This document shows, piece by piece, positions 1 to 64,000 of a DNA stretch of 64,000 bases (its first letter is position 1; each line of letters begins with the position of its first letter). A program made the position numbers and the translations under genes. The stretch covers positions 1 to 64,000 of the forward strand of contig JAJRXX010000035.1 in the NCBI GenBank assembly GCA_024276075.1, given 5' to 3'. The stretch comes from Planctomycetota bacterium. Lineage in GTDB: Bacteria; Planctomycetota; Phycisphaerae; Phycisphaerales; Phycisphaeraceae. The notes under the pieces are model-generated. The model saw only the letters and a program-made list of their open reading frames with translations, was not told where the DNA came from and made no database searches.

Positions 1-2
1 CA

Positions 3-1424
3 ATGCTGTTCAATTCTTTTGTGTTCCTAGGCTTCATAGCATTGGTTTACAGTCTGTATTTGCTTTTGTTGTCGCGGTGGCGACAGCAGAACGTACTCCT
101 ATTGATTTCCAGCTACATCTTCTACGGCTACTGGGACTGGCGATTTTTGTCGCTTCTGGCTGGCTCAACGATTATTGATTATCACGTTGCCCGCTGGCTA
201 CACGCGGCTGATGATTCGAAGAGGCGCAAGGGCTTGCTGGCGATTTCGGTATGCGCCAATTTATCGATCCTAGGCTTTTTCAAATACTTCAATTTTTTTG
301 CCGACAGCACCGTGGCCTTGTGTCACGCATTGGGTTTCCAGGCCGATGCGATAACGCTGAATATCATCCTGCCGTTAGGGATATCGTTTTACACGTTCCA
401 AACACTCAGCTACACGGTCGACGTGTACCGCGGCAAGATTAAGCCCGCGCGGAATTTCTTGGATTTCGCGTTATTTGTTTCATTCTTTCCCCAATTGGTC
501 GCGGGGCCGATCGAGCGGGCTTCGCACCTGTTGCCGCAAATCCGTGCACCCCGCATCATCACAGCGTTGCAGATACACGAGGGGCTTTTTTTAATCCTCT
601 GGGGGTACTACAAAAAAGTCGTAATCGCTGACGGGCTTGGGCTTGTTGTTGACGGCGTGTTCATGGACTACACCCAATACGCAGGCATGGATATTGTTGT
701 GGGTACCCTTGCGTTTGCGTTGCAGATTTACTGTGATTTTTCGGGTTATTCCGATATCGCACGGGGTTTGGCCAGGATCATGGGTTTTGACCTGATGGTC
801 AATTTCAAGCTGCCCTATTTTGCTTTGACGCCTAGTGATTTCTGGTCCCGGTGGCATATCTCGCTGTCTTCCTGGCTGCGCGATTACCTATACATTCCGC
901 TCGGTGGTAACAAGAACGGCCCCATCAAAACGTACAGGAACCTCTTCTTGACGATGCTGCTGGGCGGGCTGTGGCATGGAGCGTCATGGAACTTTGTGAT
1001 CTGGGGAGCGTTCCACGGCATTATTTTAATCATTTACCGGTTTGTCGGAGCTCGATGGCAAGGTGCTGAATCCGAGAGCAGGGGTTTTCGGTCTTTTCGT
1101 ATCGTTACCCAGTGGATGCTTATGGCCTTATTAATCCAGGTGGGTTGGCTTCTATTTCGATGCAATACGATGGACCAACTCTGGTATATGCTGACCCACG
1201 TCGGGTTCCAATATGATTACCAAACCAGGGTCTTGCTGGTCGACCTGCTGTTTTATGGCTTGCCACTCCTGGCGATTGAGGTGGTTCAACACCTGACGGG
1301 AGACCTTCTAATTCTCGCCAAGCTTAGGTTCTGGGCCCGGGTCCCGGTTTACAGCTACCTGTTGATCTGGATTGCTGTGTTTAGCGCGCGTGAATCAACC
1401 GAGTTTATTTACTTCCAATTCTGA
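3..1424 (+). CDS. MBOAT family O-acyltransferase (AlgI-like)
   Basis: Multi-pass inner-membrane protein of 473 residues that probably moves acetyl groups across the membrane onto an exported polysaccharide. The N-terminus MLFNSFVFLGF is the typical AlgI-type start, so the gene looks complete although it begins two bases into the window. Family motifs are visible: FFPQLVAGPIERA near residues 161-173, CDFSGYSDIA near 244-253, a WHISLSSWLRDYLYIPLGG stretch near 284-302, and GGLWHGASW near 321-329 with the expected conserved histidine (H325). The next gene starts within about 20 bases and encodes an SGNH-like protein, the common partner of these acyltransferases. The substrate is not known; the polysaccharide cluster at 29.8-44 kb is a possible but unproven target. 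Confidence 0.93.
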   Translation: MLFNSFVFLGFIALVYSLYLLLLSRWRQQNVLLLISSYIFYGYWDWRFLSLLAGSTIIDYHVARWLHAADDSKRRKGLLAISVCANLSILGFFKYFNFFADSTVALCHALGFQADAITLNIILPLGISFYTFQTLSYTVDVYRGKIKPARNFLDFALFVSFFPQLVAGPIERASHLLPQIRAPRIITALQIHEGLFLILWGYYKKVVIADGLGLVVDGVFMDYTQYAGMDIVVGTLAFALQIYCDFSGYSDIARGLARIMGFDLMVNFKLPYFALTPSDFWSRWHISLSSWLRDYLYIPLGGNKNGPIKTYRNLFLTMLLGGLWHGASWNFVIWGAFHGIILIIYRFVGARWQGAESESRGFRSFRIVTQWMLMALLIQVGWLLFRCNTMDQLWYMLTHVGFQYDYQTRVLLVDLLFYGLPLLAIEVVQHLTGDLLILAKLRFWARVPVYSYLLIWIAVFSARESTEFIYFQF

Positions 1425-1441
1425 ATCAATTGAGCTGTGAC

Positions 1442-2476
1442 ATGCCACAAAACCCACACCTAAAACTACCCCACGAAGCGCCCACACAAGCGGGGTGGAA
1501 GGACATAGTCATCTGTTGGCTAGGGGTTGTGGTGGTCGTGGCGATGGTCAACGCCGGTGCCCGCTGGTACCTCAATCATTACACGACGAATCACGGATAT
1601 ATGCTGATCCGGGAGAAGTGGCAGTTGCTGCGGGATATGAATGGGCCGGTGGACTGGCTGATCCTGGGTGATTCCAGCGGGAACCAGGGGATCATGCCGT
1701 CGGTGTTCAACGAAAGGTTCGGAGGCAAAGCGGTCAATCTTTGCACGATAGGCGATACGCTAGCGATGAATGACGCGTGGATGCTTGAAGAATACATCCA
1801 ACGATTTGGCTCACCAAAACATGTCGTAATCGTCCACGTCTACGACATCTGGTGGCGTGGCGTGAAACACGAAGTGCTAGCACAAATACCGCTAGGGTGG
1901 CGGTTTTGGACAAAGGTCAATCCGAGGCTTGAGTTCGGCCTCGTTGAAGAAGCAACGCTATTCATGAATCAGTATTCCCCATTTTATAGTGAGCACAAGA
2001 CACTAGGCCATATTATCCGGTCGCCCGAGTTGTGGTTTGATTCTCAATTCCATTTCGAGGCTGATGGGTTCACCATTGTTGACCAGGCCAGGCCGGACCT
2101 GGTCCGATCAGACATGCAGACTCATATCCAATTCACCCATGACCATCGGTTCAACATGTCGCATGAAAACCAAACGGCGATGGACCATATAACCACGCTG
2201 GCGAATCGGTACGGCTTTGAGGTTTTCCTGGCCAACAGCCCCATATACAACGCCCTTACGGAAAATGAGGATTTTCAACGGTATTTCAAAGAGGTGCAAT
2301 CCTCACTCAGCAACTGGGCTGCTAAGAGCGACCGAACCCATTATCTATTACGAGAGCCGATGGGTTTTACGGAAGACCAGATGCAGAATGCCGATCATGT
2401 GATCGAATCGTCCGCGGTTGCATATTCGCTGCGATTGGTTGAAGAGATTGCCAGACGCCAAGCGGTCGACCGTTAG
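1442..2476 (+). CDS. Membrane-anchored SGNH-hydrolase-like protein, MBOAT partner
   Basis: Protein of about 344 residues with one N-terminal membrane helix (about residues 20-40) and an extracytoplasmic domain. The sequence WLILGDSSGNQG contains the block I GDS signature of SGNH/ALGX-type acetyl-handling proteins. Near the C-terminus the block V region reads NADHVIESSA where family members usually carry Asp-x-x-His, so the catalytic Asp may be Asn here. The frame stays open to a TTG at 1430, but ATG 1442 is a better start. It lies directly behind the MBOAT gene and is likely co-transcribed; together they resemble alginate/cellulose acetylation pairs. Whether it is an active acetyltransferase or esterase is uncertain. 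Confidence 0.75.
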   Translation: MPQNPHLKLPHEAPTQAGWKDIVICWLGVVVVVAMVNAGARWYLNHYTTNHGYMLIREKWQLLRDMNGPVDWLILGDSSGNQGIMPSVFNERFGGKAVNLCTIGDTLAMNDAWMLEEYIQRFGSPKHVVIVHVYDIWWRGVKHEVLAQIPLGWRFWTKVNPRLEFGLVEEATLFMNQYSPFYSEHKTLGHIIRSPELWFDSQFHFEADGFTIVDQARPDLVRSDMQTHIQFTHDHRFNMSHENQTAMDHITTLANRYGFEVFLANSPIYNALTENEDFQRYFKEVQSSLSNWAAKSDRTHYLLREPMGFTEDQMQNADHVIESSAVAYSLRLVEEIARRQAVDR

Positions 2477-2542
2477 AGCCAATCTCGCCTGATCCAGGAT
2501 GCTTGCATGAGTACACACGCTCCCGCTCAAACCCGCGCAGCT

Positions 2543-3073
2543 TTACTGCGCACGCGTCGCGTCTACGACCTTTGACAGGTCCTTGAGCATCTCATCCCAG
2601 CGTCCCTTACCGATGTGCTTAACAAGATGATTCTGTGTTTTTTCCCACGCAGGGATTGCTTGATTTACAGTCGCCAACCCCTTTGGGGTCAGGCATAGTT
2701 GCTTTGCGTGCCCGTTGGAATCTTTAGATTGGACCAAGCCAGCGTTCTGCAAAATCTTTACATTGCGCATCAGCGTGGTCCTGTCGATCACCATCTCTTC
2801 CGACAGTACTGATAACTCCGCGGGTTCATAGATGTAGATTTCAATCAGAAGCGCCAACTGCGTCACACGTATACCGGAAGCCGCTTCTGACAGCGCCTTG
2901 TCACACATCTGTGTCACCGCGCGTGATGCCTTGCGTAGATTGGAGCACACGCACCGCTTCGTCGCCCTGACATATGGCGTTTTGTCGGGATCGGTATGCT
3001 TACCGCTAGCCATACCCCGCTGACTTTGCGGCTTTTTTTTTCTCTTACTGAAGGCTGTACTTGGGGGACTCAT
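2543..3073 (-). CDS. MarR family transcriptional regulator
   Basis: DNA-binding regulator of 176 residues. A lysine- and serine-rich N-terminal extension of about 45 residues precedes the winged-helix fold. The helix-turn-helix and wing are recognisable in LSVLSEEMVIDRTTLMRNVK (about residues 87-106) followed by NAGLVQSKDSNGHAKQLCLTPKG, the usual MarR wing with a beta hairpin. Two cysteines (CVCSNLRK) lie before the first long helix and could be redox sensitive, but that is speculation. It is transcribed leftward with its own upstream region, which holds a palindromic repeat. No obvious target gene adjoins it; argG lies upstream in the same direction and the acyltransferase pair converges on it. 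Confidence 0.85.
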   Translation of the reverse strand: MSPPSTAFSKRKKKPQSQRGMASGKHTDPDKTPYVRATKRCVCSNLRKASRAVTQMCDKALSEAASGIRVTQLALLIEIYIYEPAELSVLSEEMVIDRTTLMRNVKILQNAGLVQSKDSNGHAKQLCLTPKGLATVNQAIPAWEKTQNHLVKHIGKGRWDEMLKDLSKVVDATRAQ

Positions 3074-3409
3074 GTTCAGAATTGTATCGGTATATAAATC
3101 ACTTTTCCTGGATTAGAGCGTTTTCTGATTTCGCATGTGGGATTCTCAGCGAGCCGCGCGCGTCAGCAAGCGGTTTTTTGGCTCTAAGGGGTCCTCTTCC
3201 TGACGGTCGCGGCTCGTAGCGAAGTCCTGTCAACCGTACACTCATTCAGAAAACGCTCTAAGCAGGGATACTGATCACGCCATCAACAAGCACCGGCATT
3301 CCCCTTACGCCACCTACGCACTTCCCCTAGGCCCCGCGTGCTGTAAACAACCATCCAACGCACCTCGTGGAAGCACGATTACATCAAAAATGACGACTCC
3401 AACCTGATT
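3074..3409. other. Intergenic region between MarR gene and argG, mostly a repeat element
   Basis: A 336-base stretch without a convincing gene. Positions 3113-3261 are a MITE-like repeat with perfect 16-base terminal inverted repeats (listed separately). The remaining 3262-3409 is the 3' flank of argG; I see no clear terminator hairpin with a T-run there. An AT-rich stretch at 3085-3110 just upstream of the MarR gene probably contains its promoter. Confidence 0.6.
3113..3261. repeat. Family B palindromic element, copy with perfect terminal inverted repeats
   Basis: Begins TTAGAGCGTTTTCTGA and ends with its exact reverse complement TCAGAAAACGCTCTAA. Inside are two opposed copies of the dispersed core motif: GAGCCGCGCGCGTCAGC near 3160 and TGACGGTCGCGGCTCG near 3198, which can pair into a long hairpin. 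No coding capacity. Related cores occur near 24730, 25690, 54490, 56935 and 57345. Confidence 0.85.
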
Positions 3410-4645
3410 TTATTTTTGCTTTAGCGCCTGTACCTTCATCGGCAGCCCAAACAAATCGATGAACCCTCGCGCCGCGGTCACGTCGTAACCCTCCATCGCA
3501 AAACTCGCCAACCCCGTGTCGTATAGGCTCTTGGGCGACTTGGCGGCAACCGCTTGTGCCCGGCCCTTGTACAGCTTCACCGTTACACTGCCCGTGACCA
3601 CCTGATTCGCGTGGTCCATGAATGCCTGGATCGCCTCGCGCAGCGGGTGGAACCACTGTCCATAGTAGACCAACTCGGCGTAACGTAGCGCCAGTTGCTG
3701 CTTTGCGTGGTACAGGTCGCGCTCGAGGCACAGTTGCTCGAGTGCCTTGTGGGCTTCGTACAGGATCGTCCCGCCGGGCGTCTCGTACACGCCACGCGAC
3801 TTCATGCCCACCAACCGGTTCTCCACGAGCACCGTCTGCCCGACCGCGTGCCTGCCGCCGATCTTGTTCAGCGCCTCGATCAGGCGCACCGGGGCAAGCC
3901 TCTTCCCATTGATCGAGACAGGGTTGCCCTTATCAAAGCCAATCCGTACCCGTGCTGGTTTGTTCGGCGCCGACGCCACGGGCACGCTCATCACCAAACA
4001 GCGGTCGAGCGGCTCATTGGCGGGGTCTTCGATCTCGGCGCCCTCGTGCGAGATGTGCCAAAGGTTTCGGTCACGCGAATAGATTTTCTTTTTCGTCTGG
4101 TCGATCGGGATATTGTGCTTTTTGGCAAACACAATCGCCGCCTCTCGACTGATCAACTCAAAATCGGGGTCCTTCCAAGGCGAAATAATTTTCAGTTGCG
4201 GGTCCAGCGCCATATACGTCAGTTCGAAGCGCACTTGGTCGTTGCCCTTGCCGGTGGCGCCGTGTCCCACAGCGTCGGCCTTCAACTGGTGCGCTACCGC
4301 CACCTGGTACTTAGCAATCAATGGCCTAGCGATGCTCGTACCCAGCAGGTAGTCGTGTTCGTAGATCGCGTGGGCACGCAGCATCGGGAAGCAGTAATCC
4401 CGCGCAAATTCTTTACGCAAGTCCTTCACCACCACGCGGTCCGCGCCGCTGGCCAAAGCCTTACGCTCGATGTCCTTGAGCTCATCACCCTGTCCTAGTT
4501 CAGCGGCGAACGCTACGAGCTCCACACCCGGGTATCGTTGTTTGAGCCACGGCAGGATCACCGAGGTATCCAATCCGCCCGAATAGGCGAGCACGATCTT
4601 CCGGGGATTATCTCCATTTTGATTGGCGCGACGACGCTTAGGCAT
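3410..4645 (-). CDS. argG: Argininosuccinate synthase
   Basis: Cytoplasmic enzyme that joins citrulline and aspartate with ATP hydrolysis to AMP and PPi, the penultimate step of arginine synthesis. The 411-residue length matches the family. The N-terminal PP-loop ATP site KIVLAYSGGLDTSVILPWL lies near residues 16-34, and AVGHGATGKGNDQVRFE, the citrulline/aspartate-binding region, near 125-141. A short basic extension (MPKRRRANQN) precedes the usual start. It is transcribed alone leftward; 231 bases separate it from the HD-GYP gene upstream, enough for its own promoter. No other arginine gene is present in the window. Confidence 0.97.
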   Translation of the reverse strand: MPKRRRANQNGDNPRKIVLAYSGGLDTSVILPWLKQRYPGVELVAFAAELGQGDELKDIERKALASGADRVVVKDLRKEFARDYCFPMLRAHAIYEHDYLLGTSIARPLIAKYQVAVAHQLKADAVGHGATGKGNDQVRFELTYMALDPQLKIISPWKDPDFELISREAAIVFAKKHNIPIDQTKKKIYSRDRNLWHISHEGAEIEDPANEPLDRCLVMSVPVASAPNKPARVRIGFDKGNPVSINGKRLAPVRLIEALNKIGGRHAVGQTVLVENRLVGMKSRGVYETPGGTILYEAHKALEQLCLERDLYHAKQQLALRYAELVYYGQWFHPLREAIQAFMDHANQVVTGSVTVKLYKGRAQAVAAKSPKSLYDTGLASFAMEGYDVTAARGFIDLFGLPMKVQALKQK

Positions 4646-4876
4646 GGCTGGCTAATTCCTGGTTTTGTTGATGTGCCGACCGATCATCACGCGGATCGGC
4701 TTCACGACGCACAGCGAACCACAGATTATAGTGAACACCGGGCCAGCCGTACCGACCAGCCCGTCTAAAAAACTTGTATATCTGTTTGAAATATCGCCAC
4801 CCTCGGTCGAGGGTCTCTCACGGACCCGATCGTGATCCGTCGGCAGCAGGTCAACCTCTGGCGATTTCACCGCGTC

Positions 4877-6106
4877 TTATAGCAGCCCGACCTTACCACG
4901 CTTTTTAAGAATCAGACCGCTGATGCTCTCATTCATCAGCGTCGGCCGTGGGAAATTCAGATGACTCACCTCTTGTCCATCGCAGTGCGTCACAAATAAG
5001 CTTTCGTCTTGAGCGGTCAGGTACACGACCTCATCCGTGGGCACCAGGTTCGGGCCCAGGTCGTTAATATCCTCAATAATCTGCACCATAGGTCGACACG
5101 GGTCTGCCGGTGTGTGATCGATGCATATCCCTACACGCCCATCGCTCAGGTGCACGACCGCTCCGGGTGGGTACGGCGGCACCACTGACAACAGCGCACG
5201 CAATACGTGCGGATCAAAACCCGATTTAACGTCGTCTTTGAGGATTTCCTTTAAAACCCCCACCACCGGTTGCTGCGCTCGGTTGGGCGGGTTGTGCATC
5301 CGGTCAAACTGGTTCGCCACCGCTACGATCCGCGCAAAGACGTGTATTTTTTCACCCTCAAGCACCGGGAACCCCTCGCCGGCGTAACCCGTGCCATTAA
5401 AACGCTGGTGGTGATTAAGCAGTATCGTCGTGGCACTGGGCTCGATCTGTCCGCGGACCATGTTGTATCCGAGTGCTGGATGTTCACGCCAATCAGGGTC
5501 TGTATCGTCGAGCGTCTCGAGGTACCGCTCGTACACCCCTTCAGGGAGATTCACCACGCCCACGTCGTGAAGCATCGCACCCAGACCCACTGCGGTCACT
5601 TCCTTAGCAATGATCGGGTTGATCCGACGACGCTGACGCACCAGATACCCCTCGAGCTTTAGGCCCATCAGCAGACTCAGATACGTCACACTAGAGCTGT
5701 GTGACATCAGGTCGCCGTCACCCGCCACGTCGATGCTATCCATAAATATCGCCGCACGCGGGTTCCGCACCAGGTTATGAATCAGGTCCCGGATCGATCT
5801 GCGGTACTTCTGGTACGGCAGTTTCGTGTTGACCTCTTTCTGAAGGTCGACAAACGCTTCGGCAATGTGCCCCACGACCACTGCCTGCGAATTAATGACA
5901 TCTTCATTGAAAAACTTGCGCAGCATCTCCAGGCCTGGGCACCGCACCCACACGCTCTTTACACCCAGGTCTTCGAGCCGGGTGATGGTTACCTGATCGA
6001 GTTCGTAGCCGATCTTGAGCAGGGTCTTGGTAACGTCGCGTGGATTGCGCACTGCTAGCGCCAATGACATCCCAGGATGGGCAGCGCGCAGTTCAACTCT
6101 CAGCAC
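4877..6106 (-). CDS. HD-GYP-type domain protein with altered metal motifs
   Basis: Protein of 409 residues: an N-terminal domain (about 1-90) of the type often preceding HD-GYP modules, an HD-GYP-like domain (about 130-310) and a C-terminal beta-rich region. Seen are MLHDVGVVNLP with the HD pair at 180-181, H209, and NHHQRFNGTGY at 231-241. HD-GYP enzymes hydrolyse cyclic di-GMP. Several consensus positions differ: HDVGVV replaces HDIGK, HHQRFNGTGY replaces HHERxDGxGY, and VANQFDRM carries Asn265 where a metal-binding Asp is usual. Activity may therefore be reduced, changed or lost. Transcribed leftward; its start is followed upstream by a perfect inverted repeat that may be an operator. Confidence 0.85.
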   Translation of the reverse strand: MLRVELRAAHPGMSLALAVRNPRDVTKTLLKIGYELDQVTITRLEDLGVKSVWVRCPGLEMLRKFFNEDVINSQAVVVGHIAEAFVDLQKEVNTKLPYQKYRRSIRDLIHNLVRNPRAAIFMDSIDVAGDGDLMSHSSSVTYLSLLMGLKLEGYLVRQRRRINPIIAKEVTAVGLGAMLHDVGVVNLPEGVYERYLETLDDTDPDWREHPALGYNMVRGQIEPSATTILLNHHQRFNGTGYAGEGFPVLEGEKIHVFARIVAVANQFDRMHNPPNRAQQPVVGVLKEILKDDVKSGFDPHVLRALLSVVPPYPPGAVVHLSDGRVGICIDHTPADPCRPMVQIIEDINDLGPNLVPTDEVVYLTAQDESLFVTHCDGQEVSHLNFPRPTLMNESISGLILKKRGKVGLL

Positions 6107-6121
6107 GGGTATCCCCTCACT

Positions 6122-6138
6122 ATTTGCAGTAATTGCAA
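6122..6138. promoter_or_regulatory. Inverted repeat TTTGCA-N5-TGCAAA upstream of the HD-GYP gene
   Basis: A perfect 6-base inverted repeat with a 5-base spacer lies 16 bases upstream of the HD-GYP start codon, in the roughly 290-base divergent region shared with the rhodanese gene. Size and position fit a dimeric regulator site, but no known consensus was recognised and one occurrence is weak evidence. Confidence 0.25.
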
Positions 6139-6396
6139 ACCCTTGTCAGTTATCGACTACTTACCACCCACGCTTGACAGCCTCTTTTTGCCCGTACCCT
6201 GGCCTCTTGTGTATATGCACATGCGGCGCCGCCACTTGTTTTCACCTTTCATATACCCCATACAAGGGGATCAAGCATGGGAAAAAAAGACCCGAAAAAG
6301 ACCTTAGTAATACCCCGTATATGTCGTATCAACGTACGGCGGTTATCGGATCGTGCGTGGCACCATGAAATGTCGTCGGCAAACACACTAATGCAT

Positions 6397-7092
6397 ATGA
6401 GAAAAATTTCGATGCCCACCAAAACGTTCAAATTTTTCCTTTCCATTGCTCACGCTTGGGCGTGGGTAATCTTCTGCATCGCTCTGCCCGGCTGCGACTT
6501 TGCTTCATCGGAGATTCCGTCCACAGCCCACGGAACCACCGCGACGACCCAACAGAATTTCACTTGGCCAACAGACCCTGATACAGGTGCCCTGCGTCAG
6601 GTAACGAAACACATCGATGACAAAACGATCAACCCATCATTGATACTGATGAGCAGCCTACCCCATAGACAAATGCCCGATCGAGATATCACCCCCATTG
6701 GCGTTAGCCGGATAACCACCGCCGAACTCGAACAGTTGTTCGTCGCCGAGCGATGGGCCTTCGTCGATGTCCGAAAAGACCGTGACCTCCGAGAAAAGGG
6801 GACCATCCCGGGCTCCTACCACGCGGAATACAAGTTCGAAGGTTCTGAATACAAAGGCGCAACAAGGCTCACGCAGCGGACCATGCGGCGACTGCTCGAA
6901 GACTATGACGGCGTTGTATTCTTCTGCAACGGGCCCAAATGCCCGCGTAGTTTTAATGCGTGTGTAGTCGCGGTACAGGCATGGGGAGTACCCGGGTCGC
7001 GTATCAGGTGGTACCACAACGGCGTACCCGCGTGGCGAAAAACCCCCCTAAATCCTACAGCACGCCAACCGCTCGCAGACAAAGGTCCGTAA
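6397..7092 (+). CDS. Rhodanese-domain lipoprotein
   Basis: Predicted periplasmic or outer-envelope lipoprotein of about 231 residues. The signal region (TFKFFLSIAHAWAWVIFCIALPGC) ends in a lipobox with Cys33. The rhodanese domain spans roughly 100-220: AFVDVRKDRDLREKGTIPGS is the substrate-entry side and FFCNGPKCPRSFNA is the active-site loop with probable catalytic Cys177. Rhodaneses transfer sulfane sulfur from thiosulfate or persulfides to thiols. The frame is open further upstream (ATG 6277), but only the starts at 6397 or 6412 put a signal peptide at the N-terminus. It ends 12 bases before the hybrid histidine kinase and is almost certainly co-transcribed with it, which suggests a sulfur or redox link to that sensor. 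Confidence 0.85.
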   Translation: MRKISMPTKTFKFFLSIAHAWAWVIFCIALPGCDFASSEIPSTAHGTTATTQQNFTWPTDPDTGALRQVTKHIDDKTINPSLILMSSLPHRQMPDRDITPIGVSRITTAELEQLFVAERWAFVDVRKDRDLREKGTIPGSYHAEYKFEGSEYKGATRLTQRTMRRLLEDYDGVVFFCNGPKCPRSFNACVVAVQAWGVPGSRIRWYHNGVPAWRKTPLNPTARQPLADKGP

Positions 7093-7104
7093 GAATTTAT
7101 CGCT

Positions 7105-9375
7105 ATGCACAACGCGCACACACAACCGCTTAAAAAGGCTAAATTCGGCATTTTGTCGAGCGTTTTGCTGTGGTTCTGCGGGTCGATGTTCATCACCGCT
7201 GTGTCGGTGGCCGCCACCATGATCTGGTTGCAGCGCCGTGCCGAACAACTGCACTCACAACAATTATCGACAATGATCGGCCACCTTTGGGAACAGGTAG
7301 AAACCGAGTGGATCGATGACGTTAAACAGTTCGCCGCCGCGGCAATGCTCCAGCCGGAGGTGCTTGATGCGCTGGAAAACAACGACACCGAAAACCTGCT
7401 AAACACGCTGGGCACAGCATACAACTACACCGCTCCCAATGTCCTTTTGGATGACTGGGTGATCCTCGACAAAAACGGGCGAGCACTGCTTTCCCTTGAA
7501 GACCCCAACCGGCCTCTATCGACCAAGCCGCTCGTCTTAAACGGCAAGCAAGTGACAGACATACTCTCCATCGAGCCGCTCAAAAGTGGTGACTGCCCGC
7601 TTTGTTTGGTGCTTCCGGTTTACAATCGCTTGGGACGGATCAGCGGGTGGATGCATCTGAAAGCGGATTTCGACGCGCTGGTCACCCGGTTCCAAAAACT
7701 GGTCGGCCACCCAATCCTGATTGAGCTTGCCGACGGCACCCAATTAACCAGTGGCTTCCAAGACACAACGATTTTTACAAACCTAAACCCATTAGCCACC
7801 GGCGCACAAAAACTGCCACTCGCAAATACGTATTACCGCTTCTACACCAGGGACCTGGATTCTGGCATACGCGTCACCGCTGCATACCACGTAACCGACA
7901 TGGTCATTTACGACAGGCGTGCAAAACAAGCCGTCGCGGCGACAACAACGATGATCGTAGCCATTTGCATGGGTATCGGTTTAATCGCTCTAAAGAAACG
8001 TCTCAAACCCGTCCACGAGCTAAGCGACGCCATGAGCCGTGCGCAAACCACCGGCGACTACCGCATTGTCGTGCCGGTCAAACGCGGCGATGAGATCGGA
8101 CGCATGACGCAGATGTTTAACGCCATGACCCATCAGATCACAATGCAGATCAGTGAGCTCACGCAGGCCCGCGCCTCGGCCGAGTCCGCCGAGCGTGCCA
8201 AGAGCGAATTCCTGGCGAATATGAGCCACGAAATCCGCACACCCATGACGGCGATCCTCGGCTACAGCGACCTGCTGCTCGACCCCGACCAGAGCCCCGC
8301 TGACCGCATCGACTGCGTCGAGACCATCCGCCGCAGCGGACAGCACCTCCTGACAATTATCAATGACATCCTCGACTTGTCGAAAATCCAGGCCGGCAAG
8401 ATGACCGTCGAAAAGATCGCGTGCTCCCCGATCGGCACCATCGCCGAGGTCGAGTCGCTCATGCGACCCCATGCCACAGAAAAAGGCCTCTCGTTCGACA
8501 TCGAATACGTCGGAGCCATGCCTAAGACCATCCAATCCGATCCCACCCGCCTGCGGCAGATCGTGCTCAACCTCATCAGCAATGCCCTCAAATTCACAAA
8601 CAAAGGCGGCGTGCGAATCATCACCACGCTCGCCGATCCTCCTGATGCGCCCGATCCGAAGCTAATGTTCGAGATCATCGACACCGGCGTCGGCATGACA
8701 CCCGAACAGCAACAGTCTCTTTTCAAAGCCTTCTCACAAGCCGACACCTCCACAACACGTAAATTCGGGGGCACCGGTCTGGGGCTGATCATCTCCAAAC
8801 GACTCGCGCAGATGCTAGGCGGCGACATCAGCCTCAAAAGCACATCCGGACAGGGCACCACTTTTACCGTAACGATCGCAACCGGGTCGTTGAAGGGTGT
8901 TGAGTTGATCGACGACCCTCGCAAACACATCAAGAAGGACGCCGCCACCAGAACCGACACGGATAACACGATCACCCTCAACTCGCACGTACTGCTGGCG
9001 GAGGACGGGCCGGACAACCAGCGATTGATTAGATTCGTGCTCAAGAAAGCCGGTGCACAAGTCGACATCGCCGAGAACGGCAAGATCGCAATCGACATGA
9101 CACTGGCTGCTGTGAAAAATCAAAATCCATACGACGTGATTCTTATGGACATGCAGATGCCCGAGATGGACGGCTACACCGCCACGGACAAACTGCGCAA
9201 AGCGGGCTACACCGGACCCGTCATCGCCCTGACCGCGCACGCGATGAGCACCGATCGGGATAAGTGCCTCCGGGCCGGGTGCGACGACTTCACCACAAAA
9301 CCTATCAATAAAGCCACGCTATTGGCGTTGATTGATAAGTACACGTGCGCCGGTGCCGATAGCAAAACCGCCTAA
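7105..9375 (+). CDS. Hybrid sensor histidine kinase/response regulator
   Basis: A 756-residue membrane sensor. Order: TM1 about 15-42, periplasmic sensor region about 43-275 (single CACHE-like layout, inferred), TM2 about 276-296, HAMP about 297-350, HisKA with [15 protein letters not shown] and phospho-acceptor His375, HATPase with N-box NLISNALKF (489-497) and G-boxes DTGVGM and GGTGLGL, then a C-terminal receiver domain with [13 protein letters not shown] and Asp682 as phosphorylation site. The sensor region carries GDCPLCLV (Cys164, Cys167), a CxxC pair exposed to the periplasm and unusual for such domains. No separate response regulator is adjacent. The upstream rhodanese lipoprotein gene is 12 bases away. 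Confidence 0.95.
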
Positions 9376-9423
9376 CCGTGTCTTGCTCGCACGAATCGAG
9401 ACCTCGAAAAAACCGTTATCCCC

Positions 9424-9987
9424 TCACACCAACCTTCTCAACCCCCGGGTAATGCGGCACGCGTTTACCCACATCAACGCAGACGGCTCCTGTCGCAGCA
9501 GCTTGACGAGCTGTGATGCTGTGCTCCGCATCACTTGCGCAGTGTGAGGCATGTCCATATTCTGCCACGCCACCACATCCAGCGCCTCGGCAAGCAGCGA
9601 CGGAAAGTCTTTGTGCCTCGCGTTTACCCGCACGCAGCCGCCCACACACCGAGATCGCCACAAGTCACTGGGCGCATACCCCGCCCTGATAGGCATTCGC
9701 ACCGAAATCGCCAGGTTCACCCGTAGCCTAAACACGGCCGTGTTTAGGTTCATCGCCTGGCTACGCCGCTCGGACGCCTCGCCTTGCACCCCTGTTGGCC
9801 TGTGTCGGACACGCACGGCTGTCGCCACCTTATTTCGATGCTGGCCGCCGGGTCCCGACCTGCGGGTACGCAACACATCGCATGACCGCAGGAGTTTCTG
9901 CTGATCGAATGTAGCCGGATGGTTGTACACTTTGCCTGACACACACACCATCGTACCGCCGTGGCACCCGACCAGCTTATCACCCAC
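9424..9987 (-). CDS. Solitary release-factor-like protein with GGQ motif
   Basis: A 187-residue protein with the class I release factor catalytic loop RSGPGGQHRNKV (GGQ at 47-49), followed by the typical HRPTGVQGEASERRSQAMN stretch. It has no codon-recognition domain, so it is a peptidyl-tRNA hydrolysis domain protein of the ArfB/YaeJ or PrfH kind, probably acting on stalled ribosomes. The C-terminal half (about 95-187) does not match the basic ArfB tail that enters the mRNA channel, so the rescue mode is uncertain. The start may instead be Met13 at 9951. It converges on the histidine kinase gene with only 48 bases between them. Confidence 0.8.
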   Translation of the reverse strand: MGDKLVGCHGGTMVCVSGKVYNHPATFDQQKLLRSCDVLRTRRSGPGGQHRNKVATAVRVRHRPTGVQGEASERRSQAMNLNTAVFRLRVNLAISVRMPIRAGYAPSDLWRSRCVGGCVRVNARHKDFPSLLAEALDVVAWQNMDMPHTAQVMRSTASQLVKLLRQEPSALMWVNACRITRGLRRLV

Positions 9988-10138
9988 TTATAGACGGATA
10001 ACCTAGCTACCCCCTAATAGCACTTGCCTTATCCTTGCACTACGCTAAAAATGTCATATCGCTTAATTTGGGTCTGCCTCAACGCGGCCAACCCGTTTCG
10101 ACCTTTCACGTTTTGAATTCCAAATCAAGAGACCACTA

Positions 10139-11023
10139 TTGCCCGACGACGACCCGCAGTATCAACCCGGTAATCCCCCAGACGTATCCCAGCATTGGGT
10201 GCTGCGTTGGATGGGGTACCTCGACCGCTGGGCGGCTGAAAACCCCTGGCACCCGCGCGTCCTGCCTTTCATCGCGTACGTCGCCATGCTCCCTGTGGTT
10301 AATTGGACCACTAAATTGCTGCCCATCTCGTACCCCGTGATGTACACGATCCAGGGCATCCTGGCTGCTTGGTTGCTCTGGCGGTACCGCAAACTCATGC
10401 CCGAATTAACGCTGAGCTTTCACTGGCTGGCGGTACCCGTAGGTGTGCTCGTGGCCATTGTCTGGATTTGGCTGGGGATATGGTCCGCTAACAACCTCCC
10501 CTCCGCGTTTGGACATCCGGGCACTGAAAGCTTCTTCGACCAGATGGGGATCACCGTCGGGTGGATCGGCTTCTCGCTACGCTTGGTCGGCATGGCAATC
10601 ATCGTGCCACTCTTTGAGGAACTGTTCATCCGCTCGCTGCTGCTGCGTAGCTTCCACCAGTTCAAAACAACGATGATCGGCTTTACCCAGGTTCTGCTGG
10701 ACGTGCCGCTGATCGGTGAGTGGCTCATGCACACGCGCCTGGGTACCCGTGCCGACAAGCACGGCCCGATATTCGGAGCCCAGTTCGATCGTGCATCACT
10801 AGGACAAATAAGCGCGTTCGGGTTCGCCGCGTCGACTCTCGTCTTTGCGGTCCACCACATCCCACGCGACTGGCTGGGCTGCGTTGCCTGCGCCGCGGCG
10901 TATTGCTGGCTCCTATCCGTAACCCGACACAAGGGCCTGGGACCCACCTGCTGGGCACACGGCATCACCAACGCGCTGCTATGGGCGTATACGCTCTATA
11001 CCGGCTACTGGGAATTTCTATAA
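10139..11023 (+). CDS. CPBP/CAAX-type intramembrane protease
   Basis: Membrane protein of 294 residues with about seven or eight hydrophobic segments. The glutamic protease signature appears as VPLFEELFIRSLLLR (Glu160, Glu161, Arg165), followed by FAVHHIPRDW and an AHGITNALLWAY segment that supply the other conserved His and Asn. The family cleaves membrane substrates; the layout resembles the CAAX-protease-related proteins found beside exosortase systems, but no exosortase or PEP-CTERM gene is visible here. The listed start is TTG; an ATG at 10211 would remove a short hydrophilic N-terminus. Its 3' end faces clpB and a family A repeat lies between. Confidence 0.85.
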   Translation: MPDDDPQYQPGNPPDVSQHWVLRWMGYLDRWAAENPWHPRVLPFIAYVAMLPVVNWTTKLLPISYPVMYTIQGILAAWLLWRYRKLMPELTLSFHWLAVPVGVLVAIVWIWLGIWSANNLPSAFGHPGTESFFDQMGITVGWIGFSLRLVGMAIIVPLFEELFIRSLLLRSFHQFKTTMIGFTQVLLDVPLIGEWLMHTRLGTRADKHGPIFGAQFDRASLGQISAFGFAASTLVFAVHHIPRDWLGCVACAAAYCWLLSVTRHKGLGPTCWAHGITNALLWAYTLYTGYWEFL

Positions 11024-11338
11024 ACCGCACCCGTACAATTAACAAGCGCCGCACCAGCAACTCCAAGATCAGCTAGAACACTTGGCGTAATTAATCTCCA
11101 TTGACCGGGTGGCACGGCTTGCTTGCAAGCCGTAAAATACAGATGTCTGTTACACCTGCGATCCAATCAAGATGGAGAACATTGACGCCAGTTGCTCTAA
11201 GCGCCATATTCCCCACAACGCCCCTCAATCCTCTCATGTATCCACCGCCTGATACGCATTGCGTATATTTCTAGCGCGATGTAGGCGATGTAAATTATTG
11301 CTTGTTCCGTTTCCGCGTTCGCAGATGCTGCGCAAGTA
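11024..11338. other. Convergent intergenic region containing a family A repeat
   Basis: A 315-base gap between the ends of the protease gene and clpB. Positions 11073-11200 are a repeat element (listed separately). The rest, 11201-11338, shows no believable gene or RNA. Its palindromic content may serve as a transcription stop for both flanking genes. Confidence 0.55.
11073..11200 (-). repeat. Family A MITE-like element, copy 1
   Basis: About 128 bases, inverted relative to the copy at 59876-60003. Ends are CTAGAACACTTGGCGTAA and TTGACGCCAGTTGCTCTAA, imperfect terminal inverted repeats. Near the left end it has the perfect stem ACGGCTTGC-TT-GCAAGCCGT (11114-11133) next to ACCGGGTGGC. Other copies: 57186-57314 and 59876-60003. 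It contains no ORF. Confidence 0.85.
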
Positions 11339-14005
<2,667 letters not shown>

Positions 14006-14043
14006 AATTGATATCCCCCTTCAATAGCTGAAATGCTGGCGCG

Positions 14044-15009
14044 TTACCCGCGCGGGTCAAACTTGGATTCCTTCTTCAAGGATTCGAACAGCTCCTTTTC
14101 CTTTTCGTTTAGCTGCTTGGGCACCACGATCTTCAGATGCACCAGCAGATCGCCTCGCTTACCTTTCTTGCCGCGTTGAGGCAGCCCCTTGTCGCGCAAG
14201 CGAAGCTTCTGACCGCTGGACGAGCCCGGCGGCACCGTGAGCGTCACCTGGCCATCGAGCGTGCGTACCGGAACCTTCGCCCCCAGCGTCGCCTCCCAAG
14301 GCGATATCGCCAATGTCGTATGCAGATTGTGACCGTGCAACTCAAACCGCGAGTCGTGCGCAATCGTCACGTGCAGGAGTACATCCTGGCCTGCACGGCT
14401 TGGCGCGCCCTGGCTCGGTAGCCGAATCTTTGACCCCGTCGTCGTGCCCGCTGGGATTTTCACTTGATACGCCTTCGACGCACCGTTGGTCGGGTCCTGA
14501 AGCGTGATCTGTTTCGTCACGCCGTGGTAGGCGTCTTCGAGCGAGATAGTTATCGCCGCCTCGACCGCTCCCGGTGCACGTGCCGCGGCACCGCGGCGCC
14601 CGCCGAACAGGTCTTCGACGTTTACACCTGCTCCATGCGCCCGGCCCCCACCCCGGCCGAAGAACGTCTCGAAAAAGTCGCTGAACCCGTCGGAGCTAAA
14701 GCTGAAGCCGCTGTTACCCCGCCCACCACCGAATTCAAACTTCATGTTCTCGTAACCTGGAGGCGGCCTGAACTCCTGGCCCGCTTTCCAATTCGCGCCC
14801 AGCTCGTCGTACTTCTTGCGCGTCTCCGGGTCTTTGAGCACCTCGTACGCTTCGCTGATCTGTTTGAACTTATCCTCAGCCCCCGCTTCTTTGTTCACGT
14901 CTGGGTGGTACTTGCGTGCCAGCTTCCGGTGCGCACGTTTGATCTCGTCCTGTGACGCACTACGGGACACGCCCAGCGTCTCGTAATAATCCTGAAATTT
15001 CATGCTCAT
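14044..15009 (-). CDS. DnaJ-family co-chaperone (CbpA/type II)
   Basis: Hsp40 protein of 321 residues that stimulates DnaK ATPase and delivers substrates. J domain about 4-70 with the HPD triad at 35-37 ([13 protein letters not shown]). A Gly/Phe-rich linker follows ([26 protein letters not shown] region), then two beta-sandwich substrate domains (about 145-315). The four CxxCxGxG zinc repeats of classical DnaJ are absent, so it is CbpA-like. The start is ATG 15009 or ATG 15003. The clpB gene follows after 38 bases in the same direction, which pairs the co-chaperone with the disaggregase. Confidence 0.93.
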
Positions 15010-15348
15010 CGGCTCGATCTCATTTTGCTGATACCCACCACACGGATCGCCATCCTCCCCGCGCAGACTACGACCCCGCGCCTAGCTTACACATTGCAAT
15101 CTGCGCGCCGGTTATCAACGGATTATAAAGACTTTAGGACGCCTCAAAGCTGACATCCCAATACCCACCCTGCCCTCGACATGCCGGATTGGCAGCCTGT
15201 TCGGCATGACCAACCCATGCCTCGACCCCTGACAAACCGATCACGTAATGCGCATTCTGATTAATCCTCGTGCTTCAATTGCAGCAAAGAAGCCCGTGGC
15301 TTCACCGTCGCAGCTCGTTGTAGACGCTACACGTGGATTGAAAATGCT
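15010..15348. other. Upstream region of the dnaJ-clpB operon
   Basis: A 339-base gap. It holds a putative leftward promoter at 15122-15149 (listed separately) and, further right, a weak inverted repeat ATGCCG/CGGCAT at 15181-15207 without a T-run. No gene or RNA is recognised, and no CIRCE-type inverted repeat is present. Confidence 0.5.
15122..15149 (-). promoter_or_regulatory. Putative promoter of the dnaJ-clpB operon
   Basis: On the minus strand a perfect TATAAT (15122-15127) is preceded by CTTTGA (15144-15149) with a 16-base spacer, giving a leader of roughly 105 bases before the DnaJ-like start. The -10 is good and the -35 weak. It resembles a housekeeping promoter rather than a heat-shock sigma-32 site. 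Confidence 0.35.
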
Positions 15349-17118
15349 TTAGTTCAACGCAGCGCAGCACCATGCGCTCGACGCGCCGACGTATACTTCC
15401 TGCAAGAGATGTACCTTCACCAATTCGCCTAGGCGACCGACGATCGCCGCAGCGGGTTTGGCATGATCCGTGAACAGGTGCAACACCGGTTGTGCCGACT
15501 CGTCGAGCATGCCGCCAGGGCACGCCAACCTTAGCAGCGAGATGTTCGCATGCGCCCATTGCCCCACTTCCATCAATCCCATCACAGCAGCACGCAGCAT
15601 GACCGCTGCGTCCAGGTCGATCCGCTGCGAGCCGTCATCCGCTGCGGTATCCTGCCCGCCAAACCGCATCAACACGTGTAGGCGTCCGCGTTCGTCCACC
15701 GCCAGTTGAGCGTCCAGCCAATAGGGGCACCTCGCCTCCAGACGCTCACAATCACCGGACACATAGGCGCACAGGTCCAGTTCCGCGTCCTGATCCGTGC
15801 CTATTTGTATTTCACCGTCGGGTGCCGGCAAGTGTTCTGATACCACCGTGTCTTCGAGTTCATCCACGTTAGTTGCATATTCACCCGCTGCTGTTTGCCA
15901 GCGGTCTACGCTTGTGTCGTCCTGTTCATCCACGTCGTGAATTACCTTTTGCTTCGTGAGCGATCCCGCTAGTTGGGCATCTCCCGCTTTGGCCGCCATC
16001 GCATCCTCGCTATCTACTGCTTCGGTCCTCGACCCATCTGCGAGCTGTTCCAACACTGTTTTGAGTCTTGACCAAGGGTCGCCATCGTCTTCAGTAAAAT
16101 ACCCGATGCCCCGCATGTGCACGGGCCGCATCTGCTTCTGCCACCCCTCCAACTCCACCGGTGTCGATAGGAAACTACCCGCCGCCTGGCTGAGCTTCGC
16201 CGCCACGCCCTGCCCTACCGACCCGTCGCTGCCCATCACCATCACACCCACCCGGTGCGATGTGAGTTCGTTCGCTTCTCCTTCACTTGTCGGTGCCGGA
16301 TCACCCGTCAGTTGCTTGAGTAATCGGTACGCCCCCACGACTGCCGCGTCGTCCGACCCGCAAAGGATCGTCCATCTCTTTATCTGTATAGCCCGTGCAC
16401 GCGCTTCGGGCGCAATCGGTGTCGGGAAATGCACCAGCCACGCACGCACACTCACACCGCTGTGCCCCCGCGACAACCGCTCGACCACTTGCGCTACCGA
16501 AAGTTCACCCGGGTCCGCCAAGCCAGCCGCGTCTTCCAATTCGTCTAATACCCGCTCACTCTCACCCACCAGTTCGACGTCTACGTCACTCCCATCGATC
16601 GTCACGATCCCCACCGGTCCGCACTGGCCGCTGACGCGCCACGCATACTGCGTGAGCCATGGGCCGCTAAAGCCGGGTAGGTTGCCCAGGAATATCGCTT
16701 CCACGCGCGTCGCTGCTGGATGTTCATGCGTACCTGTGTCGTCTGCCCCCGATTTGTCGCTTAAACCGATACCAAAATCAGTCGTAGAACCCGCAGAAGA
16801 AGGTGACGCATAACGCACCGCTTCGGGGAACAGCCGGATCGGCTCGGGACCGTCTAGGTCATCGCCTTGCAATCCCTCACTGCTGCGACTCGTCGGCTGG
16901 GCCCCCGACATACTCCCGGGCATCTTCGATCGCCACTGAGAACACGATCGGCCCGAATCACTATCGGATACGTCTGACCAATCTGATGTGGTGACCGTAT
17001 GGGGCGAGGTGGACGCTGCTACAGCTTTAGCCGAAGGCGGCTGGGGCGTGTCGATACCTGTCAGGTACAACTCCGCCAAAGCGTCTAGAGTTTTGCGCGT
17101 CCGGGTCGGATCGTCCAT
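15349..17118 (-). CDS. Large protein with degenerate MinD/FlhG-like ATPase fold, ParA neighbour
   Basis: A 589-residue protein not assigned to a named family. Residues 1-135 are acidic, Ser/Asp-rich and probably disordered. From about 140 the pattern resembles a ParA/MinD-type fold: RVEAIFLGNLPGFSGPWLTQ sits where the P-loop would be but has no GKT; RAWLVHFPTPI matches the switch II strand; KRWTILCGSDDAAVVGAYRLLK matches the strand and helix that in MinD reads like 'lvvttpe..av.dAY.lik'; HRVGVMVMGSDG matches the 'vvN' strand. A second acidic linker (about 355-430) precedes a C-terminal domain of about 160 residues. Start ATG 17118 has GAGGGTG upstream. It lies 162 bases downstream of parA-CBM48, same direction, possibly one operon. 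Function is inferred only: a non-catalytic partner. Confidence 0.7.
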   Translation of the reverse strand: MDDPTRTRKTLDALAELYLTGIDTPQPPSAKAVAASTSPHTVTTSDWSDVSDSDSGRSCSQWRSKMPGSMSGAQPTSRSSEGLQGDDLDGPEPIRLFPEAVRYASPSSAGSTTDFGIGLSDKSGADDTGTHEHPAATRVEAIFLGNLPGFSGPWLTQYAWRVSGQCGPVGIVTIDGSDVDVELVGESERVLDELEDAAGLADPGELSVAQVVERLSRGHSGVSVRAWLVHFPTPIAPEARARAIQIKRWTILCGSDDAAVVGAYRLLKQLTGDPAPTSEGEANELTSHRVGVMVMGSDGSVGQGVAAKLSQAAGSFLSTPVELEGWQKQMRPVHMRGIGYFTEDDGDPWSRLKTVLEQLADGSRTEAVDSEDAMAAKAGDAQLAGSLTKQKVIHDVDEQDDTSVDRWQTAAGEYATNVDELEDTVVSEHLPAPDGEIQIGTDQDAELDLCAYVSGDCERLEARCPYWLDAQLAVDERGRLHVLMRFGGQDTAADDGSQRIDLDAAVMLRAAVMGLMEVGQWAHANISLLRLACPGGMLDESAQPVLHLFTDHAKPAAAIVGRLGELVKVHLLQEVYVGASSAWCCAALN

Positions 17119-17286
17119 GATCACCCTCGCGTCTTTGATCGGATGCCTGCCATCACGTCCTGATTAGGCACTGCACCCAAACGTTGCGTCTACTTATTTG
17201 CGGTCGCGGGACACGGATGCCTCGCTTTTAACCCTAACCATCGCAGAATTAACAGTCTGCTACGCTCGCCCCCCGCGCTCCCCTCG

Positions 17287-18624
17287 CTAATTAGCCGTGT
17301 AGCTGCCCGAATCGATATTTACAACACTATTCAACTCACCGAACGGGTTGGTCTCGACGCAAGTGTTGTACGGATCGCGTACCCACTTGCCGTCGACCAC
17401 CAGCCGGTAGTGGTATTTCCCGGGCCCCACAGGCACGCATGCCTGCCAAATGCCTAAATTCTCGTCGAGGCGCATCGGCGTGGCGGCCGGGTCCCAATCA
17501 TTAAAATCACCCACAATGCCAACGTGCCTGGCTTCCGGTGCTGGGTGTACAAACAACAACCCCTGCGAGGTCTGGCGCACGCCATACACACGGCCAAGTT
17601 TCTGATCCAACCCCTCCTTGGCATCCACAGGACTGGCCGGTGACAGGGTACGCTCTTGCTCCACCGCGGGCTCACGGTCCGCCACAGCCGTGGCGGCTTG
17701 ACCTTCCGACAACCCCTCCGTGAGCGTCGTCGTAGGCAGCCTCGCAGCCAATGCCGCGGTGCGTGCGGACAGTGCCTTGGCGCGTTCCACCAACTCCGCA
17801 GCACGATCGACCACGCCTCCCGCCTGTACAGCGGATTCCTCAGGCTGATAGCTGGGCGTCGGCGGGTTCGATACCAGCCACTGCGCCAGCTTCTCGAAGT
17901 CCTGCATACCCCTGCTACTGGGATCGTATTCACAAATCGGTTGGCCGAAGCTCGCCGCTTCCTTGAGCTTGCTGTTGTAGTAAACCACCACGGGCAGCAG
18001 CTTCTCGCCGAACTGCCTGCGGAGTTCCATCAAAATCTCACGCGCCAGGCGCGTGCGCACGTCGTACATCGTCGCGAGCACCTTAAACCGCACCCGGTGG
18101 CCCGCGCGACGTGCCAGCATCTGAATCGTCGCCTCCTGACGCACCGCACCCTGTAACGCAAAATAACCCGTCTCGACCGGGATGATCACTTCGTCAGCAG
18201 CCCGCAGCGCGTTAAACGTCAACAGCCCGATCGACGGGGGGCAGTCGATTACGCAATATTCGTATTGATCCGCCACCGTACTAAGCACCTGCATCAGCCT
18301 GCGGTCCTTATCCGGGGCCAGTGATAGCTCCTGCTCCAAAGCTGCCAACGCCATCGTACAAGGCGCCAAATCAAGATTACGCGATACCTGCCACACGATG
18401 TCCGGCACCGCAATCGTCCCGTCCAAGCCTGCTCGCAGCAGGTCGCCGATCGACCGCTCCACCTGCGCCTCGGGTACCGCCAGCCCCAACGAGCAGTGCG
18501 ACTGCGGGTCCACATCGACCAACAGCGTGCGTCGTCCCTGAGACGCCAATACCGCTGCAAGGTTGATCGAGGTCGTCGTCTTGCCGCAGCCACCCTTCTG
18601 ATTAATGATCGCAATCGTCCGCAA
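17287..18624 (-). CDS. ParA family ATPase fused to a CBM48 glycogen-binding domain
   Basis: A 445-residue fusion. Residues 1-255 are a full ParA/Soj ATPase: deviant Walker A KGGCGKTT (10-17, signature Lys10), LLVDVDPQ (34-41), VIDCPPSIG (125-133) and the usual C-terminal helices. A linker rich in Ala/Glu (256-340) leads to an AMPK-beta/isoamylase-N type CBM48 at about 355-437. The glucan-binding positions appear conserved: FNDWDP (Trp377) and DGKWVRDP (Trp414) match the two tryptophans of the AMPK beta glycogen site, and an Asn near NSVVNID matches its conserved Asn. No ParB or parS was seen, so it is not an ordinary chromosome-partition locus. Inference: an ATPase that positions or tethers a glucan. 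Confidence 0.93.
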   Translation of the reverse strand: MRTIAIINQKGGCGKTTTSINLAAVLASQGRRTLLVDVDPQSHCSLGLAVPEAQVERSIGDLLRAGLDGTIAVPDIVWQVSRNLDLAPCTMALAALEQELSLAPDKDRRLMQVLSTVADQYEYCVIDCPPSIGLLTFNALRAADEVIIPVETGYFALQGAVRQEATIQMLARRAGHRVRFKVLATMYDVRTRLAREILMELRRQFGEKLLPVVVYYNSKLKEAASFGQPICEYDPSSRGMQDFEKLAQWLVSNPPTPSYQPEESAVQAGGVVDRAAELVERAKALSARTAALAARLPTTTLTEGLSEGQAATAVADREPAVEQERTLSPASPVDAKEGLDQKLGRVYGVRQTSQGLLFVHPAPEARHVGIVGDFNDWDPAATPMRLDENLGIWQACVPVGPGKYHYRLVVDGKWVRDPYNTCVETNPFGELNSVVNIDSGSYTAN

Positions 18625-18947
18625 CAGGCTCGTTCCTCTATGACGGGCAGACCACCCGGTTTTTGTTTAATCCTACCTACACCGCATCGATCATTGAGCC
18701 TACACACAGCCGACACCATTTCTCCGTTTGCTCAACCTTTCAACCCCATAGTTATCGCCCCTTCGTGGTTGTGATTGTTATCGGGACCAATCCTTTAAAA
18801 TCTTGAATATCAATGCTGATACCGCCGTTACCCACCGGCTAACACCCATGCATGTTCGGTTTTTAATCGGGGTTTGTCACGCCGCTCCACCCGATCGAGC
18901 TCACCACGTCACGCCGTCTCATTATCACCGCTACAATAGCTTACCCT
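18625..18947. other. Divergent intergenic region between parA-CBM48 and maf
   Basis: A 323-base gap between two divergent genes, so promoters in both directions are expected. A TACAAT hexamer at 18932-18937 could be a rightward -10 for the maf-lpxK-hldE unit, but no matching -35 is seen. No gene, RNA or parS-like palindrome recognised. Confidence 0.45.
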
Positions 18948-19613
18948 ATGCATACCACGCCCCCACAGAACGCTGTATTCATCGTCCTAGCGAGCCGATC
19001 CGTCGGCAGAGCACACCTGCTGCGCAGTGCCGGATACCGGTTCGTCTAACTCACGCCGCCCTTCGACGACTCCTTGCATCCAGGGGATTTCGATCAAAAT
19101 CGTCCCGAGGACGTGGTGATGAACCTGGCTGACCAAAAGGCGCGTAGTCTATTTGACAACAATGATTTAAATCAATATCCCGACGCGGTTATCGTCGCCG
19201 CCGACACGGTCATCCTCGCCCCTGACGGCAGCGTTCTAGGCCAAGCCACCGACCGCAGCGACGCTCAGCGGATGCTCCGGATGCTCATCGACGCCACGCA
19301 TCACGCTCACACCGCTGTGGTGGTGCTCGATCCTGACACCGGCAAGGCCCAACGGTTCGCCGACACGGTGCGAGTGCGCCTGGGTCGGGTATCCGACGAC
19401 CAACTCGAGCAATATCTCGACTCAGATCGCTGGCAGGGCAAAGCCGGGGCTTACAATCTCTACGACCTTCAGCCGCATTGGCCATTTACCGTCACGGGTG
19501 ATCCCACCACCGTCGTCGGGCTGCCCATGGAAAAGCTCGCCCACCACCTCCAACAACGCGACCCCGCCACCGAAGGCGACCCCACGAGCACCTGCTGCTA
19601 CACACACGAATAA
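18948..19613 (+). pseudogene. Maf-like nucleotide pyrophosphatase, interrupted by an in-frame stop
   Basis: Reading from ATG 18948 gives MHTTPPQNAVFIVLASRSVG and continues RAHLLRSAGYRFV, the expected Maf N-terminus, then a TAA at 19047-19049, then LTPPFDDSLHPGDFD in the same frame through to 19613. No frameshift is needed: one nonsense codon splits the gene. Conserved Maf sites are also eroded: SxSPRR reads SRSVGR and GKP reads GQA, while ADT (AADTVI) and KAG (GKAGAY) remain. A shorter protein could start at TTG 19074 or ATG 19122 but would lack the first active-site loop. Maf proteins hydrolyse modified or canonical nucleotides. The gene heads the unit with lpxK, eight bases upstream. Sequencing error is possible, but the extra substitutions favour real decay. 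Confidence 0.8.
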
Positions 19614-19620
19614 CGACGCC

Positions 19621-20721
19621 ATGACCACCGCCGCACGCCTGCGTCCGATCATCGTCGGCCAAGACCGGTCGATCACCGCTACGCTCACCCGCGCGGCGCT
19701 GTCCGCCATCGAGCCTGCGTACCGCGTCGGTATCGCCGCTCGCAATGCCGCGTTCGACGTTAATCTGCTCCGCTCTAAACGGCTGGGCCGCACCGCCATC
19801 AGCGTGGGCAACCTCACCACGGGCGGCACGGGCAAAACGCCGTTCGTGATATACCTGGCGCAATACCTACTCGCTGCTGGGCACCGCCCTGCTGTTCTCC
19901 TGCGAGGCTACAACCCCCAGCATCGCTCCGGGACAAACGACCAAACCGCTCCTACGCCAGCCAGCGACGAGGCGACCTTGCTGCGCGAAGTACTGGGCGA
20001 ACGGGTTCCCGTCGAAGCCGACGCCGACCGCGCCGCCGCGGCGCAGCGCATGCTCGACGCCTACCCACAAACGGACGTCTTCCTGCTCGACGATGCTTTT
20101 CAGCACCGCTGGGCTTACCGTGACCTCGACCTGGTTCTAATCGACGCGACCGACCCTTTCAGCAATCGGCACGTCCTGCCCCGTGGTTTGCTGCGAGAGC
20201 CTCTGCGTAATCTCCGCCGGGCACACGCTGTGGTCATCACACGCACCGACGAAATACCCAACGCCCAGATCGCCGAGCTGGACGCCGCCATTACAAAAAT
20301 TACAGGCCACCCACCCCTCACACACACCGGCCACCACTGGGATGGCTTGGTTGACCACACCGACTGCGAACACCCGCTCGATGCCCTGCAACGTACGCCT
20401 GTATTCGCCGTGGCTGGTATTGGGAACCCGGACTCTTTCGACCGCCACCTGCGTAGCCACGCACCCCGTGTCGTCGACTCACGCAGGCTACCCGATCATC
20501 ACCCCTACACGCGCGACGAGTTGGACACCTTTTTTCGGGACGCACACACCCGCCACGCCGGTGCAATCGTCACCACGCACAAGGACATGGTCAAGTGGCG
20601 TCCGTTACTGGCCGACACATCGCCGCCACTACCCGTTTATTACCCGCGCCTATCAATCGCCATCCTTGATGGGCAAAATCAGCTCGACTCGCTGCTCAAA
20701 CAAACGTTGTCGGGCCACTGA
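19621..20721 (+). CDS. lpxK: Tetraacyldisaccharide 4'-kinase
   Basis: Inner-membrane-associated kinase that phosphorylates the lipid A precursor at the 4' position. About 366 residues from ATG 19621; the frame is open further upstream but that part overlaps maf and has no family similarity. The P-loop is in SVGNLTTGGTGKTPFVIYLA (about residues 60-79), which is diagnostic for LpxK. Further family features are LLRGY, DEATLLRE and LLDDAFQHRWAYRDLDLVLID. It starts eight bases after the maf frame and is followed by hldE, so it belongs to an LPS inner-core unit. It shows that the organism makes lipid A. Confidence 0.95.
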   Translation: MTTAARLRPIIVGQDRSITATLTRAALSAIEPAYRVGIAARNAAFDVNLLRSKRLGRTAISVGNLTTGGTGKTPFVIYLAQYLLAAGHRPAVLLRGYNPQHRSGTNDQTAPTPASDEATLLREVLGERVPVEADADRAAAAQRMLDAYPQTDVFLLDDAFQHRWAYRDLDLVLIDATDPFSNRHVLPRGLLREPLRNLRRAHAVVITRTDEIPNAQIAELDAAITKITGHPPLTHTGHHWDGLVDHTDCEHPLDALQRTPVFAVAGIGNPDSFDRHLRSHAPRVVDSRRLPDHHPYTRDELDTFFRDAHTRHAGAIVTTHKDMVKWRPLLADTSPPLPVYYPRLSIAILDGQNQLDSLLKQTLSGH

Positions 20722-20773
20722 CTGCGACCGCTCCTTGTCCCTCGCCGCCATCCTCCCTTATCCTTTTACGCCT

Positions 20774-22282
20774 ATGCCTGACGCCACCGACCATCTGATC
20801 CGTTTCGTCGACCGCTGGCAGCCACGCCGCATTGTTGTGGTCGGCGACTTTATGCTCGATCGATACATTTACGGAAACGCCGATCGCCTGAGCCCCGACG
20901 CGCCCGTGCCCGTCTTGTCTACGCAGCGGATTGAGTTCAACGCAGGCGGCGCGTCGAACGTCTGCCTCGACCTGGCAGCACTACGCTGTCACGTATCGTG
21001 CCTGGGCGTCGTGGGCAAAGACGACACCGCCACGCAACTGCGACGGGTGCTGTCCGACGCGGGGTGCGACGCGTCGGGCCTGATCGAGTGCGACGACCGG
21101 CCCACAACAGTCAAGCACAACTTCGTCGGGCTCGCTCAACACCGTCACCCTCAGAAGATGTTCCGCCTCGACGACGAGTCACGCGCCCCGATCCCCGCTG
21201 GCGCTTCTAAAAAACTGCTCGCCAGGGCCAAGCGATTGCTCAAAAACGCCTCGGCCCTGTGCATCGAGGACTACAACAAAGGTGTGCTCGCCCCTGCCCT
21301 GTGCCGGAGCCTGATCACCCTAGCGAAAAAAATGCGCGTGCCCGTGTTTGTTGACCCCGCAGCGATCGACGATTACGCCAAGTACCGCGGAGCCACGTGC
21401 ATCACGCCTAATCGCACCGAAGCCTCGCTCGCCACGGGCATCAACGGCCTCGACACGCCCAACGGGTCAAACCGCACCGCCCACGCCATGGCACGGACGC
21501 TTCAACGCAAGCTCAACCTCCAGACCGTCGTGCTCACACTCGACAAACAGGGTGCGCTGCTATTGGAAAAGGGCAAGTCCCCACGCCTGATCCCCACACG
21601 TGCACGTGATGTGTACGACGTGAGCGGTGCGGGCGACGTCGTCCTAGCCATGCTCGCAGCCGCCACCGCAAACGGCGCCGACTGGCCTTCTGCTGTCGAA
21701 TTGGCAAACGTCGCAGCAGGGCTCGAGGTCGAGCAATTCGGCATCGTACCCATACCGCTCGACGACGTGCTGCTGTCGCTGCTACGCCAAAAGCACGAGG
21801 AGCTGGGCAAGGTGCGCACGCTCGACCAAGTCCTGCCTGAACTCGCTGCGTATCGGAAGCAAGGCAAGCAGATCGCGTTCACCAACGGCTGCTTCGACAT
21901 CCTCCACGCCGGCCACGTCGCCTACCTGCGTGCTGCACGACAAGCGGGCGACCTGCTCGTCGTCGCGATCAACTCCGATCGCTCCATACGACGCATCAAG
22001 GGCAAGGGCCGACCCGTCAACAAACAGGACGACCGCGTCATGGTCCTGAGCGAATTGCAGTGCATCGACTACGTCATCGTCTTCGACCAGGACACCCCCA
22101 CCAAGCTCATCCGGGCCATCAAGCCCGAAGTGCTCGTCAAAGGCGCTGACTACAAGCGCGACCAAGTCGTCGGCGGCGATATGGTCGAATCCTATGGCGG
22201 GCGCGTCGAACTGGTCAAGCTCAAACGCGGACGGTCCACGACCAATATCATCCGAAAGATCAAAGCGGAAAATGCCAGATAA
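20774..22282 (+). CDS. hldE: Bifunctional heptose-7-phosphate kinase/heptose-1-phosphate adenylyltransferase
   Basis: A 502-residue two-domain enzyme for ADP-L-glycero-D-manno-heptose synthesis, the LPS inner-core sugar donor. N-terminal ribokinase-type domain (about 1-325) with GDFMLDRYIYG, FNAGGASNV and the nucleotide/phosphate site VSGAGDVVLAML. C-terminal cytidylyltransferase-type domain (about 345-502) with IAFTNGCFDILHAGHVAYLR (HxGH motif) and INSDRSIRRIKGKGRPV. The ATG at 20774 is chosen because everything upstream in frame overlaps lpxK and lacks similarity. It lies 52 bases after lpxK in the same direction. The full-length fusion is the enterobacterial HldE arrangement. Confidence 0.96.
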   Translation: MPDATDHLIRFVDRWQPRRIVVVGDFMLDRYIYGNADRLSPDAPVPVLSTQRIEFNAGGASNVCLDLAALRCHVSCLGVVGKDDTATQLRRVLSDAGCDASGLIECDDRPTTVKHNFVGLAQHRHPQKMFRLDDESRAPIPAGASKKLLARAKRLLKNASALCIEDYNKGVLAPALCRSLITLAKKMRVPVFVDPAAIDDYAKYRGATCITPNRTEASLATGINGLDTPNGSNRTAHAMARTLQRKLNLQTVVLTLDKQGALLLEKGKSPRLIPTRARDVYDVSGAGDVVLAMLAAATANGADWPSAVELANVAAGLEVEQFGIVPIPLDDVLLSLLRQKHEELGKVRTLDQVLPELAAYRKQGKQIAFTNGCFDILHAGHVAYLRAARQAGDLLVVAINSDRSIRRIKGKGRPVNKQDDRVMVLSELQCIDYVIVFDQDTPTKLIRAIKPEVLVKGADYKRDQVVGGDMVESYGGRVELVKLKRGRSTTNIIRKIKAENAR

Positions 22283-22300
22283 ACCGTAATTTCGTTGGTG

Positions 22301-23410
22301 CTATTCAGACCCAGCCAAACGGCCTAACTCCTGCTCCAATTCCTGGATCACCGCAGCACGAGGGTTCACGTTTCGCGCGTGATCGACCAAGCGTCGTGCC
22401 GCGTCGACGTCGCCAGCTTTGATTCGCCACTTTGCCGCTTCGGCTGCGAGTTCCCACCGCGTGGGCGCCTTGGCCAGGACACGCTCATACAGCTCGGCTG
22501 CCTGCCCCGGCTTACCTAGGATCGACCAGCAAACAGCCATCTCGTGCATGACACCCGGGTCCAACTGCTCGGAAGGGCTTAACGCATCGAGTACCAATAA
22601 TGCCTGCTGGGGGCGGTTATCACGGCGCAGCAACGCGGCCTTGCGGCGGATGTATACCACCTGCGTGCCACGCTGCGACACGGGCGTCTGATCGATGGCT
22701 TTCTGTATCTGCGGTAATGCCAGCGTGAGCCGGTTCTGCTGGGCGTAAATATCCGCTAATAACGCGTAACCTTGGTGCAACGACGAGTCGAGCCGCAACG
22801 CCTCAAGCAATAGGTCTCGCGCCTCGTCCTGACGGTGTGCTGTGACGTACGCCTGGGCCAAGTGTAATTTATACCGAGGTTCATGCGCGTCCAAACCCAC
22901 AGCCATCGAGTAGTGGTGCGTGGCTTTATTGAAATCGCCCAGCTTGCCCGCCAGTGTCCCCGCCAGCAGGTGCACCTCCGGCTGCCGAGCGTTCAGGCCC
23001 AGGCTCAACTCAAACTGCTCCAACGCTTCACCAAACCGGTCCTGGTACAGCAGTATCTGCCCCAGGAGGGTACGAGCCGCAGCAAATTTGGGGTATCGCT
23101 CGACGAGCCGCCAAGCCTGCTTGACGATCGCCTGGGCGTCCCCGCCATCCCCTGCCAATTCGTTGAACTGCTCGCCGAGGGTGGCTAACTCCCCACCAGC
23201 AACCTGCTCGTCCCACACCGCTGCACCGGCCCCCTCCGCGGGCTCTTGCGGTTGTTTTAGGAAGCGAGCCTGCATGTTCCAGTAGCGCACAGCCGCCATG
23301 CCCGCGATGATGCCGATGACCAGCAGCGACAGTACTACCCAATTGCCGCGCCCACGACGCAATGCGTGACTGCCCCTGCCTTGCGAAGACCTGTTTTGCG
23401 TCGTGGCCAT
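22301..23410 (-). CDS. Membrane-anchored TPR protein
   Basis: About 369 residues from ATG 23410. A basic N-terminus (SHALRRGRGN) leads into a single membrane helix (about residues 24-44), then a periplasmic or cytoplasmic TPR array from about 85 to the C-terminus. Repeats are recognisable by patterns such as ARTLLGQILLYQDRFGEALE, VHLLAGTLAGKLGDFNKATH, LHLAQAYVTAHRQDEARDLL and YALLADIYAQQNRLTLAL. It is a protein-interaction scaffold of unknown partner. The frame extends 30 residues further upstream, but that part would reach into the divergent promoter region. It converges on hldE with 18 bases between them. Confidence 0.85.
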   Translation of the reverse strand: MATTQNRSSQGRGSHALRRGRGNWVVLSLLVIGIIAGMAAVRYWNMQARFLKQPQEPAEGAGAAVWDEQVAGGELATLGEQFNELAGDGGDAQAIVKQAWRLVERYPKFAAARTLLGQILLYQDRFGEALEQFELSLGLNARQPEVHLLAGTLAGKLGDFNKATHHYSMAVGLDAHEPRYKLHLAQAYVTAHRQDEARDLLLEALRLDSSLHQGYALLADIYAQQNRLTLALPQIQKAIDQTPVSQRGTQVVYIRRKAALLRRDNRPQQALLVLDALSPSEQLDPGVMHEMAVCWSILGKPGQAAELYERVLAKAPTRWELAAEAAKWRIKAGDVDAARRLVDHARNVNPRAAVIQELEQELGRLAGSE

Positions 23411-23480
23411 AGCGTCCAGCGTATCGCTTCGCCCGGTAGCCGCCAACCCGGACGCCGTCATCCCTATAATGCCGACCGCC

Positions 23481-24347
23481 ATGATTGAACTATGTCGCAC
23501 CGTCCGTTTTTGTATTAACGACCCGCCGCCGCCCCCGGAACACGCGGACTACCCCTGTCCGCCGGGCCCGCCACCGCCACCCCCGAGCAAGCACAACACA
23601 TTTGCCGCGTGGCCTGCGATGCGCGGGCTGGGACGGTATTACCAGATACACGTGCTGTGCCGCGGTCAGGCCGACCCCGTCACGGGCTATTTCCTGAGCA
23701 TTAAGCACATCGATCAAGCGGTCCACAAACACGCGCTGCCCTATCTACAACAATTAATCACCACCACGCCGTCGCTCGCAACGATCGCTGTGGGCACACT
23801 CATGGGACGGCTCATGAAACTGCTGAGTCCGCCGCTGGACCACACCGTCGCGCGGGTTCGGCTGGACCTGACGCCATTTTACAATATCAGTATCCGGAGC
23901 CGAGACATGGCACACGTCGTTATCCGCCATCAATACGAATTCGCCGCTGCCCATCGGCTGCACACGCCCCGGCTGTCCGACGAGGAAAACCGACGCGTGT
24001 TCGGCAAGTGCAACAACCCCTCGGGCCACGGGCACAACTACCGCGTCGAAGTCGCCGTGCGCGCGCCGATCGGACCCAACGGACAAGTCACACCCGTCGA
24101 AGACCTCGACCGCGTCGTAGACGAAGCCGTCATCGAAAAGCTCGATCACAAACACCTGAACCTGGACGTCCCGCAGTTTGATAGGCTCAACCCGTCGGTC
24201 GAGCACATCGCCATGGTCATCCACAGCATGCTCACCCCGGCACTCGGGGCGATCGGCGTCACCCTAGAGGAAGTGAGCGTCTGGGAAACGGAAAAAACCG
24301 TGTGCACGTACCGGGCTGATACCGTCAAGACAGGAACGGCCACCTGA
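23481..24347 (+). CDS. Tandem 6-pyruvoyl-tetrahydropterin synthase/QueD-like protein
   Basis: 288 residues from ATG 23481. The C-terminal half (about 155-285) is a PTPS domain with probable zinc histidines in AAAHRL and SGHGHNY, the catalytic Cys in FGKCNNPSGHGHNY, and LDHKHLNLD. The N-terminal half (about 45-150) resembles a second copy (YYQIHVLCRGQADPVTGYFLSIKHID ... LDLTPFYNISI) but has no HxH zinc motif or catalytic Cys, so it is probably structural. Between residues 13 and 35 is a striking proline-rich stretch. The family converts dihydroneopterin triphosphate or makes 6-carboxy-tetrahydropterin for queuosine. A pteridine-reductase-like SDR lies downstream, which favours a pterin role. 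Confidence 0.88.
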   Translation: MIELCRTVRFCINDPPPPPEHADYPCPPGPPPPPPSKHNTFAAWPAMRGLGRYYQIHVLCRGQADPVTGYFLSIKHIDQAVHKHALPYLQQLITTTPSLATIAVGTLMGRLMKLLSPPLDHTVARVRLDLTPFYNISIRSRDMAHVVIRHQYEFAAAHRLHTPRLSDEENRRVFGKCNNPSGHGHNYRVEVAVRAPIGPNGQVTPVEDLDRVVDEAVIEKLDHKHLNLDVPQFDRLNPSVEHIAMVIHSMLTPALGAIGVTLEEVSVWETEKTVCTYRADTVKTGTAT

Positions 24348-24428
24348 TCACATCGCCGTTATGACGTCACCGCCAGTCCCAATTTTATGAGACATCCACC
24401 CATGGCTGTGCCACGTTAAAATCTCCGT

Positions 24429-24668
24429 ATGCCCGTACAGACCGATACGCTCAAGCTCGTTATTTTGGTCATGCTCGCTGTCGTAGCGGGCTTGGCTGGT
24501 ATGCTCTTCGTCTGGCAGTTGGTACGCACCTGGCACCGCCACGACGCGAGGCACCGACCCGTGACCAAGGCGCAATCAAAACGCACCGACTCCTGGCAGG
24601 CGGCGGGGCATCGGCTCGAATCAAAGATCAATAACCTCACCCACGATGACCCCGACGACGAGTCTTAA
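24429..24668 (+). CDS. Small single-pass membrane protein, unknown function
   Basis: 79 residues: short N-terminus, one strong membrane helix (LVILVMLAVVAGLAGMLFVW, about 10-29), then a basic stretch (RTWHRHDARHRPVTKAQSKR) and an acidic tail (HDDPDDES). The charge pattern predicts a cytoplasmic tail. I do not recognise a family. It sits between two pterin-type genes in the same direction, and its stop codon lies at the edge of a family B repeat. Confidence 0.65.
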   Translation: MPVQTDTLKLVILVMLAVVAGLAGMLFVWQLVRTWHRHDARHRPVTKAQSKRTDSWQAAGHRLESKINNLTHDDPDDES

Positions 24669-24803
24669 ATCGCCTAACAAAATGAGATTCAACCAAGCCG
24701 ACATGCTCCATCGAGCACCGCAACGAGCCGCGACTGTGAGGGAGCGGTCTTCTTCGTTTTTTTAGAACCAATTGTCCGCATCCATTTTGTTAAGCACTCT
24801 TAG
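24666..24803. repeat. Family B palindromic element
   Basis: Ends are related inverted repeats: AATCGCCTAACAAAATG at the left and CATTTTGTTAAGCACTC at the right. It includes the core GAGCCGCGACTGTGAGGGAG and the tail CGGTCTTCTTCGTTTTTTTAGAA also found at 54500-54525. It fills the gap between the small membrane protein and the SDR gene, starting at the former's stop codon. Confidence 0.75.
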
Positions 24804-24806
24804 CCC

Positions 24807-25598
24807 ATGAACACACCGACGCCCACATCCACACCCGATAGCCCGCTGGCTAACCGCGTGGCGCTGGTCACAGGTGCTGCACGTCGTGTTGGCCGTGCCA
24901 TTGCCCTGCGACTGGCCCAACAAGGCATGCACGTCGCATTCACGTATCACACCAGCACCGACGACGCCCAGCGGACCGCCCAACAGATCGAGCAGCTAGG
25001 TCGTAGAGCGATGCCGATCCGGATCGACCTGTCCGATCCCTACGCCGCCGACCGGGTCCACGACGCATTCACAAGCCAATTCAATAGCCTGCACGCCCTG
25101 GTCAACAACGCGGCGGTGTACGCCCCCACGCCGCTGAACCGAGTCACGCCCAGCGACTTCCACCACCACATGGCTGTCAACGCGCTGGCGCCGCTGATGC
25201 TAATCCATAAATTCGCAGCACTGCTGGGCGCAGGGCATCGATTCGACGACCCGGCAACCGTTGGCCGAGTCGTGAACCTGCTCGATGCGCACACACTGGG
25301 TCAGCCACAAAAAAAATACATCAACTACTCCGCGTCAAAAGCAGCGCTACTGGACATTACCAAGACATGCGCACTGGAATTAGCGCCAAAGGTCACGATC
25401 AACGGCGTGGCGCCCGGCGTCGTCGCCTGGAACGAAGCTGCTACACCCAAGCAGCGCGACCAATACCTCAGTCGCGTGCCGCTGGCACGCCACGGTACAC
25501 CCGAAGACGCCGCAGCCGCGGTGCTATTCCTGATCCGTGACGCGCACTACACCACGGGCCACGTCGTGCACCTCGACGGCGGCAGACTGCTGACGTGA
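24807..25598 (+). CDS. SDR oxidoreductase, pteridine-reductase-like
   Basis: Short-chain dehydrogenase of 263 residues. The cofactor loop reads LVTGAARRVGRAIALRLA: the TG-x3-R-x-G form with Arg, typical of NADPH-dependent pteridine reductases (PTR1/FolM), differs from the classical TGxxxGxG. Other features are LVNNAAVY (about 93-100), the YSASKAAL active site with Tyr and Lys, and GVAPGVV. The reaction would be reduction of dihydropterin or dihydrofolate to the tetrahydro form. The upstream tandem PTPS gene strengthens this; still, some SDRs with this motif have other substrates. Confidence 0.85.
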   Translation: MNTPTPTSTPDSPLANRVALVTGAARRVGRAIALRLAQQGMHVAFTYHTSTDDAQRTAQQIEQLGRRAMPIRIDLSDPYAADRVHDAFTSQFNSLHALVNNAAVYAPTPLNRVTPSDFHHHMAVNALAPLMLIHKFAALLGAGHRFDDPATVGRVVNLLDAHTLGQPQKKYINYSASKAALLDITKTCALELAPKVTINGVAPGVVAWNEAATPKQRDQYLSRVPLARHGTPEDAAAAVLFLIRDAHYTTGHVVHLDGGRLLT

Positions 25599-25667
25599 GC
25601 GCACACGACCTCGACCTCGGCCGTTTGTGTGGGCAATACGGATTCAGATTACTTGGTATGTATTGAA

Positions 25668-25716
25668 GATCAAAAAAAACCGCTCCCTGACAGTCGCGGC
25701 TCGTCGTGTACGCACA
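25668..25716 (-). repeat. Partial family B repeat core
   Basis: Contains AAACCGCTCCCTGACAGTCG followed by CGGCTCGTCG, the reverse complement of the family B core. No terminal inverted repeats are recognisable, so it is probably a remnant. It lies in the gap between the convergent SDR and CbiX-like genes. Confidence 0.6.
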
Positions 25717-25764
25717 AGGATAGTCAGAATACGGGTAATCCGTTGTCTTGGTTGCGGGTCTCGA

Positions 25765-26229
25765 TCACCCCTGCTTCATTTCGCACCGGCCCGTGCCCAC
25801 GCACACTTCGCACTCGGGCGCGTCGCCAGCGGCGTGAGCGAGACAATGATCGATCCGCGACCCGATGACCTGTGCCATCAGCGGGTGCAGCGCCAGGGGC
25901 GCCACGACGAGATAGGACACCCCGGGGTGCTTCTTCGCCACCGCCACCGCCAGGGCAGGGATGTCCTGATCCCAGTGCCTGCCTGGCAGCAAAAAATAAG
26001 GACTAATCACCACGCGCTGTGCGCCGCGTTCAACACACCGATCGAAGGCTGTCGCAATCGACGGCTCGGCTAGCTCCATGTGCGCCGGTTCGACAATCGC
26101 GTAATCGCAGTACCCGCGAAACAGCTCCACGACCTGCAAGAGCATGTCGTTCGACTGCTTTCGCTTGGAGCCGTGGTCCACGATGACCACACCCGTGGTT
26201 TTGTTGCCGTTGTTTGATACCTCGCCCAT
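25765..26229 (-). CDS. CbiX/sirohydrochlorin chelatase family protein
   Basis: Single-domain protein of about 154 residues. It has the family start GVVIVDHGSKRKQSND, the PAHMELAEPSI segment with a likely metal-site His, and RVVISPYFLLPGRHWDQDIP with the second conserved His. Single-domain CbiX proteins insert cobalt or iron (SirB/CfbA types) into sirohydrochlorin for B12 or siroheme. A Cys-containing tail (CEVCVGTGRCE) could bind metal. ATG 26229 is preferred over the upstream TTG 26247. No other tetrapyrrole gene is nearby, so metal and pathway are open. Confidence 0.85.
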   Translation of the reverse strand: MGEVSNNGNKTTGVVIVDHGSKRKQSNDMLLQVVELFRGYCDYAIVEPAHMELAEPSIATAFDRCVERGAQRVVISPYFLLPGRHWDQDIPALAVAVAKKHPGVSYLVVAPLALHPLMAQVIGSRIDHCLAHAAGDAPECEVCVGTGRCEMKQG

Positions 26230-26304
26230 GGTCAAACCAGGTCCCAATATTAATCACTCGACTCTCTCGCTTATTCTACGCCCTGCTTGGGCCCATCTCG
26301 CCGC

Positions 26305-28203
26305 TCACCGGGATCGCTGCCCCAGCGTCACGCGCAGCTCGATCAGCTTACCACCACGGCACACGCTCAACACCACGTCGTCGCCCGGCTTACTGTCTCG
26401 CAGCTTTGCCGACAGGCCCCGCACGCTGCGTACGCGGTCGCCGTTCCACGCGACGATCACGTCGTCCGCCGCCAACCCCGCAGCCTTGGCGGGGCTACCC
26501 GGCACCACGCCCGACAGCTCGCAGCCCGCATCGCCGTCCATCGACGCGTAATCCGGCATGATACCCAAGAACGCACCGCCTGAGCCGTGAGTCGTCTGAG
26601 TTACGCTATGTGCCATACTGCCCGGGTCGTACACATAGGTCAGACGGCGTGGGTCATCACGCAAACGTTTGACCAAACGATGCAAAACGTCCACGACGCG
26701 CAGGCTTCCAGGCACGTCGATCTTCTCAGCGGTGTCCGTAACCTGATGATAATCACTGTGACTACCGGTAAAAAAGTGAACCGCCGGGACGTCCCGCACC
26801 AGGAAGCTCATGTGGTCGCTCCCGCCAAACGAGCGTTCGCTTAGCTCTAACTCGACGCCCACACCCCGCGCCGCGGCTTGTAGCAGTTCACGCCAACGGT
26901 CGCCCGAGCCCGTGCCGATCACGTGCATCTTTTTGCCTTCGAGTCGGCCGATCATGTCCAGGTTTACCATGGCTGCGATCTGATCGGCCCGCAGGCCCAG
27001 GTCGTCGAGGTGTTTCATCAGGTACGCCGAGCCGAGCAGGCCACGCTCCTCACCGGAGAACGCCACGAACACCACCGCCCGCCGCGGCTGCGCGTCGTCA
27101 TCCACCACGGTCGAACCCGACATCCGCTGCATCAACAGAACCACGCCCGCGACGCCCGAGGCGTTGTCATCCGCGCCCGGGTGCACCGCATTTTGCCCTG
27201 ACAAGCTGCCCACCTCGCCGTAGCCCAGGTGGTCATAGTGAGCGCCGACGACGACCACTTCATCCGCTAATGACCCGTGGCCCGGCAAGACCCCCGCTAC
27301 GTTTTCGATCATCGTACTACGCTGCTGCAGCGCCACATCTCCCCGCACCACAACGCCTGCCAACTCGTCTGGCCCCGTATTACCCGCGTCGGCACGCTGC
27401 TCGTACACACCGATGACCGTCTGCGGGTCGCGGCCCGTTGCTTGGATCATCCGTTCGAGCACCACCGGGCGCACGTGCAGCACCGGGATAGCCGCTAACT
27501 CATCGGCTGTGCTTCTAGACAGTGACTTCAGGTCGCCCCGGTCCTGCTTGGGCCCGTTCACGACCAGCAGCGCGACCGCGCCGTGCTGGGCAGCCCAGCG
27601 TGCCTTATTCAACAGACTCGCCGACTGGGTCCATCGCCCCGGTTGCCCATCCCCGCCTGCCCATAGACTCTTGCCCGTCTGATCCGACGGCTCGTACCGC
27701 AGCGTCACCGCTACTTTCCCAGCTAATGCACCGTCACCCAAGCCACTGTAGCTGTCATAATCGTGGTCCGGGTCCACGATGCCATACCCCACGAAGACCG
27801 CGTCACCCTCGAACGCGCCCGTGGCTGAGAACCCAAGCGCAGTAAAATCCTCGCTTCCCTTCCATTGCTGCGCGTGCCCGCCACCGTCTGTCGCCAACAA
27901 TTCCAGCGACTGGTGTTGTACCGCCACGCCCAGCGACACCTCAAACGGCTGGGTGTACGATCGCTGGCTGTTAATTACGAAGCCCGGCTCAAGTCCCGCC
28001 GCCTCGAAGCGAGCCACCACGTAATCCCTGGCACGATCAAGCCCCTGGGTCCCCGCACCCCTGCCCTGCATCAGCGGGTCCGACAGGTCCGCGACGACCT
28101 TGTGAAAAAGGCGTCCCTCTGTATCTCTGCGTGCCCGCTGCTGTGCTGTGCCTGTCGCACCCGCGCAGCCGACCGCAACGACAACGCACAGCCATATGGC
28201 CAC
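26305..28203 (-). CDS. Exported M28 family zinc peptidase with PA-like and PDZ domains
   Basis: About 632 residues from a GTG at 28203. An N-terminal hydrophobic stretch AIWLCVVVAVGC ends in a lipobox-like Cys, so a lipoprotein is likely. A PA-like domain (about 110-270) precedes the M28 catalytic domain with zinc ligands in VVVGAHYDHLG, GADDNASG, FSGEERGLLGS, VNLDMIG and SHSDYHQ. A C-terminal PDZ domain (about 535-625) contains GCELSGVVPGSPAKAAGLAADD. Family members are aminopeptidases or related hydrolases. The frame is open to 28479, but that part translates an intergenic repeat and has no export signal. The exact start is uncertain. Confidence 0.88.
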   Translation of the reverse strand: MAIWLCVVVAVGCAGATGTAQQRARRDTEGRLFHKVVADLSDPLMQGRGAGTQGLDRARDYVVARFEAAGLEPGFVINSQRSYTQPFEVSLGVAVQHQSLELLATDGGGHAQQWKGSEDFTALGFSATGAFEGDAVFVGYGIVDPDHDYDSYSGLGDGALAGKVAVTLRYEPSDQTGKSLWAGGDGQPGRWTQSASLLNKARWAAQHGAVALLVVNGPKQDRGDLKSLSRSTADELAAIPVLHVRPVVLERMIQATGRDPQTVIGVYEQRADAGNTGPDELAGVVVRGDVALQQRSTMIENVAGVLPGHGSLADEVVVVGAHYDHLGYGEVGSLSGQNAVHPGADDNASGVAGVVLLMQRMSGSTVVDDDAQPRRAVVFVAFSGEERGLLGSAYLMKHLDDLGLRADQIAAMVNLDMIGRLEGKKMHVIGTGSGDRWRELLQAAARGVGVELELSERSFGGSDHMSFLVRDVPAVHFFTGSHSDYHQVTDTAEKIDVPGSLRVVDVLHRLVKRLRDDPRRLTYVYDPGSMAHSVTQTTHGSGGAFLGIMPDYASMDGDAGCELSGVVPGSPAKAAGLAADDVIVAWNGDRVRSVRGLSAKLRDSKPGDDVVLSVCRGGKLIELRVTLGQRSR

Positions 28204-28526
28204 CGACCACCGCTGCCGCCTAAAACTAGAAGCTGTTTCAAACCCCCTCTCCCCTTGAGGGGGGAGGTTGGGTGAGGGGTAAAATCCCCGTAAATCATGG
28301 GCACACGACCCTCCCCCTACCCCCTCTCTGACAGGGAGGGGGGTTATAAAACCAGTTCTAGAACAGTTTGTGTTTAAGTTGCAACGATGCGGATTCAACC
28401 CGCTCCTGAACGTTCGCTGCTCGTGGCGAAAAGCTGCCGCCATCAACGCGTAAACCACACTGAGCCACCCACCACCCATATCGCTACACCCAGTCCTGCG
28501 CGTACCGAGCCGATTAATTCAAAGTA
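28204..28526. other. Intergenic region with an inverted repeat
   Basis: A 323-base gap between the M28 gene and the dehydrogenase gene, both leftward. Positions 28240-28349 are a purine/pyrimidine-asymmetric inverted repeat (listed separately). The right part, 28350-28526, shows no gene and no clear terminator. Confidence 0.5.
28240..28349. repeat. Family C inverted repeat (CCCTCTCCCC type)
   Basis: Contains AACCCCCTCTCCCCTTGAGG followed by GGGAGGTTGGGTGAGGGG, and in opposite sense ACCCTCCCCCTACCCCCTCT with CAGGGAGGGGGGTTATAAAA. It is a mixture of nested inverted repeats. Similar C/T-rich palindromes are widely seen between genes in many bacteria. It overlaps the upstream part of the M28 open frame, which argues against a start inside it. 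Confidence 0.6.
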
Positions 28527-29606
28527 TTACAGCTCCGCTAGCACTTGATCCGTCACCTGCCCCGTACTCATGATCAGCCGATCCATCGATTGGCCCGTCA
28601 GCTTCGGGCACACCCGCGTCACCGCCGCCTCGATGCGGTCGCCGGCACTGATGAGCTTGGGGTCGTTTTTGACCGCTCCGGTTTGTTGCAGCAGCATGGC
28701 CACGGACAGGATGGCTGCGATAGGGTTGGCCTTACCCTGACCGGCGATGTCCGGGGCAGAGCCGTGCACGGGCTCGAACATACTCGGGCCGTCCCCCGAC
28801 GGGTTCAGGTTACCGCTAGCTGCCACGCCCATCCCGCCGGCAATCGCAGCGCCCAGATCGGTAATGATGTCGCCGAACATGTTCGTCGTCACGATCACAT
28901 CGTATATCTCGGGCCGGGTCACCATGTACATGCAGCACGCGTCCACGTGGTGATACTCTCGCTGCACGTCGGGATAGTCGCCGCCCACCTGCTCGAACGC
29001 CCGCATCCACAGGTCGTGAGCAAAGGTTAATACATTTGTCTTACCCACCAGCGTCAGCTTCTTGTCTCGTCCCTGTGATCGACACAGGTCAAACGCATAC
29101 CGCAAACACCGCTCGACACCCATGCGCGTGGCGATCATCTCCTGCGTCGCTACCTCGTGAGCAGTACCCTTGCGCAGGAACCCGCCCACACCGCAATACA
29201 AGTCTTCGGTATTTTCACGCACAACCACAAAGTCGATCTCCCCAGGCCCCTTCCCCGCTAGCGGAGTCGACACCCCCTCGTACAACTTCACGGGCCTGAG
29301 GTTAATGTACTGGTCGAGTTCGAAGCGCAACTTCAGCAGCAAGCCCTGCTCGAGCACACCCGGCGGCACATCGGGCCGACCCACCGCGCCGAGGTAGATC
29401 GCATCGTAATTCGACTTTAGCTGTGCCAACTCCTGGTCCGTGATCACGACGCCCTGCTCAAGGTATCGCCCGCCGCCATATGGCAACCGCGTCACCTCAT
29501 ACGCAAAGCCATCGCCCCCCTTCGACACCGCGTCCAGACACCGCAGGCCCTGTGCGCACACCTCAGGCCCGATCCCGTCTCCGCCAATGACTGCGATCTT
29601 GAGCAT
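28527..29606 (-). CDS. leuB: 3-isopropylmalate dehydrogenase-type oxidoreductase
   Basis: Beta-hydroxyacid oxidative decarboxylase of 359 residues, NAD-dependent. Family signatures: [13 protein letters not shown] at the N-terminus, [15 protein letters not shown] (about 130-144), and [25 protein letters not shown] (about 243-267) with the conserved metal-binding Asp residues, then [19 protein letters not shown]. These fit LeuB of leucine synthesis and the related tartrate/isocitrate enzymes. The RENTEDLY form occurs in several subfamilies, so LeuB is likely but not certain. No other leucine gene is adjacent. Confidence 0.85.
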
Positions 29607-29770
29607 AGCCTTACCCTGCTAGGATACAGTTTTTTTTCTGCCTCGTGACGCCATCGAGGCTACGAAGTTATAGAATAAAATTCTATGTTCGCCACTTTTA
29701 AGGCAAACGATCCGCTGCTGCCCGTATGGCGGACCCAACGAGTCCTTGACCGCACACCCAAGCCTTTCCC

Positions 29771-30655
29771 ATGCCCAACGAATCTGTTTTAGATAAGCCG
29801 ATCATCATTGTAGGTGCCCCACGATCCGGGACGACCTTTTTGGGAAAACTTCTCAGCCGTCACCGATCGCTGGCCTACATCGTCGAGCCACGCCTGACCT
29901 GGCGCTATGGCAACGACCGAAAATCCGACATGCTCCGACCCGAAGACGCGCGTACCGACGTGCGCAACCATATCCGAAAAACCTTCGCACAAACGGTCAC
30001 GAAACAAGGCAAATCTCGGCTACTCGAAAAGACACCCAGCAACGCGCTACGCCTGGACTTCGTCGATCGCGTGTTCCCCGACTGCCGGTTTGTACACATC
30101 ATCCGCAACGGCACCGATTCAGCGCTGTCCATCCGTCGCCTTTGGCAAAAGAGCCTGGGCGGGCTTGGCTCCCAACACATACGCCCGGACGTCATCCGTC
30201 AACGTCTACGCGAGGTCAACCTCCGCCGGCTGCCCTACTACGCCAAGGAAGTGCTGCGTCGGTTGCTGCCCCAAAAATTCGCACCACTCGCGGGTACTCA
30301 GGTGTGGGGGCCACGCATACCGGGGCTCGACGCACTCGCAGGCGACCTCGACCTGCTGGAGGTCTGCTGCCTCCAATGGCGTATGTGCGTCGAAGCCGCC
30401 CGCCACTACGGACGACAGCTACCCCCCGACCGCTACACCGAGTGCAAGCTCGAAGACCTCACCGAGCAGCGTGTCCGCGATATCGTGGCATTTTGCCAAT
30501 TGGAAGACGACCCCGATGTCTGGGCCTACTTCGAGCAACACTTCGATCCCCAAGCCGCCAGCAAGCCCCAAACCGACGCCGCTCTAGAAGACCTGCAAAC
30601 CATCCGCCGATGGATCGAGCCCACCATGCGTTGGCTGGGGTATACTCAAATGTAA
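29771..30655 (+). CDS. Sulfotransferase family protein
   Basis: 294 residues with the PAPS 5'-phosphosulfate loop IIIVGAPRSGTTFLGKLL (about 11-28) and a 3'-phosphate region CRFVHIIRNGTDSALSIRRLW (about 98-118). It would transfer sulfate from PAPS to a glycan or other hydroxyl group. It opens the polysaccharide cluster; two GT4 genes follow in the same direction after 77 bases. A second sulfotransferase (40940-41794) lies near the other end of the cluster, which suggests a sulfated polymer. Confidence 0.9.
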   Translation: MPNESVLDKPIIIVGAPRSGTTFLGKLLSRHRSLAYIVEPRLTWRYGNDRKSDMLRPEDARTDVRNHIRKTFAQTVTKQGKSRLLEKTPSNALRLDFVDRVFPDCRFVHIIRNGTDSALSIRRLWQKSLGGLGSQHIRPDVIRQRLREVNLRRLPYYAKEVLRRLLPQKFAPLAGTQVWGPRIPGLDALAGDLDLLEVCCLQWRMCVEAARHYGRQLPPDRYTECKLEDLTEQRVRDIVAFCQLEDDPDVWAYFEQHFDPQAASKPQTDAALEDLQTIRRWIEPTMRWLGYTQM

Positions 30656-30732
30656 CGCCATAAAAATCCACACCCACCAATATACTTCTTAACGCAGCTA
30701 AAAACACATCCAAACGTTACACTTTGATTACC

Positions 30733-31890
30733 ATGCCCCTGCACATCACGCACGTCATATCAGGACTCGACCCGCGCGCTGGTGGACCACCCTCTGTGCT
30801 GGTAGGGCTGACACAGGCACTGGTGTCGTCAGGGGTGAGCGTCAGCGTCGTATCCACTTGGAACAAGAACGACGACCACAGGCTGGTCGACCAGCTAAGA
30901 GATCACCACATCAACGTCCGTCTCGTCGGGCCATGTATTGGACCGCTGCAATGGCACCCCAAGCTGCGTTCGACAATAAATGACACCCTGAAATCTTCCG
31001 ACGTCGTGCACATCCATGCCCTCTGGGAACAATCACAGCATGCAGCAGCAACAGCAGCACGACGCATGGGCATCCCCTACGTTTTCACTCCCCATGGCAT
31101 GCTCGATCCTTGGTCCCTTTCACAAAAAAAACTCAAGAAAAAACTCTATCTGACTTGGCGACTACGGAACAGCCTTAACCGCGCAGCCACCATACACTAC
31201 ACCTCCATCACCGAAAAAACGCTCACAAAGCCGTTAAAACTAAAAGCACCCGCTATCGTCATACCCAACGGCATCGATCTCGCAGAATTCGAATCGCTGC
31301 CTCCCAAAAATAGTTTCCGCGCAAAATGGCCCGCCATCGGCGACCGGCCCATGCTCCTGTTTCTTGGCCGTATACATTACAAGAAAGGCCTAGACCTACT
31401 CATACCCGCCTTCGCAACAACACAGAATAAGAACGCCGTCCTCGTCATCGCGGGGCCAAGTGATCCGGAATACCTAAATGCACTTAAACAGCTAACCGCT
31501 CAGCACCAAATCACAAACCGCGTCGTCTTCACGGGTATGCTCCACGGCCCACACCGCATCGAAGCGTTCACCGACGCCGACCTGTTTGTGTTGCCGAGCT
31601 ACCAGGAAAACTTCGGTATCGCCGTGATCGAGGCCCTCGCTGCGGAGACACCCGTCGTCATCTCCGACCAAGTTAATATCCATGACCAAATCACCGCTGC
31701 GGGCGTCGGGGGCGTCGTGCCAACCCGGATCGATGCGTTGGCCAAAGAACTCGATCGCTGGATGTCTGACGTCACGCTGCGCCGCCAAGCCGCGAAACGC
31801 GCACGATCGTTCGTCAACGAGCACTACGACTGGGCAAAAATCGCTGAGTGTTGGCAAGCTCAGTATTCAGATATTCTCGATGCACGCTGA
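30733..31890 (+). CDS. GT4 family glycosyltransferase
   Basis: About 385 residues from ATG 30733 (a TTG at 30724 is the alternative). Two Rossmann domains of the GT-B fold: N-terminal HITHVISGLDPRAGGPPSVLVGL, middle VFTPHGMLDPWSLS, and the C-terminal donor site with LLFLGRIHYKKGLDLLIPAF and the EX7E motif in YQENFGIAVIEALA. A retaining sugar transferase acting at the cytoplasmic face of the membrane. It overlaps the next gene by 11 bases (31880-31890), so the two are translationally coupled. Confidence 0.93.
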   Translation: MPLHITHVISGLDPRAGGPPSVLVGLTQALVSSGVSVSVVSTWNKNDDHRLVDQLRDHHINVRLVGPCIGPLQWHPKLRSTINDTLKSSDVVHIHALWEQSQHAAATAARRMGIPYVFTPHGMLDPWSLSQKKLKKKLYLTWRLRNSLNRAATIHYTSITEKTLTKPLKLKAPAIVIPNGIDLAEFESLPPKNSFRAKWPAIGDRPMLLFLGRIHYKKGLDLLIPAFATTQNKNAVLVIAGPSDPEYLNALKQLTAQHQITNRVVFTGMLHGPHRIEAFTDADLFVLPSYQENFGIAVIEALAAETPVVISDQVNIHDQITAAGVGGVVPTRIDALAKELDRWMSDVTLRRQAAKRARSFVNEHYDWAKIAECWQAQYSDILDAR

Positions 31891-33046
31891 TACAAAATCG
31901 CAATCAATCCGTGTGGCTATCCAGCAACCGTCACTGGCTAAATATCGGGTGTCGGTGTTCGGAGAATTTGCAAACCGATCCGGGATTCGCCTTACGCTTT
32001 TCTATTCAGATGCGCCAGGCGTACCCAACGTACCCGCACAAGGCTTCGAAGCCTCGCACACGCCCACACAGTATTTAAGATTAATCCGACGGACGCTCAT
32101 GTGGCACAGCCCGCAGTGGCGTTGCGCCGCGCCAAATGCCACAGACGTGCTCATCCTCTCGTGGAATTTGCACTACGCCAGCCTCATACCCGCTCTGATC
32201 CGTGCGAAAATCAACCGGATACCCACCATTCTTTGGGGGCACGGCTACTCAAAACAAGAAGCCGTCTGGAGACGCTGGCCCCGCATGCGCGTCGCCAAGC
32301 TCGCCACCGCACTGCTTTTCTACAACCACACCGCTGCGAAACAATACACCGATGCGGGATTTGATCCTGCACGCATTTTCATCGCACTCAATAGCCTCGA
32401 TCAGGCACCCATCCAACACGCCAAACAACACTGGGCCGACCACGAAGACGACCTGACCCACTTCCGCGCCGAACACAACCTAACCAACGGGCCGGTTGTC
32501 TTGTTCGTCTCTCGTTTATCCCCAGCCAACCGCGCCGACCTACTCCTGCACGCTGTCAAACAACTCGCTCACGACTATCCCTCACTCAAAGCCGTCATCA
32601 TCGGCTCCGGCAACGAAGAACGAACCCGTCTTCAATCGCTTGCACAATCTCTGGACGTCACACCCCGTGTCACATTTATCCCTGCCATCTATGATGAAAC
32701 CCAGCTTGCGCCATGGTTCCTCAGCGCCGACGTCTTCTGTTATCCAGCTAATATTGGGTTGAGCCTTTTGCACGCGTTTGGCTACGGGTTGCCCGTCGTC
32801 ACCAGCGACCGTACCGACGCACAAAACCCTGAGATCGAAGCCATACGACACGAACACAACGGCCTGCTCTACAAAGATGGAAGCGCCGCGTCACTCGCCG
32901 ACGCGCTACGGCGCCTGTTCGACGATCTCGGTCTCACCGAGCAGATGTCTCAACACGCACTGCAAACGATCACCGAGCGTTTCACCCTCACCAACATGGT
33001 CGACGCCATGGAAGCCGCTGCCCGTTACTGTCATGCGCATATCTAA
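31880..33046 (+). CDS. GT4-like glycosyltransferase lacking the EX7E motif
   Basis: 388 residues from ATG 31880, overlapping the preceding gene by 11 bases. GT-B layout with IRVAIQQPSLAKYRVSVFGE at the N-terminus, TILWGHGYSKQE in the middle, and a donor domain containing VLFVSRLSPANRADLLLHAV. At the place of EX7E it reads YPANIGLSLLHAFGYGLPVV, so both acidic residues are replaced (Ala and His). This variant is seen in a subgroup of GT4-like enzymes; donor use may differ. The upstream part of the open frame is out-of-frame reading of the previous gene. Confidence 0.88.
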   Translation: MHADTKSQSIRVAIQQPSLAKYRVSVFGEFANRSGIRLTLFYSDAPGVPNVPAQGFEASHTPTQYLRLIRRTLMWHSPQWRCAAPNATDVLILSWNLHYASLIPALIRAKINRIPTILWGHGYSKQEAVWRRWPRMRVAKLATALLFYNHTAAKQYTDAGFDPARIFIALNSLDQAPIQHAKQHWADHEDDLTHFRAEHNLTNGPVVLFVSRLSPANRADLLLHAVKQLAHDYPSLKAVIIGSGNEERTRLQSLAQSLDVTPRVTFIPAIYDETQLAPWFLSADVFCYPANIGLSLLHAFGYGLPVVTSDRTDAQNPEIEAIRHEHNGLLYKDGSAASLADALRRLFDDLGLTEQMSQHALQTITERFTLTNMVDAMEAAARYCHAHI

Positions 33047-33089
33047 CCGAAATTAGGCCCAAATCTACACGCTGTATAGAACAAACATC

Positions 33090-34007
33090 TCACTTCGCTT
33101 GCGGACTAAATAACGACTCCCGTGACACACCCTCACGAATCATCCCCAACACATACAACGCCGCTGTATGCCCCTCCGCAATCACTTCGCGAGCCTTCTC
33201 AGGCTGATCGGCCTGAGGGGTGCGCGTAATCATCCTAATAATCTCGCCCCGTAGCTGATCGTCCCGAGCAGCCCACAGAGAGCTTATATGTTTTTCGGGA
33301 TTCGACCGATGCCAAAATTGCTCCGTGGTCACCACCGGATAATCGAACCAATGATTGTGAGTAATCGGAGGCCGCGGTTCGATATAGACTTTTACGCCCA
33401 ATGACCGCAACAGCTCCGCCAGTTTGTATACGGGGTGGCCCGCGTCCGCCCGAGACGATGCATCCAGAGCAATCGACATGCCCGCGTCCAACGCGGGCTG
33501 CAGCGATGCCCACGCCCGAGCCAACCAATCGTCATACTTACCCCGCTTCCGAAGCTCTTCAAAATCAGGATCATCCCGCAATTTTCCGAGGTAACAAATC
33601 ACCTCGATACCCTCTTCCGTCACGGGCCGCCATGCTTCAACAAACCCTTCACACAACCACGTCAGACCCGCATCCCTGGCGTGCATATATTGATCGAACT
33701 GCATCGGCTCACCCGGCAGCGTGCCGAATGGGTTATGAAGAACAAACCGACGGCAGCCCCAGTCAATCTGCGGACGCACGACTAACCTGACAAAACCGCC
33801 CCAACCACGCCTTTTCAAATCCCAACCGACTCGACGAGTGCTCGCGTCCTTGGTAGAACCGCCGATCGTCAGCCAACTCACCACAGGATCACTCGCGACC
33901 GCGGCGCCTTCTCCTGCTCCCGCAAAGGCTCTCCATTGAAGGAACAAACCAAGCGCCATTCCCGTAACAAACGCGACCGCAACGTGGAATCCCTTTCTAT
34001 TGAACAT
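33090..34007 (-). CDS. Anchored protein of unknown function in the polysaccharide cluster
   Basis: 305 residues from ATG 34007, which has a GGGAG ribosome site nine bases upstream. N-terminal signal anchor (VAVAFVTGMALGLFLQW), then a soluble domain of about 270 residues. Patterns such as WGCRRFVLHNPFG, GIEVICYLGKLRDD, GMSIALDASSRADAGHPVYK and GVKVYIEPRPP alternate strands and helices like a TIM barrel, which would fit a glycoside-hydrolase-like fold, but no catalytic motif is recognised. It is convergent with the GT gene at 31880 and lies downstream of the polymerase-like gene, so a role in processing the polymer is possible. Confidence 0.7.
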   Translation of the reverse strand: MFNRKGFHVAVAFVTGMALGLFLQWRAFAGAGEGAAVASDPVVSWLTIGGSTKDASTRRVGWDLKRRGWGGFVRLVVRPQIDWGCRRFVLHNPFGTLPGEPMQFDQYMHARDAGLTWLCEGFVEAWRPVTEEGIEVICYLGKLRDDPDFEELRKRGKYDDWLARAWASLQPALDAGMSIALDASSRADAGHPVYKLAELLRSLGVKVYIEPRPPITHNHWFDYPVVTTEQFWHRSNPEKHISSLWAARDDQLRGEIIRMITRTPQADQPEKAREVIAEGHTAALYVLGMIREGVSRESLFSPQAK

Positions 34008-34044
34008 ACGATTCTCCCATGATGTTCTTAGACGTGACCCAGCA

Positions 34045-35379
34045 TCATTTATCAAAATTCGCCATCTGACTGATCCGGTCTTCATCGCTGGGGTAAACCA
34101 TGCCCGTCCCAAAGAATACCCGTGCTACGTAACTCAGCATGAGACCCGTGATCACCCCCGAAGCAATCTGCATACTAAACACACCGATGTCGCCCCGTGA
34201 ATACGCAATGATCTGACCGGCAATCGCCGACATGATCCCCAGCAAAAATGGGTTGCCGCTCTGCCTCATCAGCAGTTCATCGAAAAAACGAAACGCCATC
34301 CCAAGAAAAACCCCATAAAACACCAGCATGTGCAGCCCACCTTCATGATAGCCGTGCCCAACGATGCCAGGCCCCCAATTCACGTAGCCATACCTCCACC
34401 ATCCGAGATCGCGTGGCAACGTCTGTCCCAGGGATTCGGGCTTCGAAGGCCAAACAGAACGCGGCACCGGATTAACCAAGATAAACCAAACGTTGAAAAA
34501 CGGCTGGGGGTCCCATTCGGTGGTATACAGATGAATGGTCGCCAAAGAGGCTTCCACCGCATTGCTGCCCAACAACCCTTTCGTGTCACCCACGTTCACG
34601 ATCGCCGACGGTAGCTGACGCAGCATATCTACAGTCCTCTCCACAGGGGTCAGCCCGTACCTCTGGTGCCGAATCGTCGAGTACCCCGCCAACAACATCA
34701 AGATCAGAAACGCCGCCACCAGTAACACTGTGACGTTTAATCCCCGGCTCGTGTAACGCAGCCGAAGCCAATAAAGACAAATCGGGATCGTCATCGCCAA
34801 GCTCAGCAGATCACGCCGACCCGAACCGCCCAATAATGCAAAAAATAGGCTGTAAGCAACAATCCCAACCAGACACCACAACAACAGCGGATTCGTAGGC
34901 TGCCGATACCACGACACAAACGCGTACGCCACCGCGATCAATGCCGCGCTCTTGGCCACAAATGCCACCACCTGACTAATCCCGGGAATCACCGGCAATG
35001 CCAGATGCAGCAGACCCGCCCCCACACACGCCGGCAGCAATAGGAACAGCACACCAACTGTCTGCGACGGCCACTTACGGAAACGCTTGCCTGCCTGACG
35101 ACGCGGTGTTTTCAAAAAGAAATACGTACACGCACACACCCCGTAAAACGTCACCGCACCCGCCACAAAGCGCACATAATCCCACTGCTCGTAATCCACA
35201 TACGGCTCGGTATTGTATCCCGACTGGATCGCCGAAAACCCCACAAAATTCGCCGAACCAAAAAGAAATAGATTCCAACTCGTCAGCAGATCCGATCGCT
35301 GCCTCAGATACGGGATCAGGATCACCCCGAGGCTCACGGCTATGAACGCCCAACCAAATGGAATCAAGATCCACTGCAC
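34045..35379 (-). CDS. O-antigen/oligosaccharide polymerase-like membrane protein
   Basis: 444 residues with about 10-12 membrane segments, starting with WILIPFGWAFIAVSLGVILI. The cytoplasmic/periplasmic loop FALLGGSGRRDLLSLAM is typical of Wzy-type repeat-unit polymerases, and a long loop near residues 250-330 (LLGSNAVEASLATIHLYTTE and NPVPRSVWPSKP) is similar to other members. Such proteins join lipid-linked repeat units at the periplasmic face. Context with GTs and a Wzx-like flippase supports this. Sequence conservation in the family is weak, so the call rests on topology and a few motifs. Confidence 0.8.
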   Translation of the reverse strand: MQWILIPFGWAFIAVSLGVILIPYLRQRSDLLTSWNLFLFGSANFVGFSAIQSGYNTEPYVDYEQWDYVRFVAGAVTFYGVCACTYFFLKTPRRQAGKRFRKWPSQTVGVLFLLLPACVGAGLLHLALPVIPGISQVVAFVAKSAALIAVAYAFVSWYRQPTNPLLLWCLVGIVAYSLFFALLGGSGRRDLLSLAMTIPICLYWLRLRYTSRGLNVTVLLVAAFLILMLLAGYSTIRHQRYGLTPVERTVDMLRQLPSAIVNVGDTKGLLGSNAVEASLATIHLYTTEWDPQPFFNVWFILVNPVPRSVWPSKPESLGQTLPRDLGWWRYGYVNWGPGIVGHGYHEGGLHMLVFYGVFLGMAFRFFDELLMRQSGNPFLLGIMSAIAGQIIAYSRGDIGVFSMQIASGVITGLMLSYVARVFFGTGMVYPSDEDRISQMANFDK

Positions 35380-35568
35380 GCCATACCTCTTCCTAAAAAT
35401 GGATCAGAATCGTTTCCGCCGGTTGGACCATTCGCTGTCGAAACAGTTTCTCTAGGTACCAAACTTGATGCAGACATTTTAGCCTGTCGGCTTGGCGCAG
35501 AATGCCACGCCCCAACATTGCAGCAAAAAGCTCTAGCCCCATTGTCCGTATCGTTAACCCCGTTTATT

Positions 35569-36825
35569 TTAGCCGAATACCTCTCGCGACTCGGCTTGCT
35601 CCACAATCCCGCAAAATTTTCCACACAGACGTGTCCTGCCGTATTGCCCATTTGCTACTCGTCGAGCCGCGTCTCCCATAGCCGCCAGCTTTACGCTACC
35701 CAGCCGCGCGATATCTCGGATCGTCGCCTCCATGCCGTCTACGTCGCCGTGCTGCACATGCCACCCGGTCCGACCGCCTTCAAGCATCTCGGATACATGG
35801 CACAGCTCGGGCCCCAGCAGCAGGATCGGCCTGCCTACCGCCATCGCGCTGTATACCTTGCTAGGGTGGCAGACACCGACGATCCGCTCACCCATTGCCA
35901 CCAAATGCACGTCTGCTGCCGACAAGGATTGGCTGATACCCGACAGCGGCTCATAGGGCAGCGATACCATATTCGTAGGCTGGTGTTTCGCCACAAAGGC
36001 GTCGAGTTGTTTCTTGCCCAGACCCCCACCCACAAATACGAACACTACATCACGTTCGTTCTGCAACCGCAACGCCGCTTCCAACACCGTGTCCAACGGC
36101 GACGCGATACTCATATTCCCGCTGTACATGATGACAAGCTTCCCTGTCAGTCCATGCTTTTTCCGAAACGGGTTGTCGCGTTCAACGGTGCCGCCACCCA
36201 GATGCCGCTCCAACGGCCACAAACCCAGCACCGTCAGCTTCCGTTTCACGCCAGCCCACTTACGCACCAACCGATCCGCCATAAACCGGTCGAGCACCAC
36301 CACGTCCGTAGCGCTCCGAAGCACGACATGGTTCATCGCGTCAAACAAGCGCACCGCCGGCGCACCCGCCCGGAGACGGCCCAGCGCCACCATCTGGTCG
36401 GGGTTCAAGTCCATTAGCCAATACTTGATCGACACCCGCCGCAACGCGCCGATCAGCACCGCTGCAGCCGGGCACATAGGTGGCGACGTGCTCACCAATA
36501 TGCGCGACAATCGCCGCATGAACAGCCCATGCACAATCACCTGTGCCAGGAATAGCACCCCACCCAGCAAGCGCACCCCGATCGACCGCTTCCCAAACGA
36601 ACTAAAAGGCAGCCGACGAATTTCCACGCCATCGATCGTCTCACGTCTCGCGTACGTCACCGAAGGGTCGTCGTACCCGCGGTCAGCCGTCAAAACCACC
36701 ACGCGCCAACCGCGACGTGCCATCTCCGCGCCGACGTCAGCCAGATACTGCCCCACCGCCGCCGGATCGGGCACGTACACCTGGCTAATAATCAAAACAG
36801 TCTTCAATCGCCGATCGTCAGCCAT
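35569..36825 (-). CDS. GT4 family glycosyltransferase (WcaI/WbuB-like)
   Basis: 418 residues. N-terminus VLIISQVYVPDPAAVGQYLADVGAEMARRG and the following VVLTADRGYDDP match the WcaI/WbuB type, as do KYWLMDLNPDQMVALGRL and IMYSGNMSIASPLDTVLEAA in the donor domain. Where classical enzymes have EX7E, it reads CHPSKVYSAMAVGRPIL, common for this subgroup. It probably adds an early or mid-chain sugar. A 189-base gap separates its stop from the polymerase start. Transcribed leftward. Confidence 0.92.
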   Translation of the reverse strand: MADDRRLKTVLIISQVYVPDPAAVGQYLADVGAEMARRGWRVVVLTADRGYDDPSVTYARRETIDGVEIRRLPFSSFGKRSIGVRLLGGVLFLAQVIVHGLFMRRLSRILVSTSPPMCPAAAVLIGALRRVSIKYWLMDLNPDQMVALGRLRAGAPAVRLFDAMNHVVLRSATDVVVLDRFMADRLVRKWAGVKRKLTVLGLWPLERHLGGGTVERDNPFRKKHGLTGKLVIMYSGNMSIASPLDTVLEAALRLQNERDVVFVFVGGGLGKKQLDAFVAKHQPTNMVSLPYEPLSGISQSLSAADVHLVAMGERIVGVCHPSKVYSAMAVGRPILLLGPELCHVSEMLEGGRTGWHVQHGDVDGMEATIRDIARLGSVKLAAMGDAARRVANGQYGRTRLCGKFCGIVEQAESREVFG

Positions 36826-36911
36826 TGAATACCCTCTACAAAAACAACGCTTTCAACAGCTCGAACACCCAGCCAACGAACTGATTTTGACCTATTAGTA
36901 CACCGTTAAAC

Positions 36912-38105
36912 TCAATCGCTCGCCATCTCTAGCCGTTCACGCAGCAAACCCGTTGCTACTCGCCGGTAATTCCCAAAGCTATGGAACTCAGCATATTGCC
37001 TGACTCTTGCAGCATCCTGCTCTGACCAGCAGGAACCCAACGCGTCTATAATGGCTCTCGAAAAACCCTCGATATCCTGTACATCACATGTCCAACCCAA
37101 TTCGTTTTGCTCGATCACGTAACCGATGCAGCCTTCCGATGTCCCAAGCGATGGCCTACCCGCCGCAGCAGCCCATAGGATCAAGCTTGAACGCCCAGAG
37201 TGATTCGGGTAGCAAGCCACCGTTAAATCGAATGCCGCCGCGTAGTTGTACATCTCACGCATCGTAAGATAACGATCCACACTGATGATCCGACCGCCCT
37301 CAAGCATAGCTCTATACGGCTGTTCATCCAGCAACCTTTTAATCTGTTCGTGGTGAGGACCTGCCAATACCAGCCTGTCGGAAGAGCTTTGGACACTTTC
37401 TACGTAACGGCGAAAAGCACGCAGCAGCAGATCCACGCCCTTCCTCCCATCAATCATTCCCGTACACCCAATCAAGCGGGCGTCATCAGGTAGACCAGCC
37501 ATTGCTCTGCCCTCTTGCCGCGTGATCTGAGGCCACAGCTCTACTGGATTTGGGGTCAATACGACTTTCGCCACTCGTCTAGACACCGACTGAGCAAACT
37601 CAAAGGTAATTTCGTCATCAAGATGCATCACAGCAAATGGGCCCTGACGCAATATTTTTGAAAAGAGCCATCGCTTCAGCCAACTGCCCAGACCTCGGCA
37701 CCGCTCATACGCAAAGCCTCCCCGATACAGCCACGCCTCAATTGGTAGCCCTCGAGGTAACGGCCGGTACCCCAGCAATGACCAAGTACCCAATACCTGC
37801 CAAATACCATCGCCATACAAGACAAAGACGTGATCCGGCTTGATGGCTTTCACCGCCGCCACCAACTCCTGAGCACGGTGACAACCGTTACGCCACGAAG
37901 ACTTCGGCGGGGGCGTGCAACACGTTTCGATGCGAAGGCGATCTCTATATGGCGACAACGAACACGCAAACTCCTCAGACTCCACTCCCACACGTGTCGT
38001 TGCCAGAACCAACTCGACGGGTAGCTCCAATAAACCCGGGAGCATCGCACCCAGGTAGGCGTAATGATGACCGGTGTGGTTGGGCTGATACAGCAGCAGC
38101 TTCAC
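36912..38105 (-). CDS. GT4-like glycosyltransferase
   Basis: About 397 residues from GTG 38105, where the fold begins (VKLLLYQPNHTGHHYAYLGAML). The frame is open to TTG 38180, but those 25 residues are hydrophilic and unlike a GT start. The donor domain contains IGCTGMIDGRKGVDLLLRAF and LVLAGPHHEQIKRLL; the acidic motif region reads YPNHSGRSSLILWAAAAGRPSLGTSEG, with Ser-Leu replacing the usual EX7E glutamates. The cytoplasmic enzyme likely builds the repeat unit. Neighbours on both sides are also GT4 genes. Confidence 0.88.
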   Translation of the reverse strand: MKLLLYQPNHTGHHYAYLGAMLPGLLELPVELVLATTRVGVESEEFACSLSPYRDRLRIETCCTPPPKSSWRNGCHRAQELVAAVKAIKPDHVFVLYGDGIWQVLGTWSLLGYRPLPRGLPIEAWLYRGGFAYERCRGLGSWLKRWLFSKILRQGPFAVMHLDDEITFEFAQSVSRRVAKVVLTPNPVELWPQITRQEGRAMAGLPDDARLIGCTGMIDGRKGVDLLLRAFRRYVESVQSSSDRLVLAGPHHEQIKRLLDEQPYRAMLEGGRIISVDRYLTMREMYNYAAAFDLTVACYPNHSGRSSLILWAAAAGRPSLGTSEGCIGYVIEQNELGWTCDVQDIEGFSRAIIDALGSCWSEQDAARVRQYAEFHSFGNYRRVATGLLRERLEMASD

Positions 38106-38225
38106 AAAACACCCGCGACGAAGTAGTGCTGTGTCCTGGTTATCTTTATCATTACCCGTAACCCGGCTATAGAAGTCCAAGCACGTTAGTAGACCTTGGG
38201 ATTTGCGGAGCCACGGAAAAGCACC

Positions 38226-39341
38226 TTACCCGCTCATCTCGCTTCTACGATCAATTAATTTATTGTAGATTTTTTCCAGTGCCGCCGCGTGTTGCTCGGC
38301 AGAGAAGCGAGCCTTTACTTCGTCTCTCGCTGCCCTTGCTAGACGCTCACGCAGCAACTTATCAGTGATCAGCCGCCTCAGTTTATCCGCTAGATCGCGC
38401 CAATCATTGGGCTTAAATACCAGCCCGGTCTGTCCATCGCACACGATTTCAACTAATCCCCCGTGCCCCGCCACCGCCACGGGTCGGCCCCACGACATCG
38501 CTTCGATTGCCGTCCGACCAAACGGCTCTACGAATCGGCTCGGAATCACCATGATATCTATCATCCGATAGAACGATTCGATATCCGTACGAAACGGCTC
38601 AAGAAAGAACCGGGAATGAAACGGTGTCGGTGAAGCACTGATCCGCCGCCGCAAGCTTTCCGCGTACGCGTCTTTCTCATCCGACCGTGACACGCCCCAG
38701 ATGTGCACCTCAAACGCTAGCTCACCCATCAACGATAGCGCAGCCTCGATCAATAGGTCTTGCCCCTTATCCGCTGTGCACCGACCAGCCGTACCCACCC
38801 GAAGCAGACCGTTGCGATTGCCTGCCGCGTCGAGCTCTATATCCGGCACCTCGACGGCGTTATAAACCACCGTCGTTTTAGCTTGCATACCTTGGGGCAG
38901 ACTGTTCTTGACACTATTGGAAATTGCAATGATTTGATCCGACCACCCCAGGCCCAGGTGATAGTAGCTGCGCTCGTAGTTATCCCGTTGGTGAACAACC
39001 ACCGGCACACCACACCACCGCGCCGCTGGCAGCGCATAGCGAACGCTCACTGCCGCATGGCAATGAATCAGTTTGACCCCTCGCTCTCGCACAGCCCTGA
39101 TCAAGCCACGGGTGATACCCCACCACCGCCGCCAACGCACGGACGGTAACGGCCCTGCTCCGAACGCCGTAATGACCTCGGCACCCGCTGCCTTTGCCAT
39201 CTCTGTGACCACGCCCTCGGTCAGCGCAAACACACACACCCGACCATGTTTGGCCTGCGAACCTACAAGGGTCAACATGCTCCGGTTGGGGCCGTGCAGT
39301 TTGGGAAATGTTGTCAAGTGCAGAACGCAATGATCCAGCAA
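38226..39341 (-). CDS. GT4 family glycosyltransferase
   Basis: About 371 residues. The fold begins at CVLHLTTFPKLHGPNRSMLTLV. I place the start at TTG 39341, which has GGGGAT about eight bases upstream; ATG 39416 would add 25 residues without similarity. The donor domain includes LRVGTAGRCTADKGQDLLIEAAL and the EX7E motif in VEPFGRTAIEAMSWGRPVAVAG. The acceptor domain has HCHAAVSVRYALPAARWCGV and HQRDNYERSYY. Part of the leftward run of four GT genes. Confidence 0.92.
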   Translation of the reverse strand: MLDHCVLHLTTFPKLHGPNRSMLTLVGSQAKHGRVCVFALTEGVVTEMAKAAGAEVITAFGAGPLPSVRWRRWWGITRGLIRAVRERGVKLIHCHAAVSVRYALPAARWCGVPVVVHQRDNYERSYYHLGLGWSDQIIAISNSVKNSLPQGMQAKTTVVYNAVEVPDIELDAAGNRNGLLRVGTAGRCTADKGQDLLIEAALSLMGELAFEVHIWGVSRSDEKDAYAESLRRRISASPTPFHSRFFLEPFRTDIESFYRMIDIMVIPSRFVEPFGRTAIEAMSWGRPVAVAGHGGLVEIVCDGQTGLVFKPNDWRDLADKLRRLITDKLLRERLARAARDEVKARFSAEQHAAALEKIYNKLIDRRSEMSG

Positions 39342-39582
39342 CGCAGTTGATCCCCAGTAAAAATTTGTATCACACGCCCACCTCCCAGCCGCAAGACCAC
39401 ACGCCGCGCTATCCATGCACCAAACCAAGACCGACCATATTTCGGGATATCGGCGGACATACCAAAGTTATAATTTCGCCCACTAACTTAACGAAATATT
39501 ATACGCCTCGGATCAAGAAGGATGGTCGATCGTTGTACCCATACGCTTTTTTATAAACAGTGCGGCAAGTACATAATTCTGT

Positions 39583-40821
39583 TTATTCACTCCCCGCCAA
39601 CAATCGCTGATAAATCTCCACCAACCGATCGTTGAGCTTGTTAATATCATAACGATCCTCCACGATCGCCCGCCCAGCCTCTCCCATGCGTGGCCACGCC
39701 TCCGGGTGGTCAACCAGTTCCCCTAGCCGCTGTGTCAATTCACCCACGTCACGCTCCGCCACCAAATATCCCGATCGGCCATCATCGACCAATTCCGGGA
39801 TACCGCTGTGACGTGTGCTCACCACGGGTAGCCCCATCGCCATAGCCTCCATGATCGCCACGGGCGTGCCCTCTTGATCTCCATTCGAGGCTGTCACGCT
39901 CGGTGCAAGAAATAGGTGCGATTGCTTGAGTATTTCTATCACCTCTTCCTGCTGCTTTGACCCTACAAGCACCACCGAATCTCGCACACCTAATTCATCA
40001 ATCAACGATTCTAGTTCTTCCCTCACCGGCCCATCGCCGATCACGCGATACTCCACTTGTTTCCCCGATGCCGTCAGCGCCGCCACCGCACGGATCGCGT
40101 ATTCGATACCCTTCTTCTCCGTTAGCCGTGCTATTGAAACCAAGCGAACAATTCCACCTGGCTTTAGCGTGCGTGCCACATATTCAAATCGCCCCAGATC
40201 GATGCCCATATGGTGCACCGCCACCCTTGAAGGATTACACCCCATACGCACCAATAGACTCGCCCAGTGCTCGCTGATCGGCAAGAATAAATCTCCGAGG
40301 TCAAACAGCCTCGCATACATCCCTTCGCCATTTCGACGCAGTTCCATTGTCATGTCGTAACCGTGAAATACTGTAATTAGCTTTCCCCGCACAACCCCCG
40401 CGTCACGGAGCGATGCCTCTACAACCCCGTTAGGACCAAAGTGACAATGGACGATGTCATATCGCCGTTGCTTCAAATGCGGTATCGCCGCATATAACAT
40501 CGTACACGACGCAGCGGGCTTGCCATACCGGATAAAATTTAACGTCCTTAGCAACGATATCGGCGCCCGCCAACCGTTCATCAGCAGCAAGCCCATACCT
40601 TTCAGGACTCGCAGAAACCGGCTTCGCAACATGCGTGGCCTGTAATACGTCCTCGCCAGCAAACCGTATCGCTGCACATCCGCGTGTACCTTCGCCAGAT
40701 TCTTTGGACGCGACGCGTAGATATCCACTTCATGACCACGGTCGATCAACCCCGTGATCTGATTAAGGATAAACGTCTCGGAAAGAGATGGGAATTCACT
40801 GACGATAAAAGCTATCCGCAT
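39583..40821 (-). CDS. GT4 family glycosyltransferase (WcaL/AmsK-like)
   Basis: 412 residues. The N-terminus MRIAFIVSEFPSLSETFILN is characteristic of the WcaL/AmsK/EpsF-type enzymes of exopolysaccharide clusters. Other features: YDIVHCHFGPNGV, TVFHGYDMTM, VRLVSIARLTEKKGIEYAI and the EX7E-containing QEGTPVAIMEAMAMGLPVVST. In such systems it adds a sugar to the lipid-linked repeat unit. 241 bases separate it from the next GT gene downstream. Confidence 0.94.
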   Translation of the reverse strand: MRIAFIVSEFPSLSETFILNQITGLIDRGHEVDIYASRPKNLAKVHADVQRYGLLARTYYRPRMLRSRFLRVLKGMGLLLMNGWRAPISLLRTLNFIRYGKPAASCTMLYAAIPHLKQRRYDIVHCHFGPNGVVEASLRDAGVVRGKLITVFHGYDMTMELRRNGEGMYARLFDLGDLFLPISEHWASLLVRMGCNPSRVAVHHMGIDLGRFEYVARTLKPGGIVRLVSIARLTEKKGIEYAIRAVAALTASGKQVEYRVIGDGPVREELESLIDELGVRDSVVLVGSKQQEEVIEILKQSHLFLAPSVTASNGDQEGTPVAIMEAMAMGLPVVSTRHSGIPELVDDGRSGYLVAERDVGELTQRLGELVDHPEAWPRMGEAGRAIVEDRYDINKLNDRLVEIYQRLLAGSE

Positions 40822-40939
40822 GAACGCTTAACCAATGCTTTGCCATCAGCTTTTCTGTGAACGCTTTCAATAACAAGCGGAAACAACAACCGCCCCAGCC
40901 CGTTACAACTGAAAAAAACGGCTGCAATACACTGTCATT

Positions 40940-41794
40940 CTACGATGCGGCATACCCAAAAGCCTGCATCTCTGAATAACAAATTTCTTCTATACAATGG
41001 AGGTTCTTCTCGCCAAAAAACTCTCCTAAACCCACGTCTCGATCCCCCTTCGGCTGATACTGAATGCCCACTTTGTCTGCGATGTCATTCACCTGCTGCA
41101 ACCCAAGCACATCCGCCAACGCGGCAATCTTACCGATCTTGTCTTCCACAAAATCTTCGTAGCGAACCAACACCATAGCTTCTTTATATCTCAAATAAAC
41201 CCGCGAGGCACAGCGCCACCGAGACGCAAGTCCTTCCACGTACCGATTATCGCTCAGCCCCAGCCATGCCCCATCAAACACACGCTGCCACGCCACAGAC
41301 ATATCTCGCCAAGACTCGTGAGGGATACCCGATAAGTTGCCCAGAATCTTGTGACGATTAAGAATGCTACGGATGTTGCTGCGTGGATCACGAACGATGA
41401 ATACAAAGCGAGCCTGAGGAAAATATTCGGCCAATTCATCGTAAAAAAAGGTCAACCCGGGCTCCTTCACGATAGCCCGTGAAAAATCCAACCCGTTTCG
41501 CCGTACAAACCGCCCAAACGACATTTCTCTCGATCGAACCATTGGCAAAACCGTACGCGATATTTCTCGTCTCAGGTCCAACGACACCGACAACCCCGTC
41601 ATTTCAGCCAGCAACGCCGCGATTGCCGTCGTACCCGATTTTTGATTGCCCAAAACAATAATTGGCTGAGGGTTTACCCGCGCCAACGCATTGCGTACCT
41701 CACACCGCAACCCACGCCAACAGCGTCTTACAAGATCAACCGAACGACCTGACACCTTCAAACACTCCCTCGCTTTCTCCGCAATTACATTCAT
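40940..41794 (-). CDS. Sulfotransferase family protein
   Basis: 284 residues from ATG 41794 (the frame is open to 41905 but would overlap the flippase gene). The PAPS loop is PIIVLGNQKSGTTAIAALLAE (about 44-64); ARFVFIVRDPRSNIRSIL supplies the 3'-phosphate region. Carbohydrate sulfotransferase role is inferred. The gene overlaps nothing and lies 94 bases downstream of the Wzx-like flippase stop. It is the second sulfotransferase of the cluster. Confidence 0.88.
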   Translation of the reverse strand: MNVIAEKARECLKVSGRSVDLVRRCWRGLRCEVRNALARVNPQPIIVLGNQKSGTTAIAALLAEMTGLSVSLDLRREISRTVLPMVRSREMSFGRFVRRNGLDFSRAIVKEPGLTFFYDELAEYFPQARFVFIVRDPRSNIRSILNRHKILGNLSGIPHESWRDMSVAWQRVFDGAWLGLSDNRYVEGLASRWRCASRVYLRYKEAMVLVRYEDFVEDKIGKIAALADVLGLQQVNDIADKVGIQYQPKGDRDVGLGEFFGEKNLHCIEEICYSEMQAFGYAAS

Positions 41795-41888
41795 TTCCAA
41801 CGCCAAAATCGAGTATATCGAACCCAATCCATCCAACGCCGTGCTCCGCCATTCGATACGGCCCAGCCCTCCACACAGACAATAGAAC

Positions 41889-43439
41889 TCAGTTCGATTC
41901 GACAACCCCCTTGCTGCCTTGACGCCGCAGCGAGGAAGCCAGATTCAGCATCTCCTTCATCGTACGCACGCCGCCGGGCTGAATGGTCCACACCAGCAGA
42001 TACATCAATACATACAGAATCAACTCAAACGCCAGGCGGAATCCAACCGTATTTCCAACAGCCCACACGCTCTCTACCCCTGCCAAGGCGATACCCGCCG
42101 TTATCGACGCCGCCGCGGGTCGCCACAACGCAGAGCCCAGATCTTTTAGACTTACAGGCGTGCCGTGAAAGCAATACGCCAACGCAGGGATTCGTATCAC
42201 ACAATGCACAACACTCACCGCCACCGCCACACCCAACACACCCCATTGCAAACCTATTGCAAAACCCACCACCATCGCCGCTGTGCTAAACAGCGACACG
42301 CGAAACCGACGATCCGCTTTGCCAAGCGATATGAGCACCCAGCTAGACGCCACGTTAAACGTCCCCAGAAATGCCGCGGGCCCCAACGCACGAAACAGCG
42401 AAACCGCATCAGACCACTGCGACCCCAGCACCAGAAGCACCAAGTCATCCGCTGTCACAAACATGAACGCCACCAACGGCATCCCCAGCATCACGATCAA
42501 TGCCATGCCCTGACGGTAATACAGCCGGTATCGATCCGGATTATCCACCAGCCTCGACAGGACGGGTAGCGCCACGACGGTCATGGGGCCGTTGATCTGG
42601 TTGATCGGCAACAACAACAAGCTGTACGCACGCGTGTATAGACCTAGCGGAGCCGACCCGATGAACTTACCGATTAAAATGTTGTCCAGGTTCCGCGCGA
42701 AATAATTAACAAAATCAAACGCCGCCAGGTACCCACCAAAGCGCAGCATCGGGCGCACGCCAGCATGTCGAACCGGCCTGCCGGGGCGCCAACTGCACAA
42801 CAGCCACATCCCCGCTGCGGATACCGCCATGCCCGTCAGCGGCAGCAGCACCAACGACCAGTACCCCGCACCCAGCCACGCCGCCACCACCGCCACCACA
42901 ACGCTGCACGCAAACGCACCCACTTGCACCACCGCCAACGCCTTGAACCGCATCTGACGGTGCATCAACGCTCGATGTTGTAGCCCCAATCCGCTCACGA
43001 GCATGCCCAACGCAAGCGCTAGCGTCACACCCGCCACCCGAGGATCGCCGTAAAACCACGCCAGGGGCCACGCCAAACACGCAATCAAAACGCCAAGCAG
43101 CACACTCGTGCCCACGTTGACCCAGAACAGCGTGCTCACCTGACCGTGGTTGATCTGATCCTGCTGGATCGTTGCTGTCGACAGCCCCATGTCCTTGAAC
43201 ATCGCCACGAAGCCCGTCACCGCGGTCGCCATCGCCACCAGCCCGAAGTCCTCGGGCCGCAGCAACCGCGCCAACGTCATCAGGGAGCCAAACTGCAAGA
43301 CAAACTGACAACCCTGCGCCACTAGCGTCGCCGCACCGCTGCGCACCGCCCTGCCCTTGAGGCCTACCGTGAGATGCTCTGTTTGAAAATACCGATCCCA
43401 ATCGGCATCAGACGAGTTGTTTTCTGTACGCTCAGTCAA
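41889..43439 (-). CDS. Wzx-like lipopolysaccharide flippase (MOP superfamily)
   Basis: 516 residues with about 14 membrane segments. After a 27-residue hydrophilic lead the motif GLKGRAVRSGAATLVAQGCQFVLQFGSLMTLARLL, then PEDFGLVAMATAVTGFVAMFKDMGLSTA, matches the WzxC/WzxE type polysaccharide exporters. It moves undecaprenyl-linked repeat units across the inner membrane for the Wzy-like polymerase. The start is TTG 43439, supported by AAGGTGG at the proper distance and by the lack of another start before the first membrane helix. Confidence 0.94.
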   Translation of the reverse strand: MTERTENNSSDADWDRYFQTEHLTVGLKGRAVRSGAATLVAQGCQFVLQFGSLMTLARLLRPEDFGLVAMATAVTGFVAMFKDMGLSTATIQQDQINHGQVSTLFWVNVGTSVLLGVLIACLAWPLAWFYGDPRVAGVTLALALGMLVSGLGLQHRALMHRQMRFKALAVVQVGAFACSVVVAVVAAWLGAGYWSLVLLPLTGMAVSAAGMWLLCSWRPGRPVRHAGVRPMLRFGGYLAAFDFVNYFARNLDNILIGKFIGSAPLGLYTRAYSLLLLPINQINGPMTVVALPVLSRLVDNPDRYRLYYRQGMALIVMLGMPLVAFMFVTADDLVLLVLGSQWSDAVSLFRALGPAAFLGTFNVASSWVLISLGKADRRFRVSLFSTAAMVVGFAIGLQWGVLGVAVAVSVVHCVIRIPALAYCFHGTPVSLKDLGSALWRPAAASITAGIALAGVESVWAVGNTVGFRLAFELILYVLMYLLVWTIQPGGVRTMKEMLNLASSLRRQGSKGVVESN

Positions 43440-43496
43440 CTCGCCACCTTATCATCCTTAATCAAGGATACCGCGATAACCGTCCCGCGTAAGCGA

Positions 43497-44192
43497 TCAC
43501 AATTCATCGACAGACCCCGCCAACCGAACCTTCATCGCCCTCTCGACGCTGTGGTGCACACCGGTCGCCGCATCGGTAAACACCACACTCACCGTGACCC
43601 GGTCCACAGCCCGTGGCGGCTCGTTTTCAAACCCCACCTCAAGTGTAAAGTGGCTGCCCGTCAGACCGCTGCGATATGCGCGGTCCCACTCGTGGGCGGT
43701 GTACGACCGCTGGGCCACGATCATCGGTTCATGCCCCGGCTGAATCGCCACCACCTGGACCGCGCCCTGCCCCACCGCAGGCAGGAATCGGCCCCGCTGG
43801 TCTTCCAATCGCACGTACAGCCGAACCGTGTCGTCTACGCCGTTGCCGTCCGTATCCAACGCCCCACTTAGACGCCCCAGTTTTATCTCGACCACCCGTG
43901 GCAAATCCGCCGGCCCAACGCCCACGACTGACACAGGACCCGCAAGCTGCTGCTCTAACACATGCACATGCGACTCACGATGTTCCAGTTTTTTTTCTAA
44001 TTTCTCGACCGTACGCGTCAGCTTCAGGTTCTCGCTGCGCAGGCGATCGTTTTCGTTGATATAGCTGCGCCCTCCACCCGAACAGCCCGATATCAGCCCA
44101 GTTCCCATGCAGACGCACGCAACGCTCACAGCCCTCGCCACGCGGCCACACGAGCCGAACCGTTCGCCGCCGCTCTCCCGCGCGTCGCCCAT
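43497..44192 (-). CDS. Lipoprotein with coiled coil, unknown function
   Basis: 231 residues. The signal region ends in a lipobox (GTGLISGC, Cys about 37). Residues about 45-85 are a coiled coil (NENDRLRSENLKLTRTVEKL and EKKLEHRESHVHVLEQQL). The C-terminal domain (about 90-231) begins VVGVGPADLPRVVEIKLGRLSGALDTDGNG and contains an Asp-rich turn DTDGNGVDD that looks like a calcium-binding loop. It is followed 57 bases later by the flippase gene in the same direction. No family recognised; location in the envelope and a structural or assembly role are plausible. Confidence 0.75.
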   Translation of the reverse strand: MGDARESGGERFGSCGRVARAVSVACVCMGTGLISGCSGGGRSYINENDRLRSENLKLTRTVEKLEKKLEHRESHVHVLEQQLAGPVSVVGVGPADLPRVVEIKLGRLSGALDTDGNGVDDTVRLYVRLEDQRGRFLPAVGQGAVQVVAIQPGHEPMIVAQRSYTAHEWDRAYRSGLTGSHFTLEVGFENEPPRAVDRVTVSVVFTDAATGVHHSVERAMKVRLAGSVDEL

Positions 44193-44301
44193 GACTCATG
44201 TCTCCACGCTAATTTATTAATTGCCGCAGCCCCTCCCGACCTGTACCCCTAACACGAAAACCCCGCTAGCCACGGACTTGTCATGTTTCTATGCACGACG
44301 A

Positions 44302-44937
44302 TCATTTGTCACCATCGTCGTCATCACCCGACCGCGGGCCCGTCGTCTCGGGCAGGTGTTCAAGGACACCGTCGACCACGCCGTACTCGACCGCTTCTTG
44401 TGCGTCGAGCCATTTGTCTCGTTCGCAATCCCGCGCGACCGTCTTGAGGTCCTGCCCTGTATGCTGGCTCATCAGCTTGTACAGCCGATCGCGTGTCCGA
44501 ATCATCTCCTTAGCCTGGATGCCCAAATCAGTGGCCGGGCCTTGCATCACGCCACCGATCAACGGCTGGTGGATCAACACCCTGCTGTTGGGCAGCACGT
44601 ACCGCTTACCCGCCTTACCCGCCATCAACAGCATCGCCCCCATCGACGCCGCCACGCCGATGCAATACGTCGCCACCGAAGGCCGGATGTACTGCATCGT
44701 GTCGTAGATACCCAGCCCCGCGCTGACCGACCCGCCAGGCGAGTTGATATAAAAATGGATATCTTCTTTCGGATTCTCGTTTGACAGGAACAAGAACTGC
44801 GCGACGATCAGATTCGCTGATTCATCATCGACAGGACCGCCCAGAAACACCACACGGTCCTTGAGCAGCCGGGAATAAATGTCGTACGCCCGCTCGCCAC
44901 GCCCGGTCTTTTCGATCACCATCGGCACTAAATTCAT
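44302..44937 (-). CDS. clpP: ATP-dependent Clp protease proteolytic subunit
   Basis: 211-residue serine peptidase that forms the double heptamer with ClpX/ClpA. The N-terminus [24 protein letters not shown] is highly conserved. Catalytic triad by alignment: Ser98 in [10 protein letters not shown], His123 in VLIHQPL, Asp174 in CERDKWLDA. The C-terminus has an extra acidic tail (SGDDDDGDK). No clpX or tig gene is next to it, unlike the common tig-clpP-clpX order. Transcribed leftward alone. Confidence 0.97.
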
Positions 44938-45105
44938 ACGTTTAGACCCTTAATCACGCCCGGAGCGAGTCCCCGAGCCGAGCCGGATTGTAGCAACACC
45001 GCCACGCCGTACCAACGCCGACACCTTGCCTCCCTGACCACAACGCATACCATGCCATCTCGACGCCAAACCGATCTCCCTCATTAACCCCGCTACTGTA
45101 CTCCT

Positions 45106-45966
45106 ATGAACACCGCCACTACACCACTACACCCCACTCCAGCACCCCGCGCCGCAGGCCTTTGGCTACCCGCCTTCTCATTGGCGCAACGCGAACTCGT
45201 CCGGTTTTTCCGCCAGCGAAACCGTGTCATCGGCGCCATCGCCTCACCGCTGGTCATCTGGGCCCTGCTTGGCTCCGGGCTCAACGACGCATTCACACTC
45301 GCCCCGATCAACCCCACAACATCCCAGACCAGCCCCGATCAAACCGTTGGCTACCTCCAGTATTTCTTCCCCGGCATCGTCATGCTCAGCCTCCTGTTCA
45401 CCGCCATCTTCTCGACCATCTCCGTCATCGAAGACCGCAAGGAAGGCTTCCTCCAAGCCGTACTGGTCGCACCGATACCGCGCCTGGCCATCGTCACCGG
45501 CAAAATCCTAGGCGGCGCCGCCATCGCCACGATCCAAGGCATCTTCTTCTTAATCCTTTGGCCACTCGTCGGGCCTTGGCCCGGCATCGTGGCCATCGCC
45601 GCGACCATACCCGTCATGTTCCTCCTGGCCGCCGGCATGACCGCGCTGAGCTTCTGCTTCGCCTGGCGGACCGACTCCACTGCGGGGTTTCACGTAATTA
45701 TGAACCTCGTCCTGATGCCCCTGTGGATATTATCAGGTGCGATGTTCCCGATCAGTACCGCCAAGCTATGGGTCAAGGTCTTGATGTGGCTCAATCCTCT
45801 GACCTACGGGCACACCGCTTTCACCGCCCTGATCACCGGCCACCGCATCAACCCGTCGGGTATACCCGTCTGGGTGGCTGTGCTAGCCATCGCTATATTC
45901 ACCGTGACAGCAGCCATGTTGGCGCGACGCATCGTGGACCAGCCGCGAAAGGACGGGTCGGCATGA
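45106..45966 (+). CDS. ABC-2 type transporter permease
   Basis: 286 residues with six membrane helices and the ABC-2 layout: REVLRFFRQRNR-like N-terminus (RELVRFFRQRNRVIGAIASP), FFPGIVMLSLLFTAIFSTISVIEDRKEGFLQAVLVAPIPR, and a C-terminal LNPLTYGHTAF. No ATPase partner gene is adjacent. Its stop overlaps the SCO start (ATGA), so the two are coupled. A permease of this kind next to SCO and DUF420 genes is a recurring arrangement around cytochrome oxidase genes, which suggests a role in oxidase or haem/copper maturation. Confidence 0.9.
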   Translation: MNTATTPLHPTPAPRAAGLWLPAFSLAQRELVRFFRQRNRVIGAIASPLVIWALLGSGLNDAFTLAPINPTTSQTSPDQTVGYLQYFFPGIVMLSLLFTAIFSTISVIEDRKEGFLQAVLVAPIPRLAIVTGKILGGAAIATIQGIFFLILWPLVGPWPGIVAIAATIPVMFLLAAGMTALSFCFAWRTDSTAGFHVIMNLVLMPLWILSGAMFPISTAKLWVKVLMWLNPLTYGHTAFTALITGHRINPSGIPVWVAVLAIAIFTVTAAMLARRIVDQPRKDGSA

Positions 45967-46763
45967 ACACACACGACACACCCGCCACGCGCCCGAACAC
46001 CCCCACGCTACACCGCTGGTTAATCGTGATGTTGGCCATCGCATCGATCGGCACCACCGTGCTAGTCGTCCTGAACATATTCGCACGCCAAAACGCACCG
46101 CAGCCACTCCGCGCAGGCGTGGTCACACCCGCCTCATCGCCGCACCCGCCCGTGCTGACTACGCTGCCCCCATTCACACTCACAGATCAAACCGGTGCGG
46201 ATTTTGGCTCCCAGAATCTCCGTGGCAAAGCCTGGATCGCAGACTTCATCTTCACACGCTGCGCGGGGCCGTGCCCCATGCTCACCTCACGCATGGCTCA
46301 AATCCAAGCACTGTTCGACGACCACCCCCAGCGAGACGATTTCAGACTTGTGAGCTTCTCCGTCGACCCCGAAAACGACACGCCACCCGCTTTACGTGAG
46401 TACGCCCGCCTCGCCCACGCCGACGCGCAGCTATGGCATTTCCTCACCGGCCCACACGATACACTCTGGCACCTGGTCCGAGACGGATTTAAGCTCCCCG
46501 TCGGGCCCGACCCCGACAACACCGCCATGCCTATTTTCCATAGCCAGAAATTTGTGCTCATCGATCAATTGGGCCGGGTCCGCGGCTTCTATGACGCGCT
46601 ATCCGAGCACGACCGCGACCAGCTCATGGGCGACCTCGACAGACTCCTTGCTCAGAATCAACACCCCCGCACCGCAAGCAACTCCGCAACCCCAGCCCAA
46701 CCACAAGCACAACACCCACACCCCTCCTCGCCCGCCGCTGCCTCACTCTCCGGGAGCCCCTGA
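45963..46763 (+). CDS. SCO1/SenC copper chaperone
   Basis: 266 residues: a membrane anchor (about 19-41), then a thioredoxin-fold domain on the periplasmic side. Copper site: Cys100 and Cys104 in FTRCAGPCPML and His193 in IFHSQKFV, the full SCO ligand set. The protein delivers copper to the CuA centre of cytochrome c oxidase or acts as its thiol reductase. The C-terminus is a Pro/His/Ser-rich tail. The ATG overlaps the permease stop. The DUF420 gene follows directly. Confidence 0.95.
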   Translation: MNTHDTPATRPNTPTLHRWLIVMLAIASIGTTVLVVLNIFARQNAPQPLRAGVVTPASSPHPPVLTTLPPFTLTDQTGADFGSQNLRGKAWIADFIFTRCAGPCPMLTSRMAQIQALFDDHPQRDDFRLVSFSVDPENDTPPALREYARLAHADAQLWHFLTGPHDTLWHLVRDGFKLPVGPDPDNTAMPIFHSQKFVLIDQLGRVRGFYDALSEHDRDQLMGDLDRLLAQNQHPRTASNSATPAQPQAQHPHPSSPAAASLSGSP

Positions 46764-46766
46764 CCC

Positions 46767-47210
46767 GTGGACCTCTCGTTCCTGCCGCACCTCAATGCCT
46801 CACTAAACGCGCTGGCATGCTGCTGCCTCCTGGCGGGCTTCGCCATGATCAAAGCCAAACGCGCTACCGCTCACCGCAATTGCATGATCACCGCCGCCGT
46901 GGTCTCGTGCCTATTCCTCGTGAGCTACATCACGCACTACACCTGGCGATCAATGGTGATCGGCGGGACCCACACGCCCTACCACGGCTCGGGCCCGCTC
47001 AGGACAGCCTACTACGCCATGCTCCTGTCGCACATCCTCCTAGCGATGGTTGTCCCGTTCCTCGCCGCCGCCCTGATCTACCTCGCCGCGACCTCACGGT
47101 TTAACGCACACCGCCACCTCGCGCGCATTGGGCTACCCATTTGGCTGTACGTCTCCACCACAGGCGTCTTGATCTACCTCATGCTCTACTGGCTAAACCC
47201 CGTACCCTGA
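46767..47210 (+). CDS. DUF420 membrane protein
   Basis: 147 residues with four membrane helices and the family pattern PHLNASLNALACCCLLAGF, KRATAHRNCMITA and HILLAMVVP, including the histidines spaced as in haem-A/oxidase assembly proteins such as CtaM. Start is GTG 46767, three bases after the SCO stop. DUF420 proteins are found with SCO and cytochrome oxidase genes. Here the oxidase subunit genes themselves are not in the window. Confidence 0.92.
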   Translation: MDLSFLPHLNASLNALACCCLLAGFAMIKAKRATAHRNCMITAAVVSCLFLVSYITHYTWRSMVIGGTHTPYHGSGPLRTAYYAMLLSHILLAMVVPFLAAALIYLAATSRFNAHRHLARIGLPIWLYVSTTGVLIYLMLYWLNPVP

Positions 47211-47306
47211 CACAAACGCTACGATTAATTACATACGATTAACGACAGGCCACACAGCCAGCTACTTAAACACGACAACCATCCCGCATCACCTAGCCAC
47301 AACCCC

Positions 47307-48236
47307 ATGCGTCCACTACCCGAATCAGACCGTTCCTTCTCGCCCCCCACCGCACAGCAGGTGCGCACGATCCTCGACCGCTACCCGCCCCGGCCACCAT
47401 CCAAACTAATCGCCTGGCTACCGATCATCGCGTTGGCTGTTGCCCTATACGCAGCAATCATGGTCACGAACAACTGGGCCGCAATCCTGCCCTGGTTGAC
47501 CGTCGCGGCCGTCTTCATCGCCCTGGGAATCCAAGTCTATAAAGCCCGAAACCTCGAAACACAGCTCACCCAGGCTCAAGAGCTCGCCATGCTCCGAGAG
47601 CACATCCCGGCTCTCCGCCGAGCCTGGCGCCTGCTGCCGTCGCTCGCTACGCTCCCGCCCCTGCACCACCGTACCGTGGCGATCATCGCCTACTGCCTCG
47701 ATCAGATCAACGCCTACGACGCCGCCCTCGTCGCCTACGACTACCTGTCCGATCAGGCCTCCACACACGACCCCGTCTCACTGCAGCTACGCGTGCAGCG
47801 TGCCATCCTCCTGCTCGCCACTGATCGCCTCACCGACGCAGACGACGCCCTACGTCAACTACGTAGCCGGATCGAACCTCTGACACACACAAGCATCGCC
47901 GCTTCCTACCACCTCGCTTCGCTCGTCCAACAGGTCCGCACCAATCATTGGCAGGATGTTGTCGATCACGACACCGCCAAACTGATCGATACCATGCGCC
48001 CCTTGGGTATTGATGCCGGATACGCCTATGCACTGATCGCGCTCTCGCACCACATGATCGGCCCGCCGCACGACCCCGCTGCACAACAAAACGCCTCGCT
48101 CTGGTGGTCTCGCGCGACTCTTTTGCTACCCATTAACAAGCTCGTCGCACGCTTCGACGAATTGAGTCTCCTGCTACCAAATGCTCACCCCGTTCATACC
48201 AGCACCCCACCGCACCACGCCGAGGGCACCCCATAA
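47307..48236 (+). CDS. Membrane protein with helical-repeat domain (first of a pair)
   Basis: 309 residues. Two N-terminal membrane helices (about 32-51 and 54-73), then an alpha-helical domain of about 210 residues with TPR-like periodicity (TVAIIAYCLDQINAYDAALVAYDYLS, VQRAILLLATDRLTDADDALRQL). No named family recognised. The stop overlaps the start of the next gene (TAATG), so translation is coupled. The next gene has the same two-helix plus repeat layout, hinting at a paralogous pair that acts together. Partners unknown. Confidence 0.75.
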   Translation: MRPLPESDRSFSPPTAQQVRTILDRYPPRPPSKLIAWLPIIALAVALYAAIMVTNNWAAILPWLTVAAVFIALGIQVYKARNLETQLTQAQELAMLREHIPALRRAWRLLPSLATLPPLHHRTVAIIAYCLDQINAYDAALVAYDYLSDQASTHDPVSLQLRVQRAILLLATDRLTDADDALRQLRSRIEPLTHTSIAASYHLASLVQQVRTNHWQDVVDHDTAKLIDTMRPLGIDAGYAYALIALSHHMIGPPHDPAAQQNASLWWSRATLLLPINKLVARFDELSLLLPNAHPVHTSTPPHHAEGTP

Positions 48237-49162
48237 TGACGCCATATACCTCTCAACCCTCCGCCTCGTCCAAACGCCCCCGCGCCGCCACCTCAACGCG
48301 CCCGTATGTCTTCTCGCCGTATACGCTCCACCAACAACTCTTATTCGATGCCACCATCCGATGGTCCATCGTCACCGCGATCATCGCGTACCTCGTGTTC
48401 AGCCCTGTGATCGACGCCAACGCCCCCGGCTGGTCGACATTTCTGGGCTTCGCGCTGGTCGGTGCATGGCTAGCCATGAGTTTCGCCGCCTCGCGCGTCA
48501 CGCACCAGATCCCTCACATGACCGCGTTGATCGACACCGATCCCGCCGCTGCCGAGCGATTGCTCGCCGCGAACCTCCGCCGTATACCCCTGTCTCGATC
48601 CATCCGCTTAATCCTCTACCACCGGCTAGCCGTCCTGCGCCACAGCCAACACCGGTTTCCCGAAACCGCCGCCATCTGCCATGCCGTCTTGACGCACTAC
48701 CCACCCGCACTCACTCAACGCGACCCGCTCTCGGTCCCCACCTTTGGCTCGGGGCCTGCACTTAACGCCCCGGGACTCGGCTCACACGTCCGATCGCATC
48801 TGCTGATCATGCTCGTCGATGCGCACCTCCGAGGCTCCGATCTACTCGGCGCGTACCTGGGCCTGACCGAGCTGCACCGACTACCGCTGAATCTGGTCGA
48901 CCTCATACAACGGGTGGTGCTACAGACCCGCTACGAGCTAGCCGCTGGACACGACCACGCGGTACTTCGCGACGTCAAGCAAAAGGTCAACCTCGCCGAG
49001 ATCATGCCCCCCGCCCAGTGTGGCGCCATGCACGCCATGCTTGCGCTCGCCGCGAAACGCACCGATCACACCACTCTCGCCCACTGGCTCCAACAGCGTG
49101 CCCAGTTACTGTGCTCACCCCAACAACTCCAAGCCATCGGCATACCCGCCACTTCGTTCTAG
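48236..49162 (+). CDS. Membrane protein with helical-repeat domain (second of a pair)
   Basis: 308 residues. N-terminus with two membrane helices (about 39-58 and 67-86, after WSIVTAIIAYLVFSP), then a TPR-like helical domain (LAVLRHSQHRFPETAAICHAVL, LVDAHLRGSDLLGAYLGLTEL). Coupled to the gene before it by TAATG. Its stop at 49162 directly abuts the stop of the convergent phosphomannose isomerase gene with no spacer. Not assigned to a known family. Confidence 0.75.
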   Translation: MTPYTSQPSASSKRPRAATSTRPYVFSPYTLHQQLLFDATIRWSIVTAIIAYLVFSPVIDANAPGWSTFLGFALVGAWLAMSFAASRVTHQIPHMTALIDTDPAAAERLLAANLRRIPLSRSIRLILYHRLAVLRHSQHRFPETAAICHAVLTHYPPALTQRDPLSVPTFGSGPALNAPGLGSHVRSHLLIMLVDAHLRGSDLLGAYLGLTELHRLPLNLVDLIQRVVLQTRYELAAGHDHAVLRDVKQKVNLAEIMPPAQCGAMHAMLALAAKRTDHTTLAHWLQQRAQLLCSPQQLQAIGIPATSF

Positions 49163-50230
49163 TTACGCAATCTGCTCCGCTAGAGCTTGGGGGAACGTAA
49201 CCTCCAGCCAAACGGTGTCCTCGTCCAGGACGACAGTGGCAGAATCAAGACCCGCAGGCACCAACATCGTCTCGCCCTGCTCGAAGGCAGTCGTTGTTTC
49301 AACAGATGTCTCGCCCGACGAGTCATCGCCAAGCGTGATCCTGCCTCGGCCTTTTAGCACCATCCACACCGCCGGCTGGTCGTAGGGGATTTCCTGTTGA
49401 TAGTCCTCGCTCATACGCACCTTTTCGATGCGAAAGTGCTCGCACGTGACAAGCCGTGTGACCGTGGTGAACATGCCCGCGACGTGCGATCGCTGTTCGT
49501 GGCGTTTGACATCGGGGGGACCGAACGTGATGCATCCCATCGCCTCATCGACGTGTAGCGCACGCCCCGATCGCTCCCAATCATAGACGCGGAACGTGGT
49601 ATCACTGGGCGTCTGCACCTCAGCCACGAGGATGCCTTCGCCCAAAGCATGACACGTGCCGCTAGGCAGGTAGTGGCAATCGCCAGCCTTGACGGGGACC
49701 TTGACCATTATTTGCTCAATCGCCCCGTCGTCGATGGCGCTACGAAACTGCTGGGGGGTAACGCCTTCCCGCACGCCCTTGTAAATGACCGCGCCCGGCT
49801 GCGCGTCGACGATGTACCAAGCCTCGCTCTTGAGGTGTGCCTCGGGATGCGCCTGAGCATAATCGATGCTGGGATGGACCTGGACGGATAGCTTTTCGTT
49901 CGCGTCGAGATACTTCACCAGCAAAGGGAACCCGCCCGCCTGGTCTAGCCGAAGACGACCAAGCAAAGTGCAGCCGTATTGCTCGATCACGTCGCGGAGC
50001 GTCTGCCCCGCCAACGGCCCGTTGGCGATGACCGACCGTTCCTGCCCACCACCGCCGCCGGAGATTGAGGATTGGCTCAGATCGGCGATCTCCCACGACT
50101 CGCCAATCGCTGTATCCGCATCACCGGGCAGCGTCCTGCCGAGCTGCTCCAACGCCCGACCACCCCAGACCTTGGGCTTGTAGATGGGCTCAAACTTCAG
50201 GGGGTACAGCGGTGGTCGGCTATGCGCCAT
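49163..50230 (-). CDS. manA: Mannose-6-phosphate isomerase, class I
   Basis: Zinc enzyme of 355 residues interconverting fructose-6-P and mannose-6-P. Two cupin halves: LKFEPIYKPKVWGGRALEQL at the start, then the metal region LSVQVHPSIDYAQAHPEAHLKSEAWYIVD with the expected Gln, His, Glu and His residues, then the second half (about 190-355) with GDCHYLPSGTCHALGEGILVAEVQ. It supplies mannose for GDP-mannose and thus for surface glycans, a possible link to the GT cluster. Convergent with zero spacing to the preceding gene. Confidence 0.93.
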   Translation of the reverse strand: MAHSRPPLYPLKFEPIYKPKVWGGRALEQLGRTLPGDADTAIGESWEIADLSQSSISGGGGGQERSVIANGPLAGQTLRDVIEQYGCTLLGRLRLDQAGGFPLLVKYLDANEKLSVQVHPSIDYAQAHPEAHLKSEAWYIVDAQPGAVIYKGVREGVTPQQFRSAIDDGAIEQIMVKVPVKAGDCHYLPSGTCHALGEGILVAEVQTPSDTTFRVYDWERSGRALHVDEAMGCITFGPPDVKRHEQRSHVAGMFTTVTRLVTCEHFRIEKVRMSEDYQQEIPYDQPAVWMVLKGRGRITLGDDSSGETSVETTTAFEQGETMLVPAGLDSATVVLDEDTVWLEVTFPQALAEQIA

Positions 50231-50395
50231 GGCGAAGAACTCTTTTCGACATCATTTTGTAACGCCCCTGTAACCTCATCGAAAGCCCAAGCCATTTATA
50301 AAAGTGACCCCGTAGCAAATACCTGCTGCGGGAAAATGATCCTGTTGATTTCGAGCGGGCAAAGTGTCAATAATTTAACAGGAAAGGAGGACACC

Positions 50396-50911
50396 ATGTT
50401 AACCCGCCTATTAGCCGCAATGACCGTAATCGTATTAACGGTACCTATCTATGCGGAAGCCGATTCGCATCCAGAGGACGCGGATCACAACTCTCGTCGG
50501 CATCACACCCAGGAACGGGAACGAGCTGGCCCAAGAACACGTGCATCGCGACACGCTCAAGATATTGTCAACGTGCCGCACCAAAGCGTGTCACGGGTTG
50601 TCCGCAATCCCCGCTACCAGACCGAACAGCCGAGGGTTTATTACCGTGAACAGCAGGCCGTTTACTACAACGACGATTCAGGGTATGACAGACACACTGT
50701 ACGTGTGACGCACACAAGACGCCGCTATTTCTACGGATACCACGTGTATACCCCCACCGACCCTCACGGCTATCCCCATTACAAGGCTCGCCGCCACCGG
50801 GGTGATCGTCGCGACTATCGCTACAACCACCGCTACAGGAGGCCTCGTTACGAACACCGCCGACCTGGCTGCGACAGGCAAAGCGGGTTGAACATCCATA
50901 TCCGGTTCTGA
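50396..50911 (+). CDS. Secreted Arg/Tyr/His-rich protein
   Basis: 171 residues from ATG 50396, which has an excellent ribosome site (AGGAGG at 50385-50390, five bases away). A signal peptide (LTRLLAAMTVIVLTVPIYA) precedes a very basic, low-complexity mature part: TRRRYFYGYHVY in the middle and a Tyr/Arg/His/Pro-rich C-terminus (for example RDYRYNHRYRRPRYEHRR). Two Cys remain only at the very end. Such composition suggests binding to an anionic polymer such as a sulfated polysaccharide, LPS or nucleic acid, but this is inference. No family recognised; the frame open upstream of the ATG is not coding. Confidence 0.7.
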   Translation: MLTRLLAAMTVIVLTVPIYAEADSHPEDADHNSRRHHTQERERAGPRTRASRHAQDIVNVPHQSVSRVVRNPRYQTEQPRVYYREQQAVYYNDDSGYDRHTVRVTHTRRRYFYGYHVYTPTDPHGYPHYKARRHRGDRRDYRYNHRYRRPRYEHRRPGCDRQSGLNIHIRF

Positions 50912-50939
50912 CAGCGAGACAAGGGCCTATCGAAAAACT

Positions 50940-50968
50940 CTGAGAACCGGAATCGGATCGGCTATACT
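50940..50968 (+). promoter_or_regulatory. Putative promoter upstream of ispG
   Basis: CTGAGA (50940-50945) and TATACT (50963-50968) are separated by 17 bases, four and five matches to the sigma-70 consensus. It would give a leader of about 90 bases before the ispG ATG at 51068. Spacing is ideal; still, such hexamers arise by chance. Confidence 0.35.
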
Positions 50969-51067
50969 GCTCGCTGAAGTTCGGCTAAGCGCGGGGCATT
51001 GGGTCACCAAACCCCGTCGCGGCTGGACACGACTTAACGATAACCCTCGGCCACACGGATTCACGAA

Positions 51068-52330
51068 ATGATCCAGCGTCGCAAGACCAGGCAGGTCGTC
51101 GTAGGTGACGACCGACACGGGTACGTCAAGATCGGTGGCGACGCGCCCGTGGCGGTCCAGACGATGACCGCTGGGTACACGTACGACGTGGACGCGTGCG
51201 TGACGGAAATCCACAAGCTCGCCGCTGCGGGAGCCGACTTGGTGCGCGTGGCGGTGCCCGAACGCAAAGACACCGAAGCGCTAAAAGACATCCTCGATCA
51301 AGTAAGCGTGCCGATCGTCGCGGACGTCCACTTCCACTACCAGCGGGCGCTGGAGGCACTCGACGCAGGCGTACACAAGATCAGGCTCAACCCGGGCAAC
51401 ATCAGCGACCGCCAACAGGTGGGCAAGGTAATCGACGCGTGCAAGGAACGGGGCGTGCCCATCCGGGTCGGCGTCAACGAGGGGTCGATCGTCGAGCGCA
51501 AAGACAAACAAAAACGGATGAAAGAGCTCGGAGCCGTCTTCTCGGATAACAAGCACGGCCACCTCTTAGCGATCATAATCGCCAAGCTCGAAGAGTACCT
51601 CGAAATCTTTGACGAACACGGGTTCCACGACATTGTGATCAGCGCGAAGAGCATCGACCCGCTGCTGGTACTCGACGCATACACCGAGATATCCAAGCGG
51701 TTTGACTACCCGCTGCACCTGGGCGTCACACACGCCGGCCCGCGCGAGACCGGTGCTATCCGATCGGTGGTGCCGCTAGGAACCTTGCTGGCAAACGGCA
51801 TCGGGGACACCGTGCGCATCAGCTACGCCAGCGACCCAGCCTACGAGGTCGAAGACGCGCTGGAGATGCTGTACATCCTTGGCCTGCGCGAGCGCAAGGG
51901 CGCCGAATTAATCGCCTGCCCGACCTGTGGCAGAATCCAGGTCGATCTGTTCCGACTAGTCCAAGACGTGCGCAAAAAACTCGCTGCGGAGATTGAGGTA
52001 CCCATCAAGGTCGCGGTCATGGGCTGCGTGGTCAACGGGCCCGGTGAAGCGGAGGGCGCCGACGTAGCGATCTTTGCCGGGGACAAGCGAGGCATCATCT
52101 ATGTACAAGGTGAAAAGGTAGCCAACATCCCCGAAGAACAAATCCTCAGTCGTCTACTCGAGGAATGTCGTATCTTCCAGGGACGGGTCCAGCGAGGCGA
52201 AGCACGGCTAGGTGAAAAGGTCGTCGACATCATCCCGCCCGACCCGATCGGCGAATTGGGTAGCGGCGAGATCAAAATCGCCGCTGGTCAAGTCGATAAG
52301 ATCACGCCGTTAACGATCCAGAGCCGGTAA
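51068..52330 (+). CDS. ispG: 4-hydroxy-3-methylbut-2-enyl-diphosphate synthase (GcpE)
   Basis: Iron-sulfur enzyme of the MEP isoprenoid pathway, 420 residues. N-terminal TIM barrel (about 1-270) with KIGGDAPVAVQTMTAGYTYD and IRLNPGNISDRQQ. The C-terminal domain holds the [4Fe-4S] ligands Cys284 and Cys287 (ACPTCGR) and Cys320 (MGCVVNGPGEA), plus the following conserved Glu. It lacks the long insertion of plant/Chlamydiales forms. It is convergent with the B12-binding-fold gene, four bases apart. Confidence 0.97.
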   Translation: MIQRRKTRQVVVGDDRHGYVKIGGDAPVAVQTMTAGYTYDVDACVTEIHKLAAAGADLVRVAVPERKDTEALKDILDQVSVPIVADVHFHYQRALEALDAGVHKIRLNPGNISDRQQVGKVIDACKERGVPIRVGVNEGSIVERKDKQKRMKELGAVFSDNKHGHLLAIIIAKLEEYLEIFDEHGFHDIVISAKSIDPLLVLDAYTEISKRFDYPLHLGVTHAGPRETGAIRSVVPLGTLLANGIGDTVRISYASDPAYEVEDALEMLYILGLRERKGAELIACPTCGRIQVDLFRLVQDVRKKLAAEIEVPIKVAVMGCVVNGPGEAEGADVAIFAGDKRGIIYVQGEKVANIPEEQILSRLLEECRIFQGRVQRGEARLGEKVVDIIPPDPIGELGSGEIKIAAGQVDKITPLTIQSR

Positions 52331-52334
52331 GCCT

Positions 52335-53051
52335 TCAAGCTGCTGCCGCGTTGCGTTTGCCGCGACGCTTACGACCTACCGTCCGCTGACTCGAAGTCAT
52401 GCGGCGGTCAGGTTCCTTTGCCAGTGCCTTGACCAGCTCGCTGGGGTTCTTAGCCCACAGGTCAGCTCCGATCTCCTCCGCCAAGCCGTCGGCGCGATTG
52501 AACACGCCACCCCCGACGACGATTTGCAGGTTCGGACACGCGCCGATGGTGTGCAGCCGATCGATCAGCAGGCGAGTCGTGGGAACCGTGTTGGGCACAG
52601 CACCAAACATGACGAGGATATCGGTCTTCATCTCACCGATTTCATTAACAATCTCGTCATTGGCGACCCCGCCCCCGACAAAGTACACGTCAAACCCCTC
52701 CGCTTCGAGCAGGTCACAGGTCATCTGAGCGGCGATCTCTTCAGACTCCTCCGGCCCGCACATCAACAAAACGCTTTTGCTGATGCGGCGCGATTTTTCC
52801 AGTTGCGGCTGAATGTTGTGGATCAACGAGCGCAACAGACGCGTGGCATAATTAAACGCCAGTGCCGTAAGCTGATCAGCTCGGTGAAGCTTCTGGATGT
52901 GCTCGAGCGTGGGCCAGAACAAGCGGTCGTAGATCTTCTCAGCGGGGTAATCGGATTCCATCAGTTCCTGGACGACTTGGCGGGTGGCGTCTCGGTGGCC
53001 ACTGATTAGTGAGGTAAAGAAACGTTCCTGGGTGGCGTCACGTCTTGGCAT
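52335..53051 (-). CDS. B12-binding-fold protein lacking the DxHxxG motif
   Basis: 238 residues: a helical N-terminal cap (about 1-85, like the MtaC/MetH B12-binding helical domain) and a Rossmann-like domain (about 92-215) with DVYFVGGGVANDEIVNEIGE and DILVMFGAVPNT and VVGGGVFNRADGLAEEIGADLWAKNPSE, all typical of the B12-binding family. The cobalamin motif DxHxxG is replaced by CGPEESEE (98-105), so cobalt ligation by His is not possible. The C-terminal 20 residues are strongly basic (VGRKRRGKRNAAAA) and may bind nucleic acid. A sensor or regulatory role is inferred. No methyltransferase gene is nearby. Confidence 0.82.
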   Translation of the reverse strand: MPRRDATQERFFTSLISGHRDATRQVVQELMESDYPAEKIYDRLFWPTLEHIQKLHRADQLTALAFNYATRLLRSLIHNIQPQLEKSRRISKSVLLMCGPEESEEIAAQMTCDLLEAEGFDVYFVGGGVANDEIVNEIGEMKTDILVMFGAVPNTVPTTRLLIDRLHTIGACPNLQIVVGGGVFNRADGLAEEIGADLWAKNPSELVKALAKEPDRRMTSSQRTVGRKRRGKRNAAAA

Positions 53052-53538
53052 GAGAAGGTCTCCGAGATCGTTTTAATCCGCTTGATTGAGTCCGTGCTGA
53101 AAGTTTGTCGGGTTGGTGTGTATGACTGATTGTCCGTCGCTGTGGTCTGTTTCGAACCGGGTCACACCGAAAAGCCAGGCCAACCCCGGCTGTCTCATTC
53201 GACCCTCCAATCATCGGAAAACGCCCCTGCAAATCATTCATTCACAACTAACGACGTTTGCAATCCGCAGCCGCCAAGCACACCGTTTGACATACAATAT
53301 CTTTAGCAAAAGTCACTTACGGCAAATCTCAACCCCCTCCGATAATGAAGCCATCCGAAGCCATGACGACTTATCTGGGCCTATGGATCAGGGTTTCCAT
53401 CTAAATAATTGCAATACAAAAGACCCGTATGCAAGTAGAATTGGGTAAACCAGTTTCGAGTGAAGCGGTTATGAGTCGACGCCACGTCATCCCCCTCTTC
53501 TCGGGACGGCCAGGGCAGATACCAATAGGGAGCCTATC
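53052..53538. other. 487-base divergent intergenic region
   Basis: Between the leftward B12-fold gene and the rightward M48 gene. It contains a TTGACA hexamer at 53287-53292 but no convincing -10 at the right distance. Short open frames here (for example 53113-53448) have no signal peptide, domain or ribosome site. No tRNA, riboswitch or repeat recognised. Confidence 0.5.
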
Positions 53539-54414
53539 GTGCGGATAATGGTTTTGATCATTTTGCTGGTCGCGGGGTGGGCATTGCCCGGGTGTTCGAC
53601 CAACCCAGCCACCGGCAAGACGCAATTTAACCTCATGAGCCCAGCCTCTGAGATATCACTGGGCATCTCAGCGTCCCCGCAATTTCTCGAGAGCTACGGC
53701 GGCGAAATCCCCTCAGCCACGATCACCCAATACGTCGCTGCACTAGGCCAACGGTTGGCTGCGGCCAGCGAACGCACCGACCTGCCTTGGTCGTTCAGCG
53801 TGGTGGATTCCAAGACTATTAATGCCTTCGCGTTGCCCGGCGGAAAGGTCTTCATTTCACGTGGGCTACTGGCCAAGCTCGAAAACGAAGCCCAATTGGC
53901 GGGCGTCCTGGGCCACGAAATAGGCCACGTCACCGCCCAACACGTTGGCCAACAGATGAGCCGGGGGATGGTCGTGCAAGGCCTGGCCATCGGGTTGGGC
54001 ATCGCGGGCAGCAAAAGCAACGAGCAATGGCTACAGACGCTGGGTGTGGGCGTACAGGTCGGCGGGACCGTCTACCTGCTCAAATACGGCCGCGGCCAGG
54101 AGATCGAAGCCGACATCTTAGGCGTGCGGTACATGAGTCGACTGGGATACGATCCCCAAGCCCAGTTACAGGTCATGCGCATCCTCCAGCAGGCGGCTGG
54201 CAATCGACCCGCATCACTCGAATTCCTCTCGACCCACCCGCTGCCGCAGACCCGGATTAAGCGACTCGAAGAACATCTCCAGGAGCACTACGCCCACGGC
54301 AAAGACTCTGCCACCTACCGGACCAACGCGGGTATATTTAGAGACACGGTACGGGCCAATCTCGACAAGCTGCCCCCACCCAAGCACGGGCAAAAAGCAA
54401 CGGATAAAAATTGA
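53539..54414 (+). CDS. M48 family metalloprotease, lipoprotein
   Basis: 291 residues. Signal peptide with lipobox WALPGC (Cys19). The catalytic zinc site is GHEIGHVTAQH (His126, Glu127, His130) with the third ligand in EIEADILGVRYM (about 189-200). The PGGKVFISRGLL strand before the motif is usual for BepA/LoiP-type peptidases, which act in outer-membrane protein quality control. The start is GTG 53539; ATG 53548 is an alternative and removes only three residues. A family B repeat follows its stop. Confidence 0.93.
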   Translation: MRIMVLIILLVAGWALPGCSTNPATGKTQFNLMSPASEISLGISASPQFLESYGGEIPSATITQYVAALGQRLAAASERTDLPWSFSVVDSKTINAFALPGGKVFISRGLLAKLENEAQLAGVLGHEIGHVTAQHVGQQMSRGMVVQGLAIGLGIAGSKSNEQWLQTLGVGVQVGGTVYLLKYGRGQEIEADILGVRYMSRLGYDPQAQLQVMRILQQAAGNRPASLEFLSTHPLPQTRIKRLEEHLQEHYAHGKDSATYRTNAGIFRDTVRANLDKLPPPKHGQKATDKN

Positions 54415-54430
54415 AGCCGATGCGATACCA

Positions 54431-54563
54431 CTTAGAGCATTTCCACTTATGGCATCGCGTCTCCAATACGAGCCGCGACCGCAACGAGCCGCGACCGTCA
54501 GGGAGCGGTCTTCTTCGTTTTTTAGAAACAGCTCTCCGCATCCATATTTGTTAGGCGATCTAA
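54431..54563. repeat. Family B palindromic element
   Basis: Left end TTAGAGCATTTCCACTTATG, right end CATATTTGTTAGGCGATCTAA, imperfect inverted repeats. The core is doubled: GAGCCGCGACCGCAAC directly followed by GAGCCGCGACCGTCAGGGAG, then GGTCTTCTTCGTTTTTTAGA as in the copy at 24666-24803. It fills the gap between the M48 gene and ubiE; its right end touches the ATG of ubiE. Confidence 0.72.
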
Positions 54564-54566
54564 ATA

Positions 54567-55322
54567 ATGAATAGCTGCGAACCCGCTTGGACGGACAAGG
54601 AACTGACCAATCCGCACCGGATCGAAGACAAAGCCCAACGGGTCCGGGCCATGTTCACAGCTATTGCACCGCGGTACGACCTGAATGACCGCCTACACTC
54701 ACTGGGACTCGACCAGACGTGGCGTCGCAAAGCAGTCACAACTGCGGAGGTTAAGCCGGGCGACGTCGTGCTCGACGTAGCGTGCGGGACGGGTGATCTG
54801 ACCCTGGCATTTTCTCGTAGTCGGGCCAAACGAGTAATCGGCGCGGACTTCACTCCCAGCATGCTCACGCAAGCAACACGCAAGCCCCCCGGGATCGGCC
54901 GGATCGCTCCAAGCTATCACGCAGCCGACGCGACACGCCTACCCATGAACGACGAAACGGTGGACGTGGTGAGCATCGCGTTCGGAATCCGAAACGTAGC
55001 CGACCCCGCCAAAGCACTTCGCGAGTTTTACCGCGTGCTACGCCCCGGCGGACGACTGGTCATCCTCGAGTTTAATCAGCCAACCAACAGCATCGTTCGG
55101 CTAGGTTACAACTTCTATTTCCGACACGTCATGCCTCGCACCGCGGCGTTTATCGCCGGCGACCGCAGCGGAGCGTACCGGTACCTACCGCGAAGCGTTA
55201 GCACGTTTCTCGACCGCCCAGCCACGCTGAACCTGATGTGCGAAACGGGCTTCACCCACACGCGGTCATCGCCGCTGACACTGGGCATCGCGGTGATCTA
55301 TCACAGCGTCAAGCCATCGTGA
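54567..55322 (+). CDS. ubiE: UbiE/MenG quinone methyltransferase
   Basis: SAM-dependent C-methyltransferase of 251 residues for menaquinone (or ubiquinone) synthesis. Motifs: VRAMFTAIAPRYDLNDRLHSLGLDQTWRRK (N-terminal family signature, about 27-56), motif I VLDVACGTGDLTLA (about 68-81), post I IGADFTPSML, DVVSIAFGIRNVADPAKALREFYRVLRPGGRLVILEF (motifs II-III). The C-terminus has PRTAAFIAGDRSGAYRYLPRSV as in MenG. No other quinone gene is adjacent. It starts right at the edge of the upstream repeat. Confidence 0.95.
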   Translation: MNSCEPAWTDKELTNPHRIEDKAQRVRAMFTAIAPRYDLNDRLHSLGLDQTWRRKAVTTAEVKPGDVVLDVACGTGDLTLAFSRSRAKRVIGADFTPSMLTQATRKPPGIGRIAPSYHAADATRLPMNDETVDVVSIAFGIRNVADPAKALREFYRVLRPGGRLVILEFNQPTNSIVRLGYNFYFRHVMPRTAAFIAGDRSGAYRYLPRSVSTFLDRPATLNLMCETGFTHTRSSPLTLGIAVIYHSVKPS

Positions 55323-55425
55323 GAGACTTCACGGACAACCCAAAAATGATGCCGGAGAAAACGCAATCGACCCTCGCCCCCTTATCTTCCCTTTTCGGCA
55401 TCGAGTTTAATCGAAAGGATAAGCC

Positions 55426-56163
55426 ATGATGAGTCATGTGCGTAGCATCTATCTCATAAGTGTTGTTTGGATCGCTGCAAATGGTTGCGCGATTCACAAC
55501 ATCAAGTATATACCCGTCGTAAAATTCAGTGTTGATCCGACGAAGCAGGCGCAGACAGTAAGAGGACGTATCGACCAAGCGTCAAAAATTCTTAATCAAG
55601 CGGAGCTTCCACACAATACGGTACGAGAACGGTTCAATCTACGAAGTCAAGGATTAAAACTTCTTAGCTCACAAATTGGCTCCGAGGATTATGTTGTTAT
55701 TGGCGAAATTTATGGTGGCGGCAATGGATATAGCACTCTGGCTACTCTAGAAACTGAGATGTGTAAAAAAGCATCGAGGAAGGGTGGCGATGTTGTGCTT
55801 ATCTATGACAGTGGTGTGCAAGAACAAGCTTATTCGTATACGACACCAGCTAGCGCGACAACAAATGTGTCAGGGTGGGCTAGTGGCAGTGCCAATTATG
55901 TATATGGACAAGCGACTGGAACTACTACTTATACGCCAAGCAAGACTTATTCTGGAATCTGGCGATTCCCATATATGAAAGGAGTGGTGTTCAAATACTG
56001 GCCAGGGTATGGAGCACTCCGAGCCAAAGCCATATCGCTAGATGACTCGCACTTTGAGCGTGTTATTGAAGAAATTGCCGCATTGGAAAACGAAAAGCTA
56101 ACCTTCGATGACGCTCGACTGCAAGTCGAGCAGATTGTAGATCATTCCGTATCGAAGAGATAA
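55426..56163 (+). CDS. Putative lipoprotein, unknown function, AT-rich gene
   Basis: 245 residues. N-terminal signal (SIYLISVVWIAANGC) ends in a lipobox-like Cys near 21. The middle (about 85-130) includes EDYVVIGEIYGGGNGYSTLATLETEMCKKASRKGGDVVLIYDS, which resembles domains of outer-membrane lipoproteins that fold as small alpha/beta units. A Ser/Thr/Tyr/Gly-rich segment (about 140-175) follows. The gene is clearly richer in A and T than its neighbours and uses codons such as AAT, TAT and ATT more, hinting at recent acquisition. No family recognised; it sits about 100 bases after ubiE. Confidence 0.65.
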   Translation: MMSHVRSIYLISVVWIAANGCAIHNIKYIPVVKFSVDPTKQAQTVRGRIDQASKILNQAELPHNTVRERFNLRSQGLKLLSSQIGSEDYVVIGEIYGGGNGYSTLATLETEMCKKASRKGGDVVLIYDSGVQEQAYSYTTPASATTNVSGWASGSANYVYGQATGTTTYTPSKTYSGIWRFPYMKGVVFKYWPGYGALRAKAISLDDSHFERVIEEIAALENEKLTFDDARLQVEQIVDHSVSKR

Positions 56164-56296
56164 GGAAGCGGAGATAACGGAGATGAGGGATCGGGAGTCG
56201 ATCTGGTGCTGGTGGCGTGATGTCTTAGAGTATGGTCATGTCACGCCGTCGCCGTGAAGCCGCAGGGGAATATCGTCCGACACAAATTCTTCGCGA

Positions 56297-56848
56297 TCAA
56301 TCGTCGCTGTGATCGTGTGACGTGGGTGCTGCGTCCTTGAAATTATTGGGCGTAGCGGGCACGCCGACCCCATAGTCATAGACGAGTTTACCGCCATAGT
56401 GCCCGATCTCACCGACCCGAACCGCGGTCGCCAAGCTAGCCAGCAGCGCGAGTATCAACAGCGTGGGACGCAGGAACCGTTTATCACTGTCGATCCCTAC
56501 AAGTGCGGTCAATACCGCGGTACCCAGGAAGTAGCGGTATACATGCTCACCCATCTCCTCGTGCTTTTCGAGGTCTTCGAGCGCGGGCTGGGTCATGGTC
56601 GTGGTATCGAGCGTATGCTCCGCGTGTTCGCCAGCCTCACTGGCCAGGTAAGCTGTACCGGTCCCCAGAAGATATATACCCACGCAGCACCAGCGAAGGA
56701 CGCTCGACCTCCCAGCCGTGCACGCCAACACAAGCAGTCCCAGCACACCGATCAAGCTGATGGCGATCGGCAGGTGCACCATCATGGCGTGCTTCTGCTG
56801 AGGATCGCTCAGTGATTCAAGAATCGATGAGAAAAGATCTAACGACAT
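56297..56848 (-). CDS. DUF2231 family membrane protein
   Basis: 183 residues, four membrane helices. The family pattern appears as QKHAMMVHLPIAISLIGVLGL, a GTAYLASEAGEHAEHTL segment (conserved Gly, Ala, Glu/His) and IGHYGGKLVYDYGVGVPATP near the C-terminus. DUF2231 proteins are inner-membrane proteins often near respiratory or haem genes; the histidines could bind haem. The C-terminal tail is His/Asp-rich (SHDHSDD) and may bind metal. Transcribed leftward, convergent with the AT-rich lipoprotein gene. Confidence 0.82.
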   Translation of the reverse strand: MSLDLFSSILESLSDPQQKHAMMVHLPIAISLIGVLGLLVLACTAGRSSVLRWCCVGIYLLGTGTAYLASEAGEHAEHTLDTTTMTQPALEDLEKHEEMGEHVYRYFLGTAVLTALVGIDSDKRFLRPTLLILALLASLATAVRVGEIGHYGGKLVYDYGVGVPATPNNFKDAAPTSHDHSDD

Positions 56849-56926
56849 GGCATGAAGCGTAACGCAACCCTGCTAGGCGTACAAGCCGAACCCAGAACAT
56901 TCTCGATTGACCTGTGACATACACAA

Positions 56927-56954
56927 CGAGCCGCGACCGTCAGACTCGAACACA
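56927..56954 (+). repeat. Family B core remnant
   Basis: Carries ACGAGCCGCGACCGTCAGAC, the start of the family B core, without terminal inverted repeats. It ends where the family A variant begins, as if one element had landed in the other. Confidence 0.6.
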
Positions 56955-57062
56955 CTTAGAGTACCTTGCATAAATAATCGCCATGTCAGTTCTGGAGTAG
57001 GGCAGGTCATTGACCTGCCTTCTTCTTGGGGAGATGGAGAATAATTACGCAAGTTGCTCTAG
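56955..57062. repeat. Family A variant with a different internal stem
   Basis: Left end CTTAGAGTACCTTGCATAA and right end TTACGCAAGTTGCTCTAG are related inverted repeats of the family A type. The internal stem is not ACGGCTTGC but GGCAGGTCA-T-TGACCTGCC (57001-57019). It shows that the same ends can flank different palindromic cores. Confidence 0.7.
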
Positions 57063-57085
57063 CCACGGGTGAATACACCCGTGGC
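57062..57085. repeat. Perfect hairpin GCCACGGGTG/CACCCGTGGC
   Basis: Ten-base perfect stem with loop AATA. It starts at the last base of the family A variant. There is no T-run, so it is not an obvious terminator. A sister hairpin lies 21 bases further. Confidence 0.75.
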
Positions 57086-57106
57086 ATCCCATTCGGACCC
57101 ATGCAT

Positions 57107-57130
57107 GCCCCGGGTGTGATCACCCGGGGC
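57107..57130. repeat. Perfect hairpin GCCCCGGGTG/CACCCGGGGC
   Basis: Ten-base perfect stem with loop TGAT, differing from the hairpin at 57062-57085 at three base pairs or fewer, with compensating changes on both arms. Compensation suggests that pairing, not sequence, is kept. Confidence 0.75.
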
Positions 57131-57185
57131 TAAATATGGGCACGCGATTTATGTAACCAAACGCTACAGATACGTTGGAAATGCT

Positions 57186-57314
57186 CTGGAGCAGGTGGCA
57201 TAAATATTATCTCCATCCCGGTGGATCGCTGGTGCGACACACATCTGTATTTCACGGCTTGCAAGCAAGCCGTGCCACCCGGTCAATGAAGATTAATTAC
57301 GCCAGTTGCTCTAG
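57186..57314 (+). repeat. Family A MITE-like element, copy 2
   Basis: Left end CTGGAGCAGGTGGCATAAAT, right end ATTACGCCAGTTGCTCTAG. Internal stem ACGGCTTGC-AA-GCAAGCCGT at 57254-57273 followed by GCCACCCGGTCAATGAAG, identical over about 60 bases to the copy at 59876-60003. Confidence 0.85.
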
Positions 57315-57416
57315 GGCGTTTTTATATTTGATTGCAACCTTGCGTTAAGAGACCGCTCCCTAACGGTCGCGACTCGTCGTGGGAATCTGTTGCGATCAAA
57401 AACAAAAACGCTCTAA
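57312..57416. repeat. Family B palindromic element
   Basis: Left end AGGGCGTTTTTATATTTGAT, right end ATCAAAAACAAAAACGCTCT: inverted repeats related to those of the 3113-3261 copy. The core is present in reverse: GACCGCTCCCTAACGGTCGC and GACTCGTCG. It overlaps the last bases of the family A copy at its left, sharing the CTAG. Confidence 0.75.
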
Positions 57417-57457
57417 CGGAAAATAACCACGCCATCTGCTCTGGAAACTGTCACAGT

Positions 57458-57493
57458 AAAAAACGAACGCCTCGATCGAGGCGTTCGTTTTAA
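57458..57493 (-). terminator. Rho-independent terminator of the coiled-coil protein gene
   Basis: A perfect 32-base palindrome (57460-57491) centred between 57475 and 57476: arms AAACGAACGCCTCGA and TCGAGGCGTTCGTTT. On the minus strand it is followed by a run of six T (57463-57458). It begins 47 bases after the stop of the gene at 57538-57819. On the plus strand it could also stop transcripts coming from the left. Confidence 0.85.
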
Positions 57494-57537
57494 TCACACA
57501 CAGATTGGTAACACGTGCGTGGCGTCTCTCAGGTCGC

Positions 57538-57819
57538 TCACGAGCGATGTGTGTTGCTATCGTCGTCTCTCTGCTCAATCATCTTCCGCAGGTAGTTGTT
57601 CTCCCTGCGGGTGGCTTCAAGGTCGAACACAAGGTACTTGATCGACAGCCGCAGGTAGTCGAGGCTTTCCTGCAGGTTGTGAACGGTCTCTTGGAGCTTG
57701 GCGTGCCTGGCCTGGGTCTCATGGGCCATGTTCGTGAGCTTGTCGCGCTCGGTCTTGGGCAGAGTCGAGATTTCTTTCATCAGTTCGGTCAGTTTCGTGT
57801 GAAAAGTGGCTTCGTCCAT
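57538..57819 (-). CDS. Small coiled-coil protein, planctomycete-type
   Basis: 93 residues, nearly all helical: KLTELMKEISTLPKTERDKL, then heptad-rich ETQARHAKLQETVHNLQESLDYLRLSIKYL, and a conserved-looking FDLEATRRENNYLRKMIEQR. It has no signal peptide or membrane helix, so it is cytoplasmic. From general knowledge similar small proteins ending in FDLEATRRENxYLRKML occur widely in Planctomycetes, function unknown. A GGGAG ribosome site precedes the ATG, and a strong terminator follows, so it is a well-isolated single-gene unit, probably well expressed. Confidence 0.82.
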   Translation of the reverse strand: MDEATFHTKLTELMKEISTLPKTERDKLTNMAHETQARHAKLQETVHNLQESLDYLRLSIKYLVFDLEATRRENNYLRKMIEQRDDDSNTHRS

Positions 57820-58173
57820 TGTTTATTCTCCCGCTATGTGATTTGATCTGCCTAGTGTATCACAAGAGGGTTGCCAGACCGCAGCCGAGAGACAAAACTT
57901 TTTTAAATTATTTACATAATATTATTTCTTGTAATTACTTACGGCATTTCGCATTTCGCCCCTATTCGCAAAAGCCCGCTTGACGGGCCGTACCACGTGT
58001 GGCGTTTGAACAACATTCATGTGGGCGGGTGGCAATGTCAGATTGGTAAACCACTAATATATCGCCACTTAAATAGTGAGTCGCACAGGTACAACACCCA
58101 AAAACACCGCCTTTACAGCTCAAAAGCCTCGGTTTCGCACCAATATCGATCGATTGAGGGCTCGTAGTCCTGC
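57820..58173. other. Intergenic region upstream of the coiled-coil gene
   Basis: A 354-base gap. The first 100 bases left of 57940 are strongly AT-rich (for example AAATTATTTACATAATATTA near 57904) and probably contain the leftward promoter of the coiled-coil gene. A short inverted repeat GCCCGCTTGACGGGC lies at 57972-57986. No gene or RNA recognised; purM ends at 58174. Confidence 0.5.
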
Positions 58174-59253
58174 TCAGGAGAGGATCAGCCGGCCTGTACC
58201 TTTGACGACTTTGCCCAGTGTCCAGACCTGCTCGCCGAGGCGCGACAGCTGGTGCTTGACCGATTCCGCGAAGTGCGGGCGAACGATCATCACGTAGCCG
58301 ATGCCCATATTGAAGACCTTGTGCATCTCGCCTTGAGCCACGCGGCCGTGCCGCTTAAGGAAGCCAAAGATCGGTGGCGCATCCCACGATTTGAGACTAA
58401 TACGGGCATTGAGATGAGTGCCAAGCGTGCGAGGAATATTGCCAGGCAGACCACCGCCTGTGATGTGCGACATCGCGGTCGTGACCTGTTTGACGGTGTA
58501 CTTTCGCAGTATCGAGACGATCGGCTTGGCGTAGATCCGAGTCGGAGTCAGCAACACCCGGCCAAGTGTCTGGTGAGAATCCAGGTCGGGATAGGTCTTG
58601 TTCAGGTCCAGCTTGGCCTGCTTGACGATGGCGCGGACCAGCGAGTAGCCGTTGGAGTGAATACCAGTGGACGCCAAGCCCAGGATCACATCGCCCGCCT
58701 GCGCGCGTGAGCCTGTGACGAGCCGCTTGAGCTCACAGACGCCCACCGCAAAGCCCCCGAGGTCAAAATCACCCGGCGTATACAGGTCGGGCATCTCAGC
58801 GGTCTCACCCCCCAGCAACGCACAGTCAGCTTGTACGCAGCCGTCCGCCACGCCGGCGACGATCTGCGTGCCGATCTGAGGGTCGAGCTTATTCACCGCC
58901 AGGTAATCAAGAAAGAAAAGCGGCTCGGCACCCTGGACGATCAGGTCGTTGACGCTCATAGCGACCAGGTCCTGACCGATCGTGTCATATATTTTGAGCT
59001 GCGAAGCCAGCTTGACCTTTGTACCTACCCCATCGGTACAACTGACCAGCACGGGGTCGCGGTAATTTCGCTTGAAAAGCTTTTCGTTGAAGTCGAGCCT
59101 AAAACAACCCGCAAACGCCCCGTGCCGCCCCAGGACACGCGGGCCATAGGTGCGTCGCATGTGACGCTCGATCATCGAGACCATGCGGTCGCCAGCTTCG
59201 ATGTCGACACCGGTGTCGGCGTAGGTTACGGGTTTGTTCTTGGGGCGGCTCAC
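58174..59253 (-). CDS. purM: Phosphoribosylformylglycinamidine cyclo-ligase
   Basis: AIR synthetase of 359 residues, fifth step of purine synthesis (FGAM + ATP to AIR). Signatures: GRHGAFAGCFRLDF, VSCTDGVGTKVKLA (about 68-81), MSVNDLIVQGAEPLFFLDYLA (about 98-118), LLGGETAEMPDLY (about 144-156), and GLASTGIHSNGYSLVR. The start is GTG 59253. Divergent from the Fur-family gene. No other pur gene is adjacent. Confidence 0.97.
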   Translation of the reverse strand: MSRPKNKPVTYADTGVDIEAGDRMVSMIERHMRRTYGPRVLGRHGAFAGCFRLDFNEKLFKRNYRDPVLVSCTDGVGTKVKLASQLKIYDTIGQDLVAMSVNDLIVQGAEPLFFLDYLAVNKLDPQIGTQIVAGVADGCVQADCALLGGETAEMPDLYTPGDFDLGGFAVGVCELKRLVTGSRAQAGDVILGLASTGIHSNGYSLVRAIVKQAKLDLNKTYPDLDSHQTLGRVLLTPTRIYAKPIVSILRKYTVKQVTTAMSHITGGGLPGNIPRTLGTHLNARISLKSWDAPPIFGFLKRHGRVAQGEMHKVFNMGIGYVMIVRPHFAESVKHQLSRLGEQVWTLGKVVKGTGRLILS

Positions 59254-59406
59254 CCCAGGTAGTGTATCGGGGTTGGTAACAATAAAAAAATTCTTCTTGA
59301 AAATTCAGAAAAATCGTGACAGAACGACTCATGACGATTAAAATCAATAGGCAAACTTTATCCACCCGTTGCATCTGGTTTTTTACGGATTAAAAAGGCG
59401 GCTATC

Positions 59407-59853
59407 GTGCAAAAAGACCCGGACAGTGGGCGTATCCAAGACCTGTTTTCCCGCCACAAGCTCCGTTGCACGTCGCAGCGCAAGGGTCTTTACAAAGCCC
59501 TGGCAGCCAACACCGGCCACCCGACAGCGGAACAGCTCTACTATGAAGTAAGCGGCCATATCCCTGGCATGAGCCTAGCCACGGTGTACAACACGCTCGA
59601 AGCGTTCTGCAGTGCACACCTGGCTCAGAAGCTACCGGGGCAAGGCGGCTCAACACGCTACGATGCGTGCGTGCACAATCACCTACATACGCGCTGTGAG
59701 AAATCGGGTGCGGTGCATGATGTACCCGATGAGTTGGGACAAAAAATGCTCAAGGGGCTGCCTCGTACATTGCTTCGACAAATCGAAAAAGAGATGGGGT
59801 TCAGCATCGATTACGTACGTATCGAATTGGTCGGGCAACACACGAGCGGTTGA
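59407..59853 (+). CDS. Fur-family metal or peroxide regulator
   Basis: 148 residues from GTG 59407. Winged helix: RCTSQRKGLYKALAANTGHPTAEQLYYEV, then SLATVYNTLEAF, the Fur family recognition helix. The metal region has HNHLHTRCEKSGAVHDV: the HxH site is kept, while the usual CxxC structural zinc pair reads Cys-Glu-Lys-Ser, so the second Cys is lost and there is no C-terminal CxxC. This is closer to PerR/Irr-like variants; target metal is uncertain. The promoter region is shared with purM. A family A repeat follows the gene. Confidence 0.9.
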   Translation: MQKDPDSGRIQDLFSRHKLRCTSQRKGLYKALAANTGHPTAEQLYYEVSGHIPGMSLATVYNTLEAFCSAHLAQKLPGQGGSTRYDACVHNHLHTRCEKSGAVHDVPDELGQKMLKGLPRTLLRQIEKEMGFSIDYVRIELVGQHTSG

Positions 59854-59875
59854 CCCACCGATCAAAAACAACCCG

Positions 59876-60003
59876 CTAGAGCAACTGGCGTCAATATTTT
59901 CCATCTTGATTAGATAGTAGGTGTAACCAACATCTGTATTTCACGGCTTGCAAGCAAGCCGTGCCACCCGGTCAATGAAGATTAATGACGCCAGTTGCTC
60001 TAG
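59876..60003 (+). repeat. Family A MITE-like element, copy 3 (best terminal repeats)
   Basis: Begins CTAGAGCAACTGGCGTCA and ends with the exact reverse complement TGACGCCAGTTGCTCTAG, 18 bases perfect. Internal stem ACGGCTTGC-AA-GCAAGCCGT at 59942-59961. The centre also has TTCCATCTTGATT, matching the copy at 11073-11200. It lies between the convergent ends of the Fur-family and VWA genes. Confidence 0.9.
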
Positions 60004-60036
60004 AAAACCAGCAGCGACTCCGCAACACCGTCGCAG

Positions 60037-62004
60037 CTACAAGTACATCCGACGGGTGTAGACGACCCACTCGATCATCAGAAATGCTAGGGCCCCGACA
60101 ACACACAACGGCCAAAGGTCGCGTCTGATTTGCGTGACGCTGCTGTGGGTCCCCTGAGAGGAAGCGGACGCCGACACCGCAATCTGTTCGACAGGGTTAA
60201 TGTCGCTCTCATCCTGATCGAGGAGATTGACCGCCAACCGGTCCCAAGGCGGACTCATATCCTGCTGTGCCCGGTACAGACCGACCCGCTCGAAAATGGG
60301 TAACGTGACCAGGTCGGCGCCGTCAGCTTGGCCAATCGACTCGACGGTGCCCAGCGCGACAGGCCCTTCGTATTGCAGCGGGCCCGACGCTAACCCAGAC
60401 GGGACGGTCACGGATTGGCCCGGACGGTAGCCGACCGCGGCTTCGGAACGCCCACCCAACGATAACCACCCCACCGTGTTATTGATAAACACGGGAAAGC
60501 TGATGAGCATGGGCCAATTGCTCTTGAGCAGGTCAAACCCGACCACGACATGGTAAATACCTCGATCGGTGACCACTGCCATCACGGGTCCCGCCTGCCC
60601 GGTCGCGAGCACCTGGGCGGTCTCCGGCAAAACCAGCCGTTGCGGTTCGAGCATGATCAGTTGATCGAGCACCGCGTGTCTCATCAACGCGTGATCCCGT
60701 TGCCAATCGAGGATTAGTTGGCTCCCGGCCGCACCGGCGCTGCTGGGCACAAGTGTAAGACCCTCGACGGGCGGCGAGGCATTGAAATACAAGCTATTGA
60801 CCGGCGGCGGTTGCACCGGCGCGTAGGCATCGAAAACGATGGCGTCGTAGCCCGCGTCGGGGCCTGTCATCCCAACACGCCGTGTGAATTGATCGGGGTG
60901 CTGATGTTCGTAATGGGCAGGCGTCATGGTGACGAGCTTGCGCACGCCGACCGCTTTGATTGCCTGTTTGAGAAATACATTGCCCGCCGTGACCAACAGC
61001 ACGCGCAGACGCCTGGGGGGCGCTACGTTTAGCCATGCGGTATCGTCAGCACGAAGATCGTCGCTGTAATCGTGACCGAGTTCGAGCAACGCCGACGACG
61101 GCATATCAAGCTCAAACCACAACGGCTTGACGCCCGGACCCGTGCCAGTCACAGCAGGGACCGTAACGGGCAACACACGGCTAACGCGATCGTCGATCTT
61201 AAGGGTTAAGGTCGTCTCGACGGGACCCGGCGTGTAGTTGGCCAAGCGTGCAAAGACCTGCGCCCGGTGAGGCTGTGCAAAATCGCGCCTCGCTGAGAGC
61301 GCAACCACAGCTACGTTGCGCGGGTCCCGACCGACCTTGAGGTACCTTAGGTCCGCACCGGACAACGTCGGGGTCTTGGCGTCACGCACGCGGCCGTCGC
61401 TGATCACGTAAACAACGGTCGTGCCGGCATCCTGGTCGGCGATACCTTGTACAAAAGACTCGATCACACGCAGCGCAGGCTCCAGCGAGCTTCGCCGATC
61501 GGTCGCTGGGATGGCTCGAACAGCACGACGCAGCAGGGCAAGATCGGTCGTAAACGGTGCCACAACCCGTGCCCGATCAGCAAAGCTGATAACCATCGCA
61601 CCAGTGGCTGTGTCGTTTGCTTCGCCCAAGTCGTCGATCAGGGCCAACGCCAATTCCTTCGCCTCATCGAGCCGGGTCGGGGAAACGTCCTCCGCGTTCA
61701 TGGACGCGGAGTGGTCCAGCAAGATGATGATACGATCACCAGGACGCGACTGACCTCGTAGCATCGGCCGACCCAGTGCGGCGATCAGACCGGCTAGCAC
61801 GAGTAGTTGCAACAATAACAACAGGTTCCGCCGCAGCCTCTGAAACGGCGCGTTCACCTGAAGGTCCTGGATCGCTTTGCGCCACAACAGCGTCGAACTG
61901 ACAACCACCTGCCTGCGTCGCAGCTTCAGGAAATACATCGCCACCAGCAGCGGCACGGTAATTCCAGCAGCGATCAAGGCAGTAGCGGGTGATAGAAAAT
62001 TCAT
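60037..62004 (-). CDS. BatA/VWA domain membrane protein
   Basis: 655 residues. N-terminal BatA-type helices (FLSPATALIAAGITVPLLVAMYFLKLRRRQ and LLLLLQLLVLAGLIAALGRP), then a von Willebrand A domain (about 90-270) with a MIDAS-like DHSAS motif in IIILLDHSASMNAED. A long periplasmic region (about 275-625) follows with no recognised domain, and a C-terminal helix (WPLCVVGALAFLMIEWVVYTRRM). In moxR-DUF58-VWA operons the VWA proteins are thought to act with the MoxR ATPase in envelope or metal-complex maturation. It follows the DUF58 gene by 11 bases. Confidence 0.9.
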   Translation of the reverse strand: MNFLSPATALIAAGITVPLLVAMYFLKLRRRQVVVSSTLLWRKAIQDLQVNAPFQRLRRNLLLLLQLLVLAGLIAALGRPMLRGQSRPGDRIIILLDHSASMNAEDVSPTRLDEAKELALALIDDLGEANDTATGAMVISFADRARVVAPFTTDLALLRRAVRAIPATDRRSSLEPALRVIESFVQGIADQDAGTTVVYVISDGRVRDAKTPTLSGADLRYLKVGRDPRNVAVVALSARRDFAQPHRAQVFARLANYTPGPVETTLTLKIDDRVSRVLPVTVPAVTGTGPGVKPLWFELDMPSSALLELGHDYSDDLRADDTAWLNVAPPRRLRVLLVTAGNVFLKQAIKAVGVRKLVTMTPAHYEHQHPDQFTRRVGMTGPDAGYDAIVFDAYAPVQPPPVNSLYFNASPPVEGLTLVPSSAGAAGSQLILDWQRDHALMRHAVLDQLIMLEPQRLVLPETAQVLATGQAGPVMAVVTDRGIYHVVVGFDLLKSNWPMLISFPVFINNTVGWLSLGGRSEAAVGYRPGQSVTVPSGLASGPLQYEGPVALGTVESIGQADGADLVTLPIFERVGLYRAQQDMSPPWDRLAVNLLDQDESDINPVEQIAVSASASSQGTHSSVTQIRRDLWPLCVVGALAFLMIEWVVYTRRMYL

Positions 62005-62015
62005 ACGATCACTCT

Positions 62016-62936
62016 TTATCCCAACAGGCCTCGTTCACGCAGGTACCGAAGCACCACCGTGTCAAACCCCACAGACGTATCGGTCGCCATGTACGCGATG
62101 CCACGCTTGAGGCACTGGTCACGCACGTGGCGGCAGTATGACGCCAGATTTGCCTTGTATCGCTTAACCAGCGCAGCCGTAACGGAGACCTCCGTAGCGT
62201 CGTCATCTTCGCAGTCCAGCAAGCGCAGGTCGCCGATGATATTGCCCTTCTCAGGATCGATCTCCCCAGGGGCAAGCACCTGCACTGCATACACGTCGTA
62301 ACGGCTGCCACTCAGGTATCGCAGAGCATCGGCTAGATCGCCCTTGTCTAAAAAATCGCTGATGATGATGACGATGCCCTTTTGCCGTTGCGCCATCGCA
62401 AAGCGTCGGCAGACCGTGGCCAGGTGATCGCTCCCGCGCGGAGATTGAGACCGCAAAAATTGGAGCATGCGCGGAACGAGTCGCCGGCCGCGGAGGTTGG
62501 TCAACTGAGCGTCGGCCCCAGCAGCAAAACTGTACAGGTGCACACGGTTGTAATTAACAAGACCGATGTACCCCAACGCCGCAGCCAGGTGTTTCCCATA
62601 GACAAGCTTGCTAGGCTCACCCCAATCCATCGACGAAGTCGTATCCAGAATAATCGAGACCGACAGGTCTTCCTCCTCCATGAACAAGCGCAGGAACAGG
62701 CGATCGAGCCGGGCGTAGAGGTTCCAATCGATAAACCGCAGGTCGTCACCAGCAACATACTGACGGTAATCGGCAAACTCGACGGACTGGCCCTTCTTCT
62801 TGCTGCGCCGCTCCCCGTGGAGCTTGCCAGCCAATATCTTGCGCGACAGCACGTCGAGCTGATCGAGCCGGCGCATAAACTCGCCCGACAAGAGCTGGTC
62901 GTCACGGCTTTGCGTGGTGGTATCAGATTCGGCCAT
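62016..62936 (-). CDS. DUF58 family protein
   Basis: 306 residues. Family signature GERRSKKKGQSVEFADYRQYVAGDDLRFIDWNLYARLDRLFLRLF at about 41-85, followed by a VWA-like fold with SIILDTTSSMDWGEPSK (a DxTxS-type MIDAS variant) and IIISDFLDKGD. It lacks membrane helices, unlike many DUF58 proteins. Its start is three bases after the moxR stop, so the operon order is moxR, DUF58, VWA. The function is unproven; the family is a partner of MoxR AAA+ ATPases. Confidence 0.93.
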   Translation of the reverse strand: MAESDTTTQSRDDQLLSGEFMRRLDQLDVLSRKILAGKLHGERRSKKKGQSVEFADYRQYVAGDDLRFIDWNLYARLDRLFLRLFMEEEDLSVSIILDTTSSMDWGEPSKLVYGKHLAAALGYIGLVNYNRVHLYSFAAGADAQLTNLRGRRLVPRMLQFLRSQSPRGSDHLATVCRRFAMAQRQKGIVIIISDFLDKGDLADALRYLSGSRYDVYAVQVLAPGEIDPEKGNIIGDLRLLDCEDDDATEVSVTAALVKRYKANLASYCRHVRDQCLKRGIAYMATDTSVGFDTVVLRYLRERGLLG

Positions 62937-62938
62937 GG

Positions 62939-63964
<1,026 letters not shown>

Positions 63965-64000
63965 GTCAGGCTCCCGCGTTTGTGATCAGGGAATGTGTGA

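Follow-up and report, generated by a model that had tools for sequence, protein, structure and literature searches.

If ParA-type ATPases place DNA and protein machines within the cell, what might such an ATPase do with a carbohydrate-binding domain of its own? The question is raised by one gene in the window, a 64,000-nucleotide stretch of a Planctomycetota genome (class Phycisphaerae), whose product joins a ParA domain to a domain of the CBM48 type, here called the CBM. ParA-type ATPases have been shown to position DNA and protein machines, with McdA the first case that concerns a metabolic process (PMC8262871); little is known of how bacteria place glycogen or share it out. We searched the literature for a ParA with glycogen or CBM48, and the papers covered contain no description of the fusion.

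The fusion protein and its sugar site

The reading frame is complete and fills exactly the bounds given in table 1. Residues 1–173 match AAA_31/ParA (E 5.7e-47), and near the C-terminus Pfam returns both CBM_48 (residues 349–419, 38.4 bits against a cut-off of 22.4) and AMPK1_CBM (residues 364–438, 39.4 bits against 26.8); Rfam gave no match. Among proteins of solved structure, the N-terminal part comes closest to chromosomal ParA/Soj and the C-terminal part to the carbohydrate-binding domains of GlgB or AMPK-β, and AMPK-β is the closest resemblance when the core of the CBM is searched alone. In the AF2 model both domains have high confidence, the CBM forming a beta domain with a pLDDT of 90–98 (the fold-search lists were filled by ParA matches), and a flexible linker lies between them. 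The earlier note had read the protein in much the same way. The ParA domain that it called complete is confirmed, and KGGCGKTT with the signature lysine is invariant in 51 homologues; its CBM48/AMPK-β-like domain is borne out by the Pfam scores and the AF2 beta domain; and its linker of about 85 residues has the right length, with a single conserved helix inside. Since the fusion is kept in many genera, a chance artefact is excluded.

Table 1. Features of the fusion gene and of the gene downstream of it (window positions). Counts refer to the 152 CBM sequences described in the text.
Feature	Positions	Strand	Remarks
ParA–CBM48 fusion CDS	17287..18624	(-)	445 aa; TTG start; homologues begin at the same Met-Arg-Thr-Ile
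ParA/Soj-like ATPase domain	17866..18624	(-)	residues 1–253; deviant Walker A and signature lysine
Conserved helix inside linker	17743..17811	(-)	about residues 272–294; AF2 model and column conservation
C-terminal CBM48/AMPK1_CBM domain	17302..17610	(-)	about residues 339–441; Pfam, AF2 model, structure-database comparison
Trp377 codon (AMPK-β Trp100 equivalent)	17494..17496	(-)	Trp in 152/152
Arg407 codon (AMPK-β Lys126 equivalent)	17404..17406	(-)	Arg in 147 or Lys in 1 of 152 (Arg/Lys 148/152)
Trp414 codon (AMPK-β Trp133 equivalent)	17383..17385	(-)	Trp in 147/152
Asn432 codon (AMPK-β Asn150 equivalent)	17329..17331	(-)	Asn in 137/152
Partner CDS	15349..17124	(-)	591 aa; GTG start at 17124, ATG at 17118; directly downstream of fusion, conserved across families
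Partner N-terminal helix	17062..17109	(-)	conserved LDxLADLFL-type motif
Partner MinD/FlhG-like domain	16039..16710	(-)	P-loop lysine replaced (GNLPGFSGPWLTQYA)
Partner C-terminal alpha/beta domain	15352..15786	(-)	AF2 model; no Pfam match

Does the ATPase domain keep what its relatives use? Its fold is close to that of Soj (Z 34.2 to 9a6n, 245 residues aligned, rmsd 1.9). The deviant Walker A with its signature lysine, the Walker A' and the Walker B are all present, and the Walker motifs are invariant in an alignment of 51 sequences (A1). Arg189 and Lys218 (A1 numbering) are conserved in 49 and 50 of the 51 respectively, at positions that match the DNA-binding residues R195 of CcParA and K227 of HpSoj. 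Through these positions the domain may bind DNA non-specifically.

What of the sugar site? To judge it, we counted residues in the CBMs that are fused to this ParA, 152 distinct sequences in all, taking the contacts as described for AMPK (PMC9788615). Those contacts are nearly fixed (table 1), whereas the median identity of CBM columns is 65%. The position of AMPK-β Leu146 is aromatic (Phe or Tyr) in 138 of the 152. The two tryptophans that the earlier note had thought conserved do align with the AMPK-β pair, and both are invariant in the 51-sequence alignment too. In the plant protein PTST the same two CBM48 tryptophans are required for starch binding (PMC4339375). Judging by these residues, the CBM probably binds alpha-glucan. 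The five exceptions (L134, L136, L142, G051 and G181) group in a single region of the tree, where several contacts have gone jointly. In one lineage, f3 and its kin, the sugar site is decayed, and three relatives have no CBM at all, while the ParA and the downstream gene are kept (loci L134, L136, L142, L161 and L179 for the decayed and the CBM-less cases together).

The gene downstream

With what might the ATPase work? Directly downstream lies a gene, overlooked by the earlier note, that represents a previously unnoticed protein family. It occupies this place in 40 of 80 named loci, and several copies overlap the stop codon of the fusion by 4 bases. ParA partners are usually encoded directly downstream, and several act through a charged N-terminus (PMC8262871); because of this precedent the downstream protein is likely to be the partner of the ParA, and is so called here. 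Genomes of the Sedimentisphaerales type and of f19 lack it next to the fusion, and in the named loci without it no other neighbour is conserved.

The family is very divergent, at 12–40% identity, and has no Pfam match. What its members share is an N-terminal LDxLADLFL-type motif, an extended disordered region, a MinD-like domain and a further domain at the C-terminus. Searched against the PDB, the profile of the partner finds FlhG (E 1.9e-8) and FleN (E 3.4e-6), and FlhG is the best fold match of its model (Z 11.8, 168 aligned, rmsd 3.9). Alignment of the partner profile with the ParA–CBM profile by hhalign was not significant, so that kinship with MinD/FlhG rests on the PDB profile match and the fold match. 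Where KGGxGKT is expected, the P-loop reads GNLPG or GHLP; with its lysine lost, the partner probably does not act as an ATPase. Its neighbourhood shows no recurring flagellar genes.

Ancestry and glycogen enzymes

How widely, and for how long, have the two domains been joined? In the window's own family the fusion protein was found in 34 of 37 sampled genomes (in one only partially, at a contig end), and further cases are spread throughout the order. When 148 good genomes were sampled evenly from the class, 99 had a ParA of the fusion type; after the CBM was re-examined wherever the first search had matched the ParA part alone, it proved intact in 92, decayed in two and lost in five. The architecture described by the earlier note thus recurs among relatives, and more widely than that note reported, with an intact CBM in 92 of all 148 class genomes. 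In a tree of ParA domains (rooted at the midpoint for drawing only), the CBM-bearing members and five CBM-less ones are set off from the ordinary ParA that these genomes also carry. Since the tree groups members that bear the CBM with members that have lost it, the pattern fits a single ancient fusion with at least three subsequent losses of the CBM.

The 80 named loci come from Phycisphaerae or from less resolved Planctomycetota records, except for one with a Kuenenia label and two unplaced bacterial records. The Candidatus Kuenenia contig (L116) carries a gene of the Phycisphaerae type and is probably mis-binned. No plasmid record among the 5000 best covers 80% of the query.

Is there glycogen for the CBM to bind? 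In the window's genome GH13 enzymes are lacking, and GT5 gives weak matches only. A genome without glycogen was considered on these grounds and rejected, given a GT3 glycogen synthase (713 bits), a GH57 branching enzyme with a C-terminal domain and an alpha-glucan phosphorylase (TIGR02094) split over two contig ends. There is also a second GH57 enzyme. The alpha-glucan pathway is apparently complete, if non-canonical, and because synthase, branching enzyme and phosphorylase are all encoded, an internal ligand for the CBM plausibly exists. The synthase (L167:4514-6370; G000:C6:46615-48375), of the eukaryote/Bacteroides type, replaces the usual bacterial GT5; GT3 occurs in 62 of the 148 class genomes.

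If the CBM holds glycogen, do the two travel together? Across the class there is no positive association between GT3 and the fusion (GT3 in 37 of 99 carriers and 25 of 49 non-carriers), and the comparison is uninformative, because nearly every genome of the class has other glucan enzymes. The many class members that have glycogen enzymes and lack the fusion, those 25 with GT3 among them, count against the mechanism proposed below. Among carriers, GT3 and a strong phosphorylase are both missing from six of the seven genomes whose CBM is defective and from 10 of the 92 whose CBM is intact, but the Fisher p of 4.5e-5 overstates the link, because the test is post hoc, with a self-chosen threshold (phosphorylase E about 1e-18), and the cases cluster in family f3. 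Counted on the tree, about four of five separate CBM losses fall in genomes that have neither of these two enzymes. In G051, where the sugar site has decayed, GT3, GT5-like, GH57 and GT35 are all absent. G124 is a counter-example, with the same four families absent and the CBM intact; nine further genomes keep the CBM with neither GT3 nor a strong phosphorylase, and G049 has both enzymes and has lost the CBM. The state of the CBM is thus weakly tied to the glycogen enzymes. In the 80 named loci the fusion has no consistent linkage to any glycogen gene. Individual genomes do have a GT3 synthase or a GH57 enzyme some 4–5 kb from it (L109:16310-18127; G031:C1:4987545-4988246), which by rough estimate is not above chance across the set.

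Proposed function and its alternatives

How might the protein act? In the mechanism that we favour, with a probability of about 0.4, it is an ATP-switched, DNA-binding ATPase of the ParA/Soj type whose CBM48 would bind intracellular alpha-glucan (glycogen or its outer chains), and which would work with the downstream partner. ATP-bound dimers on the nucleoid would grip glucan through the CBM, holding DNA and alpha-glucan at once. The conserved N-terminal helix of the partner would probably touch the ParA domain, while its degenerate MinD-like domain and its C-terminal domain would bind something else; hydrolysis stimulated by the partner would release the dimers. Glycogen would in this way be tethered to the nucleoid, spread over it or shared out with reference to it. 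The domain identities, the catalytic and sugar-contact residues and the conserved gene pair are supported by the sequences; binding to the partner, to the nucleoid and to glucan in the cell, together with positioning, is what we infer.

The earlier note had proposed that the protein may position, tether or partition glycogen granules, or let glycogen status steer the ATPase. What holds of this is a probable alpha-glucan-binding ParA, to which the CBM contacts and the glycogen enzymes point; positioning or tethering, with no glycogen gene consistently linked, is a tentative suggestion that we rate below an even chance. Slightly less probable is the fuller version, a self-organising system in which the ParA itself would grip glycogen and, with its pseudo-MinD partner, position it or partition it between daughter cells. 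If true, this would be a ParA system with a polysaccharide as cargo, in which energy storage is molecularly coupled to the organisation of the cell. Glycogen placement becomes directly testable through a ParA of this kind, whose conserved domain probably grips glycogen and which is ancient across an entire planctomycete class; the partner offers a new protein family to study.

The main rival to tethering is a sensor of glucan status: the CBM would read glycogen as AMPK-β does and alter the state of the ATPase, which with its MinD-like partner would regulate growth, division or glycogen enzymes and move no granules. AMPK is inhibited allosterically on binding cyclodextrin or glycogen (PMC9788615), the CBM core is closest to that of AMPK-β, and ParA/MinD proteins such as FleN do regulate, the partner being FlhG/FleN-like. 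However, no regulatory target has been identified, and the ParA domain retains the DNA-binding residues that one would expect if the ATPase sat on the nucleoid and positioned a cargo. We consider a sensor unlikely, although sequence data cannot separate it from tethering. CBM48/E-set domains also occur as structural modules, and the present one might serve protein interaction or structure with no sugar bound. Such a role would fit some members in which ParA and partner persist but the domain, or its sugar site, is gone, and it would fit G124, which retains the CBM without recognised glycogen enzymes. Yet few residues are as conserved as the sugar contacts (Trp, Arg, Trp, Asn), which decay jointly in one lineage, and a sugar-free role seems improbable to us. 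We regard as very improbable a factor like BcsQ, the orphan ParA of cellulose production (PMC9178275), acting in the making or export of a polysaccharide with the CBM holding the nascent chain at the envelope. The CBP_BcsQ profile does match the fusion protein, at 68 bits, and cellulose production provides the orphan-ParA precedent, but the top matches are Soj/ParA, the CBM48 contacts are of the alpha-glucan type, and the neighbourhoods of relatives show no recurring secretion operon.

Could this instead be an ordinary chromosome-segregation ParA that merely happens to bear a CBM? Its nearest solved relatives are indeed chromosomal Soj/ParA. The earlier note had thought such a role unlikely for want of ParB and parS. 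Within the window that absence is confirmed, a parS-like 16-mer giving 0 matches with up to 3 mismatches and no ParB lying beside the fusion; genome-wide it fails, since contig C14 carries a ParB, and contig C24 an ordinary ParA. Because this ParB adjoins no ParA at all, position leaves its cognate ParA unfixed, and the argument from a missing ParB is weak. The conclusion stands on other ground: since the same genomes hold a separate clade of ordinary ParA, and since the conserved neighbour of the fusion is not a ParB, a plain segregation role is quite improbable. The ParB without an adjacent ParA and the ordinary ParA without an adjacent ParB (L149:7477-8592, L148:7416-8468) differ from the usual parAB pair. 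A near-identical stretch (LRNYSPSPQEEGRSMTCPTPELTWRLFMQGAL), dispersed-repeat-like, occurs in short ORFs on two contigs of the genome (L148:14163-14495 and L152:11177-11545).

How does the pair compare with known systems? In sequence and fold the ATPase is closest to the Soj/ParA of chromosomal ParABS (about 40% identity, Z 31–34), whose Walker motifs and DNA-binding positions it keeps; it differs in carrying a CBM48, in having no adjacent ParB or parS and in forming a clade separate from the ordinary ParA of the same genomes. With the glycogen-binding domain of AMPK-β the CBM shares the Trp100, Trp133 and Asn150 contacts and a basic residue at Lys126, whereas Leu146 has become Phe or Tyr and Thr148 Glu, and the domain sits on a ParA ATPase instead of a kinase scaffold. 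PTST, a plant protein of CBM48 and coiled coil, is likewise non-enzymatic and uses the same two tryptophans to target its partner to starch (PMC4339375), but it is a chloroplast protein without an ATPase and is unrelated beyond the CBM. The middle domain of the partner matches FlhG by profile and by fold, and both have an N-terminal helix; the partner lacks the P-loop lysine, has an extra C-terminal domain and bears LDxLADLFL in place of DQAxxLR, the motif of the FlhG enhancer helix (PMC12826062).

McdA/McdB resembles the pair in its ParA fold (Z 29.6 for the fusion to 6non), in the gene directly downstream, whose product is the (here putative) partner and has long disordered regions and a distinctive N-terminus, and in a metabolic cargo, here a supposed one (PMC8262871). 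The present partner, unlike McdB, ends in CAALN instead of an invariant C-terminal Trp and has a MinD-like domain. We conclude that the fusion is a variant within the ParA family and not a new sort of system. In known ParA systems the cargo is bound by the partner and not by the ParA itself; here the ATPase bears the putative cargo-binding domain, and the supposed cargo is a polysaccharide.
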